From a bacterium (GTDB lineage Bacteria; Orphanbacterota; Orphanbacteria; Orphanbacterales; Orphanbacteraceae), in the NCBI GenBank assembly GCA_025782575.1, contig JALGYY010000035.1, positions 310,001-374,000 on the forward strand: a DNA stretch of 64,000 nucleotides. The letters run 5' to 3'. The first letter of the stretch is position 1, and each line of letters starts with the position of its first letter. The notes under the pieces are model-generated. The model was not told where the DNA came from. It did not search any database and was given only the letters and a program-made list of their open reading frames with translations. Below, one piece after another: positions 1 to 64,000 of the stretch. The translations under genes and the position numbers were made by a program.

Positions 1-2
1 AG

Positions 3-1697
3 TGTGATCGTAACGAGCGGGGAATACTCTTCTTTCTCGCGTTTCTATTCGGCTTTGCCGTCATGGGCATGCACCTGTTTGCTGTGGTGGCCGGTGCCGC
101 GCTCACATCAGTCTATCTGCTCGCTTTCGCGATTGCCCGAAGAGGGGAAGGGAGGCTGGGAGGTCCGCTCTCTGTCGGCGCAGGTTTCCTGCTGGGTGCC
201 ATTCCGATCGGCATCTGGAGATTCCTGACCAGCTACCCACCGATCGACCCGATCCATACTCACTTGCAGGGCGTAGTCTGGGTCGGGAAGGGGCTTTACT
301 TCTCCGCTCCCCAACTGGCGCTGAACCGATTCGGTCTTCTCGGGATAGCCGCGATTCCACTCTCTCTCCTGCTCTGGAAGAAAGCGGGAAAGGAAGACGG
401 CGCACTATTCGCGTTCTCAACGACACTGCTCCCCTACCTTATCGTTCTGAATCCGCTGCTCGTCCCTGTCCTGGCCCCCCTGTTCGGTTATCTCATCGGC
501 AGAATCGTCTGGTACGGCGGGAACTACATGGTAATCGGCGCAGTGGTCGCTCTACTGGCACGCCACGCGAAACCGGGGTACAGCACGATGTGCCGCACAG
601 CTTCTTTGGGCGCTCTTGCCACTATGATCATACTTTACTCGGCCTCCGCCTTCGCCGGGGACAGGCAGCGCATGTGGAAGTCACTCAGTCTCGCTCCGGC
701 GTTCCATCAGGAAGTAATCAAGCCTGACCTGTGGAAGGATCTCTTTCACTATATGGATGAATCTCTCGAGCCAATGGCGACTGTGGCGACGGACCCGATA
801 ACCGCGTACATGATTCCGGCACTTACGAAGCAAAAGATCATCGGCTTGAGTGCGCAGCATTCCGCCCCGAGCGACCCCGATGCCCAGGCCCGTTTGAAGG
901 ACGTCGCCCTCATTCTCAGCCCTTACATTGACGGAGCGAAGACCGCCGCCATTCTGGAGAGGCGACGTGCGGACTATGTACTCCTCAATTTCCGCTACCC
1001 CCGGATCCGGACATTGTTCTACGGAGCGGTCGACCCGTCACTTTATGACGCGACGCTTCAGAAGTTCCGATCTGAACCGGATCGATACACCGAGATATTC
1101 GGCCGGGATCGTTGTCATTTGTTCCGCCTCGAAAAGAGAGGTGACCCTGGCACGGTTCGAGAGAGCATTCTGACTGCATCGATTCAGACGCTGCCACCTG
1201 AAACGAATGAGGTCGGCCACATTTTCCCGAACGGGGTTCGGCTGGTCGCCGCCACCGTGCTGAATGATCACGCCTCACCAGACGAAGATCTCCGGATAGT
1301 CTGCTACTGGAACAAGGCGAATGACTCGCAGGATCCTCACCCATACCGCCTCTATGTCAGGCTTGATCCGCTGGACGGCAAGGCCGTTAACGACAGCAAG
1401 TTGAGACGGAAGCTGAGAGAAGTGATCGATGGGAAACGTTACCGGGCAAGGACAGGCCGGAATCTATTGCGCGGGGCTTACCCTCCTTTCGCCTGGAATG
1501 AAGGGGAAACCGTCGCCGACACTCTGATCGTCCCGATCTCGCCGCGGCTCGCGGAGGGGAATTACCGCATCGAGATCCTTCTCCGCCGCCACCCGCATCT
1601 CCAGACTTACGAGATCCAGGACTTCTGGAAGGAGAGGGATTCCTTCTCGGGCGTGCCTGTCGGGACCGTGGCGATAGGGGAGACCGGCCATGCATAG
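3..1697 (+). CDS. Polytopic membrane protein, possible GT-C type glycosyltransferase (5' end cut by window)
   Basis: The frame is open to the window edge with no stop, so the N-terminus is missing; about 564 residues are visible. The first 230 visible residues are strongly hydrophobic, with several probable membrane helices separated by short charged loops. The rest is a soluble, probably periplasmic, domain. This layout resembles membrane glycosyltransferases of the PMT/ArnT or DUF2723 kind, but the catalytic N-terminal loop lies outside the window, so the assignment is inference. It overlaps the next glycosyltransferase by 8 bases, consistent with a polysaccharide operon. It could instead be a sugar-lipid modifying or assembly membrane protein. 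Confidence 0.55.
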   Translation, partial: CDRNERGILFFLAFLFGFAVMGMHLFAVVAGAALTSVYLLAFAIARRGEGRLGGPLSVGAGFLLGAIPIGIWRFLTSYPPIDPIHTHLQGVVWVGKGLYFSAPQLALNRFGLLGIAAIPLSLLLWKKAGKEDGALFAFSTTLLPYLIVLNPLLVPVLAPLFGYLIGRIVWYGGNYMVIGAVVALLARHAKPGYSTMCRTASLGALATMIILYSASAFAGDRQRMWKSLSLAPAFHQEVIKPDLWKDLFHYMDESLEPMATVATDPITAYMIPALTKQKIIGLSAQHSAPSDPDAQARLKDVALILSPYIDGAKTAAILERRRADYVLLNFRYPRIRTLFYGAVDPSLYDATLQKFRSEPDRYTEIFGRDRCHLFRLEKRGDPGTVRESILTASIQTLPPETNEVGHIFPNGVRLVAATVLNDHASPDEDLRIVCYWNKANDSQDPHPYRLYVRLDPLDGKAVNDSKLRRKLREVIDGKRYRARTGRNLLRGAYPPFAWNEGETVADTLIVPISPRLAEGNYRIEILLRRHPHLQTYEIQDFWKERDSFSGVPVGTVAIGETGHA

Positions 1698-2901
1698 AAG
1701 ACGCCGCCCGATGGAGTCGCCCAGATCGAGCGACAAGCGATTCCTCCTTCTCACGCATTCCTATTTCCCCCAGGATCCCCGCCCCCGTCGGCAGACGCGG
1801 ACATTAAGGGACAACGGCTTCACAGTGGAATGTATTTGCCTGAAGGATCGAGGTCAGTTATCGAAGGAAGACTTTGAAGGAGTGCACGTTCACCGCATGC
1901 CGATCCGGCATGTCCGAAGCAATATGACGCGTTACATCCTCGAATATGTCTCTTTTCTCGTCCTGGCATTCTTTCGCATATCCTTCCTCCATTTGAAGTC
2001 GCGCTTCGACGTTATCCAGGTGAACACACTCCCCGACTTCCTCGTCTTCGCGGCTATCGTACCCCGCCTGACCGGGTGCCGGATCGTTCTCGACATGCAT
2101 GAGCCGAGCCCCGAATTCTTTGCGGCCCATTTCCGCCGATCACTTCGCTCTCCCATGGTCTCTCTGGTGACATTTGTAGAGAAGATCGCCACCCGCTTTG
2201 CCCATCATATTCTCGTGAGCGGGGGGGCGGCTCGGGAAGCGATCGAAAGGCGCGGCGTACCGGCCGCGAAGATATCCGTGGTACCGAACTCATGCGAAAA
2301 ACAGCTGTTCAAACCGAGCCGGAACGGGCAGCCGCCCTCACCGGAGGACGAGCTACGCCTGATCTTCCATGGGACGATCATCGAACGCTACGGAATAGAT
2401 ACAGCGATCCGGGCCATTCACTTCCTTCTCCGATCACGAAAGAAGATACGTCTTGATATCTATGGCGAAGGCGAACATCGGACCCAACTGGAAGAGATGG
2501 TTCGCCGGCTCGATCTCGGTGACGCGGTCCGCTTCCACGGATATATCCCGCCGGAAGAGATACCAGGTAAGATCGCGGAGGCCCATATCGGCCTCATTCC
2601 CTATAAGAAGGATATCTTCACCGACCTCATGCTTCCCAACAAACTGTTCGAATACGTGGCAATGAAGAAGCCCTTTATCGTCTCGCCGATCCGGGCGATT
2701 CTCGATCACTATCCGGAATCGCTTCTCAACACTTTTCCGTCAGAATCCGAATACGATCTCGCTCGTGAGGTGATCCGGATTCAAGAGAATGGAGAGGAAT
2801 CACGGCGGCGGGCCGATGAACTGTACAGGAGATATGAAGACGAGTGCTGGGGGCGCGTCTCCGAGGTTTATCTTGGAGCGGTCGCCGGCGGCATGCAGTG
2901 A
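1690..2901 (+). CDS. Glycosyltransferase family 4 (GT-B fold)
   Basis: A 403-residue protein that should transfer a sugar from an activated donor onto a growing surface glycan at the cytoplasmic face of the membrane. The N-terminal domain opens with LLLTHSYFPQDPR-like residues, typical of group-1 transferases. The C-terminal half has VVPNSCEKQLF (start of the donor domain), FHGTIIERYG, and an E-containing donor-binding stretch around NKLFEYVAMKKP. The ATG at 1690 follows GGGGAG at a sensible distance and overlaps the previous stop. A second ATG at 1711 is possible. Specificity cannot be read from sequence. Confidence 0.85.
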   Translation: MHRRRRPMESPRSSDKRFLLLTHSYFPQDPRPRRQTRTLRDNGFTVECICLKDRGQLSKEDFEGVHVHRMPIRHVRSNMTRYILEYVSFLVLAFFRISFLHLKSRFDVIQVNTLPDFLVFAAIVPRLTGCRIVLDMHEPSPEFFAAHFRRSLRSPMVSLVTFVEKIATRFAHHILVSGGAAREAIERRGVPAAKISVVPNSCEKQLFKPSRNGQPPSPEDELRLIFHGTIIERYGIDTAIRAIHFLLRSRKKIRLDIYGEGEHRTQLEEMVRRLDLGDAVRFHGYIPPEEIPGKIAEAHIGLIPYKKDIFTDLMLPNKLFEYVAMKKPFIVSPIRAILDHYPESLLNTFPSESEYDLAREVIRIQENGEESRRRADELYRRYEDECWGRVSEVYLGAVAGGMQ

Positions 2902-2911
2902 AGGAGCAACT

Positions 2912-4021
2912 ATGAGAGTACCATTCGTCGATCTGAAAGCGCAGTACCTGAGCATCAAAGATGAGATCGACGCGGCCATGCAGGAAGTCGTGGAGAACAC
3001 CGCCTTCGTCGGCGGCAAAACGGTAACCGGTTTCGAGAGGGCATTCGCCGAATTCTCAGGAGCCAAGTACTGTGTCGGGACGAGCTCGGGAACATCCGCC
3101 CTTCATATCGCTCTGCAGGTTTGCGGTGTGGGTCCCGGAGACGAAGTGATCACGGTGCCCAACACATTCATCGCATCGACGGAAGCGATCAGCCAGTCGG
3201 GCGCGACATTCAAACTCGTCGACATCGATCCGGAGACATTCAACATGGATCCGAACGCGCTCGAGGGGGCGATCACTTCCAGAACAAAGGCGCTTCTGCC
3301 CGTTCATCTTTACGGGCAACCGGCCGATCTCGAACCCATTCTCGCCATTGCCGAGAAGCACGGCCTTCAGGTCATAGCGGACGCGGCACAGGCGCACGCA
3401 AGCACTTACAAAGGGAAGCCGATCGGCTCATATTGCCGCGCTTCCTGCTTCAGTTTCTACCCGGGCAAGAACCTCGGCGCCTACGGGGACGCCGGCGCAT
3501 TCGTAACGGACGACGAGGAGATCGCCGTTCTCGGCAAGAGTCTGATCGACCACGGTCGGAGCGAGAAATACGCCCACGCGGTCGAGGGGTACAACTACCG
3601 TCTCGACGGCTTGCAGGCAGCCGTCCTTCGTGTCAAACTGGGCCACCTTGAACACTGGACCGAAAGTCGGCGGAGGGCGGCGGCCCTTTACCGGGAAAAG
3701 CTGGCTTCGCTCCCCATTGAAGTGGCCCAGGAGAGCGCCGACCGGCGCCACGTGTATCATCTCTTCTCCGTCTTCCACGATGAGCGGGATCGTCTTCGCG
3801 ACGAGCTTGCCGAGAAGGGTATCGCCAGCGGGATTCACTACCCGGTTCCGATACACCTTCAGAAAGCCTATGAAGCGAGGAACGAGAAACAGGGAAGCTA
3901 TCCGGTGAGTGAGCGGGCGATGAAGCGGCAGATGTCGCTCCCCATGTTCCCAGAACTGACCGAGGAGCAGATCGATCACGTTGTCACAACGCTGACGGAA
4001 GCTCTGGCAACCGGCAGCTAG
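2912..4021 (+). CDS. DegT/DnrJ/EryC1/StrS-family sugar aminotransferase (WbpE-like)
   Basis: A 369-residue PLP-dependent aminotransferase of nucleotide-sugar biosynthesis. It starts MRVPFVDLKAQY, a family hallmark, and carries GTSSGTSALHIAL, PNTFIAS, the DAAQAHAS aspartate, and the PLP lysine in SFYPGKNLGAYGDAG. The open frame extends 123 bases further upstream into the previous gene, but the ATG at 2912 follows AAGGAG and gives the family-typical N-terminus. It is close to WbpE/WlbC and WecE-like enzymes that aminate a 3-keto or 4-keto UDP sugar. The nearby Gfo/Idh dehydrogenase supports a WbpB-WbpE type pair (inference). Confidence 0.92.
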   Translation: MRVPFVDLKAQYLSIKDEIDAAMQEVVENTAFVGGKTVTGFERAFAEFSGAKYCVGTSSGTSALHIALQVCGVGPGDEVITVPNTFIASTEAISQSGATFKLVDIDPETFNMDPNALEGAITSRTKALLPVHLYGQPADLEPILAIAEKHGLQVIADAAQAHASTYKGKPIGSYCRASCFSFYPGKNLGAYGDAGAFVTDDEEIAVLGKSLIDHGRSEKYAHAVEGYNYRLDGLQAAVLRVKLGHLEHWTESRRRAAALYREKLASLPIEVAQESADRRHVYHLFSVFHDERDRLRDELAEKGIASGIHYPVPIHLQKAYEARNEKQGSYPVSERAMKRQMSLPMFPELTEEQIDHVVTTLTEALATGS

Positions 4022-4048
4022 CATAAGGGAACCGAAAACGGAGCTCAG

Positions 4049-5533
4049 GTGAAACAGATTCTGGCAGATCTGAGATCGCGGCGCGCACGCAAGCGGGTTC
4101 TTCTGCTTGTGGTAACGGATTTTCTGTGCGTGATCACCAGTTTCCTTGCCGCATACTGGATCCGTCTCCTGTCCGGTCTGTTTATCAGTCGGGTGCCGCT
4201 TCAGCCTTTTCATTTCCTGATACTGACTCTCCTCGGCCTCTTATGGGTGTCTATTTTCAGCGCCCACGGCCTCTACAAGAGAGAGACTTATCTATCCGGT
4301 TTTGATCAGATGGTCGGCATCTTCAACTCAGTTAATCTGGGAGCCCTCATTGTTCTGGCGGCGGCTTTCGTGTTCAAATTCGAGTACTTTCTCGAGCGGC
4401 GGCTCGTTCTGCTTCTTGCGTGGTCGTTTTCGATCATCCTGTTGAGCGTGGTCCGCCTCGGAATTATCCGCGCTATTTTTCTGAAACGGATTCAGCGCGA
4501 TCCTTTCCGCTGCCGCATACTGGTCGTCGGAGCGGGGGAGACCGGCCAGCAATTCGTACAGCTCATCCGGCACACCAAGAATCACGTTTTTGAAATCGTC
4601 GGATTTCTTGATGACGATCCGGAAAAACAGAACAGCCGGATTGACGATGTCCCCGTTCTCGGCAATGTGGACGATGTGGTCAGGATCGTGGAGAAGGGAA
4701 GTATCGAACGGATCTTCGTCGCCGTACCCCGGCTCCACCAGGAGGAGTTGATCGATCTCATCTCCCGATGCATGAAGGCACAGGTTCCCGTCAAGATGAT
4801 CTCGGATCAGTTCCAGATGTTTGCGAGCGATGCTTCGATCGAACGGATCGACGGCGTGCCGACCTTCCAGGTTCGTGAGAACCGCATGCGTGGCCTTTCG
4901 TACGTTGCCAAGCGCACATTCGATACGACGATCGCTGCTATATTCCTTGTGATCCTCGCGCCGTTCTTCGGGCTGCTCGCTCTGCTGGTCAAAGTGCTCG
5001 GTGGTCCGGGACCTGTCTTTTTCAGACAGGTTCGCGCCGGTCAGGGTGGAAAGCCGTTTCCTTTCTACAAATTCCGGACCATGCGCACGGATATGGACGA
5101 TCAGGTGCACCGGGACTACGCCAAGGATTTCGTGTCCGGCAAGGATCTCAACCTGATCGACGAGGAAAAAGATACGCCGATTTACAAGATGGCAGCTGAT
5201 CCGCGGGTAACGGCCATCGGCGCTTTCCTCCGGAAGACGAGCCTCGACGAGCTCCCCCAGCTCTGGAACGTGATCCGGGGCGAAATGAGTCTCGTAGGGC
5301 CGAGACCTCCGATCCTCTATGAGTTACAATACTACCGGGAGTGGCACAGGAGGCGGCTCGACGCCAAGCCGGGGCTCACTGGGCTCTGGCAAGTGAGCGG
5401 CCGGAGCAGCGTACCATTCAATGAAATGGTTCTGCTGGACCTGTACTACATCGACCACTGGTCGCTGAAGTTAGACATAGAAATACTGGTCCGGACTGTG
5501 CCCGTTATTCTGTTCAGCAAGGGCGCTTATTGA
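4049..5533 (+). CDS. Polyprenyl-phosphate sugar-1-phosphate transferase (WbaP/EpsE-type initiating enzyme)
   Basis: A 494-residue polyprenyl glycosylphosphotransferase that would start repeat-unit assembly by moving a sugar-1-phosphate onto undecaprenyl phosphate. It has four or five N-terminal membrane helices (residues about 15-150), a central nucleotide-binding-like domain with [11 protein letters not shown], then one membrane helix and the bacterial sugar transferase domain. That domain shows [40 protein letters not shown] and [13 protein letters not shown]. Length and domain order match the exopolysaccharide family. The start is GTG at 4049. It sits between the aminotransferase and the dehydrogenase genes. 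Confidence 0.92.
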
Positions 5534-5552
5534 GAGGGGCGAAAGGAAAAGC

Positions 5553-6563
5553 ATGAAACGCATTGCAGTGATTGGTTGCGGGTATTGGGGGCCGAACTTC
5601 GTCCGCATATTCTCGCAACTCCCCGAGTCGGAGTTGAAGTACGCCTGTGACCTGGATGAAAAGCGGCTGGAGCATATGAAGACCCTCTACCCGCAAATCA
5701 ATACGACCACTGACATGGCCGAAATCGCCCGCGATCCGGAAATCGACGGAGTCATCGTGGCTACTCCGGTCAGCAGCCATCACAAGATCGCCAAGATGTT
5801 TCTCGAGGCGGGCAAACATACGCTGATTGAAAAGCCTCTCTGCTCCTCGTCTGCAGAAGCGGAAGACCTGGTCACCACTGCAAAAAAGAACAATGTGGTC
5901 TTGATGGTGGGACACACGTTTCTCTTCACCGCTGCCGTGAACAAGGTCAAGTCACTCCTGGACAATGGAGATCTCGGGGAGATCTACTACGTCAACTCCA
6001 CACGAGTCAATCTGGGGATCTTTCAGGATGATATCAACGTCATCTGGGATCTCGCACCTCATGATATTTCGATCCTGAACTATGTTTTCGAGGCGGATCC
6101 GGATGCCGTCGCCGCTCATGGGCGGTCTTTCATCCGGGATGGCATCGAGGACATGGCCTTCGTAACACTTCACTATCCGGGCAATCGGATGGCCAATCTG
6201 CATGTGAGCTGGCTCGACCCCTGCAAGATCAGGCGCACGACCTTCGTGGGAAGCAAGAAGATGGTCGTCTACGATGACATCGAGCAACTTGAAAAGGTGC
6301 GGATTTACGACAAGGGTGTCGACGTCCAACCCCACTACGAAACATTCGGTGAATTTCATCTGGCTTACCGATTCGGCGACATCTTCACGCCCAGGCTTGA
6401 CGACGTGGAGCCTCTGAAGTCCGAGGCCAAGGAGTTCCTCTCCGCCATGGAAACAGGGTCACCTAAAAGGGCGACCGGGGAGGAAGGGCTCTCGGTGGTC
6501 CGCGTACTGGAAGCGGCCTGCGAATCACTACGAAAGAGCGGAGCCCTGATTCCGACAACCTGA
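5553..6563 (+). CDS. Gfo/Idh/MocA-family NAD-dependent sugar dehydrogenase (WbpB/WlbA-like)
   Basis: A 336-residue oxidoreductase with an N-terminal Rossmann fold (IGCGYWGPN at residues 7-15), the catalytic EKPL lysine motif and a conserved DLAPHDIS histidine segment. GYWGPN is typical of the subfamily that includes WbpB/WlbA, which oxidise C3 of UDP-N-acetylglucosaminuronic acid. Together with the DegT aminotransferase three kilobases upstream and the UDP-sugar 6-dehydrogenase at 34.7 kb it could make a 3-amino uronic acid sugar; that is inference. The ATG follows GGGGCGAAAGGAAAAGC. No N-acetyltransferase of this pathway was found in the window. Confidence 0.88.
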   Translation: MKRIAVIGCGYWGPNFVRIFSQLPESELKYACDLDEKRLEHMKTLYPQINTTTDMAEIARDPEIDGVIVATPVSSHHKIAKMFLEAGKHTLIEKPLCSSSAEAEDLVTTAKKNNVVLMVGHTFLFTAAVNKVKSLLDNGDLGEIYYVNSTRVNLGIFQDDINVIWDLAPHDISILNYVFEADPDAVAAHGRSFIRDGIEDMAFVTLHYPGNRMANLHVSWLDPCKIRRTTFVGSKKMVVYDDIEQLEKVRIYDKGVDVQPHYETFGEFHLAYRFGDIFTPRLDDVEPLKSEAKEFLSAMETGSPKRATGEEGLSVVRVLEAACESLRKSGALIPTT

Positions 6564-6571
6564 TTGAGAAC

Positions 6572-7669
6572 ATGACCGGACTCCGCATCCAGTATGTCGA
6601 CACGGGAAGCGTATTCGGAGGAGCCGAGAGGATCACTCTGACGTTGGCCTCCGCCTTCCAAAAGGAAGGTGCGGCAGTGGAATGCGTGGTTCACCCTGAA
6701 TCGGGCCGGTTCATCGATGCCCTTCGAGAGCGCGGACTTTCAACTGTGCCGGCGTCGGAAGCGGATCGCCTCTCACGAATCCCCCCCCTCGCCGGGGCGA
6801 TTGCGCGATTCCGCCCCCATATCGTTCATATCCATCGAACGTGGCCCCTTTCCGACCGGTACGCGGCGATGGCGGCACGACAACATGGGGTGCCGATGGT
6901 GGTCACCACCGAACACGTCCGCTATGAAGGCTGCGGTCTGCGAGACCGGACCATGAAGCGATTCCTCGCCCCCATGGACGACCGCATCGTAGCGGTTTCC
7001 CGGTCGGTGCAGAGAAGCTTGAGGGACTTCTGGCACGTCGAAGAGGGGAGGCTCACCGTCATTGAAAACGGCATCGATACGAAAAGCTTCGAATCCCCGT
7101 CAGCCGACAAACTCACGAGCGACCTCTTCCCCGAGCGTACTGAATTCAGGATCGGTGCCGTCGGTAGACTGGAAGAGCAGAAGAACTTCCGGTTTCTTGT
7201 AGCAGCCATGCCGGCCATTCTGAAGGCCGTGCCCGGCGCCTGTCTCGTCGTGGCCGGTGAGGGATCACTCAAATCCGCCCTCGAAGCACAGGCGGCGGAT
7301 CTCGGAATCGGACCGTCTGTTCGATGGGCCGGTTCACTCCCCGCGATCGCTCCTTTTCTCGCCGGGCTCGACCTTTTCGTTCTACCGTCTCTCTGGGAGG
7401 GGTTGCCCCTCTCCCTTCTGGAAGCCATGGCGGCCGGAGTGCCCATCGTAGCAACAGCGATTGATGGAACGACCGAAGCGGTCCGGGACGACGTGGAAGC
7501 GCTCCTCGTTCCTACCGGGGATCCGGACACTCTTGCAACATCGTGCATCCGAATCCATAAAGAGTCCGGATTGAAAGCGAGCCTAGTGAGCAATGGCCGG
7601 CGTCGAGTGAAATCGCTCTACTCCGTTGATCGGATGGTTGATCGATACAGGGAGATTTACACATCATGA
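6572..7669 (+). CDS. Glycosyltransferase family 4
   Basis: A 365-residue retaining GT-B transferase. Visible motifs: DTGSVFGGAER (acceptor-domain loop), VIENGIDTKSF at the domain junction, GAVGRLEEQKNF, and the donor-site E-x7-E run LPSLWEGLPLSLLEAMAAGVP. It starts 8 bases after the dehydrogenase stop and its end overlaps the next gene by 4 bases, so it is co-translated in the polysaccharide operon. Donor and acceptor are unknown. Confidence 0.9.
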   Translation: MTGLRIQYVDTGSVFGGAERITLTLASAFQKEGAAVECVVHPESGRFIDALRERGLSTVPASEADRLSRIPPLAGAIARFRPHIVHIHRTWPLSDRYAAMAARQHGVPMVVTTEHVRYEGCGLRDRTMKRFLAPMDDRIVAVSRSVQRSLRDFWHVEEGRLTVIENGIDTKSFESPSADKLTSDLFPERTEFRIGAVGRLEEQKNFRFLVAAMPAILKAVPGACLVVAGEGSLKSALEAQAADLGIGPSVRWAGSLPAIAPFLAGLDLFVLPSLWEGLPLSLLEAMAAGVPIVATAIDGTTEAVRDDVEALLVPTGDPDTLATSCIRIHKESGLKASLVSNGRRRVKSLYSVDRMVDRYREIYTS

Positions 7670-8877
7670 AGCGCATTCTCGGCCTCACTTCGATTTCGAT
7701 CGAAAACGAGATGAATGCAAGCGCCGAACGAATCGCGCAACTCTACCGAACTCTTCCCGATCGATTCGGCGTTCACATCTATTCTCTGGCCGGCGTGAAA
7801 GAAGGGAGTAAGAAGATCGGGCTTCCCCGCGCACCGAACGACAACATCGAACTCGAACAGGTTCCATCACCGGCGCAGACATTCTTCTTTCGGCTCGAGC
7901 GGCTCGGTCTTCTTCCATTTCTTCAGGTCCACCGATTCCATAGGCATTTTCCTTTCGGAGCGGGCCGCCATCTTCGGGGGGGCTTTGACCTCGTCCAGTT
8001 CGACTCGCTCTTCCTGACCCCCTGGGCATCCCGGATTCCTGAACACGTACCGGTCGTTTATTCGAGTCAGAACTTCGAAACGGAATGGTACCAGGGAGAC
8101 CTGAGGCGCTATCCGTTCAAGAGTTTCCATGTGGGGAGCCTCCGATCGCTCGAGAAGAGAGCCGTACTGCGGGCGGACCGTGTGATTGCAGTTACGGAAG
8201 AAGACAGGGAGAGCTTCCGACGCCACTTCGGAGTGGATGCTGAGAAGATCGTGGTGATTCCGAATGGATACGACGATACGCGGCTGAGCCCCGTGAGCCG
8301 CGAAGAACGGATGGAAGCGCGCCGGGAGCTCGGGTTGCCGGAGGGGGGAAGAATCGCCCTCTTCGTCGGGTCGAACGTGGCCCCTAACCAGGACGCCGCT
8401 GAATCGATCCTGAATGTGATCGCCCCCAAGGCACCGCCGGATTTGACATTCGTGATCGCAGGAGGCGTGGGGGACGCATTCGAGGGGACCGGAAAAGGGA
8501 AGGGACGCTGTATCATCACTGGCCGTGTACCTGAAATTATCCCCTACTTTCGGGCAGCCGACATCGGCCTGAACCCGATCCGGCTCGGGTCGGGCTCGAA
8601 TATCAAGCTTCTCCAGTACCTCGGCGCAGGGCTCCCCGTAGTAACGACCGATTTCGGCATGAGGGGCTTCGAGGATCTCAAGCCATTTGTAGCCATTAAA
8701 CGGATCGATCTCTTCTATCGTGCCCTGGGCGACCTCACCCTGGAGGCGGAAGCGGTCGATCATGTGAGAGAGAATTACGGTTGGCGTACTTCGTCCGGGA
8801 AACTGGCGCGGCTCTATGACGAGTTGCTGGGACAAAATGGGGATAGGTCGTCAACAGAGACCGCGGCAAGAAGCTGA
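7666..8877 (+). CDS. Glycosyltransferase family 4 (GT-B), operon-terminal
   Basis: A 403-residue glycosyltransferase. The N-terminal half holds YSSQNFETEWY. The domain junction has VVIPNGYDDTRL, followed by LFVGSNVAPNQDA and the donor site IRLGSGSNIKLLQYLGAGLPVV. The last form is typical of the TuaH/wcaI-like subset of GT4. The ATG overlaps the preceding gene (ATGA), so expression is coupled. About 90 bases without a recognisable gene follow before the phosphatase-like protein. Confidence 0.85.
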   Translation: MKRILGLTSISIENEMNASAERIAQLYRTLPDRFGVHIYSLAGVKEGSKKIGLPRAPNDNIELEQVPSPAQTFFFRLERLGLLPFLQVHRFHRHFPFGAGRHLRGGFDLVQFDSLFLTPWASRIPEHVPVVYSSQNFETEWYQGDLRRYPFKSFHVGSLRSLEKRAVLRADRVIAVTEEDRESFRRHFGVDAEKIVVIPNGYDDTRLSPVSREERMEARRELGLPEGGRIALFVGSNVAPNQDAAESILNVIAPKAPPDLTFVIAGGVGDAFEGTGKGKGRCIITGRVPEIIPYFRAADIGLNPIRLGSGSNIKLLQYLGAGLPVVTTDFGMRGFEDLKPFVAIKRIDLFYRALGDLTLEAEAVDHVRENYGWRTSSGKLARLYDELLGQNGDRSSTETAARS

Positions 8878-8969
8878 TGAGAATAGCAGGCCATAATTCA
8901 ATTGCCCCGTCAGAGGATGTATGAAACCATGACTCCATTCCAACGCCCCGTGGGAAATAATCGACAAAC

Positions 8970-10976
8970 ATGAAGACTCTTTTGCAATCGTTCTTGCTTT
9001 CTCTCTTTACTCTCAGTCTCCTGTTCCTGATCGTCGCCCTCGGCGTGCTGGCTCTGAATGAGAGATTCATCGACGACCTGAAGATCGGCTGGACGATCTT
9101 TCTTGTCCTCCCTCTGGCGCTCTCGATTCCGGCGACGATTCTCGGCCTCCTCCAGGGCACGATTATGCGCGACAACCTGCAGAAGCAAGGGACGGCACTA
9201 ATCGGCCTTCTCCTTTCAATCTGTCTAGCGCCGATCGCGGCGTACCTGGTTCGGACCTCCGCCGCCACGGTGTTCGAAGGATCAGGGCTTCTCATCACAG
9301 CACTTACAATCGGCGTCGCGTTCCTCGTCGTTCTCGGCGCATTCCGGATCGGATCATTGCTCGCCAGGATCATCGGGAAAGGAGACGGTCGAGTCCGCCC
9401 GGGACTCCCGATCGCTCTGCTCATTCTTCTCGCTCTCGTCCCGCCGGTGGGGTCATGGCTATCACACCGCCCCATTCGTTTCGGCGACAAACCGTGCACA
9501 GTCATTTTTTGCATGGACGGCGCCAACTGGGCGATCATCGACAGGCTGACCTCAAAAGGCGGTCTCCCCACGCTCACTTCTCTACAGAGAGAGGGAGTTC
9601 GTTACGATATGGAATCGATTTCCCCGCTTATGTCTCCGATTCTCTGGACGACCATTGCGAGCGGCGTTTCTTCTGATCGGCACGGCGTACACAACTTCTA
9701 CGCCATGTCTTCGAACGTGAAGTCTCCCCGGCTATGGGACATGGTCGAACAGAATGGGGGAAGCGTGGGCCTGTCAGGCTGGCCGGTAACCTGGCCCCCG
9801 CGTGAAGTGAACGGCTGGCTCATTCCCTCGCTCTTTGCGAGAGGTCCCGAGACCCATCCGAAAGAACTCCAGTTCCTACGGGAACTCGCCATGCGTGAGA
9901 AGGGACAGAGAAGCCGCGATGTCGGAAGCTATCTGATCTACGGCGTGCGGGCCATTCAATACGGCGTGCGGATTTCGACACTCCGGCAAGCGGTGGATGT
10001 CATGGTGGATCCGGGAGATTTTCTGGAGTCACTGGCAGCCAAGCGTTTTCTCAAGCTCCGAATCCATAGCGATGTGTTCATGGAACTCTGGGAAAGATAT
10101 CAGCCTGAATTTGTCGCGTTCTACAACAATACGCCGGACGTGATCAGCCACTATTTCTGGAAATACTACGAACCTGAATTATTCCCGGATGTCACCGGGG
10201 ATGATGCCGCGCGCTATGGGGACATGATTCCGAAGGCGTATCGTCAATACGATCACGCGATGGGCCGAATCCTGCATTTCGCACCGGATCAGGCGAACGT
10301 CGTAGTCGTTTCGGATCACGGTCTCGAGGCGACCGAAACGCAAGGAGAGGGAACGATTCGACTGATCCTTACTGAGAAGTTGCTGCAGGTTCTCAAGATG
10401 GAGGAATCGATTCAGGGAATCAATCTCGCCTCGCGGGTCTTCCTGCGCCCCTCATCGAGCACCGTCGGACGGGGAAGCGGCCTGCTTCGACTGTTTCAGG
10501 ATACCGTGATCGAAGAGTCCGGTGAGTCGATCTTCAAGGCTCAGAATGATGAATGGGGAAATGTGATCATAGAGGCCCTGAAAACGCCGGACCTTGAGGG
10601 CAAGCACATTCTCTTCCCCGGGGAGAAGCGAATCCCTGTAGAGGAGATCATCCAGGAGACACACGCGAAAGTCTCAGGGGAGCACAACCCCAATGCCATC
10701 CTGCTCTTCAAAGGAGAGAGGGTTCGGAGCGGGGAAAAACTGACCGGTGCGAGCATTCTCGACGTCGCGCCGACCGTTCTTTATCTCATGGGATACCCGA
10801 TCGAAGAGAAGATGGAGGGACGGCTCCTCGAGTCTATCTTCATTGACGGCTACGTCCGGAATAATCGACCTGAGTACAGAGGATATGAACTCGCCGTAAC
10901 GCCTGAAGCGGGAGGGGATGACGTGGGGAACGAGAACCTGAAAGCTACGCTCAAGAGCCTCGGCTACTTCAATTGA
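8970..10976 (+). CDS. Membrane-anchored alkaline-phosphatase-superfamily phosphodiesterase/phosphotransferase
   Basis: A 668-residue protein with about five hydrophobic helices in residues 1-165 and a catalytic domain of the type I phosphodiesterase/nucleotide pyrophosphatase class. The metal and nucleophile motifs are CMDGANW (metal-binding Asp, residue about 180), SPILWTTIASG (Thr nucleophile) and VVSDHG (Asp-His) with a later HNPNAI. Known relatives hydrolyse phosphodiesters or transfer phosphate-containing head groups onto glycans and lipids. Its place just after four glycan genes suggests polymer or lipid decoration (inference). The catalytic domain probably faces the periplasm. Confidence 0.8.
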   Translation: MKTLLQSFLLSLFTLSLLFLIVALGVLALNERFIDDLKIGWTIFLVLPLALSIPATILGLLQGTIMRDNLQKQGTALIGLLLSICLAPIAAYLVRTSAATVFEGSGLLITALTIGVAFLVVLGAFRIGSLLARIIGKGDGRVRPGLPIALLILLALVPPVGSWLSHRPIRFGDKPCTVIFCMDGANWAIIDRLTSKGGLPTLTSLQREGVRYDMESISPLMSPILWTTIASGVSSDRHGVHNFYAMSSNVKSPRLWDMVEQNGGSVGLSGWPVTWPPREVNGWLIPSLFARGPETHPKELQFLRELAMREKGQRSRDVGSYLIYGVRAIQYGVRISTLRQAVDVMVDPGDFLESLAAKRFLKLRIHSDVFMELWERYQPEFVAFYNNTPDVISHYFWKYYEPELFPDVTGDDAARYGDMIPKAYRQYDHAMGRILHFAPDQANVVVVSDHGLEATETQGEGTIRLILTEKLLQVLKMEESIQGINLASRVFLRPSSSTVGRGSGLLRLFQDTVIEESGESIFKAQNDEWGNVIIEALKTPDLEGKHILFPGEKRIPVEEIIQETHAKVSGEHNPNAILLFKGERVRSGEKLTGASILDVAPTVLYLMGYPIEEKMEGRLLESIFIDGYVRNNRPEYRGYELAVTPEAGGDDVGNENLKATLKSLGYFN

Positions 10977-11032
10977 CCCCTCCGGGCAGGCGGGGCGGAC
11001 CACGCGGCCCCCTCCGGGCAGCGCGAAAGCAT

Positions 11033-11060
11033 TTGAACCCCAACGAATCGCTGCTATAGT
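11033..11060 (+). promoter_or_regulatory. Sigma-70-type promoter candidate for the SPOR lipoprotein gene
   Basis: TTGAAC and TATAGT are separated by 16 bases, 33 bases upstream of the ATG. Two copies of CCCTCCGGGCAG lie just upstream (around 10979 and 11010). Confidence 0.5.
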
Positions 11061-11093
11061 GACGCGTGTCTGTGCTCCGACGGAGAGGAGAGT

Positions 11094-11885
11094 ATGATGA
11101 AATCAGTGTTCTGGACGATCACGGTTCTTGCCCTGATCCTCGGGTCTTCCTGCGGCAGTGAATTGCGGCGGCGAGAGGCGAAAGGACCGGCCAAGGATCT
11201 GGAATCGGTTGATACCTATGTGGAAGAAGTGTCGGACGCACCGGTAGTGGCGCTCTCTTCCGATCTTACGCCCCAACCCGAGCCTGCTCCCGAGACTCAG
11301 GCCGAAGTAGCTCTACCAGCCCGGGTTCCGGAAGAACGGATCATCCCGACGGCTCCGCCTGCCGTCCCGGCGGATGACTCCGGCGCGCTCCCCGTTGGTA
11401 CGATTATCACGGACAAGGGTGAGATTATTCTTCCCGGCTCGACACCGCGCCCGACGGAAGAAGAGACGGCGGTCTCCGAAACGATCACGCCGACGATTCC
11501 AGCGGCGGCGGCACCAGAAAGCGATCCGCCTCACGCGTCCGAAGTCGAGATCGCCGCCGTGCCGGAAGAGGAGACTCTTCCCGCCACGGATGACGATCCG
11601 ACAACGGCTGCAGCGTATGAGAGCCGTTTCGTATCGGGCTATCGTGTGCAGCTCATGGCGACGGTCGAACCGAACCAGGCGAAACAATTCGCGGAATCGG
11701 TACGTCCTCTGTTCGATGACAATGTATACGTGGAGTATCTTGAGCCTTACTATAAGGTACGCATCGGTGACTGTAAGACGAGAGAAGAGGCATCTCTCCT
11801 CATGAGGAGTGCCAGGAACGCCGGGTTCGATCAGGCCTGGGTCACGCAGACGCAGATCATCGAGCGGATCGAACCGCTTCGTTGA
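11094..11885 (+). CDS. SPOR-domain lipoprotein
   Basis: A 263-residue protein. Residues 1-20 are a hydrophobic signal ending in a lipobox, LGSSC, so it should be an envelope lipoprotein. Residues about 40-165 are Pro/Glu/Ala-rich and low complexity. Residues about 178-258 form a SPOR fold (YRVQLMATVEP, YYKVRIGDCKTREEA, GFDQAWV), known to bind peptidoglycan stripped of stem peptides. A role in cell division or wall binding is inferred. ATG codons at 11094 and 11097 are both possible; the second is better spaced from GGAGAGGAG. Confidence 0.82.
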   Translation: MMKSVFWTITVLALILGSSCGSELRRREAKGPAKDLESVDTYVEEVSDAPVVALSSDLTPQPEPAPETQAEVALPARVPEERIIPTAPPAVPADDSGALPVGTIITDKGEIILPGSTPRPTEEETAVSETITPTIPAAAAPESDPPHASEVEIAAVPEEETLPATDDDPTTAAAYESRFVSGYRVQLMATVEPNQAKQFAESVRPLFDDNVYVEYLEPYYKVRIGDCKTREEASLLMRSARNAGFDQAWVTQTQIIERIEPLR

Positions 11886-11938
11886 ACGGAAGCGCTTCCA
11901 CGAAGAAGCCGGAACGAGCTGAGGCGAAACCGCGGCCC

Positions 11939-12742
11939 ATGGATAATGATATCCATCTCTCCTTAGTGATCCCCGCTTTCAATGAAGAAGAGATCCTTCT
12001 TGATACTCTTGAAAAAGTGCATTCCTATCTCGAAATGCAATCGTACACGGCCGAAATCATTCCTATCGATGATGGAAGCTCCGACAGGACAAGCGCAGTC
12101 GCGGAAGAGTTCGCCAGAACTCACCCTTCCTGCCGGCCCCTCAGGAACTCGGGCAACAGGGGAAAGGGCTATACCGTGCGCCGGGGTATTCGCGAAGCGA
12201 GGGGGGAAATCGTCCTGTTTACTGATGCCGATCTTTCCACCCCCATCGATCAGGTGGACCGGCTCCTCGCTCGTTTCAGTGAGGGATACGACGTCGTGAT
12301 CGGCTCCCGGGATCTTCCTGATTCAGACATCCGGGTTCACCAGCCCTGGTACCGTGAGACCATGGGGAAGATCTTCAACCGTATCGTTCGAATGGTCGTT
12401 CTCGGAGGCTATGCGGACACCCAATGCGGCTTCAAGGCATTCCGCCGCGCCCGCCTCGGCCCGCTTGTGAATCTCCTTCGAATCGATACCTACAGCTTCG
12501 ATGTGGAGATCCTTTTCCTCTCCAGGCTCCATGGGCTTCGGATCAAAGAGGAGCCCATTGTCTGGGTCAATCACCCGGACACCAGGGTGAACGCATTGAC
12601 CGATTCCACTAGAATGTTCATTGACCTATTTTTGATCCGGTACTATCATTTGCGTGGTTTCTACAGGAGGCCGAGTGAGATCGAAACCCCCGGTAAGGGG
12701 GAGAATATCATCGCAGGCGAAAATCGGATTGGGCGGGAATAG
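11939..12742 (+). CDS. Family 2 glycosyltransferase, dolichyl/polyprenyl-phosphate glucosyltransferase-like
   Basis: A GT-A transferase of about 267 residues that probably loads a hexose onto polyprenyl phosphate. Motifs are LSLVIPAFNEEE, IDDGSSDRT, the metal-binding FTDADLSTP and CGFKAFRR, which resemble ALG5-like enzymes. The frame also runs back to a TTG at 11882 overlapping the previous stop, but the conserved domain begins right after the ATG at 11939; neither start has a strong ribosome site. The stop codon (12740-12742) lies inside the 5' acceptor/D-arm part of tRNA-Gly, a 10-base overlap. Confidence 0.85.
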   Translation: MDNDIHLSLVIPAFNEEEILLDTLEKVHSYLEMQSYTAEIIPIDDGSSDRTSAVAEEFARTHPSCRPLRNSGNRGKGYTVRRGIREARGEIVLFTDADLSTPIDQVDRLLARFSEGYDVVIGSRDLPDSDIRVHQPWYRETMGKIFNRIVRMVVLGGYADTQCGFKAFRRARLGPLVNLLRIDTYSFDVEILFLSRLHGLRIKEEPIVWVNHPDTRVNALTDSTRMFIDLFLIRYYHLRGFYRRPSEIETPGKGENIIAGENRIGRE

Positions 12743-12807
12743 CTCAGTGGTAGAGCGCCACCTTGCCAAGGTGGATGTCGCGAGTTCAAATCTCGTTTCC
12801 CGCTCCA
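12733..12807 (+). tRNA. tRNA-Gly (GCC)
   Basis: Seven-base acceptor stem GCGGGAA/TTCCCGC, D-loop AGCTCAGTGGTAGAGC, anticodon arm CCACC-TTGCCAA-GGTGG with anticodon GCC, T-arm GAGTTCAAATCTC, and an encoded CCA. Its first 10 bases are also the end of the upstream glycosyltransferase gene. Confidence 0.97.
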
Positions 12808-12846
12808 TTTTCTTTTCCTTCCGGACCTTTTCCGCTCGCAAAAACA

Positions 12847-12918
12847 GGCGGCATAGCCAAGTGGCTAAGGCAGAGGACTGCAAATCCTTTATCCCCGGTT
12901 CGAATCCGGGTGCCGCCT
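12847..12918 (+). tRNA. tRNA-Cys (GCA)
   Basis: Acceptor GGCGGCA pairs with TGCCGCC. The anticodon loop ACTGCAAAT gives GCA, and the T-arm is CCGGTTCGAATCCGG. CCA is not encoded (the following bases are CTC). It is the second of a three-tRNA cluster. Confidence 0.97.
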
Positions 12919-12956
12919 CTCTTATTCTTGATGATCTGATTGTCCCAACCGAAATC

Positions 12957-13043
12957 GCCGGGGTGGCGGAATTGGTAGACGCCGCGGACTTAAAATCCGC
13001 TGAAGCTTCAGTCTTCGTGCCGGTTCGAATCCGGCCCTCGGCA
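12957..13043 (+). tRNA. tRNA-Leu (TAA)
   Basis: An 87-base class II tRNA with a long variable arm. Acceptor GCCGGGG pairs with CCTCGGC with one G-T wobble. The anticodon loop ACTTAAAAT reads TAA. CCA is not encoded. Confidence 0.96.
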
Positions 13044-13069
13044 AACTTCTTAACAGCGTCGTATCCTCA

Positions 13070-14305
13070 ATGAACCGCCCCTCCCCAGACGTCACCTTCC
13101 TTGATTCCCGGACTGACTCGGAGTTCCTCTCGCTCTTCCCGAACCGGCCGCTCGAGACTCTGCTCTTCGGCGGGCTGACATTTCAGGAACGGTGGAGCGT
13201 CCCCACTCCATTGCAAGAGGAGGGAGCGAAATCAAGCGAAAGAGATCTCGCTGTCGTATCGGCAAGGCTATCGGTTCCCTCGCCAGGTCTCGTCCGCAAA
13301 ATAGGGGAGACGACAACAGAGACAGCCTGGATGGACGGTAATCTTGTTCTTGCCGTCTCGATCGACCCTGATCGCCTGCGCGGCATTTCGAACGGCACCA
13401 CTCTCGATGAACTTGCCGGCGGGCTCTCGGAGAGGGAGAGTCTGGGTGGCGGGGTCATCGTTTCCCCTTGGGAAATGGTCTCTCGAAACGGCCGCCAGAT
13501 TGAAGAGGATCTCGCAATTGTCGAGGGCGCCCGGAATTATGATGCTGTCCCCTGTGTCTCACCTCCCTCCGCCAGAGAGGCCCTTCGCTTTCGCAGCGTC
13601 GAGCAGGAAGGGGAGGGGGCGCTCCGGATCGGCGCCGATACGCACATCGAACCGTTCGTCTTTCTCGACACATCCGATGGTCCGATCTGGATCGGCGCAC
13701 ACGTCACCATCGAGGCCGGTTCCATTCTCCGGGGACCGGTCTGGGTCCGGGACCGAGCGATCGTGCGCGGGGGAGCGAAGGTCGTGGAAGGGTCGACGAT
13801 CGGTGAGGGAAGCCGTATCGGGGGAGAGTTGGAGGCAACGATTTTCGGCGCCTTCTCGAACAAGCAGCATGAAGGGTTTCTCGGCCACGCCCTTATAGGC
13901 GAATGGGTCAATCTGGGCGCGTCCACGAACAACTCCGATCTCAAGAACAACTACGGGCCCGTCCGTGTGGACCTCGGCCAGGGCCCGATCGACACAGGGG
14001 AACAGAAAGTAGGATGTATGCTGGGGGACCACGTGAAGAGCGCCATCGGAACGAGGTTCTCCACCGGCGCGGCCGTCGGACCCTGCGCGAACCTCTTCGG
14101 CCCGAGCGGCCTCGTGAGCGGGTGGATCCCCCCGTTCACATGGGGAGAATCCGGGGGGCTTTACCAATTCGAGCGTGCAGTCGATACGATAAGGCAGGTC
14201 CGGAGCAGAAGGCTCTCTATCCTGGAACGGTCGGGTAGAGCCACCGATCTGGGCGAGAAGGAGGTCGGTCTCCTTCGGGAGATCTGGGAGGAGAGGCGGG
14301 GCTGA
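13070..14305 (+). CDS. GlmU-like protein: nucleotidyltransferase-like N-terminus plus left-handed beta-helix
   Basis: A 411-residue protein. Residues about 180-330 contain hexapeptide (left-handed beta-helix) repeats such as HIEPFVFLD, IWIGAHVTIEAGSILRG and STIGEGSRIGGELEATIFG, ending with HEGFLGHALIGEWVNLGASTNNSDLKNNYG. This is the pattern of the GlmU-family proteins known from Bacteroidetes and relatives. The N-terminal part aligns with the UDP-sugar pyrophosphorylase position but lacks the canonical GxGTRM signature. Sugar-nucleotide synthesis is therefore plausible, not shown. It begins 26 bases after tRNA-Leu without a clear ribosome site. Confidence 0.75.
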   Translation: MNRPSPDVTFLDSRTDSEFLSLFPNRPLETLLFGGLTFQERWSVPTPLQEEGAKSSERDLAVVSARLSVPSPGLVRKIGETTTETAWMDGNLVLAVSIDPDRLRGISNGTTLDELAGGLSERESLGGGVIVSPWEMVSRNGRQIEEDLAIVEGARNYDAVPCVSPPSAREALRFRSVEQEGEGALRIGADTHIEPFVFLDTSDGPIWIGAHVTIEAGSILRGPVWVRDRAIVRGGAKVVEGSTIGEGSRIGGELEATIFGAFSNKQHEGFLGHALIGEWVNLGASTNNSDLKNNYGPVRVDLGQGPIDTGEQKVGCMLGDHVKSAIGTRFSTGAAVGPCANLFGPSGLVSGWIPPFTWGESGGLYQFERAVDTIRQVRSRRLSILERSGRATDLGEKEVGLLREIWEERRG

Positions 14306-14318
14306 GCCCGCCAAGCCC

Positions 14319-14347
14319 TTGACCAGAAAGGCGATTGGGGATACAAT
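14319..14347 (+). promoter_or_regulatory. Sigma-70-type promoter candidate before the PorV-like gene
   Basis: TTGACC and TACAAT with exactly 17 bases between them, about 97 bases upstream of the ATG at 14444. Confidence 0.6.
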
Positions 14348-14443
14348 AGCTACGGTGGCTACCACGTTTTTGAGATTCCCGCAATCTGAGTCGTTTGAAA
14401 GAAACGGCCCCTCAAATCCCCTTGAGGAAAGACAGGTAATTTA

Positions 14444-15427
14444 ATGAAACTCCGGCACTTATCTGTTCTATTCGGTCTGTTGTGCGTCTCGACAGCCCAT
14501 GCGGGTACCGCCAAGTACGGCGGCGAATTCATGTCGACGGGAATCGGTGCGCGTGCCCTTGGAATGGGTGGCGCGTTCGTATCGATCGCCGACGACGCTT
14601 CGGCAGGCTACTGGAATCCCGCCGGAATGATCTATGTGCAACGTCGTGAGATCATACTGATGCACTCGGAACGGTTCGGCGACTTGGTCAATTACGACGC
14701 AGGGAGTTTTGTCCAGCAGCTCGCCGGCAAAGATGAAAAAAGGGCGGCGTTCGGATTCTCGTTTCTGCGGGTCGGCGTCGATGATATCGACAAGACTGAC
14801 CTTGTGCTTGTGGACGGCGCTCCCCAGGTCATCAGCACAAGCACGTTCTCCGAAACCGACTGGGCGTTTCTGGTCTCCTACGCCCGGCTCTGGAATAACA
14901 TGACGTCTCTCGGCGGAAGCGTAAAAGTGGTGCGCAAGGCGCTCGACGATGAGTCCGCTACAGGATTCGGATTCGATGTAGGCGTTCTCATGAAGCCCTG
15001 GCGCCGGCTATCGCTGGGACTGAGCATTCAGGATGTGACGAGTACGTTCCTGATCTGGGACAACGAAACCGAAAATATACTGCCTCTCGCGCGGCTGGGT
15101 ATTTCCTATCCTCTCCTGCTCGACTCGGTGAAGGGTCGCCTCACCCTGGCGGCAGGTCTGGACGTGAGGTTCGAGGGGCGTAAGACCGCCACCGCCTACT
15201 GGATCGGCGAGTCGAGTGCCGACCTCAGGCTGGGCGCGGAATACTGGTACGATGACCTGATCGCCGTCCGCACCGGGATCGAACAGCACGAAGAAGTCGA
15301 CTTCATGGCGGGGGCCGGTCTCCGGCTCCCCTTCGGTGCCCAGCGTCTCGGACTGGACTACGCCTTCTTGAGCAACGGCCACGACCTGGATGACACCCAT
15401 CGTGTAAGCGGTTCTCTCCTCTTCTAG
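14444..15427 (+). CDS. PorV/PorQ-family outer-membrane beta-barrel protein
   Basis: A 327-residue protein with a signal peptide (cleavage near residue 20, after THAG) and the family N-terminal block GARALGMGGAFVSIADDASAGYWNPAGM. The rest alternates short amphipathic strands typical of a FadL-like beta-barrel and ends in a C-terminal aromatic residue (SGSLLF), as outer-membrane proteins do. In Bacteroidetes PorV works in type IX secretion; elsewhere in the superphylum the role is unknown. It has its own promoter candidate and stands alone on the strand. Confidence 0.85.
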   Translation: MKLRHLSVLFGLLCVSTAHAGTAKYGGEFMSTGIGARALGMGGAFVSIADDASAGYWNPAGMIYVQRREIILMHSERFGDLVNYDAGSFVQQLAGKDEKRAAFGFSFLRVGVDDIDKTDLVLVDGAPQVISTSTFSETDWAFLVSYARLWNNMTSLGGSVKVVRKALDDESATGFGFDVGVLMKPWRRLSLGLSIQDVTSTFLIWDNETENILPLARLGISYPLLLDSVKGRLTLAAGLDVRFEGRKTATAYWIGESSADLRLGAEYWYDDLIAVRTGIEQHEEVDFMAGAGLRLPFGAQRLGLDYAFLSNGHDLDDTHRVSGSLLF

Positions 15428-15431
15428 TCCG

Positions 15432-15460
15432 TTGACAGGGGAGGGGAGGGATCCTACAAT
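15432..15460 (+). promoter_or_regulatory. Sigma-70-type promoter candidate for the lapA-lapB operon
   Basis: A perfect -35 TTGACA and TACAAT with a 17-base spacer, starting 5 bases after the PorV-like stop. Predicted transcription starts close to 15467, about 30 bases before the ATG. Confidence 0.65.
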
Positions 15461-15496
15461 CCCCGTGAAGAGCCCCCGGACACGAGAGGATTGTTC

Positions 15497-15838
15497 ATGG
15501 CGCGCATTTTCGGCTCGTTTCTACTCCTTCTGATTGTCTTCCTCATTCTCAGCGTGGCGGTACTCAATCCATCCTCCAAGGTCGACATCAATCTGCACTT
15601 CGGTCACTTTGTCGATGTGCCGCTCGTGTTCGCCCTTTTCCTCGCTTTTCTGGTCGGGTCGATCCTCACGTTCCTCTATCTCATGACTCACGCGGTTAAA
15701 CTGCAGATGCGAATCCGGAAGCTGACGAGCCGGAATAAAGAGTTTGAGGAGGAGTTGACCGCCCTCCGGAACATTCCGGTAGAACCGACGGGTCCGGCGA
15801 GCGATGAACCGGCTCCCGCTCCCGCCGGGATCGATTAG
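15497..15838 (+). CDS. LapA-domain inner-membrane protein (DUF1049)
   Basis: A protein of about 113 residues with two membrane helices (residues about 3-23 and 43-63) flanking a short loop with the typical N-P-x-x-K-V-D-I-N-L-x-F pattern, followed by a cytoplasmic coiled coil and a Pro/Ala-rich tail. A TTG at 15491 is in frame, but the ATG at 15497 is placed 6 bases after GAGAGGA. In Gammaproteobacteria LapA partners LapB to set LPS levels through LpxC turnover, and lapB follows here 8 bases later, strengthening both calls. Confidence 0.85.
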   Translation: MARIFGSFLLLLIVFLILSVAVLNPSSKVDINLHFGHFVDVPLVFALFLAFLVGSILTFLYLMTHAVKLQMRIRKLTSRNKEFEEELTALRNIPVEPTGPASDEPAPAPAGID

Positions 15839-15846
15839 AGACCGCC

Positions 15847-17052
15847 ATGGACTCCCTTTTCTCATGGTCCGGCCTTCTTCCCGCGGTTCTCGTCGCCGTA
15901 ATCATCATCATCGGGGTCGTCATCTTTCGATCATCCCGCAGAAAGAAGCCGGAGGAGCCCCGGTACGTTGAAGCACTGAGTGCTCTTCTCGCCGGTAACG
16001 AGGATCGGGCGATCGAAGATCTGCGGCAGACAGTTCGCGTGGAACGCTCCAACATCGATGCTTACCTCCGTCTCGGCAATCTCCTCCGGAAAAAGGGGCA
16101 CATCGAAAGGGCCCTTCGCATTCATCGTGACCTCGATGTAGGTACGTTCTTCCGCAGAAAGCTCACCGACAGAGAAAAGGCGCGCATCAGGGAAGCCATT
16201 GCTGATGACTTTCTGGCCGCCCGGCGGCCTGACGAAGCGCTCGCTGTCCTCGCCGATCTACTTCGGCGAGACAAGTCGAACACTCGCATCAGACGGAAGA
16301 TGGTCGCCGTTTATGAAAGACTCGGCGCCTGGGACAAAGCTTTCGGCCTCCATCAGGAAGGATTTCGAGTGCGGAAAGAAAAGGCTCCGGAACGGGTGGC
16401 TCGATACCGGGCCTTCTGTGGTACCGCCTATCTCGATGCTGGTGATTCGGCTACGGCGGCACGGGTCTTCGAAGAAGTTCTCCGAATTGACCCCACCTGT
16501 CCGGAAGCTCTCTTCCGGTTAGGAGGCATTCGATTCGACAACGGAGATCTGCACGAGGCGATCGGCTTCTGGGAGCGGTTCCATGAAGCATCACCCGAAC
16601 TTGCTCATCTGACATTTGAGAATTTCGAGCGAGCGCTTTTTGAGACCGGTGATCTTAACAAGATGGAGAAAGTCTACAAGGCGATACTCGAGAAGCAACC
16701 GAACCATAACCAGACTTTACTTTCTTTGTCAGCCTTTTATGCCCGAAGAGGTGAAACGGATGAGGCGATTGTGGAAGCCCGTCGCGCAGCTGATAAGCAT
16801 CCCGCTTCGGCCGAGGCGCTCGCCCGGTTGATGAGCCTCTATTCCCGATCGGACAGTTCATCGGACGCCTGCCGGGAGATCAGCGAAACGATTGCGGACC
16901 GGAAATCCGCCGAAATCGAGCTTTGCTGCTCCCGCTGCGGCCACACTTCTGATAAGCCCTTCTGGAGGTGCCCGAAGTGCCTCGACTGGTACACAGCGCG
17001 GCCCCGAACAACTTATGGTTCCCGGACAGAATCCTCCGCTCCTGTTTCCTGA
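15847..17052 (+). CDS. lapB: LapB (YciM)-like TPR protein with C-terminal rubredoxin-type zinc ribbon
   Basis: A 401-residue protein, near the usual 389. One N-terminal membrane helix (residues about 5-28) is followed by about nine TPR units. The C-terminal metal-binding knuckles CSRCG and CPKC are the LapB hallmark. In E. coli LapB is an inner-membrane scaffold for FtsH-dependent LpxC degradation and LPS transport. Operon placement with LapA supports orthology. Its 3' end overlaps the next reading frame by about 76 bases. Confidence 0.85.
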   Translation: MDSLFSWSGLLPAVLVAVIIIIGVVIFRSSRRKKPEEPRYVEALSALLAGNEDRAIEDLRQTVRVERSNIDAYLRLGNLLRKKGHIERALRIHRDLDVGTFFRRKLTDREKARIREAIADDFLAARRPDEALAVLADLLRRDKSNTRIRRKMVAVYERLGAWDKAFGLHQEGFRVRKEKAPERVARYRAFCGTAYLDAGDSATAARVFEEVLRIDPTCPEALFRLGGIRFDNGDLHEAIGFWERFHEASPELAHLTFENFERALFETGDLNKMEKVYKAILEKQPNHNQTLLSLSAFYARRGETDEAIVEARRAADKHPASAEALARLMSLYSRSDSSSDACREISETIADRKSAEIELCCSRCGHTSDKPFWRCPKCLDWYTARPRTTYGSRTESSAPVS

Positions 17053-18038
17053 TTCTGCTCCTGATCCCGGCGGTCCCGACGAGCGCGTTCGCCTCGCTGG
17101 ATGCCGCCGAGCAGCTGATTTCCGCCGGTGATCTTCCGGCAGCAAGGGAACTGTTGGTTCGCATGGCCGGTGAAAACCGTGGCGAACCCCTCGGGGTCGA
17201 AGCCAGCCTCCGCCTGATCGACCTGGAGGAGAACGGTGATATCGCGCTTGCCGCTTTGGAGGAGCTCCACAAGACGACCCGCTCAGGCAGGGTTCTTTTT
17301 GCGATCGCCCGCTATCGATATGCGGTCGGGGCATACGAGAACGCGGCACGGGATTTCCGAGGCGCGGTAGGCGGACTGGAAGGGGAGAAACAGGAAGAGG
17401 CTCGTGTCTGGGAGGGGATTGCTCTCCACGCTGCAGGTCGTCTCGATGAAGGAATCGCACTGCTCGAAAAACGGGCCCGATCCTCGAATGGGAGTGTCGC
17501 TCATCTGGCGCGGCTCGTGGCCGGTGAGATCCGACTGGCTGAGGGGGATGCGCGCCGATGTAAATCACTGGTCGGTCCGCTTCTCAGCCAGGAAACAATC
17601 TACCGCCGCCCGGTGATCCTGCTCGCCGCGCGGGCTTATCGGGCACTCGGAGAGCGTGACCAGGCGGAATCTCTCTTTCGAGAGCTGGTCTCCCAGGATC
17701 CTGAAACAGCGGAAGCGTCAGCGGCAAGGGAGCATCTCATCAATCTGCAATCGACCGGGCAAGCGGAAGACGGTTGGTACATTCAGATTGCATCGTTCAC
17801 AAGTGAAGAGAACGCCCGTCGATTTCTGGCCGCCAAGCAGCGTGAGGGGATCGGGGCGCTTCGCATGTTTCGTGTGACGCGAGACGGCGAAACGGTTCAC
17901 CCTATTCGCATCGGCCCGTTCGACAATGAGGAAGAGGCGCGAGGGGCAAAGGACCGGCTCGCCGGTCAAGGCATTGAAGGCCACGTGGTTGATGTTCCCG
18001 CGATCGACGGGACTGCAGCCACACGATCGGATCAATAG
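16977..18038 (+). CDS. Secreted TPR protein with C-terminal SPOR domain
   Basis: About 353 residues: a hydrophobic signal sequence (RSCFLILLLIPAVPTSAFA), several TPR-like helical pairs, and a C-terminal SPOR domain (WYIQIASFTSEENARRFLAAK, HPIRIGPFDNEEEA). It is likely periplasmic and peptidoglycan-binding. GTG at 16977 sits 8 bases after GGAGG and is preferred over GTG at 16968, which overlaps that ribosome site. Either way it overlaps the lapB 3' end in another frame, implying translational coupling. This is a second SPOR protein besides the one at 11.1 kb. Confidence 0.8.
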   Translation: MPRLVHSAAPNNLWFPDRILRSCFLILLLIPAVPTSAFASLDAAEQLISAGDLPAARELLVRMAGENRGEPLGVEASLRLIDLEENGDIALAALEELHKTTRSGRVLFAIARYRYAVGAYENAARDFRGAVGGLEGEKQEEARVWEGIALHAAGRLDEGIALLEKRARSSNGSVAHLARLVAGEIRLAEGDARRCKSLVGPLLSQETIYRRPVILLAARAYRALGERDQAESLFRELVSQDPETAEASAAREHLINLQSTGQAEDGWYIQIASFTSEENARRFLAAKQREGIGALRMFRVTRDGETVHPIRIGPFDNEEEARGAKDRLAGQGIEGHVVDVPAIDGTAATRSDQ

Positions 18039-18047
18039 GGACAACCT

Positions 18048-20645
18048 ATGGCCAAACAGACCCCCATGATCAAACAATACCGGGAGGTAAAGTCTCAGCA
18101 TCCCGATGCGATTCTCTTCTTTCGTCTCGGCGACTTTTACGAGATGTTTTTTGATGATGCGAAGATCGCTTCCGAAGTGCTCGGGCTTACACTTACCTCC
18201 CGTGGAAAAGATGGAGGCGAACCGATCCCGCTCGCCGGTATCCCCTGGCATAAGGCGGATCACTACATCGATCGTCTTCTACGTGCGGGACATCGAGTAG
18301 CGGTCTGCAACCAGACAGAGGACCCTAAGAAGGCCAAAGGGCTCATTCGCCGCGAGGTAACTGAGGTCGTTACGCCCGGAACGGCGATCAGCGGCTCGAC
18401 GATTGACAGCAAGCGCCCGAACTATCTCATATCTTTACACTTAAATGGTAAGACCGCGGGCCTCGCGGCGATCGACGTCACCACCGGTGACTTCCGGATC
18501 GGCGAGTTCGCCATGAGCGATCTGGCGGAGGAGATCTCGCGATTCGCTCCGGCGGAAGTTCTCATGCCCGACTCCTGCGGATCGCAGATCGAACTTTTCG
18601 ATCGTCTTGAACGCACGCCGGCTGTCACCTCGCTTGAAGACTGGCGCTTTGACGGCGAAGAAGGGGAGAGACTCCTCAAGGCCCATTTTGGTGTTGAGAC
18701 TCTCGACGGTTTCGGCTGTTCATCCCTTCGCCTCGGCCTTTCCGCCGCGGGTGTTCTCTTTAGCTACCTGCGTGATCTCGGGCGGGGCGATCTGAAACAT
18801 GTGGACCGGATCTCACTGATCGACATGGCTTCCCATCTCGTGATCGACGAAGCGACCCGCCGGAACCTGGAACTTTTCCGCCCCATTCGGGAGGGCCCGA
18901 TCGACACGACTCTCCTGTCAATTGTTGACGAAACGGTAACCGCCATGGGGGGGCGCTTGCTCCGGGAGTGGATGATGCGGCCTCTTCGGTCGCCGTTGGA
19001 TATCGAGGAGCGGCTCGGTGCTGTTGATGAAGGAGTTCGCCGCACATCGCTCCGGAGCGATACACGTGCGCTCCTCGCCTCCCTCGCCGATCTGGAACGA
19101 TTGTCGGGCCGGCTCGCCCTCGGACGAGGTTCACCCCGCGACCTCGCAGCACTGGCGACCACATTGGAAACTCTCCCCGGGCTCCGGCGCCGTCTAGGCG
19201 AATGCGAATCCAATCTTTTCCGGGAGCTCGGCGATCAGATCGAGGAGAAGAACGAACTCGCCTCTCTCATCAGAAGGGCCATCGTCGATGAGCCGCCGGC
19301 TACGGCACGAGATGGAGGTTTGATTCGCGAAGGCTATCACAAGGAACTGGACGAGCTCCGAGTGGTGGGAGCGAGCGGCCAGAACTGGATCACTTCGTTC
19401 CAGCAAAGGGAGAGAGAGAAGACCGGTATCTCCACGCTCAAGGTCGGTTTCAACCGCGTGTTCGGGTTCTACATTGAAGTATCCAAAATAAAGTCAGGCG
19501 CTGTTCCGCCCAACTATGTCAGGAAACAGACACTGGTCGCCGCCGAGCGCTATATCACACCTGAATTAAAAGAGCAGGAGGATCAGATTCTCGGGGCGGA
19601 GGAAAAGATCAAGTCGCTCGAAGAAGAGCTCTTTCTCGATGTCCGGCAGACGGCCGCCAGTGAAGGAATATCGCTCCGCCGCACAGCCAAGGGAATCGCG
19701 GTTGTCGACAGCTTGCTCTCGTTCTCGGTGACGGCGGTGCGAAGAAATTACAGGCGGCCTCACGTGAATGACGGGACCACCCTCCGGATCACTCAGGGGC
19801 GGCACGCCGTGGTCGAGGCAATATTGCCTTCCGGAAAATTCATACCGAACGACACCCTGCTCGATACCGGAGAGAGCCAGATTCATATCATCACCGGGCC
19901 GAACATGGCCGGTAAATCAACCTACCTCCGCCAGGTGGCGCTCATCCAGATCCTCGCCCAGATGGGATCGTGGGTGCCGGCGGAATCGGCTGAGCTCGGT
20001 GCGGCTGACCGCATATTCACCAGGGTCGGCGCCTCCGATGATCTCGCCCGCGGGCAGAGCACGTTCCTGGTGGAGATGACGGAAACCGCAAACATTCTGA
20101 ACAACGCGAGCCCGCGATCACTCATTCTGCTCGATGAGATCGGCCGGGGTACGTCGACGTTTGACGGCGTCTCCATTGCGTGGGCTGTGGTGGAGTATCT
20201 GCACGAGAATCAGAGGGTAGCGGCCAAAACGTTGTTTGCTACGCACTATCACGAGCTGGCTGATCTGGCCGATCGCCTTGTTCGAGTGAAAAACTTTTCG
20301 GTGCTCGTCAAAGAATGGAGTAATCGGGTCGTTTTTCTCAGGCAGATTGCGCCGGGAAGTGTGGACCGAAGCTACGGCATTCAAGTTGCCCGCCTCGCCG
20401 GTCTCCCGGATGAAGTAATCGGACGGGCCACAGAGGTTCTCCAGCATCTTGAAAAAGAGCATGGTACCGCACCCGCGCGGATCAAAAGCGACAACAGTCC
20501 CCAGATCGACCTATTCCGGGGCGGACGGGAGCTTCTTCTCGACGACCTGCGAGGCGTCGATACCGATCGGATGACTCCACTCGACGGGCTCCAAAAACTG
20601 AAAGAACTCCGGGACCGTCTGATCGACTCGGAAGGGGGGGAATGA
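18048..20645 (+). CDS. mutS: DNA mismatch repair protein MutS
   Basis: A full-length 865-residue MutS. The N-terminal mismatch-recognition motif is FFRLGDFYEMF with its conserved Phe and Glu. The core and clamp domains are followed by the ABC ATPase: Walker A GPNMAGKST, the ST(F)LVEMTE signature and Walker B LILLDEIGRGTSTFDG. It recognises base mismatches and hands over to MutL, encoded next with a 4-base overlap. No mutH is in the window. Confidence 0.98.
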   Translation: MAKQTPMIKQYREVKSQHPDAILFFRLGDFYEMFFDDAKIASEVLGLTLTSRGKDGGEPIPLAGIPWHKADHYIDRLLRAGHRVAVCNQTEDPKKAKGLIRREVTEVVTPGTAISGSTIDSKRPNYLISLHLNGKTAGLAAIDVTTGDFRIGEFAMSDLAEEISRFAPAEVLMPDSCGSQIELFDRLERTPAVTSLEDWRFDGEEGERLLKAHFGVETLDGFGCSSLRLGLSAAGVLFSYLRDLGRGDLKHVDRISLIDMASHLVIDEATRRNLELFRPIREGPIDTTLLSIVDETVTAMGGRLLREWMMRPLRSPLDIEERLGAVDEGVRRTSLRSDTRALLASLADLERLSGRLALGRGSPRDLAALATTLETLPGLRRRLGECESNLFRELGDQIEEKNELASLIRRAIVDEPPATARDGGLIREGYHKELDELRVVGASGQNWITSFQQREREKTGISTLKVGFNRVFGFYIEVSKIKSGAVPPNYVRKQTLVAAERYITPELKEQEDQILGAEEKIKSLEEELFLDVRQTAASEGISLRRTAKGIAVVDSLLSFSVTAVRRNYRRPHVNDGTTLRITQGRHAVVEAILPSGKFIPNDTLLDTGESQIHIITGPNMAGKSTYLRQVALIQILAQMGSWVPAESAELGAADRIFTRVGASDDLARGQSTFLVEMTETANILNNASPRSLILLDEIGRGTSTFDGVSIAWAVVEYLHENQRVAAKTLFATHYHELADLADRLVRVKNFSVLVKEWSNRVVFLRQIAPGSVDRSYGIQVARLAGLPDEVIGRATEVLQHLEKEHGTAPARIKSDNSPQIDLFRGGRELLLDDLRGVDTDRMTPLDGLQKLKELRDRLIDSEGGE

Positions 20646-22432
20646 TGACCGGCAAGATCCACGTTCTCCCCGAGCATGTGGCCAATCGGATTGCAGCGGG
20701 CGAAGTAGTGGAACGGCCCGCATCGGTCGCCAAAGAGCTGATCGAAAATGCTCTCGATGCAGGAGCGAAAGAGATCGAGGTCGCGATCGAGGAGAGCGGG
20801 CTGCGCTCGATCCTGATCGCTGACAACGGTGCAGGCATGTCAGAGCAGGATGCCCCCATTGCGTTCGAGCGGCATGCGACCAGCAAGATCGAGTCCGCAG
20901 AAGAGCTCGAAAGAGTGGGTACGTTCGGCTTCCGGGGAGAGGCGCTCCCGAGTATCGCATCTGTCTCCCAGATTGAAATGGTAACGGCGGACAATGAAGG
21001 GACCGGATTACGGATCACGCTCCGGGCAGGCGAAATCGAATCACAGGAGCCGGCGCCCCGCACACACGGCACAACCATCGTGGTGCGAAACCTGTTCTTC
21101 AACACTCCGGCCAGACGAAACTTCTTGAAGAGTGATCGAGCCGAAGAGCGCCGACTGCGCCGCGTGGTGATCGCCCATGCCTTCGCCGATCTGAATGTAT
21201 CGTTCCGGTATGTCAGGGGAGGGGAGGAGATCTTCCATGCGCCGGCAGGCGAGTCGCTCCAGGCGCGGGTAAGTCGCATTCTGGGCGCGCGGATCGGGGA
21301 TACACTGGTGGAAGTTTCGGGGAGTGAACAGGGCCCATCCGTAGCCGGGCTCGTCTCTAACATCGATTCGACCCATGCCAATCGGAACTATCAGTACTTT
21401 ACGGTGAACCGCCGCCCGGTGGAGCAGTCTCTCCTCACACAGGCCGTTACGGTCGCCTATCGGGACCTGCTCGCGCCCCGCCGGTTTCCCGCGGTATTTC
21501 TTTCACTTTCTATCGATGCGTCCTATGTGGATGTCAATATTCATCCCACAAAGAGAGAGGTGCGGTTCGCTCCCGAACGGGCCGTGTTCAGCGCGGTCCA
21601 GGCTTCCGTGCGGAGAGCCATTCGATCCGAAAAGAGTCTCCCCTCTTTCTGGCCGCAACGAGGAGGGGCGACGACGACTTTGTCGCCCGGTTCGCCCCGG
21701 GTTGAACCGGGTCCTCCCGGATTGCCTCTATCAGGCCCTGCAGAATGGACCTATTCCGATCCCCATCACCCCGAATCGCGCCAGGGGGAGTCGCCGAAAA
21801 CAGAAGCGCCTGATACCGTAGCGGAAGGGGATGTGGTCGCCCCGGAGAGTTGGATCCACCGGGTCGACCTCGGAAATGTTCGCCAGCTGGGGAACACGTT
21901 CCTGGTCGCTACCGGGCGGGACGGGATCGTCGTCGTTGATCAGCATACCGCCCATGAGCGCATCCTGTTCGAAGAGACGATCGATCGGATCGAACGCTCC
22001 CCGGGCGATTCGCAGCAACTTCTTTTTCCCGAAACGGTTGAAGTCGATCCTGAACTTCTGACGATCGCCGAAGAATACGAAGACCCTCTCGAAAAGAGCG
22101 GCTTTCGTGTGCGGCCGATCGGCCCGCGTGCGTTGCTGCTCGAAGGTGTGCCGGCGGGGATCCGCGAGGGGGACCCGGCCGGCTTTCTCCGCGAATTCCT
22201 GGAGCAGCTCGTCAGGGAGTCAGGCGATGAGAAGTCCCGCAGCCGTCGAGTGGCCGCATCGATCGCGTGCCATGGCGCTGTACGGGCCGGCGATTCCTTG
22301 AACCCGGAAGAGAGCCGCGCCCTGCTCGAGCGGCTCCTTCATTGCGACCAACCACTTCGATGTCCCCATGGCAGGCCGACGTTTCTGTCTATCTCGCTGG
22401 ACGAGATCGCGCGCCGATTCCTGCGCACCTGA
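20642..22432 (+). CDS. mutL: DNA mismatch repair protein MutL (endonuclease type)
   Basis: A 596-residue GHKL ATPase with ENALDAGAKEI, DNGAGM and GFRGEALPSIASVS. A variable linker (residues about 335-400) is followed by the dimerisation/nuclease domain. The C-terminal domain has DQHTAHERILFE (a DQHA-x2-E-x4-E variant with A to T), ACHGAVRAG and CPHGRPT. These are the metal-site motifs of MutL endonucleases found in bacteria without MutH/Dam (established for that family). ATG at 20642 or 20645 are both possible; the gene overlaps mutS and the miaA start. Confidence 0.96.
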   Translation: MMTGKIHVLPEHVANRIAAGEVVERPASVAKELIENALDAGAKEIEVAIEESGLRSILIADNGAGMSEQDAPIAFERHATSKIESAEELERVGTFGFRGEALPSIASVSQIEMVTADNEGTGLRITLRAGEIESQEPAPRTHGTTIVVRNLFFNTPARRNFLKSDRAEERRLRRVVIAHAFADLNVSFRYVRGGEEIFHAPAGESLQARVSRILGARIGDTLVEVSGSEQGPSVAGLVSNIDSTHANRNYQYFTVNRRPVEQSLLTQAVTVAYRDLLAPRRFPAVFLSLSIDASYVDVNIHPTKREVRFAPERAVFSAVQASVRRAIRSEKSLPSFWPQRGGATTTLSPGSPRVEPGPPGLPLSGPAEWTYSDPHHPESRQGESPKTEAPDTVAEGDVVAPESWIHRVDLGNVRQLGNTFLVATGRDGIVVVDQHTAHERILFEETIDRIERSPGDSQQLLFPETVEVDPELLTIAEEYEDPLEKSGFRVRPIGPRALLLEGVPAGIREGDPAGFLREFLEQLVRESGDEKSRSRRVAASIACHGAVRAGDSLNPEESRALLERLLHCDQPLRCPHGRPTFLSISLDEIARRFLRT

Positions 22433-23343
22433 TGGCGACCCTTCTCGTCCTGGTCGGACCGACTGCATCCGGCAAAACGGGCGTGGCCATCGAACTCGCC
22501 CGCGCCCTCGGAGGCGAGATCATCTCGGCCGATGCGAGACAGGTCTATCGCCGGCTTGATATCGGCACCGCCAAACCTGACTCGGAAGATCGGGCGGCCG
22601 CCCCCCATCATCTGATTGATTTCGTGGATCCTCACGATCGTTACGATGTCGCCCGCTTCGCCCGTGAAGCGGGGGAAACGATCGACGACATCCGTAAGAG
22701 GGGAGGAGTGCCGATCGTTGCGGGGGGAGCGGGCCTCTATATCCGTGCCCTTCTTCGCGGCCTCGACGTTACCGTCGGGAGGGACGACCGCTTGAGAGAG
22801 GAGCTGAAGAGTCGCATGGAGCAGGTGGGGACAGCGGCGCTTCACGATCAGCTTCGCAAGGTCGATCCTGATTCGGCGACGACGATTCACCCGAATGACG
22901 GGATCCGCATCGTCCGCGCGCTCGAAGTGTTTGAGCTGACCGGAGTGCCGCAAAGCGCTCATCATCGATCCAGAGGGAAGCCGCGATACGAGGCCTACCT
23001 GGCAGGAATCGATCATGATCGTGAGAACCTCTACAACCGAATTGACAGTCGATTCGATCAGATGATGGCTGACGGTTTTCTCACCGAGGTAGAGCGCCTT
23101 CTCGGAGACGGCCTCTCTCCCGATCTCTCCTGCTTTCGTTCGCCCGGTTATCGCGAGCTGATCGCACACATACGGGAAGAGCTTCCCCTTGATGAAGCAG
23201 TGGCACTCGGCAAACGAATGCACAGGCGGTACGCCAAACGACAGATGACATGGTTTCGAAAAGAAAATGTGAGCTGGTTCGATTCGGCCGAGCCGGCTTC
23301 AATGGCCGCCCGGATCATCGATTGCGGAGTCTCCTTTTCTTGA
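22432..23343 (+). CDS. miaA: tRNA dimethylallyltransferase MiaA
   Basis: A 303-residue enzyme that adds the isopentenyl group to A37 of tRNAs reading UNN codons. It has the P-loop VGPTASGKTGVA, the SADARQVYRRLDIGTAKP block, HHLIDF, and the C-terminal RRYAKRQMTWFRKE. The open frame runs 165 bases further upstream inside mutL, but the family N-terminus begins at the ATG at 22432, which shares its A with the mutL TGA stop. mutL-miaA linkage is common in bacteria. Confidence 0.96.
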   Translation: MATLLVLVGPTASGKTGVAIELARALGGEIISADARQVYRRLDIGTAKPDSEDRAAAPHHLIDFVDPHDRYDVARFAREAGETIDDIRKRGGVPIVAGGAGLYIRALLRGLDVTVGRDDRLREELKSRMEQVGTAALHDQLRKVDPDSATTIHPNDGIRIVRALEVFELTGVPQSAHHRSRGKPRYEAYLAGIDHDRENLYNRIDSRFDQMMADGFLTEVERLLGDGLSPDLSCFRSPGYRELIAHIREELPLDEAVALGKRMHRRYAKRQMTWFRKENVSWFDSAEPASMAARIIDCGVSFS

Positions 23344-23369
23344 CTTCCCGCCGTCCGCGCGGCTATCGT
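23340..23369 (+). promoter_or_regulatory. Promoter candidate for tRNA-Gly (CCC)
   Basis: TTGACT and TATCGT with an 18-base spacer, straddling the miaA stop and 17 bases before the tRNA. Confidence 0.35.
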
Positions 23370-23385
23370 CGTCCCTCTTAGACGA

Positions 23386-23461
23386 GCGGGCATAGCTCAG
23401 TTGGTAGAGCACCAGCTTCCCAAGCTGGGGGTCGCGGGTTCGAGTCCCGTTGCCCGCTCCA
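23386..23461 (+). tRNA. tRNA-Gly (CCC)
   Basis: Acceptor GCGGGCA/TGCCCGC, anticodon loop TTCCCAA between CCAGC and GCTGG (anticodon CCC), T-arm CGGGTTCGAGTCCCG, CCA encoded. It complements the GCC isoacceptor at 12.7 kb. Confidence 0.97.
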
Positions 23462-23621
23462 TTTGAACGGGGATCATTCAATCTTCACATCCAGGGAATG
23501 AAGATCGCCCCACCACCGACGGCTAGTTCAGCGGCCGGACCGCTAACTCCAGTTTGTCCTTGACTCTAAACCCGATGTCCTTAGAGTTTAATCGAACCTA
23601 CTTCCAGGAGATTCTCAGGCA

Positions 23622-24929
23622 ATGCATGTTCCAATGGTGGTTATTGTGGGCCGCCCCAACGTGGGAAAATCTACACTTTTCAACCGGATCATCGGCGAAA
23701 GACGGGCCGTCGTGTCGGAGACGGCGAAAACTACGCGCGACAGAAATTACGGCGAGTTCGAGTGGAACGGCCGCAAGGTTCTTCTTGTCGATACGGGGGG
23801 ATTCCTCCCGGAGCGGGAAAAGGACCGTATGGATCGATTGGTTGTGGAGCAGATCCGAGCCGCCGTCACCGAAGCGGACCTCGTGCTGTTCATGGTGGAC
23901 GGCCAGACCGGCCCGATCGCATCGGATATCGAAACGGCCCAGAGCCTGCGCCGGGGAATGGGCCGCATACTTCTGGTGGCCAACAAGATCGACAACGAAA
24001 AAATCGGTGAGTCTCTATATGAATTCATGGAACTCGGCATGGGAGAACCAGCGGGAATCTCGGCGAGTCACGGTCGCGGGATCGGTGATCTGCTCGATCG
24101 GACTATTGAAGCCCTTCCGGCTAAAGGGAGTCGGAAGAAACTGGAGGAAGGCCTGCGGATCGGCATCATCGGCAGACCGAACGTGGGGAAGTCGTCCCTT
24201 GTGAACGCTTATGTGGGTCGGGAGCAGATGATCGTGAGCGACATCCCCGGTACTACAAGGGATGCTATCGATACGCCGATCGGCTGGAAGAATCAGAGGA
24301 TCACGCTGATCGATACGGCCGGCCTCAAGCGCCGGTCCCGCGTAAAGGAGGACATCGACTATTACGCCTCGCTCCGGGCGATTCGTACGATCGATCGGAG
24401 CGACATCATCTTCCTGATGCTCGACGCGAGCGTGCCGTTTTCGAACCAGGATGCGCGGATCGCATCGATGGCCGAGCAGGCAGGCAAGGGTGTCGTCGTC
24501 CTGCTGAACAAGACCGATCTCGATCTGGATCACCCGGTGGAAGAACTGAAGACACGGGTGGGAGAGAAGTTGCCGTTTCTTCGTTTCGCCCCTGTCGTAT
24601 CAATCTCGGCTGAGACAAAAAAGGGAATCGGGAAGGCGCTCGACAAGGCGATCGAGGTCGAGGCGACCAGGCACAGGGAAGTAATCACATCGAAGCTGAA
24701 CAAGATCGTTGAGAACGCGCTGAGACGCAATCCCCCACCTGTAGGCCGCGGTCGGAACCAGATCTTCTATGCCGTTCAGACCGGCGTCGCGCCTCCCGTA
24801 TTTCTGTTCTTCACGAAAGAGCCCGGGGCGATCACCCCCGCCTACAAGCGTTATCTCATCCGATCGATTCGGGAATCCGAGCCTTACGAAGGTACGCCGA
24901 TCTGGATTCATGTGAGGGCGAGAGGATGA
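23622..24929 (+). CDS. der: Ribosome-associated GTPase Der (EngA)
   Basis: A 435-residue protein with two tandem GTPase domains and a C-terminal KH-like domain, as required for 50S subunit assembly. G1 motifs are GRPNVGKSTLF (residues 9-19) and GRPNVGKSSLV (about 186); each domain also has DTxG and NKxD motifs (VDTGG/NKID and IDTAG/NKTD). Upstream at 23560, TTGACT may form a -35, but the -10 is weak. The stop overlaps the plsY start by 4 bases. Confidence 0.97.
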   Translation: MHVPMVVIVGRPNVGKSTLFNRIIGERRAVVSETAKTTRDRNYGEFEWNGRKVLLVDTGGFLPEREKDRMDRLVVEQIRAAVTEADLVLFMVDGQTGPIASDIETAQSLRRGMGRILLVANKIDNEKIGESLYEFMELGMGEPAGISASHGRGIGDLLDRTIEALPAKGSRKKLEEGLRIGIIGRPNVGKSSLVNAYVGREQMIVSDIPGTTRDAIDTPIGWKNQRITLIDTAGLKRRSRVKEDIDYYASLRAIRTIDRSDIIFLMLDASVPFSNQDARIASMAEQAGKGVVVLLNKTDLDLDHPVEELKTRVGEKLPFLRFAPVVSISAETKKGIGKALDKAIEVEATRHREVITSKLNKIVENALRRNPPPVGRGRNQIFYAVQTGVAPPVFLFFTKEPGAITPAYKRYLIRSIRESEPYEGTPIWIHVRARG

Positions 24930-25546
24930 TAGACGCCGCGATTCTTCTCGCAGCCTATCTGGTCGGCTCGGTTCCGTTCGCCTATCTGGCGGCCCGCGTG
25001 ATCAAGGGAATCGATATACGAACGGTGGGGAGCGGAAACGTCGGAGCGTCGAATGTTTTTCGGGCCGTCGGTCGAGGAGTGGGACTGACGGTTCTTAGTC
25101 TGGATATCCTGAAGGGGGTTGCCGCCGTCTTGATCGCCCGGGCTCTTGATGCGGGCGACTGGTTAACTGTTCTAGCCGGCTTCGCTGCTGTCATCGGGCA
25201 CTCGTGGACCATCTTTCTCGGCTTCAAAGGAGGCAAAGGAGTCGCCACTGCCACCGGGATGCTGATCACACTGCTCCCCTTCGAAACTATGGCAGCACTC
25301 ATTCTCTTCTGCATTGTCGTCGCCGCCGGACGGATGATCTCACTCGGATCGATTGCAGCTGCTACCGCGCTCCCCGTTGTTCATCTCGCCTGGGGGGAGA
25401 TACGTGAGCTGGGGGTCCGTCTCCCGACGCTCGTACTCACCATCGCCGTCGCGGCCCTCGTAATCTGGCGGCACAGGGCAAACATCGCCCGCATCGCTTC
25501 GGGGACTGAGCGGCGCTTTTCCTTCCGCAAAGGGGAATCGTTATGA
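24926..25546 (+). CDS. plsY: Acyl-phosphate:glycerol-3-phosphate acyltransferase PlsY
   Basis: A 206-residue integral membrane enzyme that makes lysophosphatidic acid from acyl-phosphate. Conserved loops are GSVPFAYL, the glycine-rich VGSGNVGASNVFRAVG, and FKGGKGVATATG. About five membrane helices are visible. It overlaps der at the start and gpsA at the end, forming the common plsY-gpsA pair that supplies and uses sn-glycerol-3-phosphate. Confidence 0.96.
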   Translation: MIDAAILLAAYLVGSVPFAYLAARVIKGIDIRTVGSGNVGASNVFRAVGRGVGLTVLSLDILKGVAAVLIARALDAGDWLTVLAGFAAVIGHSWTIFLGFKGGKGVATATGMLITLLPFETMAALILFCIVVAAGRMISLGSIAAATALPVVHLAWGEIRELGVRLPTLVLTIAVAALVIWRHRANIARIASGTERRFSFRKGESL

Positions 25547-26535
25547 GAGTAGCGGTTCTCGGAGGAGGAAGCTGGGGAACGGCGCTCGCCCTTCTTCTGG
25601 ATGAGCGAGGAGAAAATGTCGTTCTATGGACAAGGAGCACGAACAAAAAAAACAGGCTTAACGAAGAGAGGGAGAATCGCGATTACCTGCCGGGTATTTC
25701 TCTGCCCGATTCGCTGGAGGTAAGCGACGATCTCTCCGGCATCGTCGCGGAGGCCGATGGAATTGTCTTCGCCGTACCATCCAAAGTGACGGCCGGGCTG
25801 GCCGCGCAGGTAGCGACATCCGTTTCGGGAAGCCCGCTTATTGTTCTGACGGCAAAAGGCTTCGAACCGGAAAAAAGGAGGCGGCTTTCGGTCACCGTTG
25901 CAGACTTTCTTCCTCGACCGAGTATCGCTGTACTCGCCGGCCCGAGCCACGCTGAAGAAGTAGCCAGACGAGTTCCTACAACCGTAGTAGCTACGGGGTT
26001 CGAGCAGAAGGCGGCCGTGGCCGCCCAGGAACTCTTCGCGACTGATCGATTTCGGGTCTACACGAATCACGATCTGGTCGGAGTTGAACTTGCAACGGCT
26101 CTCAAGAATGTGATCGCCCTCGCCGCCGGCATCTGCGACGGCCTTGGTTTCGGGGACAACACAAAAGGCGCGCTTCTGACACGCGGACTCGCAGAGATTA
26201 CGCGGCTCGGAATCGCCATGGGTGCGGAACCGAGCACATTCGCCGGGCTTGCCGGCATGGGCGACCTGATTACCACTTGCATGAGCCGACACAGCCGGAA
26301 CCGACGGTTCGGCGAAGAAGTGGCCAAGGGTAAGAGTGTCGAACGCATACAGGAAGAGATGATCATGGTTGCGGAGGGGGTGGGCACGGCACGGATCGCG
26401 GCGGAATTCGCGGCAGAGCACGGTGTCGAAATGCCGATCACCACCGAAGTGGAGCTCGTCCTCTATCACGATAAGCCCCCCATGAAAGCGATGGCCGATC
26501 TGATGAACCGCAACTTGAAGGCGGAGGTCTGGTAG
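25543..26535 (+). CDS. gpsA: Glycerol-3-phosphate dehydrogenase [NAD(P)+] GpsA
   Basis: A 330-residue enzyme reducing dihydroxyacetone phosphate to sn-glycerol-3-phosphate for phospholipid synthesis. NAD-binding VLGGGSWGTALA lies at residues 4-15. Further motifs are AGPSHAEEV, the catalytic lysine in ATALKNVIALAAGI, and GMGDLITTC. Its ATG overlaps the plsY stop by 4 bases. Confidence 0.97.
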   Translation: MRVAVLGGGSWGTALALLLDERGENVVLWTRSTNKKNRLNEERENRDYLPGISLPDSLEVSDDLSGIVAEADGIVFAVPSKVTAGLAAQVATSVSGSPLIVLTAKGFEPEKRRRLSVTVADFLPRPSIAVLAGPSHAEEVARRVPTTVVATGFEQKAAVAAQELFATDRFRVYTNHDLVGVELATALKNVIALAAGICDGLGFGDNTKGALLTRGLAEITRLGIAMGAEPSTFAGLAGMGDLITTCMSRHSRNRRFGEEVAKGKSVERIQEEMIMVAEGVGTARIAAEFAAEHGVEMPITTEVELVLYHDKPPMKAMADLMNRNLKAEVW

Positions 26536-26557
26536 TACCGGACCAGGGAGGGAAAGC

Positions 26558-26908
26558 ATGAAGAAGCTGCCGGAAGGAAAGATTTACTACTCAATCACCG
26601 AAGTAGCCGCTCAGGCCAAAGTCAAGCCTCACGTGCTTCGCTACTGGGAGTCCGAATTCAACTCTCTTTCGCCGAAGAAGAACCGGGCGGGGAACCGCGT
26701 CTATCAGGCGAAGGATATCAAAATGATTTACCTGATCAAGCACCTCCTTTATGAAGACGGCTTCACCATCGCCGGCGCGAAGAAGAAGCTCACAAAGAAA
26801 AGCGCCCTGGATGAGCCAACACATTTTTCCGGCGGGGGAGGGGGAAACGGGGAGTTGATCTCATCGATCCGGCGCGATCTCAAGGGGCTCTTGAAGATAT
26901 TGGATTGA
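26558..26908 (+). CDS. MerR-family transcriptional regulator (short)
   Basis: A 116-residue protein. Residues 6-75 are a MerR winged helix with VAAQAKVKPHVLRYWESEF and the wing region NRVYQAKDI. Residues after about 85 are a Gly-rich linker and a short helix, so there is no long effector domain. This compact type is often found near tRNA/ribosome and lipid genes in Deltaproteobacteria and FCB bacteria; targets are unknown. The ATG follows AGGGAGGG 22 bases after gpsA, suggesting operon membership. Confidence 0.85.
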   Translation: MKKLPEGKIYYSITEVAAQAKVKPHVLRYWESEFNSLSPKKNRAGNRVYQAKDIKMIYLIKHLLYEDGFTIAGAKKKLTKKSALDEPTHFSGGGGGNGELISSIRRDLKGLLKILD

Positions 26909-26934
26909 GTGATCTTGCCATGTCATCAGGATTG

Positions 26935-26964
26935 TTGTCGCCAATTCCGGCACCATGCTATACT
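26935..26964 (+). promoter_or_regulatory. Promoter candidate for tRNA-Pro (GGG)
   Basis: TTGTCG and TATACT with an 18-base spacer, about 65 bases upstream of the tRNA. Confidence 0.45.
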
Positions 26965-27028
26965 CCGCCCTTCGTAGTCGGGAGCGTCCGAAACGGCCCC
27001 GGTTACCACAGTTTCAAGCGTATTCGGT

Positions 27029-27105
27029 CGGGGCGTGGCGCAGTCCGGTAGCGCACTAGCATGGGGGGCTAGGTGTCGCTGGTTCAAATCCAGTCGCCCC
27101 GACCA
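27029..27105 (+). tRNA. tRNA-Pro (GGG)
   Basis: Acceptor CGGGGCG/CGCCCCG, anticodon arm CTAGC-ATGGGGG-GCTAG with anticodon GGG, T-arm CTGGTTCAAATCCAG, CCA encoded. Confidence 0.96.
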
Positions 27106-27140
27106 TTTCTTCGCTTTTCTCACCGCCGGGTCATCCCCAT

Positions 27141-27821
27141 ATGAATGTTCTCATCGTCGTCCCCGCGTTCAATCTGGAGAGCGCAATCGGCCCTCTGCTC
27201 GAGGGAATCGGCGAGGCGGTCCCGGGCGCAGTGAGCCTCGTGATCGACGACGGCTCCGATGACGACACAGCCGGGGCAGCCGGGCGGGTCGAAGGGACTG
27301 TGGTGCTCCGCCACGAACGGAACCGTGGCAAAGGGGCTGCGCTTCGAACCGGTTTCGCGTATGCCCTGCGGGAGGGTTTTGAGGGGGTCATCACGCTCGA
27401 CGGAGATGGCCAGCACCCTCCGGCATTGATCCCCGCCTTCCTCGAGCGACGACAGAAAAGCGGGGCGGATCTAATTGTCGGTGCGAGGGAAAGGCGACAT
27501 ACTGACATGCCGTTACATCGGCGCCTGTCCAACAGGATCACGTCCCGAATGGCTTCCAGGCTCGCAGGATGTGAGTTGCCGGACAGTCAATCGGGCTATC
27601 GGTTCGTCAGCCGGACCGTCCTCGAAAATGTGAAGCTGACCACATCTAATTACGAGACGGAGACAGAGCTTTTGATTCGTGCGGCCCGGGCCGGATTCAT
27701 GATCGACTCGGTCCCGATTCCGACAGTGTATGCCGACGAAACCAGCCATATCGATCTCTGGAGAGACACAGTGCGATTCCTGAAACTGCTGATTCGGCTC
27801 CGAGGGGAACTGGGAAAGTGA
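27141..27821 (+). CDS. Family 2 glycosyltransferase (polyprenyl-phosphate hexosyltransferase-like)
   Basis: A 226-residue GT-A enzyme with VVPAFNLESAI, IDDGSDDDT, KGAALRTGF, the metal site TLDGDGQHPP, and SGYRFVSRTVLE. It is shorter than DPM synthases with membrane tails and has no obvious transmembrane segment. It likely transfers a sugar from a nucleotide donor to a lipid carrier or other acceptor, but the acceptor is unknown. It starts 35 bases after tRNA-Pro and ends 7 bases before surE. Confidence 0.85.
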   Translation: MNVLIVVPAFNLESAIGPLLEGIGEAVPGAVSLVIDDGSDDDTAGAAGRVEGTVVLRHERNRGKGAALRTGFAYALREGFEGVITLDGDGQHPPALIPAFLERRQKSGADLIVGARERRHTDMPLHRRLSNRITSRMASRLAGCELPDSQSGYRFVSRTVLENVKLTTSNYETETELLIRAARAGFMIDSVPIPTVYADETSHIDLWRDTVRFLKLLIRLRGELGK

Positions 27822-27828
27822 ACATCTG

Positions 27829-28581
27829 ATGGAAATCCTGATTACGAACGATGACGGCATACGGGCCGAGGGAATCGGTGTTCTCGCCAGAACGATCGCC
27901 CACATGGGAAAGATCACTGTAGTCGCCCCGCTCGATCAGCAGAGCGCCACGAGCCACGCGATTACTCTCCACAACCCGCTACGGATCGAAGAGACCGAAC
28001 CGGGCTGGAGGAGCGTGAGCGGTACACCGACCGACTGTGTGCTTCTCTCGGTAAACGGCCTGCTGGAAAAGAGACCGGAGATGGTGCTTTCGGGTATCAA
28101 TCACGGCCCCAACCTCGGCGCGGACGTGACCTACTCCGGAACCGTAGCGGCCGCCATCGAAGGGACACTTCTGGGAGTTCCGTCCATCGCTTTCTCTCTC
28201 GCCGGACGGTCGGAACTCCGATTCGATACCGCCGCCCATTACGTTCCCACGATTGTGAACAAGTTTCTGGAGAACAGGCCCCCCGCCATGACGTACTGGA
28301 ATGTTAACTTTCCCAACATTCCTATTGAGGAGATTCGCGGCATTCGGGTGACTGAGCTTGGCCACCGAGCGTATCAGGACATCGTTCTCGAGAGAATCGA
28401 CCCTCGTGGGAAACCGTATTACTGGATCGGAGGGGACGAGCCTACATACGAGCCGGAAGAGGGAACAGATTTCGAGGCGATCGAAAAAGGGTTTATCTCG
28501 ATCACACCTCTCCGCCTCGAACTGAACGATCATGACTCAATTGAAGAGATGAGCAACTGGGAATGGGAGATTCAGCCTTGA
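27829..28581 (+). CDS. surE: 5'/3'-nucleotidase SurE
   Basis: A 250-residue metal-dependent nucleoside monophosphate phosphatase. It begins MEILITNDDGIRAEG with the two metal-binding aspartates, then SATSHAIT, SGTPTDCV, SGINHGPNLGADVTYSGTVAAAIEG. It is followed by pcm with overlap, the classic surE-pcm stationary-phase survival pair. Confidence 0.96.
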   Translation: MEILITNDDGIRAEGIGVLARTIAHMGKITVVAPLDQQSATSHAITLHNPLRIEETEPGWRSVSGTPTDCVLLSVNGLLEKRPEMVLSGINHGPNLGADVTYSGTVAAAIEGTLLGVPSIAFSLAGRSELRFDTAAHYVPTIVNKFLENRPPAMTYWNVNFPNIPIEEIRGIRVTELGHRAYQDIVLERIDPRGKPYYWIGGDEPTYEPEEGTDFEAIEKGFISITPLRLELNDHDSIEEMSNWEWEIQP

Positions 28582-29249
28582 ACGTCATTCCCGAAGAGAG
28601 GCGGTTTCGGAATGCCAGGAACCGCATGGTCGATGAACTGGTCGCCGGGCGGGGAGTAAGTGATCCGGCGGTGCATCGCGCCATGAGGGAAGTGCCCCGC
28701 CACCTGTTCGCCGGCGAATCGCTCCGTTTTCAAGCCTATGGAGACCATGCACTTCCGATCGGGTGGGGGCAGACGATTTCCCAGCCTTATATTGTCGCCC
28801 TCATGACCGAGGCACTTCGGCTGTCCGGAGGTGAGAAAGTACTCGAAGTGGGGACCGGATCAGGTTACCAGGCAGCTGTTCTGGCTCGGCTCGCGGCGCG
28901 AGTCTACACCATGGAGCGCATCCCGGAACTTGCCGGGAGCGCCCGTCTGGCCATCGATCAGTCAGGCGCCCGGAATGTCGTTCTCCGCGCGGGTGACGCG
29001 ACGGATGGATGGAAGGAGCACGCCCCCTTCGATCGCATTCTGGTGACTGCCGGCGCCGATAAATTTCCTGATAAGTTAGCGGTACAACTCGCTGACCCGG
29101 GGATTATGGTCTGCCCTGTCGGTCCCGATCAGAACCAGAACCTACTCGTTCTGGAGAGGGACGGCGCCGATACTCTCATCGATCTCGGAGCGTGCCGGTT
29201 CGTGCCGTTTGTTTCGGGCAGACCGGCCGCAGGCAATCGAAGAACTTAA
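28563..29249 (+). CDS. pcm: Protein-L-isoaspartate O-methyltransferase
   Basis: A 228-residue SAM-dependent enzyme that repairs isoaspartyl residues in damaged proteins. The family N-terminus MVDELVAGRGVSDPAVHRAMREVPRH is followed by ISQPYIVALMTEAL, the SAM motif VGTGSGYQAAVLA and ILVTAGA. ATG at 28563 overlaps surE by 19 bases; an in-frame TTG at 28578 is an alternative start. Confidence 0.95.
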   Translation: MGDSALNVIPEERRFRNARNRMVDELVAGRGVSDPAVHRAMREVPRHLFAGESLRFQAYGDHALPIGWGQTISQPYIVALMTEALRLSGGEKVLEVGTGSGYQAAVLARLAARVYTMERIPELAGSARLAIDQSGARNVVLRAGDATDGWKEHAPFDRILVTAGADKFPDKLAVQLADPGIMVCPVGPDQNQNLLVLERDGADTLIDLGACRFVPFVSGRPAAGNRRT

Positions 29250-29265
29250 CGGAGGAAAGACTCCC

Positions 29266-30315
29266 TTGTCATCGCAAGTCACGAGTGGATCGACCAGGAC
29301 CGGAGTGCCGGGGGATAGTGCAATCACCACTCTGGTCAAAGGGGGGCTGATAGGCATAGCCAATATCATTCCCGGTGTTTCGGGCGGTACGTTCGCGCTC
29401 ATTCTAGGCGTATTTGATCGGCTGATCGGAGCGCTCAACAATATCGGCCCTGAAACCGCGCGCGCGGTTTTCGGCGCGATCCGATCCGGTTTTCGTGGCG
29501 ATGGGAAACGCCGGTTCATACAGGAACTGCGCCGGATCGACGCTCTCTTTCTTGCGCTTCTCATTACGGGAAGCGTGATCGTCATTCTGGGATCGTCCTT
29601 TCTGATCGATTACCTGTTGCAGGAGCATTACTCACCCACACTCGCATTCTTTGTCGGGCTCATACTTCCTTCGATTCTCGTTCCCTGGAGGATGATGGGG
29701 AATCGAGGCGCCATTCTGCTCTGGGCCCTCCCGGGAGTCGCACTGACTGTCGGCGTCTCCCTCGTGATCCCGGACAACGCCGCCGGCTCTGACAATCTGC
29801 TCATCGCCCTCGGAACCGGCGCCATTGCGATCAGTGCCATGATTCTCCCCGGCATCAGCGGCTCGTTCGTCATGCTCGTTCTCGGCCAGTATCAGAATGT
29901 GATCGGCAAGATCACGAGCCTCCAGATCGGGCTGCTCGACGGCCGGATCGATTGGGGTTCGCTCTTCTGGCTCGGCGCACTGGCAGTCGGTATGGGGGTC
30001 GGTATTCTGGCGTTCGCCAGGCTGCTGAATTTCCTGTTTGACCGCTTTCGCTCGGCCACCCTCGCATTTCTGATCGGCCTTCTACTCGGCAGCCTCTGGG
30101 TTCTCTGGCCGTTCAAGGACATATCGGCAGGGGCGGAACTGGTCGGGCGGTCGGGTGAAGTGAAGCAGGAAGTTCGAATCGCAACCGCGCCGAACCGCAT
30201 GCCCCGATCGGGGGGCGAGGCAGGTGTGGCGGGAGCGGCCGCTGTTGCCGGTCTACTCGGATCGGCCGGCATGATCCTCCTTGGCGGAAAGCGAAAAGAG
30301 CCGAGCGGAGAATAA
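29266..30315 (+). CDS. DUF368 polyprenyl-phosphate transporter (PopT-like)
   Basis: A membrane protein of about 349 residues with roughly eight helices and the signature GIANIIPGVSGGTFALILG near the N-terminus, plus a second SAMILPGISGSFVML repeat. DUF368 proteins have been shown to recycle undecaprenyl phosphate across the cytoplasmic membrane. The frame extends upstream into pcm, but TTG at 29266 lies 9 bases after GGAGGA and is the best start. The C-terminus has a short Gly/Ala-rich hydrophobic tail after a soluble spacer. Confidence 0.88.
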   Translation: MSSQVTSGSTRTGVPGDSAITTLVKGGLIGIANIIPGVSGGTFALILGVFDRLIGALNNIGPETARAVFGAIRSGFRGDGKRRFIQELRRIDALFLALLITGSVIVILGSSFLIDYLLQEHYSPTLAFFVGLILPSILVPWRMMGNRGAILLWALPGVALTVGVSLVIPDNAAGSDNLLIALGTGAIAISAMILPGISGSFVMLVLGQYQNVIGKITSLQIGLLDGRIDWGSLFWLGALAVGMGVGILAFARLLNFLFDRFRSATLAFLIGLLLGSLWVLWPFKDISAGAELVGRSGEVKQEVRIATAPNRMPRSGGEAGVAGAAAVAGLLGSAGMILLGGKRKEPSGE

Positions 30316-30360
30316 ATTCGGCGGGCTGTTCGATTTCCCGATTTATTGACCAGTTCGCCT

Positions 30361-30388
30361 TTAACAAGCTCGCCGTTCCCTCTATAAT
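30361..30388 (+). promoter_or_regulatory. Promoter candidate for tRNA-Pro (CGG)
   Basis: TTAACA and a perfect TATAAT with a 16-base spacer, 27 bases upstream of the tRNA. Confidence 0.6.
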
Positions 30389-30415
30389 CCGATGGTTGTC
30401 TTGAAGGTTTTGGGT

Positions 30416-30493
<78 letters not shown>

Positions 30494-30544
30494 TTTTTTT
30501 TAAGCCCAGTCGTTCCGTTCGGTCTCCTTCAGGAGGGCTGCCAC

Positions 30545-31057
30545 GTGCCGGAACACCCCACCGACTCGCGCCCGCCCGCCTCATCATCTTCCGGTGCGAG
30601 GACTCGCCCCATCCAGATCGGAATCATCGGTGCCGGCTCGTGCGATGACGCCGTGGCAAGAGATGCCGAGTTTGTGGGACGGGCCGTGGCCAGGCGGGGA
30701 TGGGTACTTGTCTGCGGCGGCCTGGAGGGGGTCATGGGGGCCGCCTGCCGCGGAGCATTTCAAGCAGGGGGCACGACCATCGGCGTACTTCCCGGAACCG
30801 GTCTCGAACCGGCGAACCAGTATCTAACCGCGCGAATCGCCACCGGTTTCGGCCACGGCCGAAACGTCCTCATTCCAAGATCATCCGACGGCGTGATCGC
30901 CATCTCCGGCGGCTACGGCACACTCTCCGAGATCGGACTCACTCTCAAAATGGGAATCCCCCTTGTGGGGCTCCGCACCTGGAAGATCGACCCATCCTAC
31001 CCTATAGTAGAGAATCCGGAAGAGGCGGTGCGCTTCCTCGAGGAGGAACTCACATGA
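30545..31057 (+). CDS. LOG/TIGR00725-like Rossmann protein
   Basis: About 170 residues. Motifs: IGIIGAGSCDD, LVCGGLEGVMGAACRGAF (nucleotide-binding), and SGGYGTLSEIGLTLK, which is the PGGxGTxxE-like motif of LOG cytokinin-activating phosphoribohydrolases in a variant form (SGGYGTLSE). The frame is longer upstream through the tRNA, but GTG at 30545 has AGGAGG 8 bases before it. The in vivo substrate is unknown; a nucleotide monophosphate glycosidase is plausible. Its stop overlaps the acylphosphatase ATG. Confidence 0.85.
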   Translation: MPEHPTDSRPPASSSSGARTRPIQIGIIGAGSCDDAVARDAEFVGRAVARRGWVLVCGGLEGVMGAACRGAFQAGGTTIGVLPGTGLEPANQYLTARIATGFGHGRNVLIPRSSDGVIAISGGYGTLSEIGLTLKMGIPLVGLRTWKIDPSYPIVENPEEAVRFLEEELT

Positions 31058-31338
31058 GAGAGAATGTCGATCGTCTGCACGCTATCGTAAGCGGCCGTGT
31101 TCAAGGTGTGGGGTTCCGCTATTTTACGCAGCATGTGGCGCTCGGTATGCGGGTCACAGGATTCGTACGAAACCGGCCTGACCGAACCGTCGAGATCGAA
31201 GCCCAGGGGGAAAAGGCTGAAGTGGATCGCTTCTTCGATCAGGTACGGATCGGACCGCATGGATCACGGGTCGACGATATTCGAACCGCATCAATCTCGG
31301 TCCATCCCGAAGAAGATGGCTTCGAAATTCAGCATTAG
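31054..31338 (+). CDS. Acylphosphatase
   Basis: A 94-residue small hydrolase of carboxyl-phosphate bonds. It has VSGRVQGVGFRYF with the catalytic Arg, GMRVTGFVRNRPD with the catalytic Asn, and GxVEIEAQG. The true start is ATG at 31054 after AGGAGG. The reading frame runs further upstream but only as a shadow of the preceding gene. Confidence 0.95.
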   Translation: MRENVDRLHAIVSGRVQGVGFRYFTQHVALGMRVTGFVRNRPDRTVEIEAQGEKAEVDRFFDQVRIGPHGSRVDDIRTASISVHPEEDGFEIQH

Positions 31339-31344
31339 GATGAT

Positions 31345-32415
31345 ATGAAACGATCGTTAGAAGATGCAATTTACGAGCAGCTCTCGGCAGAAGGGCGGAG
31401 CCTGCTTATCCGGGGCATCGACCGCGGCTATCTGTACGAAGCCGAAATCGACGAACTGAGCGACGCCGGTAAGCTCAATGCAAAAGAGGTCGAGTCCCTT
31501 CTCGGTGCCGCCGAAGGATTGTCGATCCCCATCAAACAGACCGAGATGAAGGCGAGACCCCGATCGGTGCCTGGCCAGGAGGATCGCTCATCCGCTCCGT
31601 TCGACGCCGAACCGCTCCGGCTTTATCTCGATGAGATCGGACGGATCGATCGCCTCACACCGAAAGAGGAGGTCGAACTCTCCGACCTGATCCAGGGGGG
31701 CGATGAAAGCGCCCGCCGTAAAATGATCGTCGCCAATCTGCGACTGGTGGTTACGATCGCCAGGCATTACCGACATCGCGGCGTCCCCTTTCTCGATCTT
31801 ATCGAAGAGGGGAATCTGGGCGTCATCCGTGCGGCTGACCGTTTTCTGGGATCGAAGGGATGCCGGTTCAGTACGTACGCCGCCTGGTGGATCCGCCAGG
31901 GAATCACCCGGGCGATCGCCAACCGGGGACGAATCATTCGCATTCCGATCTACGTGATCCAGCTCGTCAGTCGATACGAACGGACCCGTCGAAAACTCTT
32001 TCACGATAACGGGAGGGAGCCGAAGCCCGAGGAGATCGCAGCTGTGCTGGAAATCCCGGTGAAGAAAGTGCTGATGGCCGCCAGTCTCATCGAGAAGATC
32101 CGCAGCCTCGATTCGATTGCGAGCCTCGACCTCGTAGGGCAGCTCCTGCAGGAGATTCCGGATCACCAGAGTGTGTCACCCACCCACATGGTGGAGCTGC
32201 AGCTCGAACATGAGAGGCTCGACCGCCTGCTTCACCGGCTGACGGAGAGGGAGGAGGCGATTATCAGGATTCGCTTCGGCTTCGATGACGGGATTGCACG
32301 GTCGCTCGCCGAGACAGGCAGCGAATTCGGCCTTTCCCGTGAGCGCATCCGCCAGATCGAAGTCAAAGCGCTCGAGAAGCTCCGCCGGCTTCTCGATATC
32401 GTTCCTGGAAAGTGA
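31345..32415 (+). CDS. RpoD-family sigma factor (group 1/2), first copy
   Basis: A 356-residue sigma-70. Residues 1-80 resemble region 1.1. Residues 88 onward have region 1.2 (PLRLYLDEIGRIDRLT), region 2 with NLRLVVTIARHYRHRG, FLDLIEEGNLGVIRAADRF and STYAAWWIRQGITRAIANRGRIIRIP, then region 3. Region 4.2 is LSRERIRQIEVKALEKLRR. It lacks the large RpoD insertion. The region 2.4 stretch (TYAAWWIRQ) indicates -10 recognition similar to RpoD, so it could be a primary-like or RpoS-like factor. A second, shorter factor is at 55.6 kb. Confidence 0.93.
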   Translation: MKRSLEDAIYEQLSAEGRSLLIRGIDRGYLYEAEIDELSDAGKLNAKEVESLLGAAEGLSIPIKQTEMKARPRSVPGQEDRSSAPFDAEPLRLYLDEIGRIDRLTPKEEVELSDLIQGGDESARRKMIVANLRLVVTIARHYRHRGVPFLDLIEEGNLGVIRAADRFLGSKGCRFSTYAAWWIRQGITRAIANRGRIIRIPIYVIQLVSRYERTRRKLFHDNGREPKPEEIAAVLEIPVKKVLMAASLIEKIRSLDSIASLDLVGQLLQEIPDHQSVSPTHMVELQLEHERLDRLLHRLTEREEAIIRIRFGFDDGIARSLAETGSEFGLSRERIRQIEVKALEKLRRLLDIVPGK

Positions 32416-32446
32416 ACCGACGATCTCACGATAAAGGAGTGGCCCC

Positions 32447-32968
32447 ATGAATCTCCGTGATCACATACGAGATGTCCCCGACTTCCCTAAGAAGGGAATA
32501 CTGTTCAAGGACATCACCACACTGCTCGGAAACGAACCGGCGTTTCGACAGGCTGTGAAGGCCATGTGCGATCCGTTTCGTAATACGAGTATCGACAAGA
32601 TCGCCTGCATCGAATCGCGGGGGTTTATTTTCGGCGCTCCCATGTCTCTCGAACTGGGCATCGGAATTGTTCCTCTTCGAAAGCCGGGCAAACTCCCGGC
32701 GAAGACCGTTCGTGAAGAGTACGATCTCGAGTACGGCACCGATGCGCTTGAAATGCACGTGGACGCGTTTCAGAAAGGGGAGAGGATCCTGATCGTCGAT
32801 GACCTCCTCGCCACAGGTGGCACGGCAGCCGCCTCCGCCTATCTGATCGAAAAAGCAGGGGGCGAGGTCGTCTCTTTTGTTTTCCTGCTGGAGCTGGCGT
32901 TTCTGAATGGCCGGGAAAAACTGGGCGGCCGGGAGTGCCTGTCGATCATTCGGTACGATGACGATTAG
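32447..32968 (+). CDS. apt: Adenine phosphoribosyltransferase
   Basis: A 173-residue purine salvage enzyme converting adenine and PRPP to AMP. It has IRDVPDFPKKGILFKDIT at the N-terminus, IESRGFIFGAPM, and the PRPP loop ILIVDDLLATGGTAAA. The ATG follows AAAGGAGTGG. Confidence 0.97.
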   Translation: MNLRDHIRDVPDFPKKGILFKDITTLLGNEPAFRQAVKAMCDPFRNTSIDKIACIESRGFIFGAPMSLELGIGIVPLRKPGKLPAKTVREEYDLEYGTDALEMHVDAFQKGERILIVDDLLATGGTAAASAYLIEKAGGEVVSFVFLLELAFLNGREKLGGRECLSIIRYDDD

Positions 32969-33070
32969 ATAGTTCCGGGGACACAATACGGAACTCCATC
33001 CTCGCGCTTTTGCGTTTACCTTGTCAGAATCGCAGCAAAGCAGGTACATTTCCAAGGATAGTAGGCTATC

Positions 33071-33144
33071 GCCCCCGTAGCTCAGTCAGGATAGAGCACC
33101 GGTTTCCTAAACCGGGAGCCCAAGTTCGAGTCTTGGCGGGGGCA
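33071..33144 (+). tRNA. tRNA-Arg (CCT)
   Basis: Acceptor GCCCCCG/CGGGGGC, anticodon arm CCGGT-TTCCTAA-ACCGG (CCT), T-arm CAAGTTCGAGTCTTG. CCA is not encoded. A weak TTGTCA/TACATT pair (18-base spacer) lies upstream. Confidence 0.95.
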
Positions 33145-33178
33145 AATTCAATTCCCTGAAGAGGTGGGACGAAGATAA

Positions 33179-33541
33179 GTGGAACTCGTACGGATAGAAG
33201 AGAGAGGCGTGATCGTCCTCAAGTTGTCCGGGAAAATTCTCGGTGGTAAGAAATCGGCGAGCCTGGCTGATGAGATCGACCGTTTCGTCGAAGCGAAGGG
33301 GAAATCACTTCTATTCGACCTCGATGAAGTCCCCTGGATGAACAGCTCCGGGCTCGGCATCTTCCTCGCCGCGTTCATCCGGATCCGTGAGGGAGGAGGC
33401 ACAATGAAGTTCGTTCATGTGCAGGATCGGGTACGGGGAATCCTGGTGACCACAAAGCTGATCGACATACTCGAGGTGTTTGAGGATGAGACGGAGGCGA
33501 TCAAGAGCTTTCACCACACGAAAAGTGGAGAGACAGCCTGA
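33179..33541 (+). CDS. STAS-domain anti-sigma-factor antagonist
   Basis: A 120-residue STAS protein with the phosphorylatable serine site in WMNSSGLGIFLAAF (SpoIIAA-like). Such proteins bind anti-sigma kinases and are dephosphorylated by SpoIIE/PP2C phosphatases; one such phosphatase is encoded at 46.1 kb, so a partner-switch link is possible but not demonstrated. The start is GTG at 33179 after AGGTGGGACGAAGATAA. The 3' end overlaps the next small gene. Confidence 0.9.
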   Translation: MELVRIEERGVIVLKLSGKILGGKKSASLADEIDRFVEAKGKSLLFDLDEVPWMNSSGLGIFLAAFIRIREGGGTMKFVHVQDRVRGILVTTKLIDILEVFEDETEAIKSFHHTKSGETA

Positions 33542-33767
33542 TCAGGGCGCTTCCCTGGTCGACTGGATCCGGCTCGTTCTTCTTGTCGTGCTCGCCTATC
33601 TTCTGGTGGAAGCACTGCGCACCTACATGCGAAGCGTGTTCCCCCTGGCCGGCCCATCGCCGACTCGCTGGCTCCTTCCGGGCATGTTCGGCGCCGCCAC
33701 TCTCGGCGCCCTGTTCACCGCGTTCCGACTGATTCGAAAAATCCGGAGAGGAGGGAAAGAGAAATGA
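33525..33767 (+). CDS. Small two-helix membrane protein, function unknown
   Basis: About 80 residues. Two hydrophobic segments are visible (DWIRLVLLVVLAYLLVEAL and LLPGMFGAATLGALFTAF) with a basic C-terminus. GTG at 33525 is a plausible start inside the STAS 3' end; an in-frame ATG further upstream at 33480 is less likely. It ends 4 bases into the GGDEF gene. Its position between a STAS protein and a cyclase suggests an accessory membrane role, which is inference. Confidence 0.6.
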   Translation: MERQPDQGASLVDWIRLVLLVVLAYLLVEALRTYMRSVFPLAGPSPTRWLLPGMFGAATLGALFTAFRLIRKIRRGGKEK

Positions 33768-34639
33768 GCGACCGACAGACAGCCCGACCTGCCGATTCCC
33801 TTCTTCGAATCGCCTCCCTTCGAGACTTTGATGGTTCCCGGGATCGATTGATCAGACGATTCCTGATCGACCTCTCGAGAGAACCGGGGGGGGAAGGGGC
33901 TTCGCTCCTCCTCGATGAGGAGAACGGGGAGATTCTCTACCATCTGGCCGGAACAAAACTCGTCAGACAGGAAGTGGGGGAAGGGGAGGGAACGGGGTCC
34001 CCCTCGGGCCACGAACTTACCATAGAGACACTCGCCGGCAAGCCGATCGGCTTCCTCATTCTGGACAGTCCGGTAGACGAGAATCATCATATTCTATCGC
34101 TCTCTGGATTCCTGGGCGTGACTCTCGACAACCTGGCTCTTCTCGACGAAGCCCGGATCGAAAGCAGGATCGATCCGATTACGGGCATCCATAACTACCG
34201 GCATGTGACGGAAGAACTGCAGCGCGAACTCGACAGAGCGCGAAGGTTTGACCGTGTTTTTTCGATTCTCATGGCCGATCTGGACCGCTTCAAAGAAATC
34301 AATGATCGCCTGGGACATCTCAAGGGAAACAGTGCACTCAGAAAAATCGCGCAACTCTTTCTGCATTCGATCCGATCAGTAGATACAGCGGCCAAGTATG
34401 GTGGCGACGAGTTCCTGATCATCCTGCCGGATACGGGCGGGGAGGGGGCTTTTCAGGCTGCCGAAAGGCTCTTGAGCCACCTGTCGGAGTTGTCACTCGA
34501 GGAGGAGATGCGAATCTCCGCCTCGATCGGCGTGGCGACCTATCCGACCGACGGAAAACAGGCGCGCGAGTTGATCGGCTCCGCCGACCGAGCACTTTAT
34601 CGTGCTAAAGATAGGGGAGGTGGCGCCGTTGCCGCATGA
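33764..34639 (+). CDS. Diguanylate cyclase (GGDEF domain)
   Basis: A 291-residue protein. Residues 1-125 form a GAF-like sensor portion without a clear ligand site. Residues about 130-285 are a full GGDEF domain with the active-site KYGGDEFLIILP and the metal-binding FSILMADLDRFKEINDRLGH. It should make c-di-GMP, which the PilZ proteins at 53 and 56.8 kb could sense. No inhibitory I-site RxxD was identified with confidence. Confidence 0.93.
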   Translation: MSDRQTARPADSLLRIASLRDFDGSRDRLIRRFLIDLSREPGGEGASLLLDEENGEILYHLAGTKLVRQEVGEGEGTGSPSGHELTIETLAGKPIGFLILDSPVDENHHILSLSGFLGVTLDNLALLDEARIESRIDPITGIHNYRHVTEELQRELDRARRFDRVFSILMADLDRFKEINDRLGHLKGNSALRKIAQLFLHSIRSVDTAAKYGGDEFLIILPDTGGEGAFQAAERLLSHLSELSLEEEMRISASIGVATYPTDGKQARELIGSADRALYRAKDRGGGAVAA

Positions 34640-34673
34640 GAGCAGACACGATCGGGGAACACAAGGAGTCAGT

Positions 34674-36008
34674 ATGACCGTTTCTCGGACAGACCGGTCC
34701 GGTTCGGCGATGCAACCTCTCGCCAGAAAAATTCGTGACAGGAAAGCGAAGCTGGGTGTGATCGGCCTTGGTTATGTCGGCCTGCCTCTTGCAATGGAAT
34801 TCACGCGGGCAGGATTCGAAGTCACCGGAATTGACACAGACAAGAGCAAGATCGACAAACTGAAATCAGGAATCTCCTATGTAAAGGATGTGGAGAGTTC
34901 GACGGTAAGCGAGGCTGTCGAAAAAAACCGCCTTCATCTTACGACCGACTTCGAGGCGCTCTCCGATCTGGACACAGTCAATATCTGCGTTCCCACACCA
35001 CTCCGGAAGACGCGGGACCCTGACATCTCGTACATTCACGCCGCCGTCCGTGAGATCCAGCGGTTCGTACACAAAGGCCAGCTGATCGTTCTCGAGAGCA
35101 CGACCTACCCGGGCACGACCGACGAGGTGATTCTCCCGATTCTCTCCCAGGGAGGCCTTGAGGTAGGGCGGGATTTCTTTCTCGCGTTCTCGCCGGAGCG
35201 CGTCGATCCGGGGAATGCCCATTACAAGACTCGAAATATCCCCAAGGTTGTCGGTGGCGTGACACCCGCCTGTACCGAAATCGCGATTGCGCTCTACGAA
35301 GCGACCGTGGACGAGGTCGTCCCTGTCTCATCCACACGGGTTGCAGAAATGGTCAAGCTTCTGGAGAACACGTTCCGAAGTGTCAACATCGGGCTCGTGA
35401 ATGAGATGGCTCTCATGTGCCACACATTGGGAATCAACGTCTGGGAAGTGATCGACGCCGCGGCGACGAAACCATTCGGATTCATGCCGTTCTATCCGGG
35501 ACCCGGCCTGGGCGGACATTGCATTCCGATCGATCCCTTCTATCTTTCGTGGAAGGCGAAGCAATTCGGCTTCGAGGCTCGATTCATCGAGCTGGCCGGA
35601 CAGATCAACGGCTACATGCCCCAGTTCGTCGTGGAACGGATCACCGACGTGCTGAACAAGCACAAGAAAGCGATCAACGGCGCCAATATCCTCATTCTGG
35701 GCTTGTCCTACAAGGCGAATATTGACGATCTGAGAGAGTCTCCCGCCCTCGATATCATCAGCGTCCTTCATCAGAAGGGGGCGAGTTTAAAAGCGTGCGA
35801 TCCCCATACCACCAAGCAGGATCGCGCTCTCGTGAAATGCCCGATCGTCGATTACGGAGAGGAGGTCCTCCGATGGGCCGACTGCACGGTAATCGTCACG
35901 TCCCATACCTCTGTGGACTACCATCTGGCGGTAAAGGAATGCAAGGCCGTGGTCGATACGAGGAATGCACTAAAAGGGCTTTCAGGCGACAATATTCACG
36001 TTCTTTAA
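34674..36008 (+). CDS. UDP-sugar 6-dehydrogenase (WbpA/WecC-type)
   Basis: A 444-residue UDP-glucose/GDP-mannose dehydrogenase superfamily member. Motifs: IGLGYVGLPLAMEF (NAD), VCVPTPLRKTRDPD, ERVDPG, the catalytic cysteine in GLGGHCIPIDPFYL, and GLSYKANIDDLRESPAL. This form resembles WbpA, oxidising UDP-GlcNAc to UDP-GlcNAcA. The open frame extends upstream to 34602, but ATG at 34674 follows AAGGAG. It pairs with the epimerase 26 bases downstream. Confidence 0.93.
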   Translation: MTVSRTDRSGSAMQPLARKIRDRKAKLGVIGLGYVGLPLAMEFTRAGFEVTGIDTDKSKIDKLKSGISYVKDVESSTVSEAVEKNRLHLTTDFEALSDLDTVNICVPTPLRKTRDPDISYIHAAVREIQRFVHKGQLIVLESTTYPGTTDEVILPILSQGGLEVGRDFFLAFSPERVDPGNAHYKTRNIPKVVGGVTPACTEIAIALYEATVDEVVPVSSTRVAEMVKLLENTFRSVNIGLVNEMALMCHTLGINVWEVIDAAATKPFGFMPFYPGPGLGGHCIPIDPFYLSWKAKQFGFEARFIELAGQINGYMPQFVVERITDVLNKHKKAINGANILILGLSYKANIDDLRESPALDIISVLHQKGASLKACDPHTTKQDRALVKCPIVDYGEEVLRWADCTVIVTSHTSVDYHLAVKECKAVVDTRNALKGLSGDNIHVL

Positions 36009-36034
36009 GAGCGACCTAGGACAGTAAAATCCGG

Positions 36035-37012
36035 GTGGGAGGGGTTTACCACAACGTGGCAGGCTATCTGATTACGGGCGGAGCCGGTTTCATCGGGTCC
36101 CATCTGGCCCGCAGACTCGTTGAGCGGGGGGAATCGGTTCGGATTTTCGATAACTTCTCGAGCGGCAAGAGAGAAAACCTGGCTGACATTGAGAGTGCGG
36201 TTGAAGTGGTGGAGGCGGATCTTCGCGATCTGGACGCCGTCATGGAGGCCACGCGGGGAGTGGACTATATCCTGCATCAGGCTGCCCTTGCTTCTGTTCC
36301 CCGATCGATCGCCGACCCCGTATCCACCAACGCCGTCAACGTGGGGGGGACCCTTCATGTGCTCATGGCCGCCAAAGAGCACTGCGTGAAGCGGATCGTC
36401 TTCGCATCTTCATCGTCAGTTTACGGCGATCAGGATCCGGCGGCGGCCAAACGAGAGGACATGCGGCCCAACCCACTATCTCCCTACGCCGTATCCAAAC
36501 ATGTGGGGGAGCAGTACGGCCACGTCTTTCACAAGCTCCATGATCTCCCCTTCGTAGCGATCCGATACTTCAATGTTTTCGGACCCTATCAGGACGAAGA
36601 TTCCGACTACGCCGCGGTCATTCCGATTTTCTCCCGCTGTCTTCTCACCGGCAAGCGGCCGACCGTGTTCGGTGACGGCAAGCACACCCGTGACTTTACT
36701 TACATTTCCAACGTGGTCGACGCAAACATGCTCGCCATGGAGCGTGAGGAAGCGATCGGGCATACGATCAACGTGGCGTGCAACGGAAGTTTTGATCTGA
36801 ATTACCTGATCCAGCGCCTGAACCTGGCGTACGGAACAGACCTTGAGCCGATCTATGCCGAGCCGAGAGCCGGCGATGTCAAGCACTCGCTCGCTGATAT
36901 CAGCCGTGCCCGCGAGCTGCTCGGATACGATCCGGCCGTCGGCTTTGAGGACGGCCTGGAGGAGTCCGCGCGGTGGTACGAAAAGAAACTGGCAGCCACA
37001 CAATCTCCATGA
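36035..37012 (+). CDS. NAD-dependent UDP-sugar 4-epimerase (WbpP-like)
   Basis: A 325-residue extended short-chain dehydrogenase. It has LITGGAGFIGSHLA, a catalytic SPYAVSK YxxxK pair, the SSSVYGDQ serine, and RYFNVFGPYQDEDSDYAAVIP. It is likely a UDP-GlcNAc/UDP-GlcNAcA C4 epimerase. GTG at 36035 or GTG at 36056 may be the start; neither has a strong ribosome site. The sensor kinase starts in its last codons. Confidence 0.9.
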   Translation: MGGVYHNVAGYLITGGAGFIGSHLARRLVERGESVRIFDNFSSGKRENLADIESAVEVVEADLRDLDAVMEATRGVDYILHQAALASVPRSIADPVSTNAVNVGGTLHVLMAAKEHCVKRIVFASSSSVYGDQDPAAAKREDMRPNPLSPYAVSKHVGEQYGHVFHKLHDLPFVAIRYFNVFGPYQDEDSDYAAVIPIFSRCLLTGKRPTVFGDGKHTRDFTYISNVVDANMLAMEREEAIGHTINVACNGSFDLNYLIQRLNLAYGTDLEPIYAEPRAGDVKHSLADISRARELLGYDPAVGFEDGLEESARWYEKKLAATQSP

Positions 37013-38130
37013 GCCACACCACTGTTTCCCACGACAGGGACCGGGTCGGCTGGGAGATCATCGATTCCCTGCGGATGGGCGTGATCCTGATTGACCAGAA
37101 GGGTCGAATCCTCGATCTGAATGACGCGGCTTGCCGACTTCTGGGGTTGTCCCGACAGAGCATCCTGGGCCGGCCGGCCTCCGATTCCCTTCCTCGTGGC
37201 GGTGTCGTCTCCGAAGTCATCCGGCAAACTCTCGCCGACAAACGCGCCGTGACCGATCGAATCGGTTCTCCCCATGGTGAAGACGAGCCGTGTACGTTCC
37301 GTTGCCGAAGCATGCTTCTTCGATCGGACAAAAAGGATGACGCGATTCTGGCCTGTCATTTCGAGGATGTGAGCGATATCGCCAACATGGAAGCGGAAGT
37401 AAAGCAACTCGATCGTCTCGCGACAATCGGCCGCTTCGCCTCGGGAATCGCCCATGAGATCAGGAACCCGCTCATGGGGATCTATGCCGGAGTGCAATAC
37501 CTGCAAAAAACAATCGTACTCGACTCGCCCGAACAGACGACGACATTTAAAATCATCAGAGACGAAGTCGAAAGACTGAACCGCATCGTGAGCGACCTTC
37601 TCGGCGCCGCAAAGATGCCGGATCCGGAACTGAGGGAAGTGGACCCCAACTCGATCCCCGCAAAGGTCGTTACCCTGCTCAAGGATGAGGCGGCCGAAAA
37701 GGGGATCAGGATCTGTTTCGAGCCGGATGATTCCCTTCCACCGATCGGGCTCGACCCCGATCTCGCCCACCAGGTGCTTCTGAACCTCGTCAGGAATGCC
37801 ATGCAGGCGAGCCCGGATAACGGCACCGTTACGATCTCGATCTCACTGTCGGCGACCAATCCTTCGGCGGGATTTCTTCCTGGCGATGCTCAAGGTCCCG
37901 GACTCGAATTCCGCGTGCGGGATGAGGGACCGGGAGTCCCGGACAAGTCGCGGGAGACCATCTTCGAACCGTTCCAGACGACCAAAAAGAGCGGAACCGG
38001 ACTGGGGCTCTACGTTTCATATCAGATCATGGAAAAGCATGGAGGCGCCCTCTGGGTCGAGGACGATGAGGGGAAGGGGGCGGTCTTTACGGCACGCTTC
38101 CGTTACGGCATTCCGGTAACGCCCGAGTGA
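37009..38130 (+). CDS. Sensor histidine kinase (PAS - HisKA - HATPase)
   Basis: A soluble kinase of about 373 residues. Residues 15-130 are a PAS-like domain (LRMGVILIDQKGRILDLNDAACRLLG). The H-box FASGIAHEIRNPLMG gives the phosphorylated His. The ATPase has NLVRNAMQA (N-box), DEGPGVP (G1) and GTGLGLYVS (G2). There is no membrane segment, so it likely senses a cytoplasmic signal. ATG at 37009 overlaps the epimerase stop. It is followed 7 bases later by its likely partner, the sigma-54 regulator. Confidence 0.94.
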   Translation: MSHTTVSHDRDRVGWEIIDSLRMGVILIDQKGRILDLNDAACRLLGLSRQSILGRPASDSLPRGGVVSEVIRQTLADKRAVTDRIGSPHGEDEPCTFRCRSMLLRSDKKDDAILACHFEDVSDIANMEAEVKQLDRLATIGRFASGIAHEIRNPLMGIYAGVQYLQKTIVLDSPEQTTTFKIIRDEVERLNRIVSDLLGAAKMPDPELREVDPNSIPAKVVTLLKDEAAEKGIRICFEPDDSLPPIGLDPDLAHQVLLNLVRNAMQASPDNGTVTISISLSATNPSAGFLPGDAQGPGLEFRVRDEGPGVPDKSRETIFEPFQTTKKSGTGLGLYVSYQIMEKHGGALWVEDDEGKGAVFTARFRYGIPVTPE

Positions 38131-38137
38131 GGCGAAT

Positions 38138-39559
38138 ATGACGCACGCCAGCATACTTCTCGTAGACGATCAGAAGTCAGTTCTGCACTTCATGAGCAAG
38201 ATCATGGAGACTGAAGGTCACACGGTCTACACAGCCGAATCGGTTGCCTCCGGAATTGAACTCTTTGAAAAGCACGATCCGGATTTCACCATACTCGATC
38301 TCCGGCTGCCCGACGGTTCCGGCCTCGACGTGCTGAAGAAGGCGCGTGAAATCAACAAAAACGCTTTCGTACTCATGGTGACCGGCAGTTCGGATGTTAC
38401 GGCCGCCGTGCAGGCGATGCGGCTCGGAGCTTATGATTACCTGCCCAAACCGGTTGATGTGGATCACTTGCTCCTCATCGTTCGCCGGGTATTACAGCTT
38501 CAGAAGGACGCCGACGTTCTCGATCATCTCCGTCGTTCACAGAAAGCTGAATTCGGCATTGATTTCATTTTCAGCCCGAACAGCGCCATCGTCCCCCTGC
38601 TCGAAACGGTCAAACAGGTGGCGGAGAGTGATTCCACCAGCGTGCTGATCGAAGGGGAGAGCGGCACGGGCAAGGAACTCATCGCCCACATCCTGCATCA
38701 GCAGAGTGCCCGCTCCAAGGGACCGTTTCTGGACATCAACTGTGCATCCCTCCCGGAGGAGCTCCTCGAGTCCGAACTCTTCGGACACGAGAAAGGGGCC
38801 TACACCGACGCTCACTCCCAGAAGAAAGGGCTGCTGGAACTGGCCGACGGGGGGACACTGTTTCTGGATGAACTGGGAGAGATGAGCCTTACGATCCAGG
38901 TCAAACTTCTCCGCGTCCTGGAGAAGATGTCGTTCCGGCGAGTCGGCGGTGTCCGGGACATCAGCGTATCCGTACGTATCGTTTCAGCTACGAACCGTGA
39001 GCTGATGGAAGAAGTTCGCCGTGGCGCGTTTCGTGAGGATCTCTACTACCGGCTGAAGGTCGTGCCGATGACGCTGCCCCCTCTTCGGGAACGGCACGAG
39101 GACATCCCGTTGCTTGCGATGCACTTCCTCAATCAGTTCAATTCGCAGTTCCGGAAGTCGTTTCGAGGATTCACGCCGGAAGCACATGATCTTCTTCTTC
39201 GCTATCCATGGCCTGGTAATATTCGAGAGATGCGAAACCTGCTCGAGAGAACGATTCTTCTCAGCAAGGGTGAATGGATAGACGAATTGATGCTCAGCCT
39301 GCCCGGCGGCAGCGGTGGTGGACCGGAATCGGAGGATCTTCGCTTGCTATTTGAAGCGGCGGAGGGGAAGATACCTCTGGACGGCATTACGCTCCAGAAG
39401 CATCTGGAGTGGATGGAGAAAGAGATCATTCTACAAGCCTCGGAGAAGACGAACTGGAACCAGACCCGCACAGCCAAGCTCCTTCATATGAACCGCGACA
39501 AGCTCCGGTATCGAATGAAGCAGTACGGTCTCGATCGAGAGCCGAGTCACTCCGCCTGA
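38138..39559 (+). CDS. Sigma-54-dependent response regulator (NtrC-family)
   Basis: A 473-residue transcription activator. Residues 1-120 are a receiver domain (phospho-acceptor in ILDLRLPDGSG). Residues about 145-385 are an AAA+ domain with GESGTGKELIA and GGTLFLDELGEMS. The sigma-54 contact loop reads GAYTDA instead of GAFTGA. The C-terminus is a Fis-type helix-turn-helix (NWNQTRTAKLLHMNRDKLRYR). It is the cognate partner of the kinase just upstream by gene order. Target promoters in this window are suggested by -24/-12 motifs. Confidence 0.95.
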   Translation: MTHASILLVDDQKSVLHFMSKIMETEGHTVYTAESVASGIELFEKHDPDFTILDLRLPDGSGLDVLKKAREINKNAFVLMVTGSSDVTAAVQAMRLGAYDYLPKPVDVDHLLLIVRRVLQLQKDADVLDHLRRSQKAEFGIDFIFSPNSAIVPLLETVKQVAESDSTSVLIEGESGTGKELIAHILHQQSARSKGPFLDINCASLPEELLESELFGHEKGAYTDAHSQKKGLLELADGGTLFLDELGEMSLTIQVKLLRVLEKMSFRRVGGVRDISVSVRIVSATNRELMEEVRRGAFREDLYYRLKVVPMTLPPLRERHEDIPLLAMHFLNQFNSQFRKSFRGFTPEAHDLLLRYPWPGNIREMRNLLERTILLSKGEWIDELMLSLPGGSGGGPESEDLRLLFEAAEGKIPLDGITLQKHLEWMEKEIILQASEKTNWNQTRTAKLLHMNRDKLRYRMKQYGLDREPSHSA

Positions 39560-40059
39560 TTGTTCGAAGGGGCCGGCTCGCGCGCGCTCTTCCCGTTATT
39601 CTCGTGTCACTCCTGGTTCTCTCCTGCGGCTACAGTCTCTCATCCAAATCCAATCCCCATATCAAGACTGTGGCGGTTCCGATATTCGACAACGATACTC
39701 TGGAGAAGGGGGTCGAAGATCTTCTCACCGCGGAACTGATCAATGTTCTGCAGGAGAATCGATCACTCACACTTACAGATGAAAAACGGGCCGACTCCGT
39801 GCTCATCGGTCGCATCGTGGACTACCGGCGCACCGTCCACACATACGACACCGCCGAAAATGTACAGGAGTACAAAGTCGAAATTCTGGTTCGGGTCGAA
39901 TACGAAGACAGGAAGAAACGAAAGACCCTCTGGGAAGAGAATCGCATGCTCGGGTGGGGCATTTATAACGCCTTGGAAGAAGAAGAGGAGGCGGGCCAGC
40001 TCCGCGCGATCGTGAAGCTCGCCGAGGACATCAAAACGAAGACCGTCGAAGGCTGGTAA
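39556..40059 (+). CDS. lptE: LptE-like outer-membrane lipoprotein
   Basis: The mature part is about 145 residues. A lipobox SLLVLSCGYSLSS follows a basic, hydrophobic signal; then KTVAVPIFDNDTLEKGVEDLLTAELINVL, the LptE/LptD-associated pattern, supports a role in LPS export to the outer membrane. No ATG, GTG or TTG occurs at a sensible distance: the only ATG is at 39409, 150 bases inside the previous gene, and a GTG at 39604 would leave just seven residues before the Cys. CTG at 39556 or ATT at 39559, coupled to the previous stop, are the likely starts. Confidence 0.75.
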   Translation: MIVRRGRLARALPVILVSLLVLSCGYSLSSKSNPHIKTVAVPIFDNDTLEKGVEDLLTAELINVLQENRSLTLTDEKRADSVLIGRIVDYRRTVHTYDTAENVQEYKVEILVRVEYEDRKKRKTLWEENRMLGWGIYNALEEEEEAGQLRAIVKLAEDIKTKTVEGW

Positions 40060-40107
40060 CGGTCCTCCACCTGAAACAGGCTCTCCGTCACTCCTTTTCA
40101 CCCCGCC

Positions 40108-40137
40108 TTGACGCTCACCCGGGAGTGGGACTACCAT
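40108..40137 (+). promoter_or_regulatory. Promoter candidate for leuS
   Basis: TTGACG and TACCAT with an 18-base spacer, about 35 bases before the leuS ATG. Confidence 0.45.
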
Positions 40138-40171
40138 CCGGGATTCAACCCATCAGGAAGGATTCTTGATC

Positions 40172-42589
40172 ATGGCGTATCCGTTCGCGGAGATCGAAAA
40201 GAAGTGGCAGGACCGCTGGGAAAAGACCGGCGCCCACCGGCCGGATATGGAAGAAGCGAAAAAGCCCTTCTACAATCTCATGATGTTTCCCTACCCTTCA
40301 GCCGAGGGGCTTCATGTAGGGAATTTCTTCGCGTTTACAGGATCCGATATTCAGGGGCGGTTTCACCGGATGCTCGGGTATGACGTGTTCGAACCGATCG
40401 GCTTTGACGCCTTCGGGATTCATAGCGAGAACTATGCGATCAAGGTCGGCCTCCACCCCTCGGAACTCGTTCCACGAAACATCAGGAATTTTCGAGACAA
40501 TCAGCTGAAACGAATGGGATCGATGTTCGACTGGTCCCGCCAGATCGATACTACGGATCCTAAGTATTATAAATGGACACAGTGGATCTTCACGACTCTT
40601 CTGAAGAAGGGGCTCGCCGAGCGAAAGAGCGGTCCGGTGAACTGGTGTCCCTCATGCAAAACCGTACTCGCCAACGAACAGGTGATCGACGGGGAGTGCG
40701 AACGCTGTGCAAGTGAAGTGGTGCAGCGCGAGATGGCGCAGTGGTACTTCAAGATCACGAACTACTCCGCCCGGTTATTGGAGAACCTGGACAAGATCGA
40801 CTGGTCGCCGCTTACAATGAACGCGCAGAAGCGCTGGATCGGCCGGAGCGAAGGGGCCGAAGTCCGCTTTCCGATCGCGGGCAGAAGAGATGCGCTCGAA
40901 GTATTTACGACGCGGCCCGATACGATTTTCGGCGCCACCTATATGGTCATCGCGCCGGAACATCCGCTGCTCGATGAGCTGACTACCGATTCCCAGCGGA
41001 GCGAAGTGGAAGCGTATCGTGACCAGGCGGGCAAACGGAACGCCCGCGATCGCATGGATACTGGGCGAGAGAAGACAGGCGTCGCTACCGGATCGAACTG
41101 CATCAACCCTGCCACGAACGAAGAGATCCCGATCTGGGTGAGCGACTATGTGCTGATCACTTACGGCACGGGAGCGATCATGGCGGTGCCGGCGCACGAC
41201 CAACGTGACTTCGAGTTCGCTACCAAGTTCGGACTCCCCATTCGCCAGGTGATCGAACCGGCCGAGGGTGCGGACGGGAGCAGACTGGAATCCGCTTACA
41301 CTGATGAAGGAGTGATGATCTCGTCCGGCCGGTTCGACGGGATGCCGTCATTGGAAGCGATAGGGAAGACTACCGAGTGGCTCGAACAGGAGGGGAGAGG
41401 CAAAAAAGCGATTCAGTTCCGCCTGCATGACTGGTGCGTCTCCCGCCAGCGATATTGGGGACCACCTATTCCGGTCATCCATTGTGAGCAGTGCGGTCCT
41501 ATACCTGTGCCTGACAAAGACCTTCCGGTTCTTCTTCCTGTAACCGACGACTACCAGCCTGACGATTCCGGATTATCGCCTCTTGCGCGGATCGAGTCGT
41601 TCATGAAAACGACCTGTCCGGAGTGCGGCAAAACAGCAAGACGAGACGGCGATGTGCTCGACAATTTTCTGGATTCGGCCTGGTATTTCCTGCGCTACCC
41701 GTCGACCGACAGGAACGACATTCCCATGGACCCGGCCCGCACCAGGAAGTGGCTCCCTGTCGATCTCTATATCGGCGGAAACGAGCATGCCGTGCTTCAC
41801 CTCATGTACACCCGGTTCATCTGCATGGCCCTTCACGATCTCGGCTATCTTGATTTCGAAGAACCGTTTCATCGATTTCGCGCCCACGGCATGATCATCA
41901 AAGACGGCGCCAAGATGAGCAAGTCTCGGGGGAACGTTGTGAACCCGGACAGCTTCATCGACCGGTTCGGAGCGGACACGTTCCGGATGTACCTGATGTT
42001 TCTAGGACCCTATATGGAGGGGGGGGACTTTCAGGACGACGGAATTATCGGCATTCATCGTTTCATGGACCGCACCTGGAAGCTATTTTCCAACTGGCAG
42101 GAAAAAGAGGGGGCCGAGCCCTCCCGGGAGACTCAGTCCGAACTCCACCGGGTGCTCGCCAAAGTGACGGAAGATACGCGGGAACTGAAGTATAACACCG
42201 CCATTGCGGCCCTGATGGAGCTCCTGACAGCCCTCAGGAGGGAGAAAAGCCTGGATCGGGCGACTCTGGAGGCCTATCTGCAGCTATTGGCCCCCTACGC
42301 GCCCCATATGGCCGAGGAGCTGTACGAGAAGCTCGGTAATGAGCGTTCGATATTCGAATCCACGCTCCCCGAGGCCGACCTATCGAAGATCGTCCGTGAT
42401 CTCGTCACGATGGCGGTTCAGGTTGGTGGAAAGATGCGCGGCACTATTGAAACGCCCCCGGGAACGCCCGAAGAGGAGGTCCGGGAGCTTGTCAAAACTG
42501 ATCCCCAGATCGCCAAACACCTCGAAGGGAAAACGGTCGTCAAATGGATCGTCGTGCCGGACAGAATCGTCAATATCGTAGTTCGGTGA
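40172..42589 (+). CDS. leuS: Leucyl-tRNA synthetase
   Basis: About 805 residues, a normal class I LeuRS. The HIGH-type motif is PYPSAEGLHVGN, and the KMSKS loop is KDGAKMSKSRGNV. There are zinc knuckles CPSC and CERC, an editing domain insert with TTRPDTIFGATY, and the C-terminal anticodon-binding domain. ATG at 40172 lies after CAGGAAGGATT; a TTG 6 bases earlier is in frame but unlikely. An AT-rich gap follows. Confidence 0.98.
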   Translation: MAYPFAEIEKKWQDRWEKTGAHRPDMEEAKKPFYNLMMFPYPSAEGLHVGNFFAFTGSDIQGRFHRMLGYDVFEPIGFDAFGIHSENYAIKVGLHPSELVPRNIRNFRDNQLKRMGSMFDWSRQIDTTDPKYYKWTQWIFTTLLKKGLAERKSGPVNWCPSCKTVLANEQVIDGECERCASEVVQREMAQWYFKITNYSARLLENLDKIDWSPLTMNAQKRWIGRSEGAEVRFPIAGRRDALEVFTTRPDTIFGATYMVIAPEHPLLDELTTDSQRSEVEAYRDQAGKRNARDRMDTGREKTGVATGSNCINPATNEEIPIWVSDYVLITYGTGAIMAVPAHDQRDFEFATKFGLPIRQVIEPAEGADGSRLESAYTDEGVMISSGRFDGMPSLEAIGKTTEWLEQEGRGKKAIQFRLHDWCVSRQRYWGPPIPVIHCEQCGPIPVPDKDLPVLLPVTDDYQPDDSGLSPLARIESFMKTTCPECGKTARRDGDVLDNFLDSAWYFLRYPSTDRNDIPMDPARTRKWLPVDLYIGGNEHAVLHLMYTRFICMALHDLGYLDFEEPFHRFRAHGMIIKDGAKMSKSRGNVVNPDSFIDRFGADTFRMYLMFLGPYMEGGDFQDDGIIGIHRFMDRTWKLFSNWQEKEGAEPSRETQSELHRVLAKVTEDTRELKYNTAIAALMELLTALRREKSLDRATLEAYLQLLAPYAPHMAEELYEKLGNERSIFESTLPEADLSKIVRDLVTMAVQVGGKMRGTIETPPGTPEEEVRELVKTDPQIAKHLEGKTVVKWIVVPDRIVNIVVR

Positions 42590-42826
42590 GGGGGCTAGGG
42601 CGTCTGAGATTGAGCGATACTTGTCGAGTGTCGGGTCCATGTAAAAACCAACTGACCGGACGCTGCTCGCCCAGGATCATCCCTGAGAAAACATATGCCG
42701 GCGGGGACAGGGTTCCTTGGTTAATCCTGTATTTGAATTGCAGATCCACTAGTCATCCTTATTGTACTATGCTATTATTTGCAGTGGTTTACTAACCTAA
42801 CAGCCTCGGCAGGGAAGGAAACAACT

Positions 42827-44032
42827 ATGAAGACCATGGTTCTCGTGTTCGCTCTGCTCTCCGCAATATGCGTCCTCAGCCCCCTTGCGGCTACGTACAC
42901 TATCAACGACTCTGGGACAGGGGACTTCGCAACCATCCAGGACGCAGTCCTGAATATGGTCGCCAATGACGTCTTGCTCTTGGAGGATGGCGTATACAGT
43001 GGTTTCAACAATCGCAACATTGTAACATCAGGCCTTCCAATCCGCATAGCCAGCCTGAACGGACCCGATAACTGTACGCTCGATCTTCAGAACAACTATC
43101 TCGGATTCCTCTTTTTCAATGGAGAGGGTCCCGGCACCGTCATTGAGGGGATTACCTTTATCAACGGTTCGAGCAACAACGGTGGTGCTATCAATATCAC
43201 CAACACGAGTCCGACAATTCGCGGCTGTGTGTTTCGCAACAATAACTCTTCTTTTGGTGGTGGTCTTTTCATGACTGGATCCAGCTCGCTTGTTGAGGAC
43301 TGCCTTTTTGATTCCAATACGGGCGAATTCGGCGCTGGTATCAGCATCAATAGCAGTGGCGTCGCGACGATCAGGAATTGCCGATTTGTTAATAATGATG
43401 GTTTTCCCCGTGGCGGAGGCATGCATATCTCCGGCTCCAACAGTTCGATAGTGGAGAACTGTGAGTTCTTCGACAATAACGCTACCGCTGGAGGCGCAGT
43501 CTTTGTAGCGGCCGCCTCAAATGAATTCCGTGATTGTCTTTTTGTCGGCAATTCGGCCGTGGCGAGCGGCGGCGCTCTTCATTTTAGAATATCGAATTCG
43601 CCGTCCGTCATTTCGTGCACGATTTACGATAATGAAGCAGGCGATTTCGGTTCTGGAGTTTTTTCCCGCGATGGAGCCTCGGTCTCGATCGAGAACACGA
43701 TCATATCTTCCGGCCGAATCGCTGAAGCTGTGTACTGTTTCAATGGTGGGAGTGTTTCTCTGTCCTGCTCGAATGTGTTCGGTAATCCGGGCGGAGACTA
43801 CGTCAGCTGCCTCGCCGGATTGGACGGGTCTTCGGGTAACTTTTCTCTGGATCCTGAATTCTGTGATGCGGTTGGCGATGACTTCACCCTTCACAGCGAC
43901 TCCCCGTGTGCTCCAGGCAATCACCCGGACGGCGATCTCTGTGCGCTGATTGGTGCGCTTGATGTGGCGTGTGGGGCGACAACGGCTGTGGAGCAGACGA
44001 GTTGGGGCGAGGTGAAAGGGATGTTTCGGTAG
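42827..44032 (+). CDS. Secreted right-handed parallel beta-helix protein with C-terminal tail
   Basis: A 401-residue protein. Residues 1-20 are a signal peptide (MVLVFALLSAICVLSPLAA). A beta-helix of pectate-lyase-like rungs follows, rich in N, S and G, with repeats of the type SIENCEFFDNNATAGGAVFV. The last 15 residues (AVEQTSWGEVKGMFR) form a separate tail common to secreted proteins of Eisenbacteria-like organisms and possibly a sorting signal (inference). Codons are visibly more AT-rich than the neighbours, as surface proteins or recently acquired genes often are. It starts at ATG 42827 after AGGGAAGGAA. No enzymatic site is visible. Confidence 0.8.
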   Translation: MKTMVLVFALLSAICVLSPLAATYTINDSGTGDFATIQDAVLNMVANDVLLLEDGVYSGFNNRNIVTSGLPIRIASLNGPDNCTLDLQNNYLGFLFFNGEGPGTVIEGITFINGSSNNGGAINITNTSPTIRGCVFRNNNSSFGGGLFMTGSSSLVEDCLFDSNTGEFGAGISINSSGVATIRNCRFVNNDGFPRGGGMHISGSNSSIVENCEFFDNNATAGGAVFVAAASNEFRDCLFVGNSAVASGGALHFRISNSPSVISCTIYDNEAGDFGSGVFSRDGASVSIENTIISSGRIAEAVYCFNGGSVSLSCSNVFGNPGGDYVSCLAGLDGSSGNFSLDPEFCDAVGDDFTLHSDSPCAPGNHPDGDLCALIGALDVACGATTAVEQTSWGEVKGMFR

Positions 44033-44248
44033 TCGAGGAGTATATTCACAAAGCTGCTTGACTGAGTGTTCGCGATAGCCGTTCAATTGTGTATTCCGAT
44101 CGAGCACTCGTAAATCACATCACTTCACTCACTCGGGGCATACGCTCGTCGATCAGACCAGCCTGAGACCAATTCTCATGACATAGGCATTCATGCGGGG
44201 GAGGGCCCCGTATGCCATCTACAGCCCATCGCCCGCATACCCAGCCGC

Positions 44249-44257
44249 TTATCCACT
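44249..44257 (+). other. DnaA-box-like site
   Basis: TTATCCACT, one mismatch from the consensus TTATCCACA. A perfect copy lies on the opposite strand at 44314-44322. Two boxes do not make an origin. Confidence 0.3.
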
Positions 44258-44277
44258 CCCTGTCCACACCACTGCTA

Positions 44278-44305
44278 GGTTTACAGAATATAGATTCTAC
44301 GACAC
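44278..44305 (-). other. Candidate dif site (XerC/XerD chromosome-dimer resolution)
   Basis: A 28-bp unit of 11 + 6 + 11. The plus-strand left arm GGTTTACAGAA matches the reverse complement of the Bacillus subtilis XerD arm (AGTTTACATAA) at 9 of 11 positions. The central six TATAGA differ from TATATA at one. The right arm begins TTCTA, as in the XerC arm TTCTAGGAAGT. The core is an AGAAT/ATTCT inverted repeat. It lies exactly at the reversal of gene direction, where a terminus is expected. Comparison is from memory of known dif sequences; a genome-wide check is required. Confidence 0.45.
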
Positions 44306-44313
44306 TCACGGGA

Positions 44314-44322
44314 TGTGGATAA
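44314..44322 (-). other. DnaA-box-like site (perfect consensus)
   Basis: TGTGGATAA, the reverse complement of TTATCCACA, 9 bases after the dif-like site. Confidence 0.35.
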
Positions 44323-44624
44323 CCAGGCCCCGAATGTACTTAATGTAATACATGAGGCACAGAAAGCCGGCGCAGAAGCCGTTGAAGAGCCTCGGGACGG
44401 CCAAGAGGCGTTGGTTCCGCAGCACCGTGGCCAGGAATGGGCTGAAAGTACGCTTCTACCCGGTGGCGACTACGGAGAAGCGCGCTGTCGTTGTGCACGA
44501 TCGAGTCCTGGGGATCCGATCGGCCCCTATGACGGGACAAGAAAGACGCGGGAAGCCGGAGTCAACGCCCCCCGGAGCCCTCGATTCAATCAACTCCCGA
44601 AAGAGGAATCGGGACGAATAGTTG

Positions 44625-44670
44625 ACCGTTGAGTCGCTCTCAATTGAGAGTCAGGTTTACATAATCCAGG
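44625..44670 (+). repeat. Hairpin repeat, copy 1
   Basis: Contains GAGTCG, a CTCTC/GAGAG stem with an AATT loop, then TCAGGTTTACATAATCC. It shares most positions with copy 2 (45031-45076). The downstream part GGTTTACATAA is also XerD-arm-like. Confidence 0.6.
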
Positions 44671-45030
44671 TGGGAGAGAACGTTTTGTATCAGCGGCGGC
44701 CGGGAAAGCGGCCGTCCATCTGCATGCAATTGTCACCTAGCTGCTCACGGCATTCCCAAGGTCACTTGTGTATCTAATCATACGGTCCACGCCTTGGTCA
44801 CGCAGCAAGCAGCCAGTCCCGGAGGCTGGCTTCGGCCTGCCCCATGACGGCGGATAAGAACCCGTCGAGATCGGCGACCTTGACGCTTCGCCGATGCGGC
44901 TCGGTTCAGTCGACCTTCTGATTACGCTTGATCGATGAGCAGCCTAGTGGGCGGAGCCATGCGTGACGGACCTCACCTCACTGAATTCTGAATGATCTAG
45001 TGGAGTCCGGATCATAACCAGGGCTGGTCT

Positions 45031-45076
45031 ACCGGTGAGTCGCTCCCAGCAAGGGAGTCAGGTTTATATAATCCGG
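45031..45076 (+). repeat. Hairpin repeat, copy 2
   Basis: Same layout and orientation as copy 1, with stem CTCCC/GGGAG and loop AGCAA, then TCAGGTTTATATAATCC. The stem change T-A to C-G is compensatory against copy 1, showing that the hairpin is selected or copied. Confidence 0.6.
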
Positions 45077-45097
45077 ACAGGATTTGTTCGGCCCCGA

Positions 45098-45124
45098 CAA
45101 AAAGCCCGGCTCCAGGGCCGGGCT
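45098..45124 (-). terminator. Rho-independent terminator of the YfgM-like gene
   Basis: On the minus strand an 8-bp stem AGCCCGGC/GCCGGGCT is followed by TTTTT. It lies about 35 bases after the stop of the 45159-45848 gene. Confidence 0.8.
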
Positions 45125-45158
45125 GAATCGGACAATTGTGTGATCCGGCCCCAGTTCT

Positions 45159-45848
45159 TCAGCTGCCGTTGCCGAGTCCCCGTTCGATCCGGGCCTTCTG
45201 CCAGGCGAGCGTAGCGATGTCCATCGGATCAAGATCATCCTCGATCAGCTGACCGAGTGCGTCCCGTGCTTCGTCAAAGCGCTGCCCGTCTACCAGACAC
45301 TGCACGGCCCGATAGGTCAGATGCGCTTTCGTTTCAGGCTCTTTACTGCGAGATGCGAGATCCAGATAGGACTGAGCAGCTTCGACAAGCTTGCCGTCAC
45401 TCTCTTGGAGTGCCGCCACCCCGGATTTGGCCGCAAACCAGATCCGATCGCCCTCTTCACACTTCTCGAGAGCTTCCCGGTACTTACCGCCCGCATCGCC
45501 GTACCGTGCTGAATAATAGTAAGCATCAGCGCAAAGAAGCGCTGCGTAGCCGGCACCTTTATGTTTGGGATGGGAATCGAGGAAAGTGCTGAGACGGAAC
45601 GCGGCTTCCGGGTAGTTTCCTGTCTGGAATAGCCCCGCGCCCTCGCTCAGTTCGGCCGCAGCTTTATTCCTGGACGATATCTGGAATCGGGCGAATAGTG
45701 TACCCACAAGGATAATAGCAACCACTCCGCCTACCGTCAAGAGTACCTGCATCCGGTGTTCCTGGAAGTAATCGGCCGCGTGAAAAGCGGTCGTAACGAA
45801 TTGATCTTCCTTCAGTTGACGCTTTGTGATCCGTTTAGTCGCGGCCAC
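45159..45848 (-). CDS. YfgM-like membrane-anchored TPR protein
   Basis: A 229-residue protein with a basic cytoplasmic N-terminus, one helix (VLLTVGGVVAIILVGTLF, residues about 36-53) and a periplasmic TPR-like domain (FQTGNYPEAAFRLSTFLDSHP and similar repeats). The topology is that of YfgM/TPR_21 proteins, which act as periplasmic chaperone partners near the Sec translocon or BAM in Proteobacteria; function here is inferred. It starts at GTG 45848. It is transcribed towards the strand-switch zone and ends at a terminator. Confidence 0.75.
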   Translation of the reverse strand: MAATKRITKRQLKEDQFVTTAFHAADYFQEHRMQVLLTVGGVVAIILVGTLFARFQISSRNKAAAELSEGAGLFQTGNYPEAAFRLSTFLDSHPKHKGAGYAALLCADAYYYSARYGDAGGKYREALEKCEEGDRIWFAAKSGVAALQESDGKLVEAAQSYLDLASRSKEPETKAHLTYRAVQCLVDGQRFDEARDALGQLIEDDLDPMDIATLAWQKARIERGLGNGS

Positions 45849-45920
45849 GGTTCGATCTCTCCTTTCCGTTCAGACTCAAGCATTACAACTTAGCAGAGCG
45901 AGTCGAGCGGGGCAATAGTT

Positions 45921-45937
45921 TTGGCGTTTCTTCTGCA
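45921..45937 (+). promoter_or_regulatory. Weak sigma-54 -24/-12 candidate before the SpoIIE-type gene
   Basis: TTGGC, ten bases after its GG to CTGCA, obeying the GG-N10-GC rule. The rest of the -24 element deviates from consensus. A sigma-70 candidate lies 86 bases further downstream. Confidence 0.25.
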
Positions 45938-46022
45938 CCATTTTCCGGTAAAGGGGGCAGCCGGATGCAGCCTCCCCCCTCATCCGCTCGTTTCGCCTGC
46001 TCCCCTCCGCAGGCTATTTGTC

Positions 46023-46051
46023 TTGACCGGTATATTTTTTACCACTACCAT
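46023..46051 (+). promoter_or_regulatory. Sigma-70-type promoter candidate
   Basis: TTGACC and TACCAT with a 17-base spacer; the start codon follows 24 bases after the -10. Confidence 0.5.
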
Positions 46052-46074
46052 TTCGGCGCCGCGGAGGACAGCCT

Positions 46075-48591
46075 ATGCAAGGGACACGGCTCCACCGAGA
46101 TAGCCGTCTGGAGAGGGTATTGGTCGTCCTGGCCCCCCTTCTGCTCCTCTACGCCCTGATCAGCCTTCACCGGCTTCCCGAGGCGCCCAGCCTGGGCCAT
46201 CATCTTCGCCAGTTCACCATTACCGATGTGACGCCGGGCGGACCTGCCGATCGAGGGGATATTCGTAGCGGAGACGAAGTTCTTTCCGTTAACGGCGTCC
46301 CCAGGGAAAGAACAGTCGATCTCTTCGTTGCCTGGGGTGCGATCCGTCCGGGTGACTCGGTTCTTTACACGATTACCAGGGACGGTGAAGTACTCGAGCG
46401 GGCCGTCACCGCCGAGGAGAAACTGGGGAACGAGCGCCTCTCGGTCATCCTACGCACGATTGTGGGCATCTGTTTCGTAGCCCTTGGACTCATTGTCTAC
46501 TGGAACCGTGCCGATCAGGTGGCCACACTCTTCTATCTGGCCGGCCTGGCGTTCGGATTCATGCTGATCGAACCTCCCCCCACTGCCAGCATTCCGCTTC
46601 AATTTCTCATCAAGATCGGGTCCGACTTCAGCATTCTGTTCGTCGCCCCCGTTTTTCTTCAGCTGTTTCTGAAGTTCCCGAGACGAAAGACGATCCCCCG
46701 TGCCCTCTTCCTGATCCGTCCCGTACAGATCGGCTCTATTCGCATGCGCTTTCCGCTCTACTGGATCAGCGCCATGATATTCGGATTGAGCCTGATACTG
46801 TCAGTTCAGCTCTTTTTCTCCGGCCTCACATGGAGCGCCCGCCTTCTTCTCTTCCAGACTTTGACGGCACTTTATCTGCTCGTTTGTCTGCTTGCCGGGA
46901 TCGCCGCATTCCTGCACAGCTATCTGACCACCAAGTCCCCCCAGATGAAGAAAAAACTTCGAGGAGTAGCAATCGGAACCACCATCGCTCTTCTCCCCAT
47001 GGCAGCCACGAATGTCATCAAGATGATTCGGCCGGATACCGAGGTGCCCGGCGGAACCTATCTTATCCTGTTGGCCACCCTCCTCCCCCTCAGCTTCGGT
47101 CATGCGATCATTCGGTACGGTCTGCTCGACCTCGAGCTCATTATCAAGAGAAGTATTCTCTATACACTTCTCACGGCGTTTCTCGGTGCGACCTATGTCT
47201 TCCTGGTCGATCTGACCGGTGGACTCCTGAAAAGTTCGGGCGGGAACACGAGCCTTCCTGCCACACTTGTATCGCTGTTCTTGATCGCTCTCCTCTTCTC
47301 CCCCGTTCGGAACCGGATTCAGGACTGGGTGGATCGTACGTTTTACAGAGAGAAGTACCGCTATCGCCGCACACTTCATGAATTCAGCCGCGCCATTACG
47401 AGCATCCTGGATCTGGACAGGCTCGTTCAAGAATTGGTGGAGCGGATTTCAACCACTCTCCATGTACCCGACGTCGGGATCTTCATCAGTGATGATAATG
47501 GCCAACACCTGCTGCAAGCGGGAGCGGGCGCCGGTCGACCGCGCGGAACGATCGTCTTCGGCGAAGACGACCATGTCATCCATCTCCTGAAAAAGAACCG
47601 CGAGGCATTCCCCATCGAACGAATTACGGACGGCGAGGGGACTTTCATCCTGCCTGACGAGGAAAAGGCCAAGCTTGAACAATTGGGGACCTCCCTTCTC
47701 ATGCCGCTCATCTCAGGCGACCGTCTTGCCGGAATAGTATCTTTAGGACGAAAGCAATCAGGCGAATTCTACTCGGCGGAGGACAGGCAACTTTTGAACA
47801 CCCTCGCGAACCAGGCCACACTGGCAATCGAAAATGCCAAGCTTCACAAGGAGACTCTCGAGAAGGAGAGGATGAAGCAGGAACTTCGCCTCGCCCGTGA
47901 GATTCAACTCCACTTTCTCCCTCCCGCTCCCCCCACTCTCCCCCATGTGGACGTGGCTGCTGTGAATGTGCCGTGCGAGGAAGTGGGGGGCGATTACTAT
48001 GACTACGTGATTGGTGAAGACGGTTCGCTCGGCATCGTCGTGGGAGACGCGGTCGGGCATGGTGTAACGGCAGCCCTCCTCATGGCAAGCCTGCAGGCGA
48101 CATTCCGGGCGGAAGCAAGATGCAGCCGATCTACATCGGAAACGATGATGGCGATCAACGAGGAGATGCATGCCCGTACCGCATCCGGACGATTTGTCAC
48201 GCTCTTCTACGGACGACTGGAGGCGGAAGGGGGTGTCTTTCGATACTCGAATGCCGGGCATAATCCGCCGGTTCTTGTCAGGCAGGATGGGAGTGTGGAT
48301 AGCCTGGACGGCGCGGAACTGATCCTGGGCGTAGAGGGGACAACGGAATACAGAGAACACCTCGACCACCTGGATTCGGGAGATCTCCTCCTGCTGTACA
48401 CGGATGGTCTGACCGATGAACCGAATTCGCGGGATGAGTACTTCGGCGTCGACCGGGTGGTCGAAATTGCCAGAGAGAACCGGACGCGGTCCGCCTCGAT
48501 CGTCGCCAACGCGATTTACCGGGAGGTCGTGACCTTCCTGGAGGAGCCCGTTTCCGATGACATCACGCTGCTCGTATTAAAGAAACGATAG
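46075..48591 (+). CDS. PDZ - membrane - GAF - SpoIIE (PP2C) phosphatase
   Basis: An 838-residue protein with an unusual architecture. A signal-anchor helix (residues about 14-30) is followed by a PDZ domain (GDEVLSVNGVP, residues about 45-115) on the periplasmic side, about seven membrane helices (residues about 120-420), a GAF domain (about 430-590), a coiled linker, and a SpoIIE/PP2C phosphatase (about 605-838). The phosphatase has the metal-binding EEVGGDYYDY, GDAVGHGVTAALLMA and LLLYTDGLTDEPN. It should relay an envelope signal by dephosphorylating an anti-sigma antagonist such as a STAS protein. Start ATG 46075 after GAGGACAGCCT. Confidence 0.88.
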   Translation: MQGTRLHRDSRLERVLVVLAPLLLLYALISLHRLPEAPSLGHHLRQFTITDVTPGGPADRGDIRSGDEVLSVNGVPRERTVDLFVAWGAIRPGDSVLYTITRDGEVLERAVTAEEKLGNERLSVILRTIVGICFVALGLIVYWNRADQVATLFYLAGLAFGFMLIEPPPTASIPLQFLIKIGSDFSILFVAPVFLQLFLKFPRRKTIPRALFLIRPVQIGSIRMRFPLYWISAMIFGLSLILSVQLFFSGLTWSARLLLFQTLTALYLLVCLLAGIAAFLHSYLTTKSPQMKKKLRGVAIGTTIALLPMAATNVIKMIRPDTEVPGGTYLILLATLLPLSFGHAIIRYGLLDLELIIKRSILYTLLTAFLGATYVFLVDLTGGLLKSSGGNTSLPATLVSLFLIALLFSPVRNRIQDWVDRTFYREKYRYRRTLHEFSRAITSILDLDRLVQELVERISTTLHVPDVGIFISDDNGQHLLQAGAGAGRPRGTIVFGEDDHVIHLLKKNREAFPIERITDGEGTFILPDEEKAKLEQLGTSLLMPLISGDRLAGIVSLGRKQSGEFYSAEDRQLLNTLANQATLAIENAKLHKETLEKERMKQELRLAREIQLHFLPPAPPTLPHVDVAAVNVPCEEVGGDYYDYVIGEDGSLGIVVGDAVGHGVTAALLMASLQATFRAEARCSRSTSETMMAINEEMHARTASGRFVTLFYGRLEAEGGVFRYSNAGHNPPVLVRQDGSVDSLDGAELILGVEGTTEYREHLDHLDSGDLLLLYTDGLTDEPNSRDEYFGVDRVVEIARENRTRSASIVANAIYREVVTFLEEPVSDDITLLVLKKR

Positions 48592-48936
48592 CCTGCCACG
48601 CTCAGAAGCAACCTGCTCCATTTCTGAACACTACCGGTAAGAAATCCCCCGATCGGTAAATTCACTTGCACCCTTGTTGAACACCAAACCGAAATACAAA
48701 TCCTGGCAACCGCCCCAATATCAACGCATTAGCGAATTCTGCTCATTTGGCATCGATTCTGCGTAAATACACCTCTACAGCAATGTTGTGGTGACCTCCT
48801 CCAGTTCCATTCCGGGACTCCGGCGGCACCACTGAAGCTGGCGCCCCCGGGCGCTTTCAGGAAGGGGTGATGCCTATGTGTTCGGACGACGTTTCCTCGG
48901 ATCTTCGAATTCCTTGCACCGGAGGTGACGTTCAAC
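48592..48936. other. Intergenic leader without a supported gene, sigma-54 candidate inside
   Basis: AT-richer stretch containing the -24/-12 candidate at 48747. A frame starting at 48870 (ATG after GAAGGGGTG) covers about 51 codons but overlaps the better-supported 48937 peptide and has no recognisable features. Confidence 0.4.
48747..48763 (+). promoter_or_regulatory. Sigma-54 promoter candidate for the small peptides
   Basis: TTTGGCA with GG at 48749-48750, ten bases to GC at 48761-48762 (CTGC). The GG-N10-GC spacing is exact. Confidence 0.4.
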
Positions 48937-49008
48937 ATGCTTATCAAACTGGCTCTGTCCCTTTTCACGTTCTGGGGAATCTCGGACATCTTTTACTGGA
49001 TGCGGTGA
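48937..49008 (+). CDS. Tiny hydrophobic peptide (23 residues)
   Basis: A small frame beginning MLIKLALSLFTFWGISDIFY and ending WMR, with a strong ribosome site GGAGGTGA ending 8 bases before the ATG. It is a single amphipathic-to-hydrophobic helix with an aromatic C-terminus. No family is recognised. It is followed 36 bases later by a second small frame. It may be a membrane regulatory peptide; a regulatory leader is the alternative. Confidence 0.45.
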   Translation: MLIKLALSLFTFWGISDIFYWMR

Positions 49009-49044
49009 TTCTCGACGAAAGCTGAGCTTTCAGGAGGTCTTGCT

Positions 49045-49161
49045 GTGAAACTCATGACCACAACCGTGTTGATCGGAGTTCTCACGATTCTAGCGATAGG
49101 TGCGGAACTGATGGGCTGGTTCGGTATGGGATTGCCGGGCGAGCTGTCGGGCTTGTTCTAG
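49045..49161 (+). CDS. Small membrane peptide (38 residues)
   Basis: A short frame starting at GTG 49045 with CAGGAGGT 6 bases before it. The sequence MKLMTTTVLIGVLTILAIG is a predicted transmembrane helix, followed by an acidic turn and a Gly/Leu-rich end (GELSGLF). With the 23-residue peptide upstream it looks like a bicistronic micro-operon downstream of a sigma-54-like promoter. Function unknown; conservation in relatives is the test. Confidence 0.5.
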   Translation: MKLMTTTVLIGVLTILAIGAELMGWFGMGLPGELSGLF

Positions 49162-49266
49162 GACCTCCCGGACCGGCCGGGGGGGCCGCACTTCTGAAGA
49201 ACCCCACACCCATGGGGTCTCCCCTGCCGGGTCGTTCTGCCGACCCCGTTCCCAGTCGATCGTCCG

Positions 49267-49506
49267 TCAGCCGTTATTCCGACTTTCGGCCTCCTCCTGA
49301 CAGAGCGTCTCAATTCGAGAGAGTATCTTCCTGGCAACGCGAAGAGTGTGATCGACCGATTCGTCGGCGAGGCGAGTTGCCACACGAAGTGCCTCGACAG
49401 CCTCATCGAATCGACCAGCTTCCTTTAACTTCCTGTATCGGGACAAGTAGTCCGCCACTACTCGGCGGCGCCCCTCAAGTCCATATGGATCATCTTTCGG
49501 AATCAT
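49267..49506 (-). CDS. Small helical protein of unknown function (79 residues)
   Basis: A 79-residue, highly charged protein predicted to be mainly alpha-helical, with a short TPR-like repeat (YRKLKEAGRFDEAVEAL). It has no Cys-rich or membrane segment. The start ATG has a G-rich ribosome site upstream (GGGGGGACGA). It is the last gene of the fliA-linked minus-strand set, 175 bases after the degenerate kinase. A chaperone-like or regulatory role is conceivable; not recognised. Confidence 0.6.
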   Translation of the reverse strand: MIPKDDPYGLEGRRRVVADYLSRYRKLKEAGRFDEAVEALRVATRLADESVDHTLRVARKILSRIETLCQEEAESRNNG

Positions 49507-49533
49507 TCGTCCCCCCGATTGCCTCCGTATTCT

Positions 49534-49549
49534 TGCAAGGACCGGGCCC
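49534..49549 (-). promoter_or_regulatory. Possible sigma-54 promoter for the 79-residue protein
   Basis: Minus-strand GGCCCGGTCCTTGCA shows GG, N10 and a full TTGC -12 element. The -24 core is only a partial match. It ends about 28 bases before the ATG. Confidence 0.3.
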
Positions 49550-49645
49550 CTGTTCCCAGGGCCTGAAAGTCTCCCTACAGCCTCCCGTAATAAGAGGTTA
49601 GGCGATCCGCTCCGTGTGGATACTTTCGATTATCGGGGAATTTGA

Positions 49646-49676
49646 CCCGACCTCGGGGCATTCACCCCCAGTCGGG
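49646..49676 (-). terminator. Hairpin after the degenerate kinase gene
   Basis: CCCGAC/GTCGGG arms with an inner CGGGG/CCCC pairing, 6 bases past the stop. There is no T run, so this is a possible rho-dependent or weak terminator. Confidence 0.35.
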
Positions 49677-49681
49677 ACTAT

Positions 49682-50401
49682 TCACCCAAGGGGGAGTGTC
49701 ATGCGGATGGCGGAATCTGTCGGGCTGAGTTCGAATCGCCCACCCGCCTCTTCCATAATCCGGCTGATGAGGGCGATTCCACCGCTTCCGAGGTTCCGGA
49801 ATGAGTCCCGGCCGGCACTCGACCGGATCAGGATGTCTACGTCCGACTTCTCCATGGCCAGCTGACAGACGAGGCTTCCACCAGGAGTTCCGCAGCGGAT
49901 CAGCTCTCCCACCAGGTAGCAGAGCGCTCTCTCGACCACTGTACGGGAAACCCGCACAGGCGCAGGAGACTCCCCGGTGCGGCACGTCAATTGGATTCCG
50001 TGCCTCCGTGCGGCGGACATTTGACGTTCCATGACATCGAGAATCATGAAACGTAGATCGAATGAGCCGGCCTCACGAGCCGGGTTTCCATTGGAGCCTC
50101 CCTGAAGAAGCTCCAGCAATGTTTCGGCTGTAGAGAGGGTGTCAGCCGCCTCAGCCAGCCTGCGCCTTTGAAAGTCATCGATCGAGCCGATTTCCCCGGA
50201 GAGGCAGATTTCGATGTGACGCTCCACCTCCTGCAACGAGCCAAGGACTTCCCGGGGAATCTTTCCGGCGATCAGTCCCGCCGGATTGGAGGAGACTGCC
50301 TGGAGAGGCGGGGTATGGTCGGGCGGGCGTCTATCCGGTCGAGGTAGGGCGCCGCCCGGCACGGCGTGCAGTTCAGGGGCCTTCTGTGACCGTCTGTTCA
50401 T
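49682..50401 (-). CDS. Degenerate histidine-kinase-like protein (no conserved H-box or N-box)
   Basis: A 239-residue protein. Residues about 45-110 resemble a HisKA dimerisation helix pair, but there is no H-E/D-x-R-x-P box. Residues about 115-239 resemble the HATPase domain: the N-box position reads YLVGELI rather than NLLxNA, and the G2-like GSGGIALISRIMEEAGG is retained. It therefore probably cannot autophosphorylate and may be a pseudokinase that modulates the neighbouring activator. The ATG overlaps the fliA stop by 4 bases, so it is translationally coupled. Confidence in the family is moderate. Confidence 0.65.
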   Translation of the reverse strand: MNRRSQKAPELHAVPGGALPRPDRRPPDHTPPLQAVSSNPAGLIAGKIPREVLGSLQEVERHIEICLSGEIGSIDDFQRRRLAEAADTLSTAETLLELLQGGSNGNPAREAGSFDLRFMILDVMERQMSAARRHGIQLTCRTGESPAPVRVSRTVVERALCYLVGELIRCGTPGGSLVCQLAMEKSDVDILIRSSAGRDSFRNLGSGGIALISRIMEEAGGRFELSPTDSAIRMTLPLG

Positions 50402-51258
50402 GCGATGCCGAGCGCCTCCCGTGCAAACTCGCGCTTGACGTCTTCACGAAAGTTGCCGATCTTCGCCATCGCCTGGTTTTCATCACGAGCCGAAACGAGC
50501 ACTTCCTGGTTCGGGCGGAGGCGGGCACGAAGGCGTCCGATCGCTTTCGTGTGAATCTGGGAGACTCTCGATTCGGACACACCGAGTATCGATCCGATCT
50601 CCTTCAGTGTCATCTCTTCGTAGTAGTAGAGGATGAGAACCAGCCGCTCTCTCTCCGGTAGATCGTCAAGGGAACAGTCCACGACGTTTCGCATCTTCTG
50701 AACTTCGAGAATCGCGATGGGATCAACGTGGTTCGTATCCTGAATCGTGTCATGAATCTTGTTGGGCGAGTTGCCGTCATCAGAAGAGCAGTGCTCGTCA
50801 AGGCTCAACAGAGTTGCGCCCCGCACATCCTCGAGAAGATGAAAGTAGTCGCCCATGTTGATGTCCATCTCCTTGGCTACCTCTTCATCCGTCGCCGCTC
50901 TCCCATTCAGGCCTTCGAGCCGCGAATAGGCACTATCCAGCTGGCGCGCCTTCCGGCGGACCGAGCGAGGGACCCAGTCCATCGAGCGGAGCTCATCCAG
51001 CATGGCGCCCCGGATTCGAGCGATTGCAAATGTGGAGAATTTGTTGTCCCGGCCGAGATCGTAGCGTTCGACCGCAGTCATCAGGCCCATCGTCCCCGAC
51101 CCGATAAGATCATCGATCTGAACCGAAGGAGGCAGTCCGACTGCGAGACGGCCGGCGACATATTTGACAAGGGGCATGTATTCGAGAATGAGGCGGTCCC
51201 TCAGGCGTTTGTTGCTACGCTTCTTGAACTTTCTCCAAACGGTCTCGATCGAATCCAT
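50398..51258 (-). CDS. fliA: Flagellar RNA polymerase sigma-28 factor FliA
   Basis: A 286-residue FliA/WhiG-type factor with region 2 (LILEYMPLVKYVAGRLAVGLPPSV, DLIGSGTMGLMTAVERYD, FSTFAIARIRGAMLDELRSMDWVPRSVRRKARQL) and region 4 (LILYYYEEMTLKEIGSILGVSESRVSQIHTKAIGRLR). It directs late flagellar genes in known systems. The frame is longer upstream to 51333, but the ATG at 51258 follows GAGGGGGGAAG. A sigma-54 motif lies about 70 bases upstream. A C-terminal extension of about 20 residues follows region 4. Confidence 0.95.
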   Translation of the reverse strand: MDSIETVWRKFKKRSNKRLRDRLILEYMPLVKYVAGRLAVGLPPSVQIDDLIGSGTMGLMTAVERYDLGRDNKFSTFAIARIRGAMLDELRSMDWVPRSVRRKARQLDSAYSRLEGLNGRAATDEEVAKEMDINMGDYFHLLEDVRGATLLSLDEHCSSDDGNSPNKIHDTIQDTNHVDPIAILEVQKMRNVVDCSLDDLPERERLVLILYYYEEMTLKEIGSILGVSESRVSQIHTKAIGRLRARLRPNQEVLVSARDENQAMAKIGNFREDVKREFAREALGIA

Positions 51259-51605
51259 TCTTCCCCCCCTCGCATGAGGCTCGCATTCACATCCGTTGGT
51301 CCTTCGTGGGTACGTGAGGCCTTCGAGGAGCAACCGTCATGCCATGAATCAACGAGGGATGGCGACTCTATAATCAATTGGAATAAAATGAGTTAGAAAA
51401 TGGCGATCAAACAGGGCTTCAGGAAACTCCTTCCTGTTCGGTAAAGAGTCACCAGGGCGAACGGGGGCAAAAATCTGCAACGCGCTGTTTTATAAGGGGA
51501 TATGGCGACCAGAAAAACCGATCAGATTTTGAGCAGTGGCAAGAAATTGAGCAGGCAAACATCGACAAAGTTCACCAGCCCATACAGCCTTCAATAAATC
51601 CTCAT
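51259..51605. other. Intergenic region upstream of fliA (about 350 bases)
   Basis: Contains the fliA sigma-54 promoter candidate on the minus strand and a small AGGAAACTCCTTCCT hairpin near 51421. No gene is supported. Confidence 0.5.
51329..51344 (-). promoter_or_regulatory. Sigma-54 promoter of fliA (strong motif)
   Basis: Minus-strand TGGCATG-N4-TTGCT, differing from the consensus TGGCACG-N4-TTGCW at a single core base. GG and GC are 10 bases apart. The predicted start is near 51318, about 60 bases before the fliA ATG. Confidence 0.65.
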
Positions 51606-52991
51606 CTATTTCGCTTCGTACTGTCGAAGTTTTTCCCGAAGCGTCTGACGGGAGATCCCGAGTGTCCGCGCCGCCTTTGTCTTGTTCCCCCTGGCCCATT
51701 CGATCGTTTTCAGTATCTGCCGCCTCTCGGCTTCCGATAGAGGAATCGGTGTGAACTCCTCCTCCTCCTTTTCGACAGGTAAGTGATCTTCCCTGAGCCC
51801 CGCCGAAATTTCGAGTGGAAGATGTTCGAGCAGAATCAGATCGTCGCTCTCGAGCAGGATGGCGCGTTCGATGACATTTCGTAGCTCCCGCACGTTGCCA
51901 GGCCAGTCGTATTCCTGCAGGCGCGCGCGGGCGGTCGGCGAAAGACCCCGGATCTGGCGTGACAATTCCCGGTTAAACATATCGATGAAATACGTGGCGA
52001 GAATCGGAATGTCCTGAATCCGCTCGCGCAGGGGTGGTACGTGAATGGGAACGACATTCAGCCGATAATAGAGATCTTTTCGAAAACGTTTTTCGGCGAC
52101 GGCTTCTTTCAGATTCTGATTGGTTGCAGCGACGAACCGAAGATCGACTTCAACATCCTCTGTTCCACCCACCCGTTTGAATCGCTTCGTCTCGATCACA
52201 CGAAGAAGAACGGCCTGCAGGCCGATGGGCATCTCTCCGATTTCATCGAGGAAAAGAGTCCCGCCGTCGGCGATCTCTATCAGCCCCTTCTTTCGACTTT
52301 TGGCGTCGGTAAATGAACCCTTCTCATGACCGAAGAGCTCGCTCTCGAGCAGATTCCCGGGGAGGGAGCCGCAATTGATCTCGATAAAGGGGCCCTTCTT
52401 CGTCTTCGTACTATGATGAATGGCCTTAGCAATCAGCTCCTTGCCGACGCCGCTCTCCCCGTCAATGAGAATGGTGGAGCGGGGGCTCGCCGCCACGCGC
52501 TCGACAATATTAAAGATATCACGCATTTTGGAATCGGCGCCGAGAATGAAACGGTCGGTCTCCCGATTACCGATCACGATCGGCTCTGCCTTCTTCGCCA
52601 TTTTTCGGATTTCCGAATCGGCGAGAAGGTCATGAATGACCGGCAGAATCTTTTTCGGCGCCAGCGGTTTCTGAAACGCCCGAACGGCTCCCATTTTCAC
52701 GCACTCTGTCGCAACCGAACTCGGACCGCCCGTGTGGAGAAGAAGTGCGCGGGTATCCGCGGAATCGTCCCGGAGTGTGTGCATCAGATCGATCGCGGAA
52801 TCTTTGGCCAGATCAAGGTCGAGCAGAAGGATATGCGGCTTCACGCGGGAGATGATCTCCGAGGCCTCCCCTATCTGCCGCGCCACCTCCACCTCATAGC
52901 CGGCGTCAAGGAGCGCCGCACCGAAAGACCACCTGATCTGCTTATCATCACCGACAATCAGAATCTTCGATTTATTGGCGGCTGCCTTCAT
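51606..52991 (-). CDS. Sigma-54-dependent flagellar/transcriptional response regulator (FlrC/NtrC-like)
   Basis: A 461-residue activator: receiver domain (residues 1-115, acidic pair in VGDDKQ, phosphorylatable Asp in LLLDLDLAKDS), AAA+ domain with GESGVGKELIA and GGTLFLDEIGEMP, a GSFTDA contact loop in place of GAFTGA, and a Fis-type C-terminal helix-turn-helix (NKTKAARTLGISRQTLREKL). The chosen start, ATG 52991, follows GAGGGG by 6 bases; upstream in-frame codons at 52997 and 53009 are less favoured. By location it is the likely regulator of fliA and fliW operons. Confidence 0.92.
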   Translation of the reverse strand: MKAAANKSKILIVGDDKQIRWSFGAALLDAGYEVEVARQIGEASEIISRVKPHILLLDLDLAKDSAIDLMHTLRDDSADTRALLLHTGGPSSVATECVKMGAVRAFQKPLAPKKILPVIHDLLADSEIRKMAKKAEPIVIGNRETDRFILGADSKMRDIFNIVERVAASPRSTILIDGESGVGKELIAKAIHHSTKTKKGPFIEINCGSLPGNLLESELFGHEKGSFTDAKSRKKGLIEIADGGTLFLDEIGEMPIGLQAVLLRVIETKRFKRVGGTEDVEVDLRFVAATNQNLKEAVAEKRFRKDLYYRLNVVPIHVPPLRERIQDIPILATYFIDMFNRELSRQIRGLSPTARARLQEYDWPGNVRELRNVIERAILLESDDLILLEHLPLEISAGLREDHLPVEKEEEEFTPIPLSEAERRQILKTIEWARGNKTKAARTLGISRQTLREKLRQYEAK

Positions 52992-53012
52992 CGTCATCCC
53001 CTCCCTCAAGAT

Positions 53013-53654
53013 CTACTCATCTTCATTTTCCGCATGTTCCTCAGGCGGGGAGAACAAAGCCCTCCATAAAACATCCTTGGTCTTCCGATCTCCGTTGTCA
53101 ATCGAGAAAGCGGCCGAGTAACGGTTCTCCTCCCCGTGTTCACGCACGATCCTGGTAATATGCCCTTCGATTTCCACTTTCTCCCCTCGCCCGAGAAAAA
53201 GGCGCAGGCGGAGTCGGGTCCCGACATCGAACGGCTCCGGGAGATCGCCAAGCTCGATATGACCGGAGCCATCGAAATCGGCGGAGGCATGGCGGAGTAT
53301 TTTGCGATCGATTCGCTCGTACTCGATTCGCCAGTCACGCCGGAATTCCGCTCGAGCCGATCGCTTGATCGGACGGATGTTTCCCGGACGGGCTACAACG
53401 ACATAGGGGGATGTGTTCTTGAAGTGTCGGACGAGTTTCGTGCGTCCGATGTACCGACCTTCCCTCCAGCGCAGGCGGAGGGTGACCGGAGTCCCCTTCA
53501 GCAGATCGACGAAGTGATGCGGATCGTACCCCGGAACGTGAAGAACGATCTGCCGGGAATCGGAGCGTGTCACCTGTGCGTGGTAAACCGTGTTATCCAC
53601 CCGGTCACCCAGCACGATGTCAAGAACCTGATCCGCGTGGAACGGGTCTTTCAC
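53013..53654 (-). CDS. PilZ-domain protein, YcgR-like (flagellar brake type)
   Basis: A 213-residue protein with an N-terminal YcgR-N-like beta domain and a C-terminal PilZ. The c-di-GMP motif RxxxR appears in KRSARAEFRRDW. The second motif is a variant, SADFDGSGHIELGD, rather than the usual (D/N)xSxxG, so affinity may be reduced. In known systems YcgR binds c-di-GMP and slows the flagellar motor. It lies 21 bases upstream of the activator gene on the same strand. Confidence 0.78.
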   Translation of the reverse strand: MKDPFHADQVLDIVLGDRVDNTVYHAQVTRSDSRQIVLHVPGYDPHHFVDLLKGTPVTLRLRWREGRYIGRTKLVRHFKNTSPYVVVARPGNIRPIKRSARAEFRRDWRIEYERIDRKILRHASADFDGSGHIELGDLPEPFDVGTRLRLRLFLGRGEKVEIEGHITRIVREHGEENRYSAAFSIDNGDRKTKDVLWRALFSPPEEHAENEDE

Positions 53655-53739
53655 TCAATCCCCCCGTGTAAAACGCGTATCGTAGCGATGAAACACAGGG
53701 GAGGTCAAATCATTCGCCGGACGGTCCTCGAGAACCTTC

Positions 53740-53934
53740 CTATTTACCGCGGCGCTTGCTCAGCGCGTGAAGCAGCGCGTCGATAATTTCGCCGCGCACT
53801 TCCGGCTGCTCATAGTAACCGCGTCGAATTTTGCGCTTGATCCGCAAAATTCGCCAGGCTGATTTCTTCTCTTTTTCTTCCTTCGACCTACTCCGGTGCT
53901 CTCCACTCGCTCGTGGCTTTTCTTGCTTTCCCAA
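53740..53934 (-). CDS. Small basic protein with FlgM-like C-terminal helices
   Basis: A 64-residue protein. The first 25 residues are a basic/Ser-rich region; the rest, RILRIKRKIRRGYYEQPEV and GEIIDALLHALSK, resembles the C-terminal sigma-28-binding helices of FlgM (conserved I-x-x-G-x-Y and terminal hydrophobic helix). In the fliA neighbourhood an anti-sigma-28 role is attractive, but homology is only by eye and the family is short and diverse. TTG at 53934 is the only usable start. Confidence 0.45.
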   Translation of the reverse strand: MGKQEKPRASGEHRSRSKEEKEKKSAWRILRIKRKIRRGYYEQPEVRGEIIDALLHALSKRRGK

Positions 53935-54065
53935 TTTCCCTGACCCCTTTATGCCGTGTCATGATGCTGTTGTCGGGCTACTCAGGGAGAGGATATAGTC
54001 CCACGCAGGCGGGCCTGTTCCTCTCATCATAAGGATCGACAGGTTCCCGGCAGGTCTTGAGGAGG

Positions 54066-54521
54066 TCAGTCTTCAGCGATGCAGCGTTCCACGAGGTCGG
54101 TGAGGTGCTTTTCCAGCTTCGGATTCCGGGGATCCCGGTCTAGGGCGAGACTGTAGGCGTCTGCCGCGCACCAGGGAAGCCCCTGGGCTAGAAGACAATC
54201 CCCCATGCGAGCAAACCCGCGAGCGCTCTCAGGCCGGAGCGATTCGTAGTGCTGGTAGAATCGCATCGCCTCTTCATAGCATCTCATCGCGAGATAGAGG
54301 TCACCCGTTCGGAGAAGAACGCCCGGCTGGGCCGGATCGGCTTCCAGACTGGACAGGAAGAATTCGAGCGCCTCTTCGGTCTTACCCTGAAGGGCCACAC
54401 ACCGTCCGAGCTGGGCGAGGAGATCCGAACTCTCCGGATTCTTTTCGAGAGCCCGCCTGAGGAGTTGTTCCGTCTGGCGATAGGCGTCGATCATTCCGTT
54501 CGATGCAAAACTCCCACTCAT
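54066..54521 (-). CDS. TPR protein downstream of csrA
   Basis: A 151-residue protein with about three TPR units (residues about 14-125, for example LLAQLGRCVALQGKTEEALEF and SARGFARMGDCLLAQGLPW). No signal peptide is seen, so it is cytoplasmic. It overlaps the csrA stop by 4 bases, so fliW-csrA-TPR is one operon. Its partner is unknown. Confidence 0.8.
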   Translation of the reverse strand: MSGSFASNGMIDAYRQTEQLLRRALEKNPESSDLLAQLGRCVALQGKTEEALEFFLSSLEADPAQPGVLLRTGDLYLAMRCYEEAMRFYQHYESLRPESARGFARMGDCLLAQGLPWCAADAYSLALDRDPRNPKLEKHLTDLVERCIAED

Positions 54522-54769
54522 GATTCCTCTCCTCCCATGAGCTGACAGAGATCGCCGACCGTGGGTATTCGGGATAGGGCTGACTTTTTATTCTGCGCGG
54601 CAATGGCGTCCACTGTTTCCCGCCCCGCGACAGGCAGAACACCAGGCGCCCGACATTCAAGGGTCACATGGTCGCCGTCAACTGAGTGGATCTTCACTTC
54701 AATCGCGGTACCGATGAGAAAGCTGTCTCCCAGGACACGAACGATCCTGGTCGTCTTTCCAGCACTCAT
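54518..54769 (-). CDS. csrA: CsrA-like RNA-binding regulator with C-terminal extension
   Basis: An 83-residue protein. Residues about 8-52 align with CsrA strands: IVRVLGDSFLIGTAIEVKIHSV, DGDHVTLECRAP, and VAGRETVDAI at the R44 position (a GRE core instead of VHREEI). Residues 58-83 extend beyond the usual 60-65 residues. CsrA represses flagellin translation and is antagonised by FliW; the adjacent fliW supports the call. The N-terminus has six extra residues. Confidence 0.75.
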   Translation of the reverse strand: MSAGKTTRIVRVLGDSFLIGTAIEVKIHSVDGDHVTLECRAPGVLPVAGRETVDAIAAQNKKSALSRIPTVGDLCQLMGGEES

Positions 54770-55200
54770 AGCAGCATCTCCGCTTTCTCACGCTCCAACT
54801 CATCGTGGAGGAGGGCGGCAACCGGGAGGTTTTCATCGGAAAGAAGGACCTGAGTGGCGACACCGCTCGTTCGGCTGATCAGAATCGGCGCGCGTAGATT
54901 AACGCTCATCTCCATCGCACCTTCAGGCACTGTCAGCAGGGAATAAACTTCCAGGTCGCTCCGCACATCGACCTCGAGTTCTTCCAGCAGCTCCGGCGGG
55001 AACTCGATCTCATAGTCTGATCGAATGACAAGAGGATCGATGAGCGGAAACCTCATGGACGGACGATCATCACTTTGGATCAGGGAAAACGGACTCCCAT
55101 CCTCCCCCCGCCAGAGTGTGAAACGCCTAAGGTCCTGTAGCCCGATCAGGCCGCGAGGGAACCAGATTTCGTAGGATCTTTCCCAGTTTTCCTGCGTCAT
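54766..55200 (-). CDS. fliW: Flagellar assembly factor FliW
   Basis: A protein of about 144 residues. The FliW signature is clear: IWFPRGLIGLQDLRRFTLW, SPFSLIQSDDRPSMRFPLIDP, then TVPEGAMEMSVNLRAPI. FliW binds CsrA and releases its block on flagellin translation. The frame extends upstream to 55245, but ATG at 55200 has GGAGGA before it. Its stop overlaps the csrA start. A sigma-54 motif sits just upstream. Confidence 0.9.
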   Translation of the reverse strand: MTQENWERSYEIWFPRGLIGLQDLRRFTLWRGEDGSPFSLIQSDDRPSMRFPLIDPLVIRSDYEIEFPPELLEELEVDVRSDLEVYSLLTVPEGAMEMSVNLRAPILISRTSGVATQVLLSDENLPVAALLHDELEREKAEMLL

Positions 55201-55228
55201 GGAGTCCTCCTTCATGAGGACGTGTATG

Positions 55229-55245
55229 AGCAGGCGTCGTGCCAA
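55229..55245 (-). promoter_or_regulatory. Sigma-54 promoter of the fliW-csrA operon (strong motif)
   Basis: Minus-strand TTGGCACG, an exact -24 match, with N4 and CTGC as the -12 element; spacing GG-N10-GC is exact. The predicted start is about 18 bases before the fliW ATG. Confidence 0.65.
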
Positions 55246-55545
55246 GGGAACGCGGGACAGGCAATCGTAACGCTAACGCCTTATCGCGACGGCAGTTCGA
55301 TCACGTGGCCTCCGGTGTGATTACACCCGGAAGACTCATGGGAGAGCGGCCGAAACCTGGCCACCCTGATAGATTTCTGCCAGTCAGTGCGGATATCTTT
55401 TGGTCGGCTCGGTTATCTTCCCGGTGGGTTAGCTCGGACTTCTCACCAGCACTCTGCTGTGGCCTCGAATAGCGGGCTGCGACAAATCCTGGTGAGAAAT
55501 CCGGGTTAGACAGGCAGGTACAGAGGGCCGCTCTGGGAAAACAAA
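55246..55545. other. Intergenic stretch with no supported gene
   Basis: No coding frame with a ribosome site is visible on either strand, and no riboswitch pattern is recognised. Confidence 0.5.
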
Positions 55546-55597
55546 AGGGCGCGGATCGTCCGCTCGATCCTGTGACCGAACAACGACTCCGCGCCCT
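55546..55597 (-). terminator. Terminator of the second sigma factor gene
   Basis: Minus-strand 10-bp stem AGGGCGCGGA/TCCGCGCCCT with a long loop containing its own GGATCG/CGATCC helix, followed by TTTTGTTTT. It lies about 40 bases past the stop. Confidence 0.7.
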
Positions 55598-55634
55598 CGA
55601 TTATATCAACTGACTCTCTCCCTTCGGATGAGAA

Positions 55635-56492
55635 TCAGGAAAGATAGCTGTGAAGCGACCGTCCCTGCCTGGACTGGCGGATGCGGCCGATCGCCTGTTC
55701 TTTGATCTGCCTCACCCTCTCCCGCGACAGATTCATCCGACGACCGATCTGCTCGAGGGTTTCGCTTTCCTCCCGAAATCCGAAGTACGACCGCAGAACG
55801 TCCGCCTCCCTCCCCGAAAGGGCACCGATCGCCGTCTGCACGTCTTCCTGCATCCTCCCCTCGATCAAGTCATAGTCCGGTGACGGGGAGCAGGTATCCT
55901 CGATGTATTCCTTGAGCGAGTTCTCTCCCCCACCCTCGGGAACATCGAGTGATTTGCAGATGGATGACAAATTGAGAGTCTCACGAATTTCCGACTCGGA
56001 AAGAGCGACCGCGTCGGCGACCTCTCTTGAAGACGGTTCACGGCCGAACACCTGGCGGAGCCTCTCGGTCTCCCTCAGAATCTTCTGAACCGTACCCGTT
56101 CTGCTGACCGGAAGACGGATCAGGCGGGCCTTCTCCGCGAGAGCCTTCAGGATCGACTGCCGGATCCACCAGACCGCGTAGGAGATGAATCGATTCCCCC
56201 TGGTTTCATCGAATCGCCTTGCCGCCTCGATGAGACCCAGGTTCCCCTCATCAATGAGGTCAGCCAGAGAAAGGCCCTGGCTTCGATAACGCTTGGCCAC
56301 AGACACGACGAATCGCAGATTGGCCCTGATCAAGTGATCTCTGGATGCCTCGCAACCGTCTCGCATCGCGGTAGCGAGGTTGACCTCTTCCTCTCTCGTC
56401 AGAAGATTCACCTTCGCGATTTCACGAAAGTATAACTGGAGCGATTGCTCGTCTTCGCTTTCGAAGCGCCGCTTGTGAGTATATCCCTTCAC
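55635..56492 (-). CDS. RpoD/SigA-family sigma factor, second copy (285 residues)
   Basis: Short primary-type sigma factor without region 1.1: SLQLYFREIAKVNLLTREEEV, NLRFVVSVAKRYRSQGLSLADLIDEGNLGLIEAARRFDE, region 2.4 FISYAVWWIRQSILKALAEKARLIRLP, and region 4.2 LSRERVRQIKEQAIGRIRQ. The length and sequence resemble the 285-290 residue RpoD of Bacteroidetes. With the 356-residue factor at 31.3 kb the genome has at least two group 1/2 sigma factors plus FliA and the sigma-54 machinery implied by the activators. Confidence 0.93.
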   Translation of the reverse strand: MKGYTHKRRFESEDEQSLQLYFREIAKVNLLTREEEVNLATAMRDGCEASRDHLIRANLRFVVSVAKRYRSQGLSLADLIDEGNLGLIEAARRFDETRGNRFISYAVWWIRQSILKALAEKARLIRLPVSRTGTVQKILRETERLRQVFGREPSSREVADAVALSESEIRETLNLSSICKSLDVPEGGGENSLKEYIEDTCSPSPDYDLIEGRMQEDVQTAIGALSGREADVLRSYFGFREESETLEQIGRRMNLSRERVRQIKEQAIGRIRQSRQGRSLHSYLS

Positions 56493-56751
56493 AGTCGATG
56501 CTCCTTTCTGGTCGGTTGCTTGGAAACTGCAATACCCACCCTGATGAAGTTTCTACCCGAATACCCAACCTTAGGATGTATCAAGTAACATGCCAAAAAC
56601 ATGAATAATTGGTCAAGTTCTCTATTGAATTAAAAGACAAGAACTTACGGCTGGATTCTAAGTAGATGCACGAGCGAGACTGCCAACCGGATCGGCTAAA
56701 AGCTGCCCTTCCTGTCAGTTAAATATGCAAGAATGACAGGAATCGTCGCAA

Positions 56752-57135
56752 TTATTGGACAATGTCTCCCGCGGTCTGCCTGCTGCATGATTCGATGTAT
56801 TGAGCCAGGATTTCCTTGCTCTCCTCCGCCATGGGAAGAAAGGCGCAACCGATCTGATAAGACTCGCACCCGGGGATCTCGGCTTCCGGATCACTCCAGA
56901 CGACGATCATCTCGGCTTCCAGGATGCCTTCCTTATCGCCCGGCATCGGGAGAATCAGGGTGGCCTGTAGTTTAGTCATCAGCTGCACGTGGCGGGGTAC
57001 CTCGCAGTAGATCCCCCCCATGCTGATATTCATCCCGGAGAGGGAGACTCGACCACCGGTCATCTCCCCTTCCAGGCGGATGTCGAAACTGCTATCGATC
57101 CGTCCGTGCTTTCTCCGATTCTCGTGCTTCCCCAT
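56752..57135 (-). CDS. Stand-alone PilZ-domain protein
   Basis: A 127-residue PilZ protein: HENRRKHGRIDSSFDIRLEGE carries the RxxxR switch, and the second motif NISMGGIYCE matches (D/N)xSxxG. It should bind c-di-GMP and act through an unknown partner. It is cytoplasmic, and 12 bases separate it from the upstream dehydrogenase, so the two may be co-transcribed. Confidence 0.9.
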   Translation of the reverse strand: MGKHENRRKHGRIDSSFDIRLEGEMTGGRVSLSGMNISMGGIYCEVPRHVQLMTKLQATLILPMPGDKEGILEAEMIVVWSDPEAEIPGCESYQIGCAFLPMAEESKEILAQYIESCSRQTAGDIVQ

Positions 57136-57147
57136 CGTTCCCTCCTC

Positions 57148-58080
57148 TTACTCCCTCCCGGAAGCAGGCTGCCAGTTCTCTATTATTTTTCGAACGATAT
57201 CCGTCCCTACCCTTTCCTGGCTCTCTCTCGTACTTGCCCCGATATGAGGGGTCATAATCACTCCGGGGGCGCGCCGAAGCGCCGACTCCCCGAGCGGTTC
57301 TTCCGCGAAGACGTCGAAAGCCGCCCCGGCAAGATGGCCCGATTCCAGAGCCCGGGCTACGGCAGCCTCGTCAACGATTCCGCCTCGCGCACAATCGACC
57401 AGATAGGAGCCGACCTTCATGCGCTGGAGCTCGCCGGCGCCGATGAGTCCCCTCGTCCCAGCCAGTAACGGCACATGAACCGTAAGCATGTCACAGGACT
57501 CGAGCAGTTTCCCGAACTCGACTTTCCGGCACTGATTCTCCAGCCCTTTGCCCGGCTTCACCGGGTAGGCGTCATGCCAGATGACATCCATTCCGAGCGC
57601 GAGCGCCCGTTCCGCTACCAGACGACCGATGCTACCGAATCCGAGTATACCCAGAGTCTTACCGAAGACTTCGCCACCTGTCAGATTCTTTTTTTCCCAG
57701 AGCTCTTCTTTCATCGTACGGTCCGCCTCAGGGAGACGGCGGGCGAGCGCAAGCAAGAAGAGAATCACAAGTTCCGCAACCGCAATGGCGCTCGCTCCCG
57801 GCGTATTGACTACCTGGATACCGCGACTCTTCGCTGCCTCCAGGTCAATGCTGTCCAGGCCGACGCCGCCGCGGCCGATGATGCGAAGCCGACTGGCTGC
57901 TTCGATCCGATCCGCCGTCATCTTCGTCCGGCTTCTGACCAGGATCGCATCGATCCGCGGAAGATGATCGAACAGCTCTGACTCGTTCCAGCTCGTCCCG
58001 TCCAGCGCGGTCCACCCCGCATGCTCGAATGCATCGAACACGGACTGGGGGAACCCGTCGGCGATTGCTACGATCGGCAC
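57148..58080 (-). CDS. D-2-hydroxyacid dehydrogenase, 3-phosphoglycerate dehydrogenase-like
   Basis: A 310-residue NAD-dependent enzyme: IIGRGGVGLDSIDLEAA, ILGFGSIGRLVAERALALGMDVIWHDAYP (Rossmann motif), catalytic Arg and Glu regions in DCARGGIVDEAAVARAL and the His in PHIGAST. There is no C-terminal ACT domain, so it is the short type I form of SerA or a related hydroxypyruvate/2-hydroxyacid reductase. The start is GTG at 58080. Confidence 0.85.
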   Translation of the reverse strand: MPIVAIADGFPQSVFDAFEHAGWTALDGTSWNESELFDHLPRIDAILVRSRTKMTADRIEAASRLRIIGRGGVGLDSIDLEAAKSRGIQVVNTPGASAIAVAELVILFLLALARRLPEADRTMKEELWEKKNLTGGEVFGKTLGILGFGSIGRLVAERALALGMDVIWHDAYPVKPGKGLENQCRKVEFGKLLESCDMLTVHVPLLAGTRGLIGAGELQRMKVGSYLVDCARGGIVDEAAVARALESGHLAGAAFDVFAEEPLGESALRRAPGVIMTPHIGASTRESQERVGTDIVRKIIENWQPASGRE

Positions 58081-58119
58081 GGCGATGCTTCCCTTCCCCT
58101 GTCCGATCCCGCCCGGTGA

Positions 58120-59637
58120 TTACTCATCGGTTTTCCCGAACATCTCTTCCTGTACCGGTCGATCACAGCTCTCTTCGCTCATGTCCTTACCGTCGAACGT
58201 GAGAATGACGCACTTTCCATCTCTCAAAGTACGGAGACGCACCGGCCTTCTCCAGAATCGATGGACACTTCGAAGCGTCGCGCCCGCGTGTCCGGCATGG
58301 AGATCCAATCCTTCATGCCGATGGGCGAGCAGCAGTTCACCACGATTGTCGAAGTTCGCGTCTTCAACGAAGATGAACGGCCTTCCCATGTTGGTCAGCG
58401 AGAAGAGGAGCTGCTTCTTGACCGCCTCAAAATCCCTGGATTGGATCTCGTGCTGGCCCTTCTTTTCGTCAAAGGCAAAAACGAAAAGCTTGTGCTCCCG
58501 GCAGAACTCCTCGGTCAAAAACGTATCGATAAACGTAACGTCGTTATGAATCTTTCGTACTTCAAATATTTTCTCGAGGCCGAGACCGAGATCGCGATTC
58601 CATTCACGTTTCTCAGTCAGGTTGTCGCAAGCCTCATACTCCTGCCCGAACCGGCCTCGATTCCACCGATACTCGATGTCCCGAAACAGGTCAAGACCCA
58701 TCTTATAAGGGTTCAGACGCCCCGGCTGGGTTGCCACAGTCCCCGAATGGTGGTCGGCGTAGTCGATCAACTCCGAATCCTCAAGGCAATACTCGGTCAT
58801 GATTTTGGAATGCCAGAACGTAGCCCACCCTTCATTCATGATCTTGGTCTGCCCCTGAGGAGCGAAGTAGTAACTCTCCTCACGAATCATCGAGAGGATG
58901 TCCTGCTCCCAATCGCGCAGGGGTGCGTACTGGATCAGGAAGAGGAGAATATCGCGAACCGGTTCGGCGGGAATTCTGCCGTTGCTTTGTTCCTTCTCCT
59001 TTTTCAGTCTCTCCCTCTGGGAGGCGAGAAACTCTTCGGGATTGATGAACGGGTCCATATAGTCTTTGGCTGCCAGCCGGGGAGGCTCGATCCCGTCAGC
59101 AGTTGTCTCGTCTGCTGTAATTGCCCGGTTCGGGAAAAACGCGGAGTGAGGATCAATCAGATCCTCGATGGAATGACAGGCATCGAGAAACGCCTCGACT
59201 TCATCCTGGCCGTTCTGATCGGAGTACCGCTGCACACGTGTACTGTGATTGGCCATCTCATCGAGCATGCGACGGTTGGTCTTTGAGAACCAATAGTTAT
59301 TCTTGAAGAAGTCGCTGTGCCCATACACGTGAGCCATGACCATCTTCTGATCGAGGGTGTTGTTGACGTCGAGCAGGTAGGCGTAACAGGGATCGTTGTT
59401 GATTACGAGTTCGTAGATCTTCTGGAGCCCGTAGCGGTACCCCTTCGACATCTGCTCGTATTCCATTCCGTATCGCCAGTGAGGATAGCGGGAGGGAAAG
59501 CCGCCGAAACTCGCAATCTCGTTCATCAACTCATAGTCGACCATCTCGAAGACAGTGTCGAAAAAGTCGAGTCCCACTGATCGGGCAACCGCCTCTACGT
59601 GTTCCCGGATACGGACAAGTTCCGCCGGAAGGCTCAT
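58120..59637 (-). CDS. SpoVR-family protein (YcgB homologue)
   Basis: A 505-residue SpoVR protein, the usual length. It contains the conserved block MNEGWATFWHSKIM, preceded by YYFAPQGQTKI, and HYEQMSKGYR-like residues near the N-terminus. The molecular function is unsettled; it is tied to spore coat formation in Bacillus and to PrkA in E. coli. Here it follows the yeaH-like gene with 27 bases between, completing a prkA-yeaH-spoVR operon. Confidence 0.95.
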   Translation of the reverse strand: MSLPAELVRIREHVEAVARSVGLDFFDTVFEMVDYELMNEIASFGGFPSRYPHWRYGMEYEQMSKGYRYGLQKIYELVINNDPCYAYLLDVNNTLDQKMVMAHVYGHSDFFKNNYWFSKTNRRMLDEMANHSTRVQRYSDQNGQDEVEAFLDACHSIEDLIDPHSAFFPNRAITADETTADGIEPPRLAAKDYMDPFINPEEFLASQRERLKKEKEQSNGRIPAEPVRDILLFLIQYAPLRDWEQDILSMIREESYYFAPQGQTKIMNEGWATFWHSKIMTEYCLEDSELIDYADHHSGTVATQPGRLNPYKMGLDLFRDIEYRWNRGRFGQEYEACDNLTEKREWNRDLGLGLEKIFEVRKIHNDVTFIDTFLTEEFCREHKLFVFAFDEKKGQHEIQSRDFEAVKKQLLFSLTNMGRPFIFVEDANFDNRGELLLAHRHEGLDLHAGHAGATLRSVHRFWRRPVRLRTLRDGKCVILTFDGKDMSEESCDRPVQEEMFGKTDE

Positions 59638-59664
59638 CGATATTCTCCCTCGGCTTCTCGTCGG

Positions 59665-60744
59665 CTAGCGACCGCTTTTGAGAAATTCCTTGATGGATTG
59701 ATAGATCTCCTCTTTCGACGAGATCTCGGACAAAACGAGTTTCGGTTCTTCTTCAACCTTCTCCCTCAGGTCCTTCACGAACTGACCTGTACCGTAGAGG
59801 CTCTTCACCTGGCCGTAGGAAAATTGATTAGCCGCGGGAATCAGCTTCTTCTTCAGAAGATCGATGGCGAGATCCGTGTCGCCCCCACCCCAGTTGTCAC
59901 CATCGGAAAAGTGAAACGGGTAGATATTCCACTCCGAGACGGGATAATCCCGCTTGATCATGGCTTGACACAGCTCATAGGCGGACGAGATCTTGGTTCC
60001 ACCACTTTCTCTCGTGTGATAGAAAGTCTCACGGTCCACCTCGCGCGCCACGGCATCGTGAATGATGTAACGGGTCTCGATGTTCTTGTATTGCGATCGG
60101 AGCCACGTATCGATCCAGAACGACTCGAGCCGCACGATTTCTTTCTGTTCGTCCCCCATCGACCCTGACACATCCATCATGTAGATGACGGCGGCATTCG
60201 ACTCGGGTTCCTCGACCGTCTTCCACGATCGATAACGACGGTCCTCGCGAATCGGCACGATGACCGGATTGTCTTTATCGTAAGAGCCCGACGCGATCTG
60301 ACGCTTGAGAGCCGCTGCATAAGTTCGCTTAAACTGTCTCAGTGATTCGGGGCCGGTCTTGCGGATCGAAGTGTACCTGTCCCTGACATTCTCGATCTCC
60401 ATCTTGCCCCGGGGTTCGATATTGGGAAGCTCGAGTTCCTCCCCCATGATCTTGGCGAGTTCATCGAGTGAAACCTCCACTTCGAGTATGTGCTGACCCT
60501 CGGCATCTCCGGCCTCCGGCGTCACGGCCTCGCCCTCTTCCCCATCTCCCTGGCCGACCCCCCCGGATCCATTGTCACCGAAGTGGAATCGAGGTATTTC
60601 AATCTGCGGAATCGGAATGGAAACGAACTTCTTGCCTTGGCGGCCGATCAGTTCGCCCTTGGTGATATATTGCTTGAGGTGCTTCTTGATACTTCCACGC
60701 ACGATCTTCTTGAATCGCGTGTGGTCACGTCGAATTCTCAGCAC
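59665..60744 (-). CDS. DUF444 (YeaH) von Willebrand-like protein
   Basis: A 359-residue protein. The N-terminus is rich in basic and Gly residues. A vWA-like MIDAS motif MMDVSGSMG (D-x-S-x-S) starts the conserved C-terminal half, followed by [12 protein letters not shown] and a [11 protein letters not shown] segment. YeaH is phosphorylated and acts with the PrkA kinase in stress responses in E. coli. The start is GTG at 60744. Confidence 0.94.
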
Positions 60745-60782
60745 GCCACTCGCCCCCCTCGATCAAACGAAGCGCGCATCGA

Positions 60783-62819
60783 TCAGCTGCTCTCCTTGAT
60801 GTCACCTCTCGCGAAGATGGAGGCCACGAAATTGAGCACGTCCGTTGCGCTTGCGTCGTTGTATCCGAAATTCTCGATGAGCCGACCCTTGACCACATCA
60901 ATTTTCTCCTGGGCTTCCTGATCGACCACACTCGATACCAGGCTCGTCAGCTTGATCGTGTCTTTCTGGTCCTCGAAGAGCTTCAGCTCGAGCGCTTTCT
61001 GGAGGCGGGGATTGGCTCGGTAGTCGAACCGTTTCCCATCTACCGCCAGGGCACCGATATAGTTCATGATCTCACGGCGAAAGTCGTCTTTCCGGCTCTC
61101 GGGAATATCGATCTTTTCCTCAATCGAACGCATCAGGCGCTCATCCGGCTCTTCACTCTGGCCCGTGTACTTGTTGCGGACCTTTTCTTTCTGCGTGTAC
61201 GCTTTTACATTGTCGATGTAGTTGGCACAGAGCTTCATGATCGAGTCCTCGTCCGCCGAAATTGCCCTCTGCACCTCATTCTTAACAATGTCTTCGTATT
61301 CTTCCCTCGCCACAGAAAGGAGCTCGGTGAAGCGTTTTCGCTGTTCCTCCGAACTGATCAATGTGTGATGGCGGAGTCCGCTCGCAAGCTCATTCAGAAC
61401 CATGAACGGGTTCAGATAGTCCTCATCCAGGTCGCTCACCAGGGCGTTCGAGATCTTGTCCTGTATATAGCGCGGCGAGATTCCCTCCATTCCCTCGTGC
61501 ACGACTTCCTTCCGCAGCTCTTTAACGTTCTCTTCCGTAAAGCCAGGGAGCGACTTGCCGTCGTACAGCTTCAGTTTCTGTATGAGGGAAAGCTGCCCCT
61601 TCTTAGGATCTTCGAGCCGCGTCAACACGGCCCACATCGCCGCGATTTCGATCGTGTGCGGTGCAATATGTTTCGCGATCTTCTTCTCGTTATAGTCCTT
61701 GTTGTAGATTCGAATTTCATCGCGAAGCTTGGTAATATAGGGGATATCGATTTTCACAGTCCTGTCACGAAGAGCCTCCATGTACTCGTTCTTCTGAAGT
61801 TTCTTGAACTCGGGCTCGTTCGTGTGGCCGATGATCACCTCGTCAATATCGGTCTGTGGGAATTTCTTCGGCTTGATCTTGTGTTCCTGGGAGGCTCCGA
61901 GCAGATCGTACAGGAATGCGACATCGAGTTTCAAAACCTCGACGAACTCGACAATACCCCGGTTCGCAACGTTGAACTCGCCGTCGAAATTGAATGCCCG
62001 CGGGTCGGAATCGGATCCGTATTCCGCGATCTTCCTGTAATTGATATCCCCGGTGAGCTCCGTGGAATCCTGGTTTTTTTCGTCCTTTGGTTGGAACGTG
62101 CCGATGCCGACTCTGTCTTTTTCGGAAATCAGGAGACGCTTGACGACGATGTGATCGAGTACCCGGGACCAGTCACCTTTGTACTCATCCAAGTATCGGG
62201 CGTACTGAAAGCGGCAGAAAGGATTCAAATCCCCGGCGATCACAATAGGATAGGGGACCCGCTCTGCGAGCTCTTCGATCAGCCCCGCCCGAGCCTCATC
62301 AGGCAGAAGACGGATGGGATCTTCATGCATGGGGGACCATTCGATCTGGCCGGTTTCGGGGTCCTTCCAGCCATATGTATACAGAGCCCCCTCAGGTATT
62401 CGTGAATAGGCTTCCAGTCCATGCTTCAGCAAGCGGACAATTGTCGACTTCGAACTACCCACCGGCCCGTGAAGGAGAAGAATTCGCTTCTCAGGCCCAT
62501 AGCCGAGCGCGGCCGCTTTAAATATCTTAATGAGCTTCATGAGGGGGAGATCGAGCCCGAAGACAGCGTCAGCCCCACGGTTCATGGGATCACTGAAGAA
62601 ATTATAGTGGATGATATTCTTTTTGCTGTCCTGGTACTCCTTGGTTCCGTAGGAGAGCACCATGTCATAGACACGTTGATAGGCAGTGCGGAGAACGCTC
62701 GGATTGTCATAGACAATGTTCAGATAATCTACGAAGTTTCCGGTCCAGTTGAGTTGCTCGTACCGATCAACACTCTGGGCCGCTCGAGCCTTCTGAATTA
62801 AATCCTGGCCTCTGGACAT
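60783..62819 (-). CDS. prkA: PrkA serine protein kinase (YeaG)
   Basis: A 678-residue AAA+-linked Ser kinase. It has the Walker [17 protein letters not shown], Walker B-like stretches, and the PrkA C-terminal kinase domain. The N-terminus is typical of YeaG. It is the first gene of the prkA-yeaH-spoVR operon. The ATG at 62819 follows CAGGAGGGGCAATATACT. Known YeaG responds to nutrient stress in Enterobacteria. Confidence 0.95.
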
Positions 62820-63012
62820 AGTATATTGCCCCTCCTGACATGCGAGACGTTGGAGACTACTCTACTCCATTTGTATCCGCCTATCGGCGTTTCGCGCACA
62901 ATTCTTTAACATTCCGCTACATTTCACTGTTTCTTATCCTCCATTCCTCCCTTTCACCCCCATCCAGTGATCCCGGTTCGGGTTAACCGAATAGATGCTT
63001 CGATTGCAGCCT

Positions 63013-63048
63013 AAAAAAAAGGGGTGAAGCCTCATGGCTCCACCCCTT
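63013..63048 (-). terminator. Rho-independent terminator of the Cys-rich gene
   Basis: Minus-strand 13-bp stem starting AAGGGGTGGAGCC with a 4-base loop and one G-T wobble, followed by a run of T. Confidence 0.85.
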
Positions 63049-63075
63049 GAATCTAAAACTTGAAGTATACGCAGA

Positions 63076-63621
63076 TCAGACTTTCGGAGGACAACCCGCC
63101 GTCTTGCACAGGACTTCGCAACCGTTTCCGCCGCTCGTGCAATCCTTGAGGAGATCCGCATACACGGCGTTACCACTCGTGCCGGCAAACTCCAGGTAAC
63201 AGCCGTCTTTTCCCTTGAAAACCTCGGCTTTGAGATCGTGATCGACAGCAAGCTTGGTGGCAACTGTCTCCATCCAGCCATGGATGCTGTCGGAATCTCC
63301 GAGGACATAGATGCGGAGACCGTTCTCGGTCTGCACGGCTTTCATGGTACATGCCTGCTCACTTCCGTAATTGCACTTGGCAGCGGCGGCGCTCTTCGTG
63401 CCGCATAACGCTCCTGCCTTCTTAATGGAACCACAGGAAGCACTCGCCTTGAGGCCCTGGGCCTTTGCGGAACAGCAGCCGGACGCGCTCTTCTTCGCGC
63501 TGCAGGAGCTGGACTTGCCGTCGCTCTGATAGAAGACGCCGGAATCGGCCGTCGCGAAGGCCAGGCCTAGGACCGCCGGGACGGCGAGTAGAAGCAGGAT
63601 GCGCTTGCCGGGAAATTTCAT
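63076..63621 (-). CDS. Secreted cysteine-rich protein of unknown function (181 residues)
   Basis: Residues 1-25 form a signal peptide (ILLLLAVPAVLGLAFA). The mature part has about 15 cysteines in two groups: residues 40-95 with spaced C/CC-x-A/K repeats and residues about 145-180 (CYLEF, DCTSGGNGCEVLCKTAGC). A middle region (IYVLGDSDSIHGWMETVATKLAV) looks globular. Disulphide-rich or metal-binding (metallothionein-like) roles are both possible. No relatives are recognised. A strong terminator follows and no other gene is co-directional within 250 bases. Confidence 0.7.
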   Translation of the reverse strand: MKFPGKRILLLLAVPAVLGLAFATADSGVFYQSDGKSSSCSAKKSASGCCSAKAQGLKASASCGSIKKAGALCGTKSAAAAKCNYGSEQACTMKAVQTENGLRIYVLGDSDSIHGWMETVATKLAVDHDLKAEVFKGKDGCYLEFAGTSGNAVYADLLKDCTSGGNGCEVLCKTAGCPPKV

Positions 63622-63723
63622 GTAATTTATCTCCTGTCGGTTTAAGGGGTTACAGTTTTTCGATCAAGGTTATTATGCAATCAGAGGCGGAGAGTGACCT
63701 ATCTCCCTGCCAATTGTCAAGTT

Positions 63724-64000
63724 TCATCGGTGGCCGCGACTCTTTGTGCCGCCTGACCTCCCGCCTCCTCCGGATCGGCCGGGCGCTTTGCTCCCGCCGG
63801 CGTGTCCCGATCGGGATGTTCGGCCCGACCTCGAGATCTTGGAGCCGCTGCTGCCCCGGCTTGACGACGGCCGATCGACTCGCGCGCTGCTCTTCCCACC
63901 TGTCCGGCGAGTCCGACCTACCTGTGCGGACTCTCGTGTTCCTCTGGACCGGCTCCCCCGTTGAACTTTCGTTCCGGACGAGCGTGTGCTCCGTTCCGTC
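63724..64000 (-). CDS. Ser/Arg/Gly-rich C-terminal tail of a gene cut by the window edge
   Basis: An open minus-strand frame of about 92 codons with no stop to the window edge, ending RSGGTKSRGHR. The composition is almost only Ser, Arg, Gly and Thr, like the disordered tails seen on secreted or membrane-associated proteins (DUF3300-like and similar). The start and fold are outside the window. Other frames here are also open because of the GC-rich repeats, so the choice is a judgement based on the regular S-R-G pattern. Confidence 0.45.
   Translation of the reverse strand, partial: TERSTRSSGTKVQRGSRSRGTRESAQVGRTRRTGGKSSARVDRPSSSRGSSGSKISRSGRTSRSGHAGGSKAPGRSGGGGRSGGTKSRGHR

Follow-up and report, generated by a model that had tools for sequence, protein, structure and literature searches.

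In the stretch of DNA analyzed here (the window; 64,000 nucleotides, C13:310001-374000 in a 4.88-Mb genome of 49 contigs), two sets of genes point toward each other across a gap that contains a dif-like sequence, which raises the question of whether replication of the chromosome ends here and what kind of site it ends at. With high confidence, replication of the main chromosome terminates in the gap, and the 28-mer there is the chromosome's dif, an ordinary object. The more interesting part of the site is a set of conserved boxes flanking the 28-mer, which the first-pass annotation had missed.

Convergent genes and GC skew at the terminus

Gene orientation was counted on greedily called ORFs of at least 130 amino acids. 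Within the window, 29 of 30 such ORFs left of the site lie on the + strand and 13 of 15 to its right lie on the - strand, and over the complete contig C13 (599,540 bp), on which strand change point and skew were both computed, the counts are 224/269 on the + strand to the left and 120/183 on the - strand to the right. By gene strand, the contig divides best at C13:355159, which is position 45159 of the window. The strand reversal described in the first-pass annotation is therefore real, but its statement that all genes to the left run rightward should read nearly all. Seven tRNA genes (window 12733-33144) are likewise all on the + strand and are read in the direction in which replication approaches the terminus.

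Cumulative GC skew over full C13 reaches its maximum at C13:354078, 200 bp from the 28-mer; a random position would lie this near the maximum with a probability of about 7e-4, and a mean-shift change point of the skew was placed at 355 kb. The skew is weak, at a few per cent, and block bootstrapping spreads its argmax on C13 over 281-355 kb, so that the 200-bp match is partly luck. The concurrence within about 1 kb of independent signals, namely the skew maximum, the strand change point and the 28-mer, is not luck. The skew maximum lies 2.6 kb from dif in the related genome G002 (100 kb sampled) and 5.3 kb from it in G004 (within 40 kb), and the contig of G001 was too short for a skew reading. 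The dnaA gene and oriC are on another contig, C17, where the cumulative skew has a minimum 17 kb from dnaA, the opposite turn to that at dif. Skew was read over C13 and C17 in full and sampled on the other large contigs, and the extremum of C13 is the one at the site. Contig C24, which carries no dif, showed a skew of +0.044 at one end and -0.041 at the other, possibly as a result of a rearrangement or a local effect.

The gap had been described as non-coding and 1.1 kb long. The only ORF inside it encodes 89 or 105 amino acids, the 89-residue form having no Pfam match, which supports the first part of the description; the length is peculiar to this genome, the counterpart measuring about 0.36-0.42 kb in two relatives. 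Rfam gave one sub-threshold match close to the gap, at E 0.25 and 22 bits where the cut-off is 50, which was put down to chance. In G001 and G002, the two relatives examined for this, leuS is 72-75% identical and lies on the same side of dif, and on the other side G001 has, at the same place, a gene 49% identical to the TPR protein gene of the window. A database search with leuS returned distant matches only, the best of them at 60%, from Bacterium HR30.

A dispersed repeat of about 55 nt, present in 19 copies genome-wide (e.g., C17:10900, C28:32484 and C42:130036), occurs twice in the extra gap DNA of this genome (window 44611-44670 and 45023-45078). These are the C13 copies, both within 0.8 kb of dif, and eight more lie on the dnaA contig. 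The repeat consists of an inverted repeat (CACTCTC-AATT-GAGAGT) followed by CAGGTTTACATAATCTGG, which contains GGTTTACATAAT, the XerD half-site of the phylum. Nothing outside the 55 nt is common to all copies; an identity as attC, pdif or IMEX was rejected, as there is no XerC arm and there are no shared flanks. Near several of the repeats (L027, L032, L033 and L042; contigs C28, C17 and C39) a further dispersed motif, TTCTGGGGACACAATACGNAATA, occurs in both orientations; we guess that it may represent REP-like sequences of a Y1 transposase. Contig C28, which has two copies of the 55-nt repeat, also carries a frameshifted integron integrase gene (C28:104910-105514; L048, L052; above the cut-off of NCBIfam TIGR02249). 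Three tyrosine recombinase genes that closely resemble one another, each of about 290 amino acids (C39:10066, C9:49581 and C12:1909; L045-L047), probably belong to a repeated mobile element at which the assembly breaks; two of them are near contig ends.

Table 1. Features of the terminus region in window coordinates, and dif sequences of the window's genome (G000) and five relatives.
Feature	Position	Strand	Sequence or remark
leuS, leucyl-tRNA synthetase, conserved dif neighbor	40166..42589	+	NCBIfam TIGR00396
Convergent intergenic region at the replication terminus	44033..45158	.	contig-wide strand change point; cumulative GC-skew maximum at 44078
Outer left DnaA-box-like motif	44249..44256	+	TTATCCAC; starts 29 bp before dif; offset -29 in 5/6 genomes
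Inner left DnaA-box-like motif	44260..44268	+	CTGTCCACA; about 10 bp before dif; offset -18 in 6/6 genomes
dif, 28 bp, 11-6-11	44278..44305	+	unique in genome; orthologous sites in five relatives; skew maximum 200 bp off
dif XerD-side arm	44278-44288		GGTTTACAGAA
dif central hexamer	44289-44294		TATAGA
dif XerC-side arm	44295-44305		TTCTACGACAC
Right DnaA-box-like motif	44314..44322	-	TTATCCACA (TGTGGATAA on +); about 9 bp after dif
TPR protein gene, convergent dif neighbor	45159..45848	-	weak Pfam TPR matches
dif of G000 (window)			GGTTTACAGAATATAGATTCTACGACAC
dif of G001			GGTTAACATAATATAGATTCTACGACAT
dif of G002			AGTTTACATAATATAGATTCTACGACAC
dif of G003			TGTTGACATAATATGTATTCTACGACAT
dif of G004			GGTTTACATAATATCGATTATGCGACAT
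dif of G006			GGTTTACATAATACCGATTATGCGACAT

The dif site and its recombination machinery

The 28-bp site with its 11-6-11 layout was found at exactly the coordinates and with exactly the sequence given in the first-pass annotation. It sits in intergenic, non-coding DNA and is the single match in the 4.88-Mb genome at up to three mismatches, a reversed control pattern giving zero matches. The published criteria for dif are a non-coding location, a position near a skew extremum, a conserved XerD arm and a single copy (PMC2731167, PMC3025954), and the 28-mer of the window shows each of these features. The phylum was sampled with seven genomes from one family and five genera. Exactly one dif-equivalent site per genome was identified in six of them (G000, G001, G002, G003, G004 and G006); the seventh, G005, is 82% complete and has no dif site in the set. 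Consensus patterns built from the phylum likewise yield one site per genome, and no better dif was found elsewhere in the 49-contig assembly. The XerD arm is of the conserved TTATGTNAA type. The family consensus of the site is RGTTWACATAATATANATTCTACGACA, from which the window's copy departs by one base in the XerD arm, having G where the other five have T.

The genes expected to act on such a site are on the same contig. XerD (C13:470 kb) scored above the cut-off of the NCBIfam equivalog TIGR02225, and a second recombinase, XerC (C13:174 kb), had its best match to TIGR02224 but fell below the cut-off. FtsK-gamma is encoded at C13:248 kb (FtsK_gamma, E 1.9e-28). A test for FtsK-orienting polar sequences (KOPS), which are G-rich octamers skewed toward dif, found GGAGGGGA (57:7) and GGGAAGGG (49:11) skewed on both arms and not over-represented beyond composition. 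By the proposed mechanism, XerC and XerD, activated by FtsK, would convert chromosome dimers to monomers at the 28-mer.

The window's site shares with the dif-XerCD system of Escherichia coli and Bacillus subtilis the 28-bp length, the 11-6-11 layout, an AT-rich and non-coding setting, a single copy, a position at the skew maximum and a conserved XerD arm, together with encoded XerC, XerD and FtsK-gamma (Carnoy and Roten 2009, PMC2731167; Kono et al. 2011, PMC3025954). With skew maximum, strand change point and unique 28-mer coinciding, the Xer and FtsK-gamma genes present and equivalent sites in five relatives, the earlier reading of this locus as terminus and dif is upheld.

Conserved boxes on both sides of dif

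What sets the window's dif apart from that of E. coli and B. subtilis is that boxes outside the 28-mer are conserved and keep a fixed distance from it; proteobacterial dif sites have been described as highly variable on both sides (Carnoy and Roten 2009, PMC2731167). In the six aligned sites, all from one family, three short words are kept at fixed spacing in intergenic DNA that has otherwise diverged too far to be aligned. Counting the first base of dif as 0, the two left words, of TNTCCAC type, lie 11 bp apart at -18 and -29, and the outer one is missing from G003. The right box contains the 8-mer TTATCCAC on the opposite strand (window 44315-44322), exact in 6/6 genomes, at +37 in G000, G001 and G003, +38 in G002 and +47 in G004 and G006. 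The gap between dif and the right box is thus 9-10 bp in four genomes and 19 bp in two. The boxes are inverted and near-symmetric about the center of dif, and their spacing varies by about one helical turn.

The boxes match the oriC type of the organism, TTWTNCACA, the right one being TTATCCACA as in oriC and the left outer one TTATCCACT. The oriC regions beside dnaA in the phylum bear TTATCCACA, TTATCCACC and TTTTCCACA, and two TTATCCAC boxes stand 53 bp apart in oriC of G000, G001, G002 and G005. As a DnaA box, the inner left word of the window, CTGTCCACA, is weak; in most relatives the same position is TTTTCCACA or NTTTCCACA.

The arrangement is confined to dif in the DNA searched. The 8-mer TTATCCAC occurs 17 times on the 600-kb C13, where three loose boxes fall within 130 bp of one another at dif and at no other place. 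The pattern TCCAC-N6-TCCAC-N(30-75)-GTGGATAA has a single match on C13, the one at dif, and in the contigs examined from G001, G002 and G004 it likewise matches at dif alone; it is absent from C17, and a slightly looser combination is absent from 0.96 Mb sampled on other contigs of the window's genome, so that within the 1.8 Mb of this genome tested the combination occurs nowhere but at dif.

Other phyla were also surveyed. The universal dif core matched 96 of 389 genomes, and the core followed by GTGGATAA 10-40 bp downstream matched only four, all from the window's phylum; G000 and G006 differ from the universal core pattern by one base and fall outside these four. No other phylum among the 389 genomes showed dif with the right box. 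Four of the seven genomes of a second small phylum share with the window the presence of boxes on the XerD side, theirs being TTATCCACA or TTTTCCACA (G106, G229 and G342 from a survey of dif-like sites, G397 from a directed search); unlike the window's phylum, they have boxes mainly on one side and lack the conserved right box. In the same survey of other phyla, a box lay within 70 bp in 8 of 57 dif-like sites with a recognizable XerC arm, three of the eight from one family; with that family excluded, the excess over distant DNA was weak and may be an intergenic effect. Outside the two phyla, the survey gave no convincing excess of boxes at dif-like sites.

Two known arrangements resemble the one described here. 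In cer (ColE1) and psi (pSC101), the Xer core also stands beside sites for other proteins in a fixed arrangement, those in the window being predicted sites. The accessory sequences of cer and psi are about 180 bp long and act with PepA plus ArgR or ArcA (PMC5357621), whereas the window has a chromosomal dif, with a center of 6 bp, between short DnaA-like boxes in inverted orientation. The E. coli loci datA, DARS1 and DARS2 (PMC4585315) likewise have DnaA boxes outside oriC in non-coding DNA, but they are far from dif, whereas the boxes of the window abut dif itself. A search of the open-access literature found no paper on DnaA boxes flanking dif, and as far as that literature shows, the flanking boxes would represent a new variant of the dif system.

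Candidate proteins for the flanking boxes

We infer that some protein binds the flanking boxes. The DnaA of the window's genome retains GGRDHSTVLHACQKV, which we take to be the motif typical of DnaA-box recognition. Because the boxes match the oriC boxes of the same genomes and DnaA keeps this standard motif, DnaA is proposed as the most economical candidate, and it may quite possibly bind them. The six sites come from one family, and the predicted reader of the boxes could be another protein recognizing TNTCCAC.

Such a reader might be an unrelated terminus protein, acting in fork arrest, macrodomain organization or as an accessory to XerCD, whose site resembles a DnaA box by coincidence; this is a real possibility, if a somewhat doubtful one. 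Known Xer sites are indeed aided by flanking accessory sequences for other proteins, as with ArgR and PepA at cer (PMC5357621), and many of the left boxes read TTTCCACACC or CTATCCACC, imperfect as DnaA boxes. However, the invariant right-hand word is also found in oriC of most of the genomes, and the second phylum too has TTATCCACA beside dif.

It is unlikely that dif here is simply ordinary throughout and the boxes are functionless, arising by chance or as an inherited trait of a conserved intergenic region. The sites are from one family and leuS is kept nearby in the two relatives examined, so shared ancestry could explain some of the similarity; yet boxes and spacing persist where the other intergenic DNA has diverged, and two convergent TTATCCAC words within 60 bp of dif would arise by chance with a probability of about 1e-6, as estimated from 17 per 600 kb. 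Highly improbable is a local operon boundary at which the 28-mer is not the terminus site but, for example, the Xer site of an integrated element: two dispersed repeats with an XerD-half-like core do lie within 0.8 kb, but the 600-kb contig as a whole has its skew maximum and its best strand change point here, which contradicts this explanation, and the site is conserved in relatives without the extra gap DNA.

In this phylum dif is embedded in a larger conserved site: inverted TTWTCCAC(A) boxes flank it, each separated from the neighboring Xer arm by roughly one turn of the helix, and on the XerD side a second box follows one turn (11 bp) further out. With DnaA as the reader of these boxes, the bound protein would assist XerCD at dif in an architectural or regulatory role, giving the synapse its shape or setting its timing within the replication cycle; a lesser alternative is that the boxes act as a sink, sequestering DnaA locally near the terminus. 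We tentatively suggest that DnaA may bind symmetrically around dif and take part in or time dimer resolution by XerCD-FtsK, which would physically link the control of initiation to the step that closes the chromosome cycle, and that the association of DnaA boxes with dif may have arisen at least twice. A dif at the terminus is textbook knowledge; what is new, as far as the open-access papers searched show, is the presence of origin-type boxes, helically phased and at fixed distances, on both sides of the Xer arms and phylum-wide. If DnaA binds there, the initiator of replication would be tied to chromosome dimer resolution.
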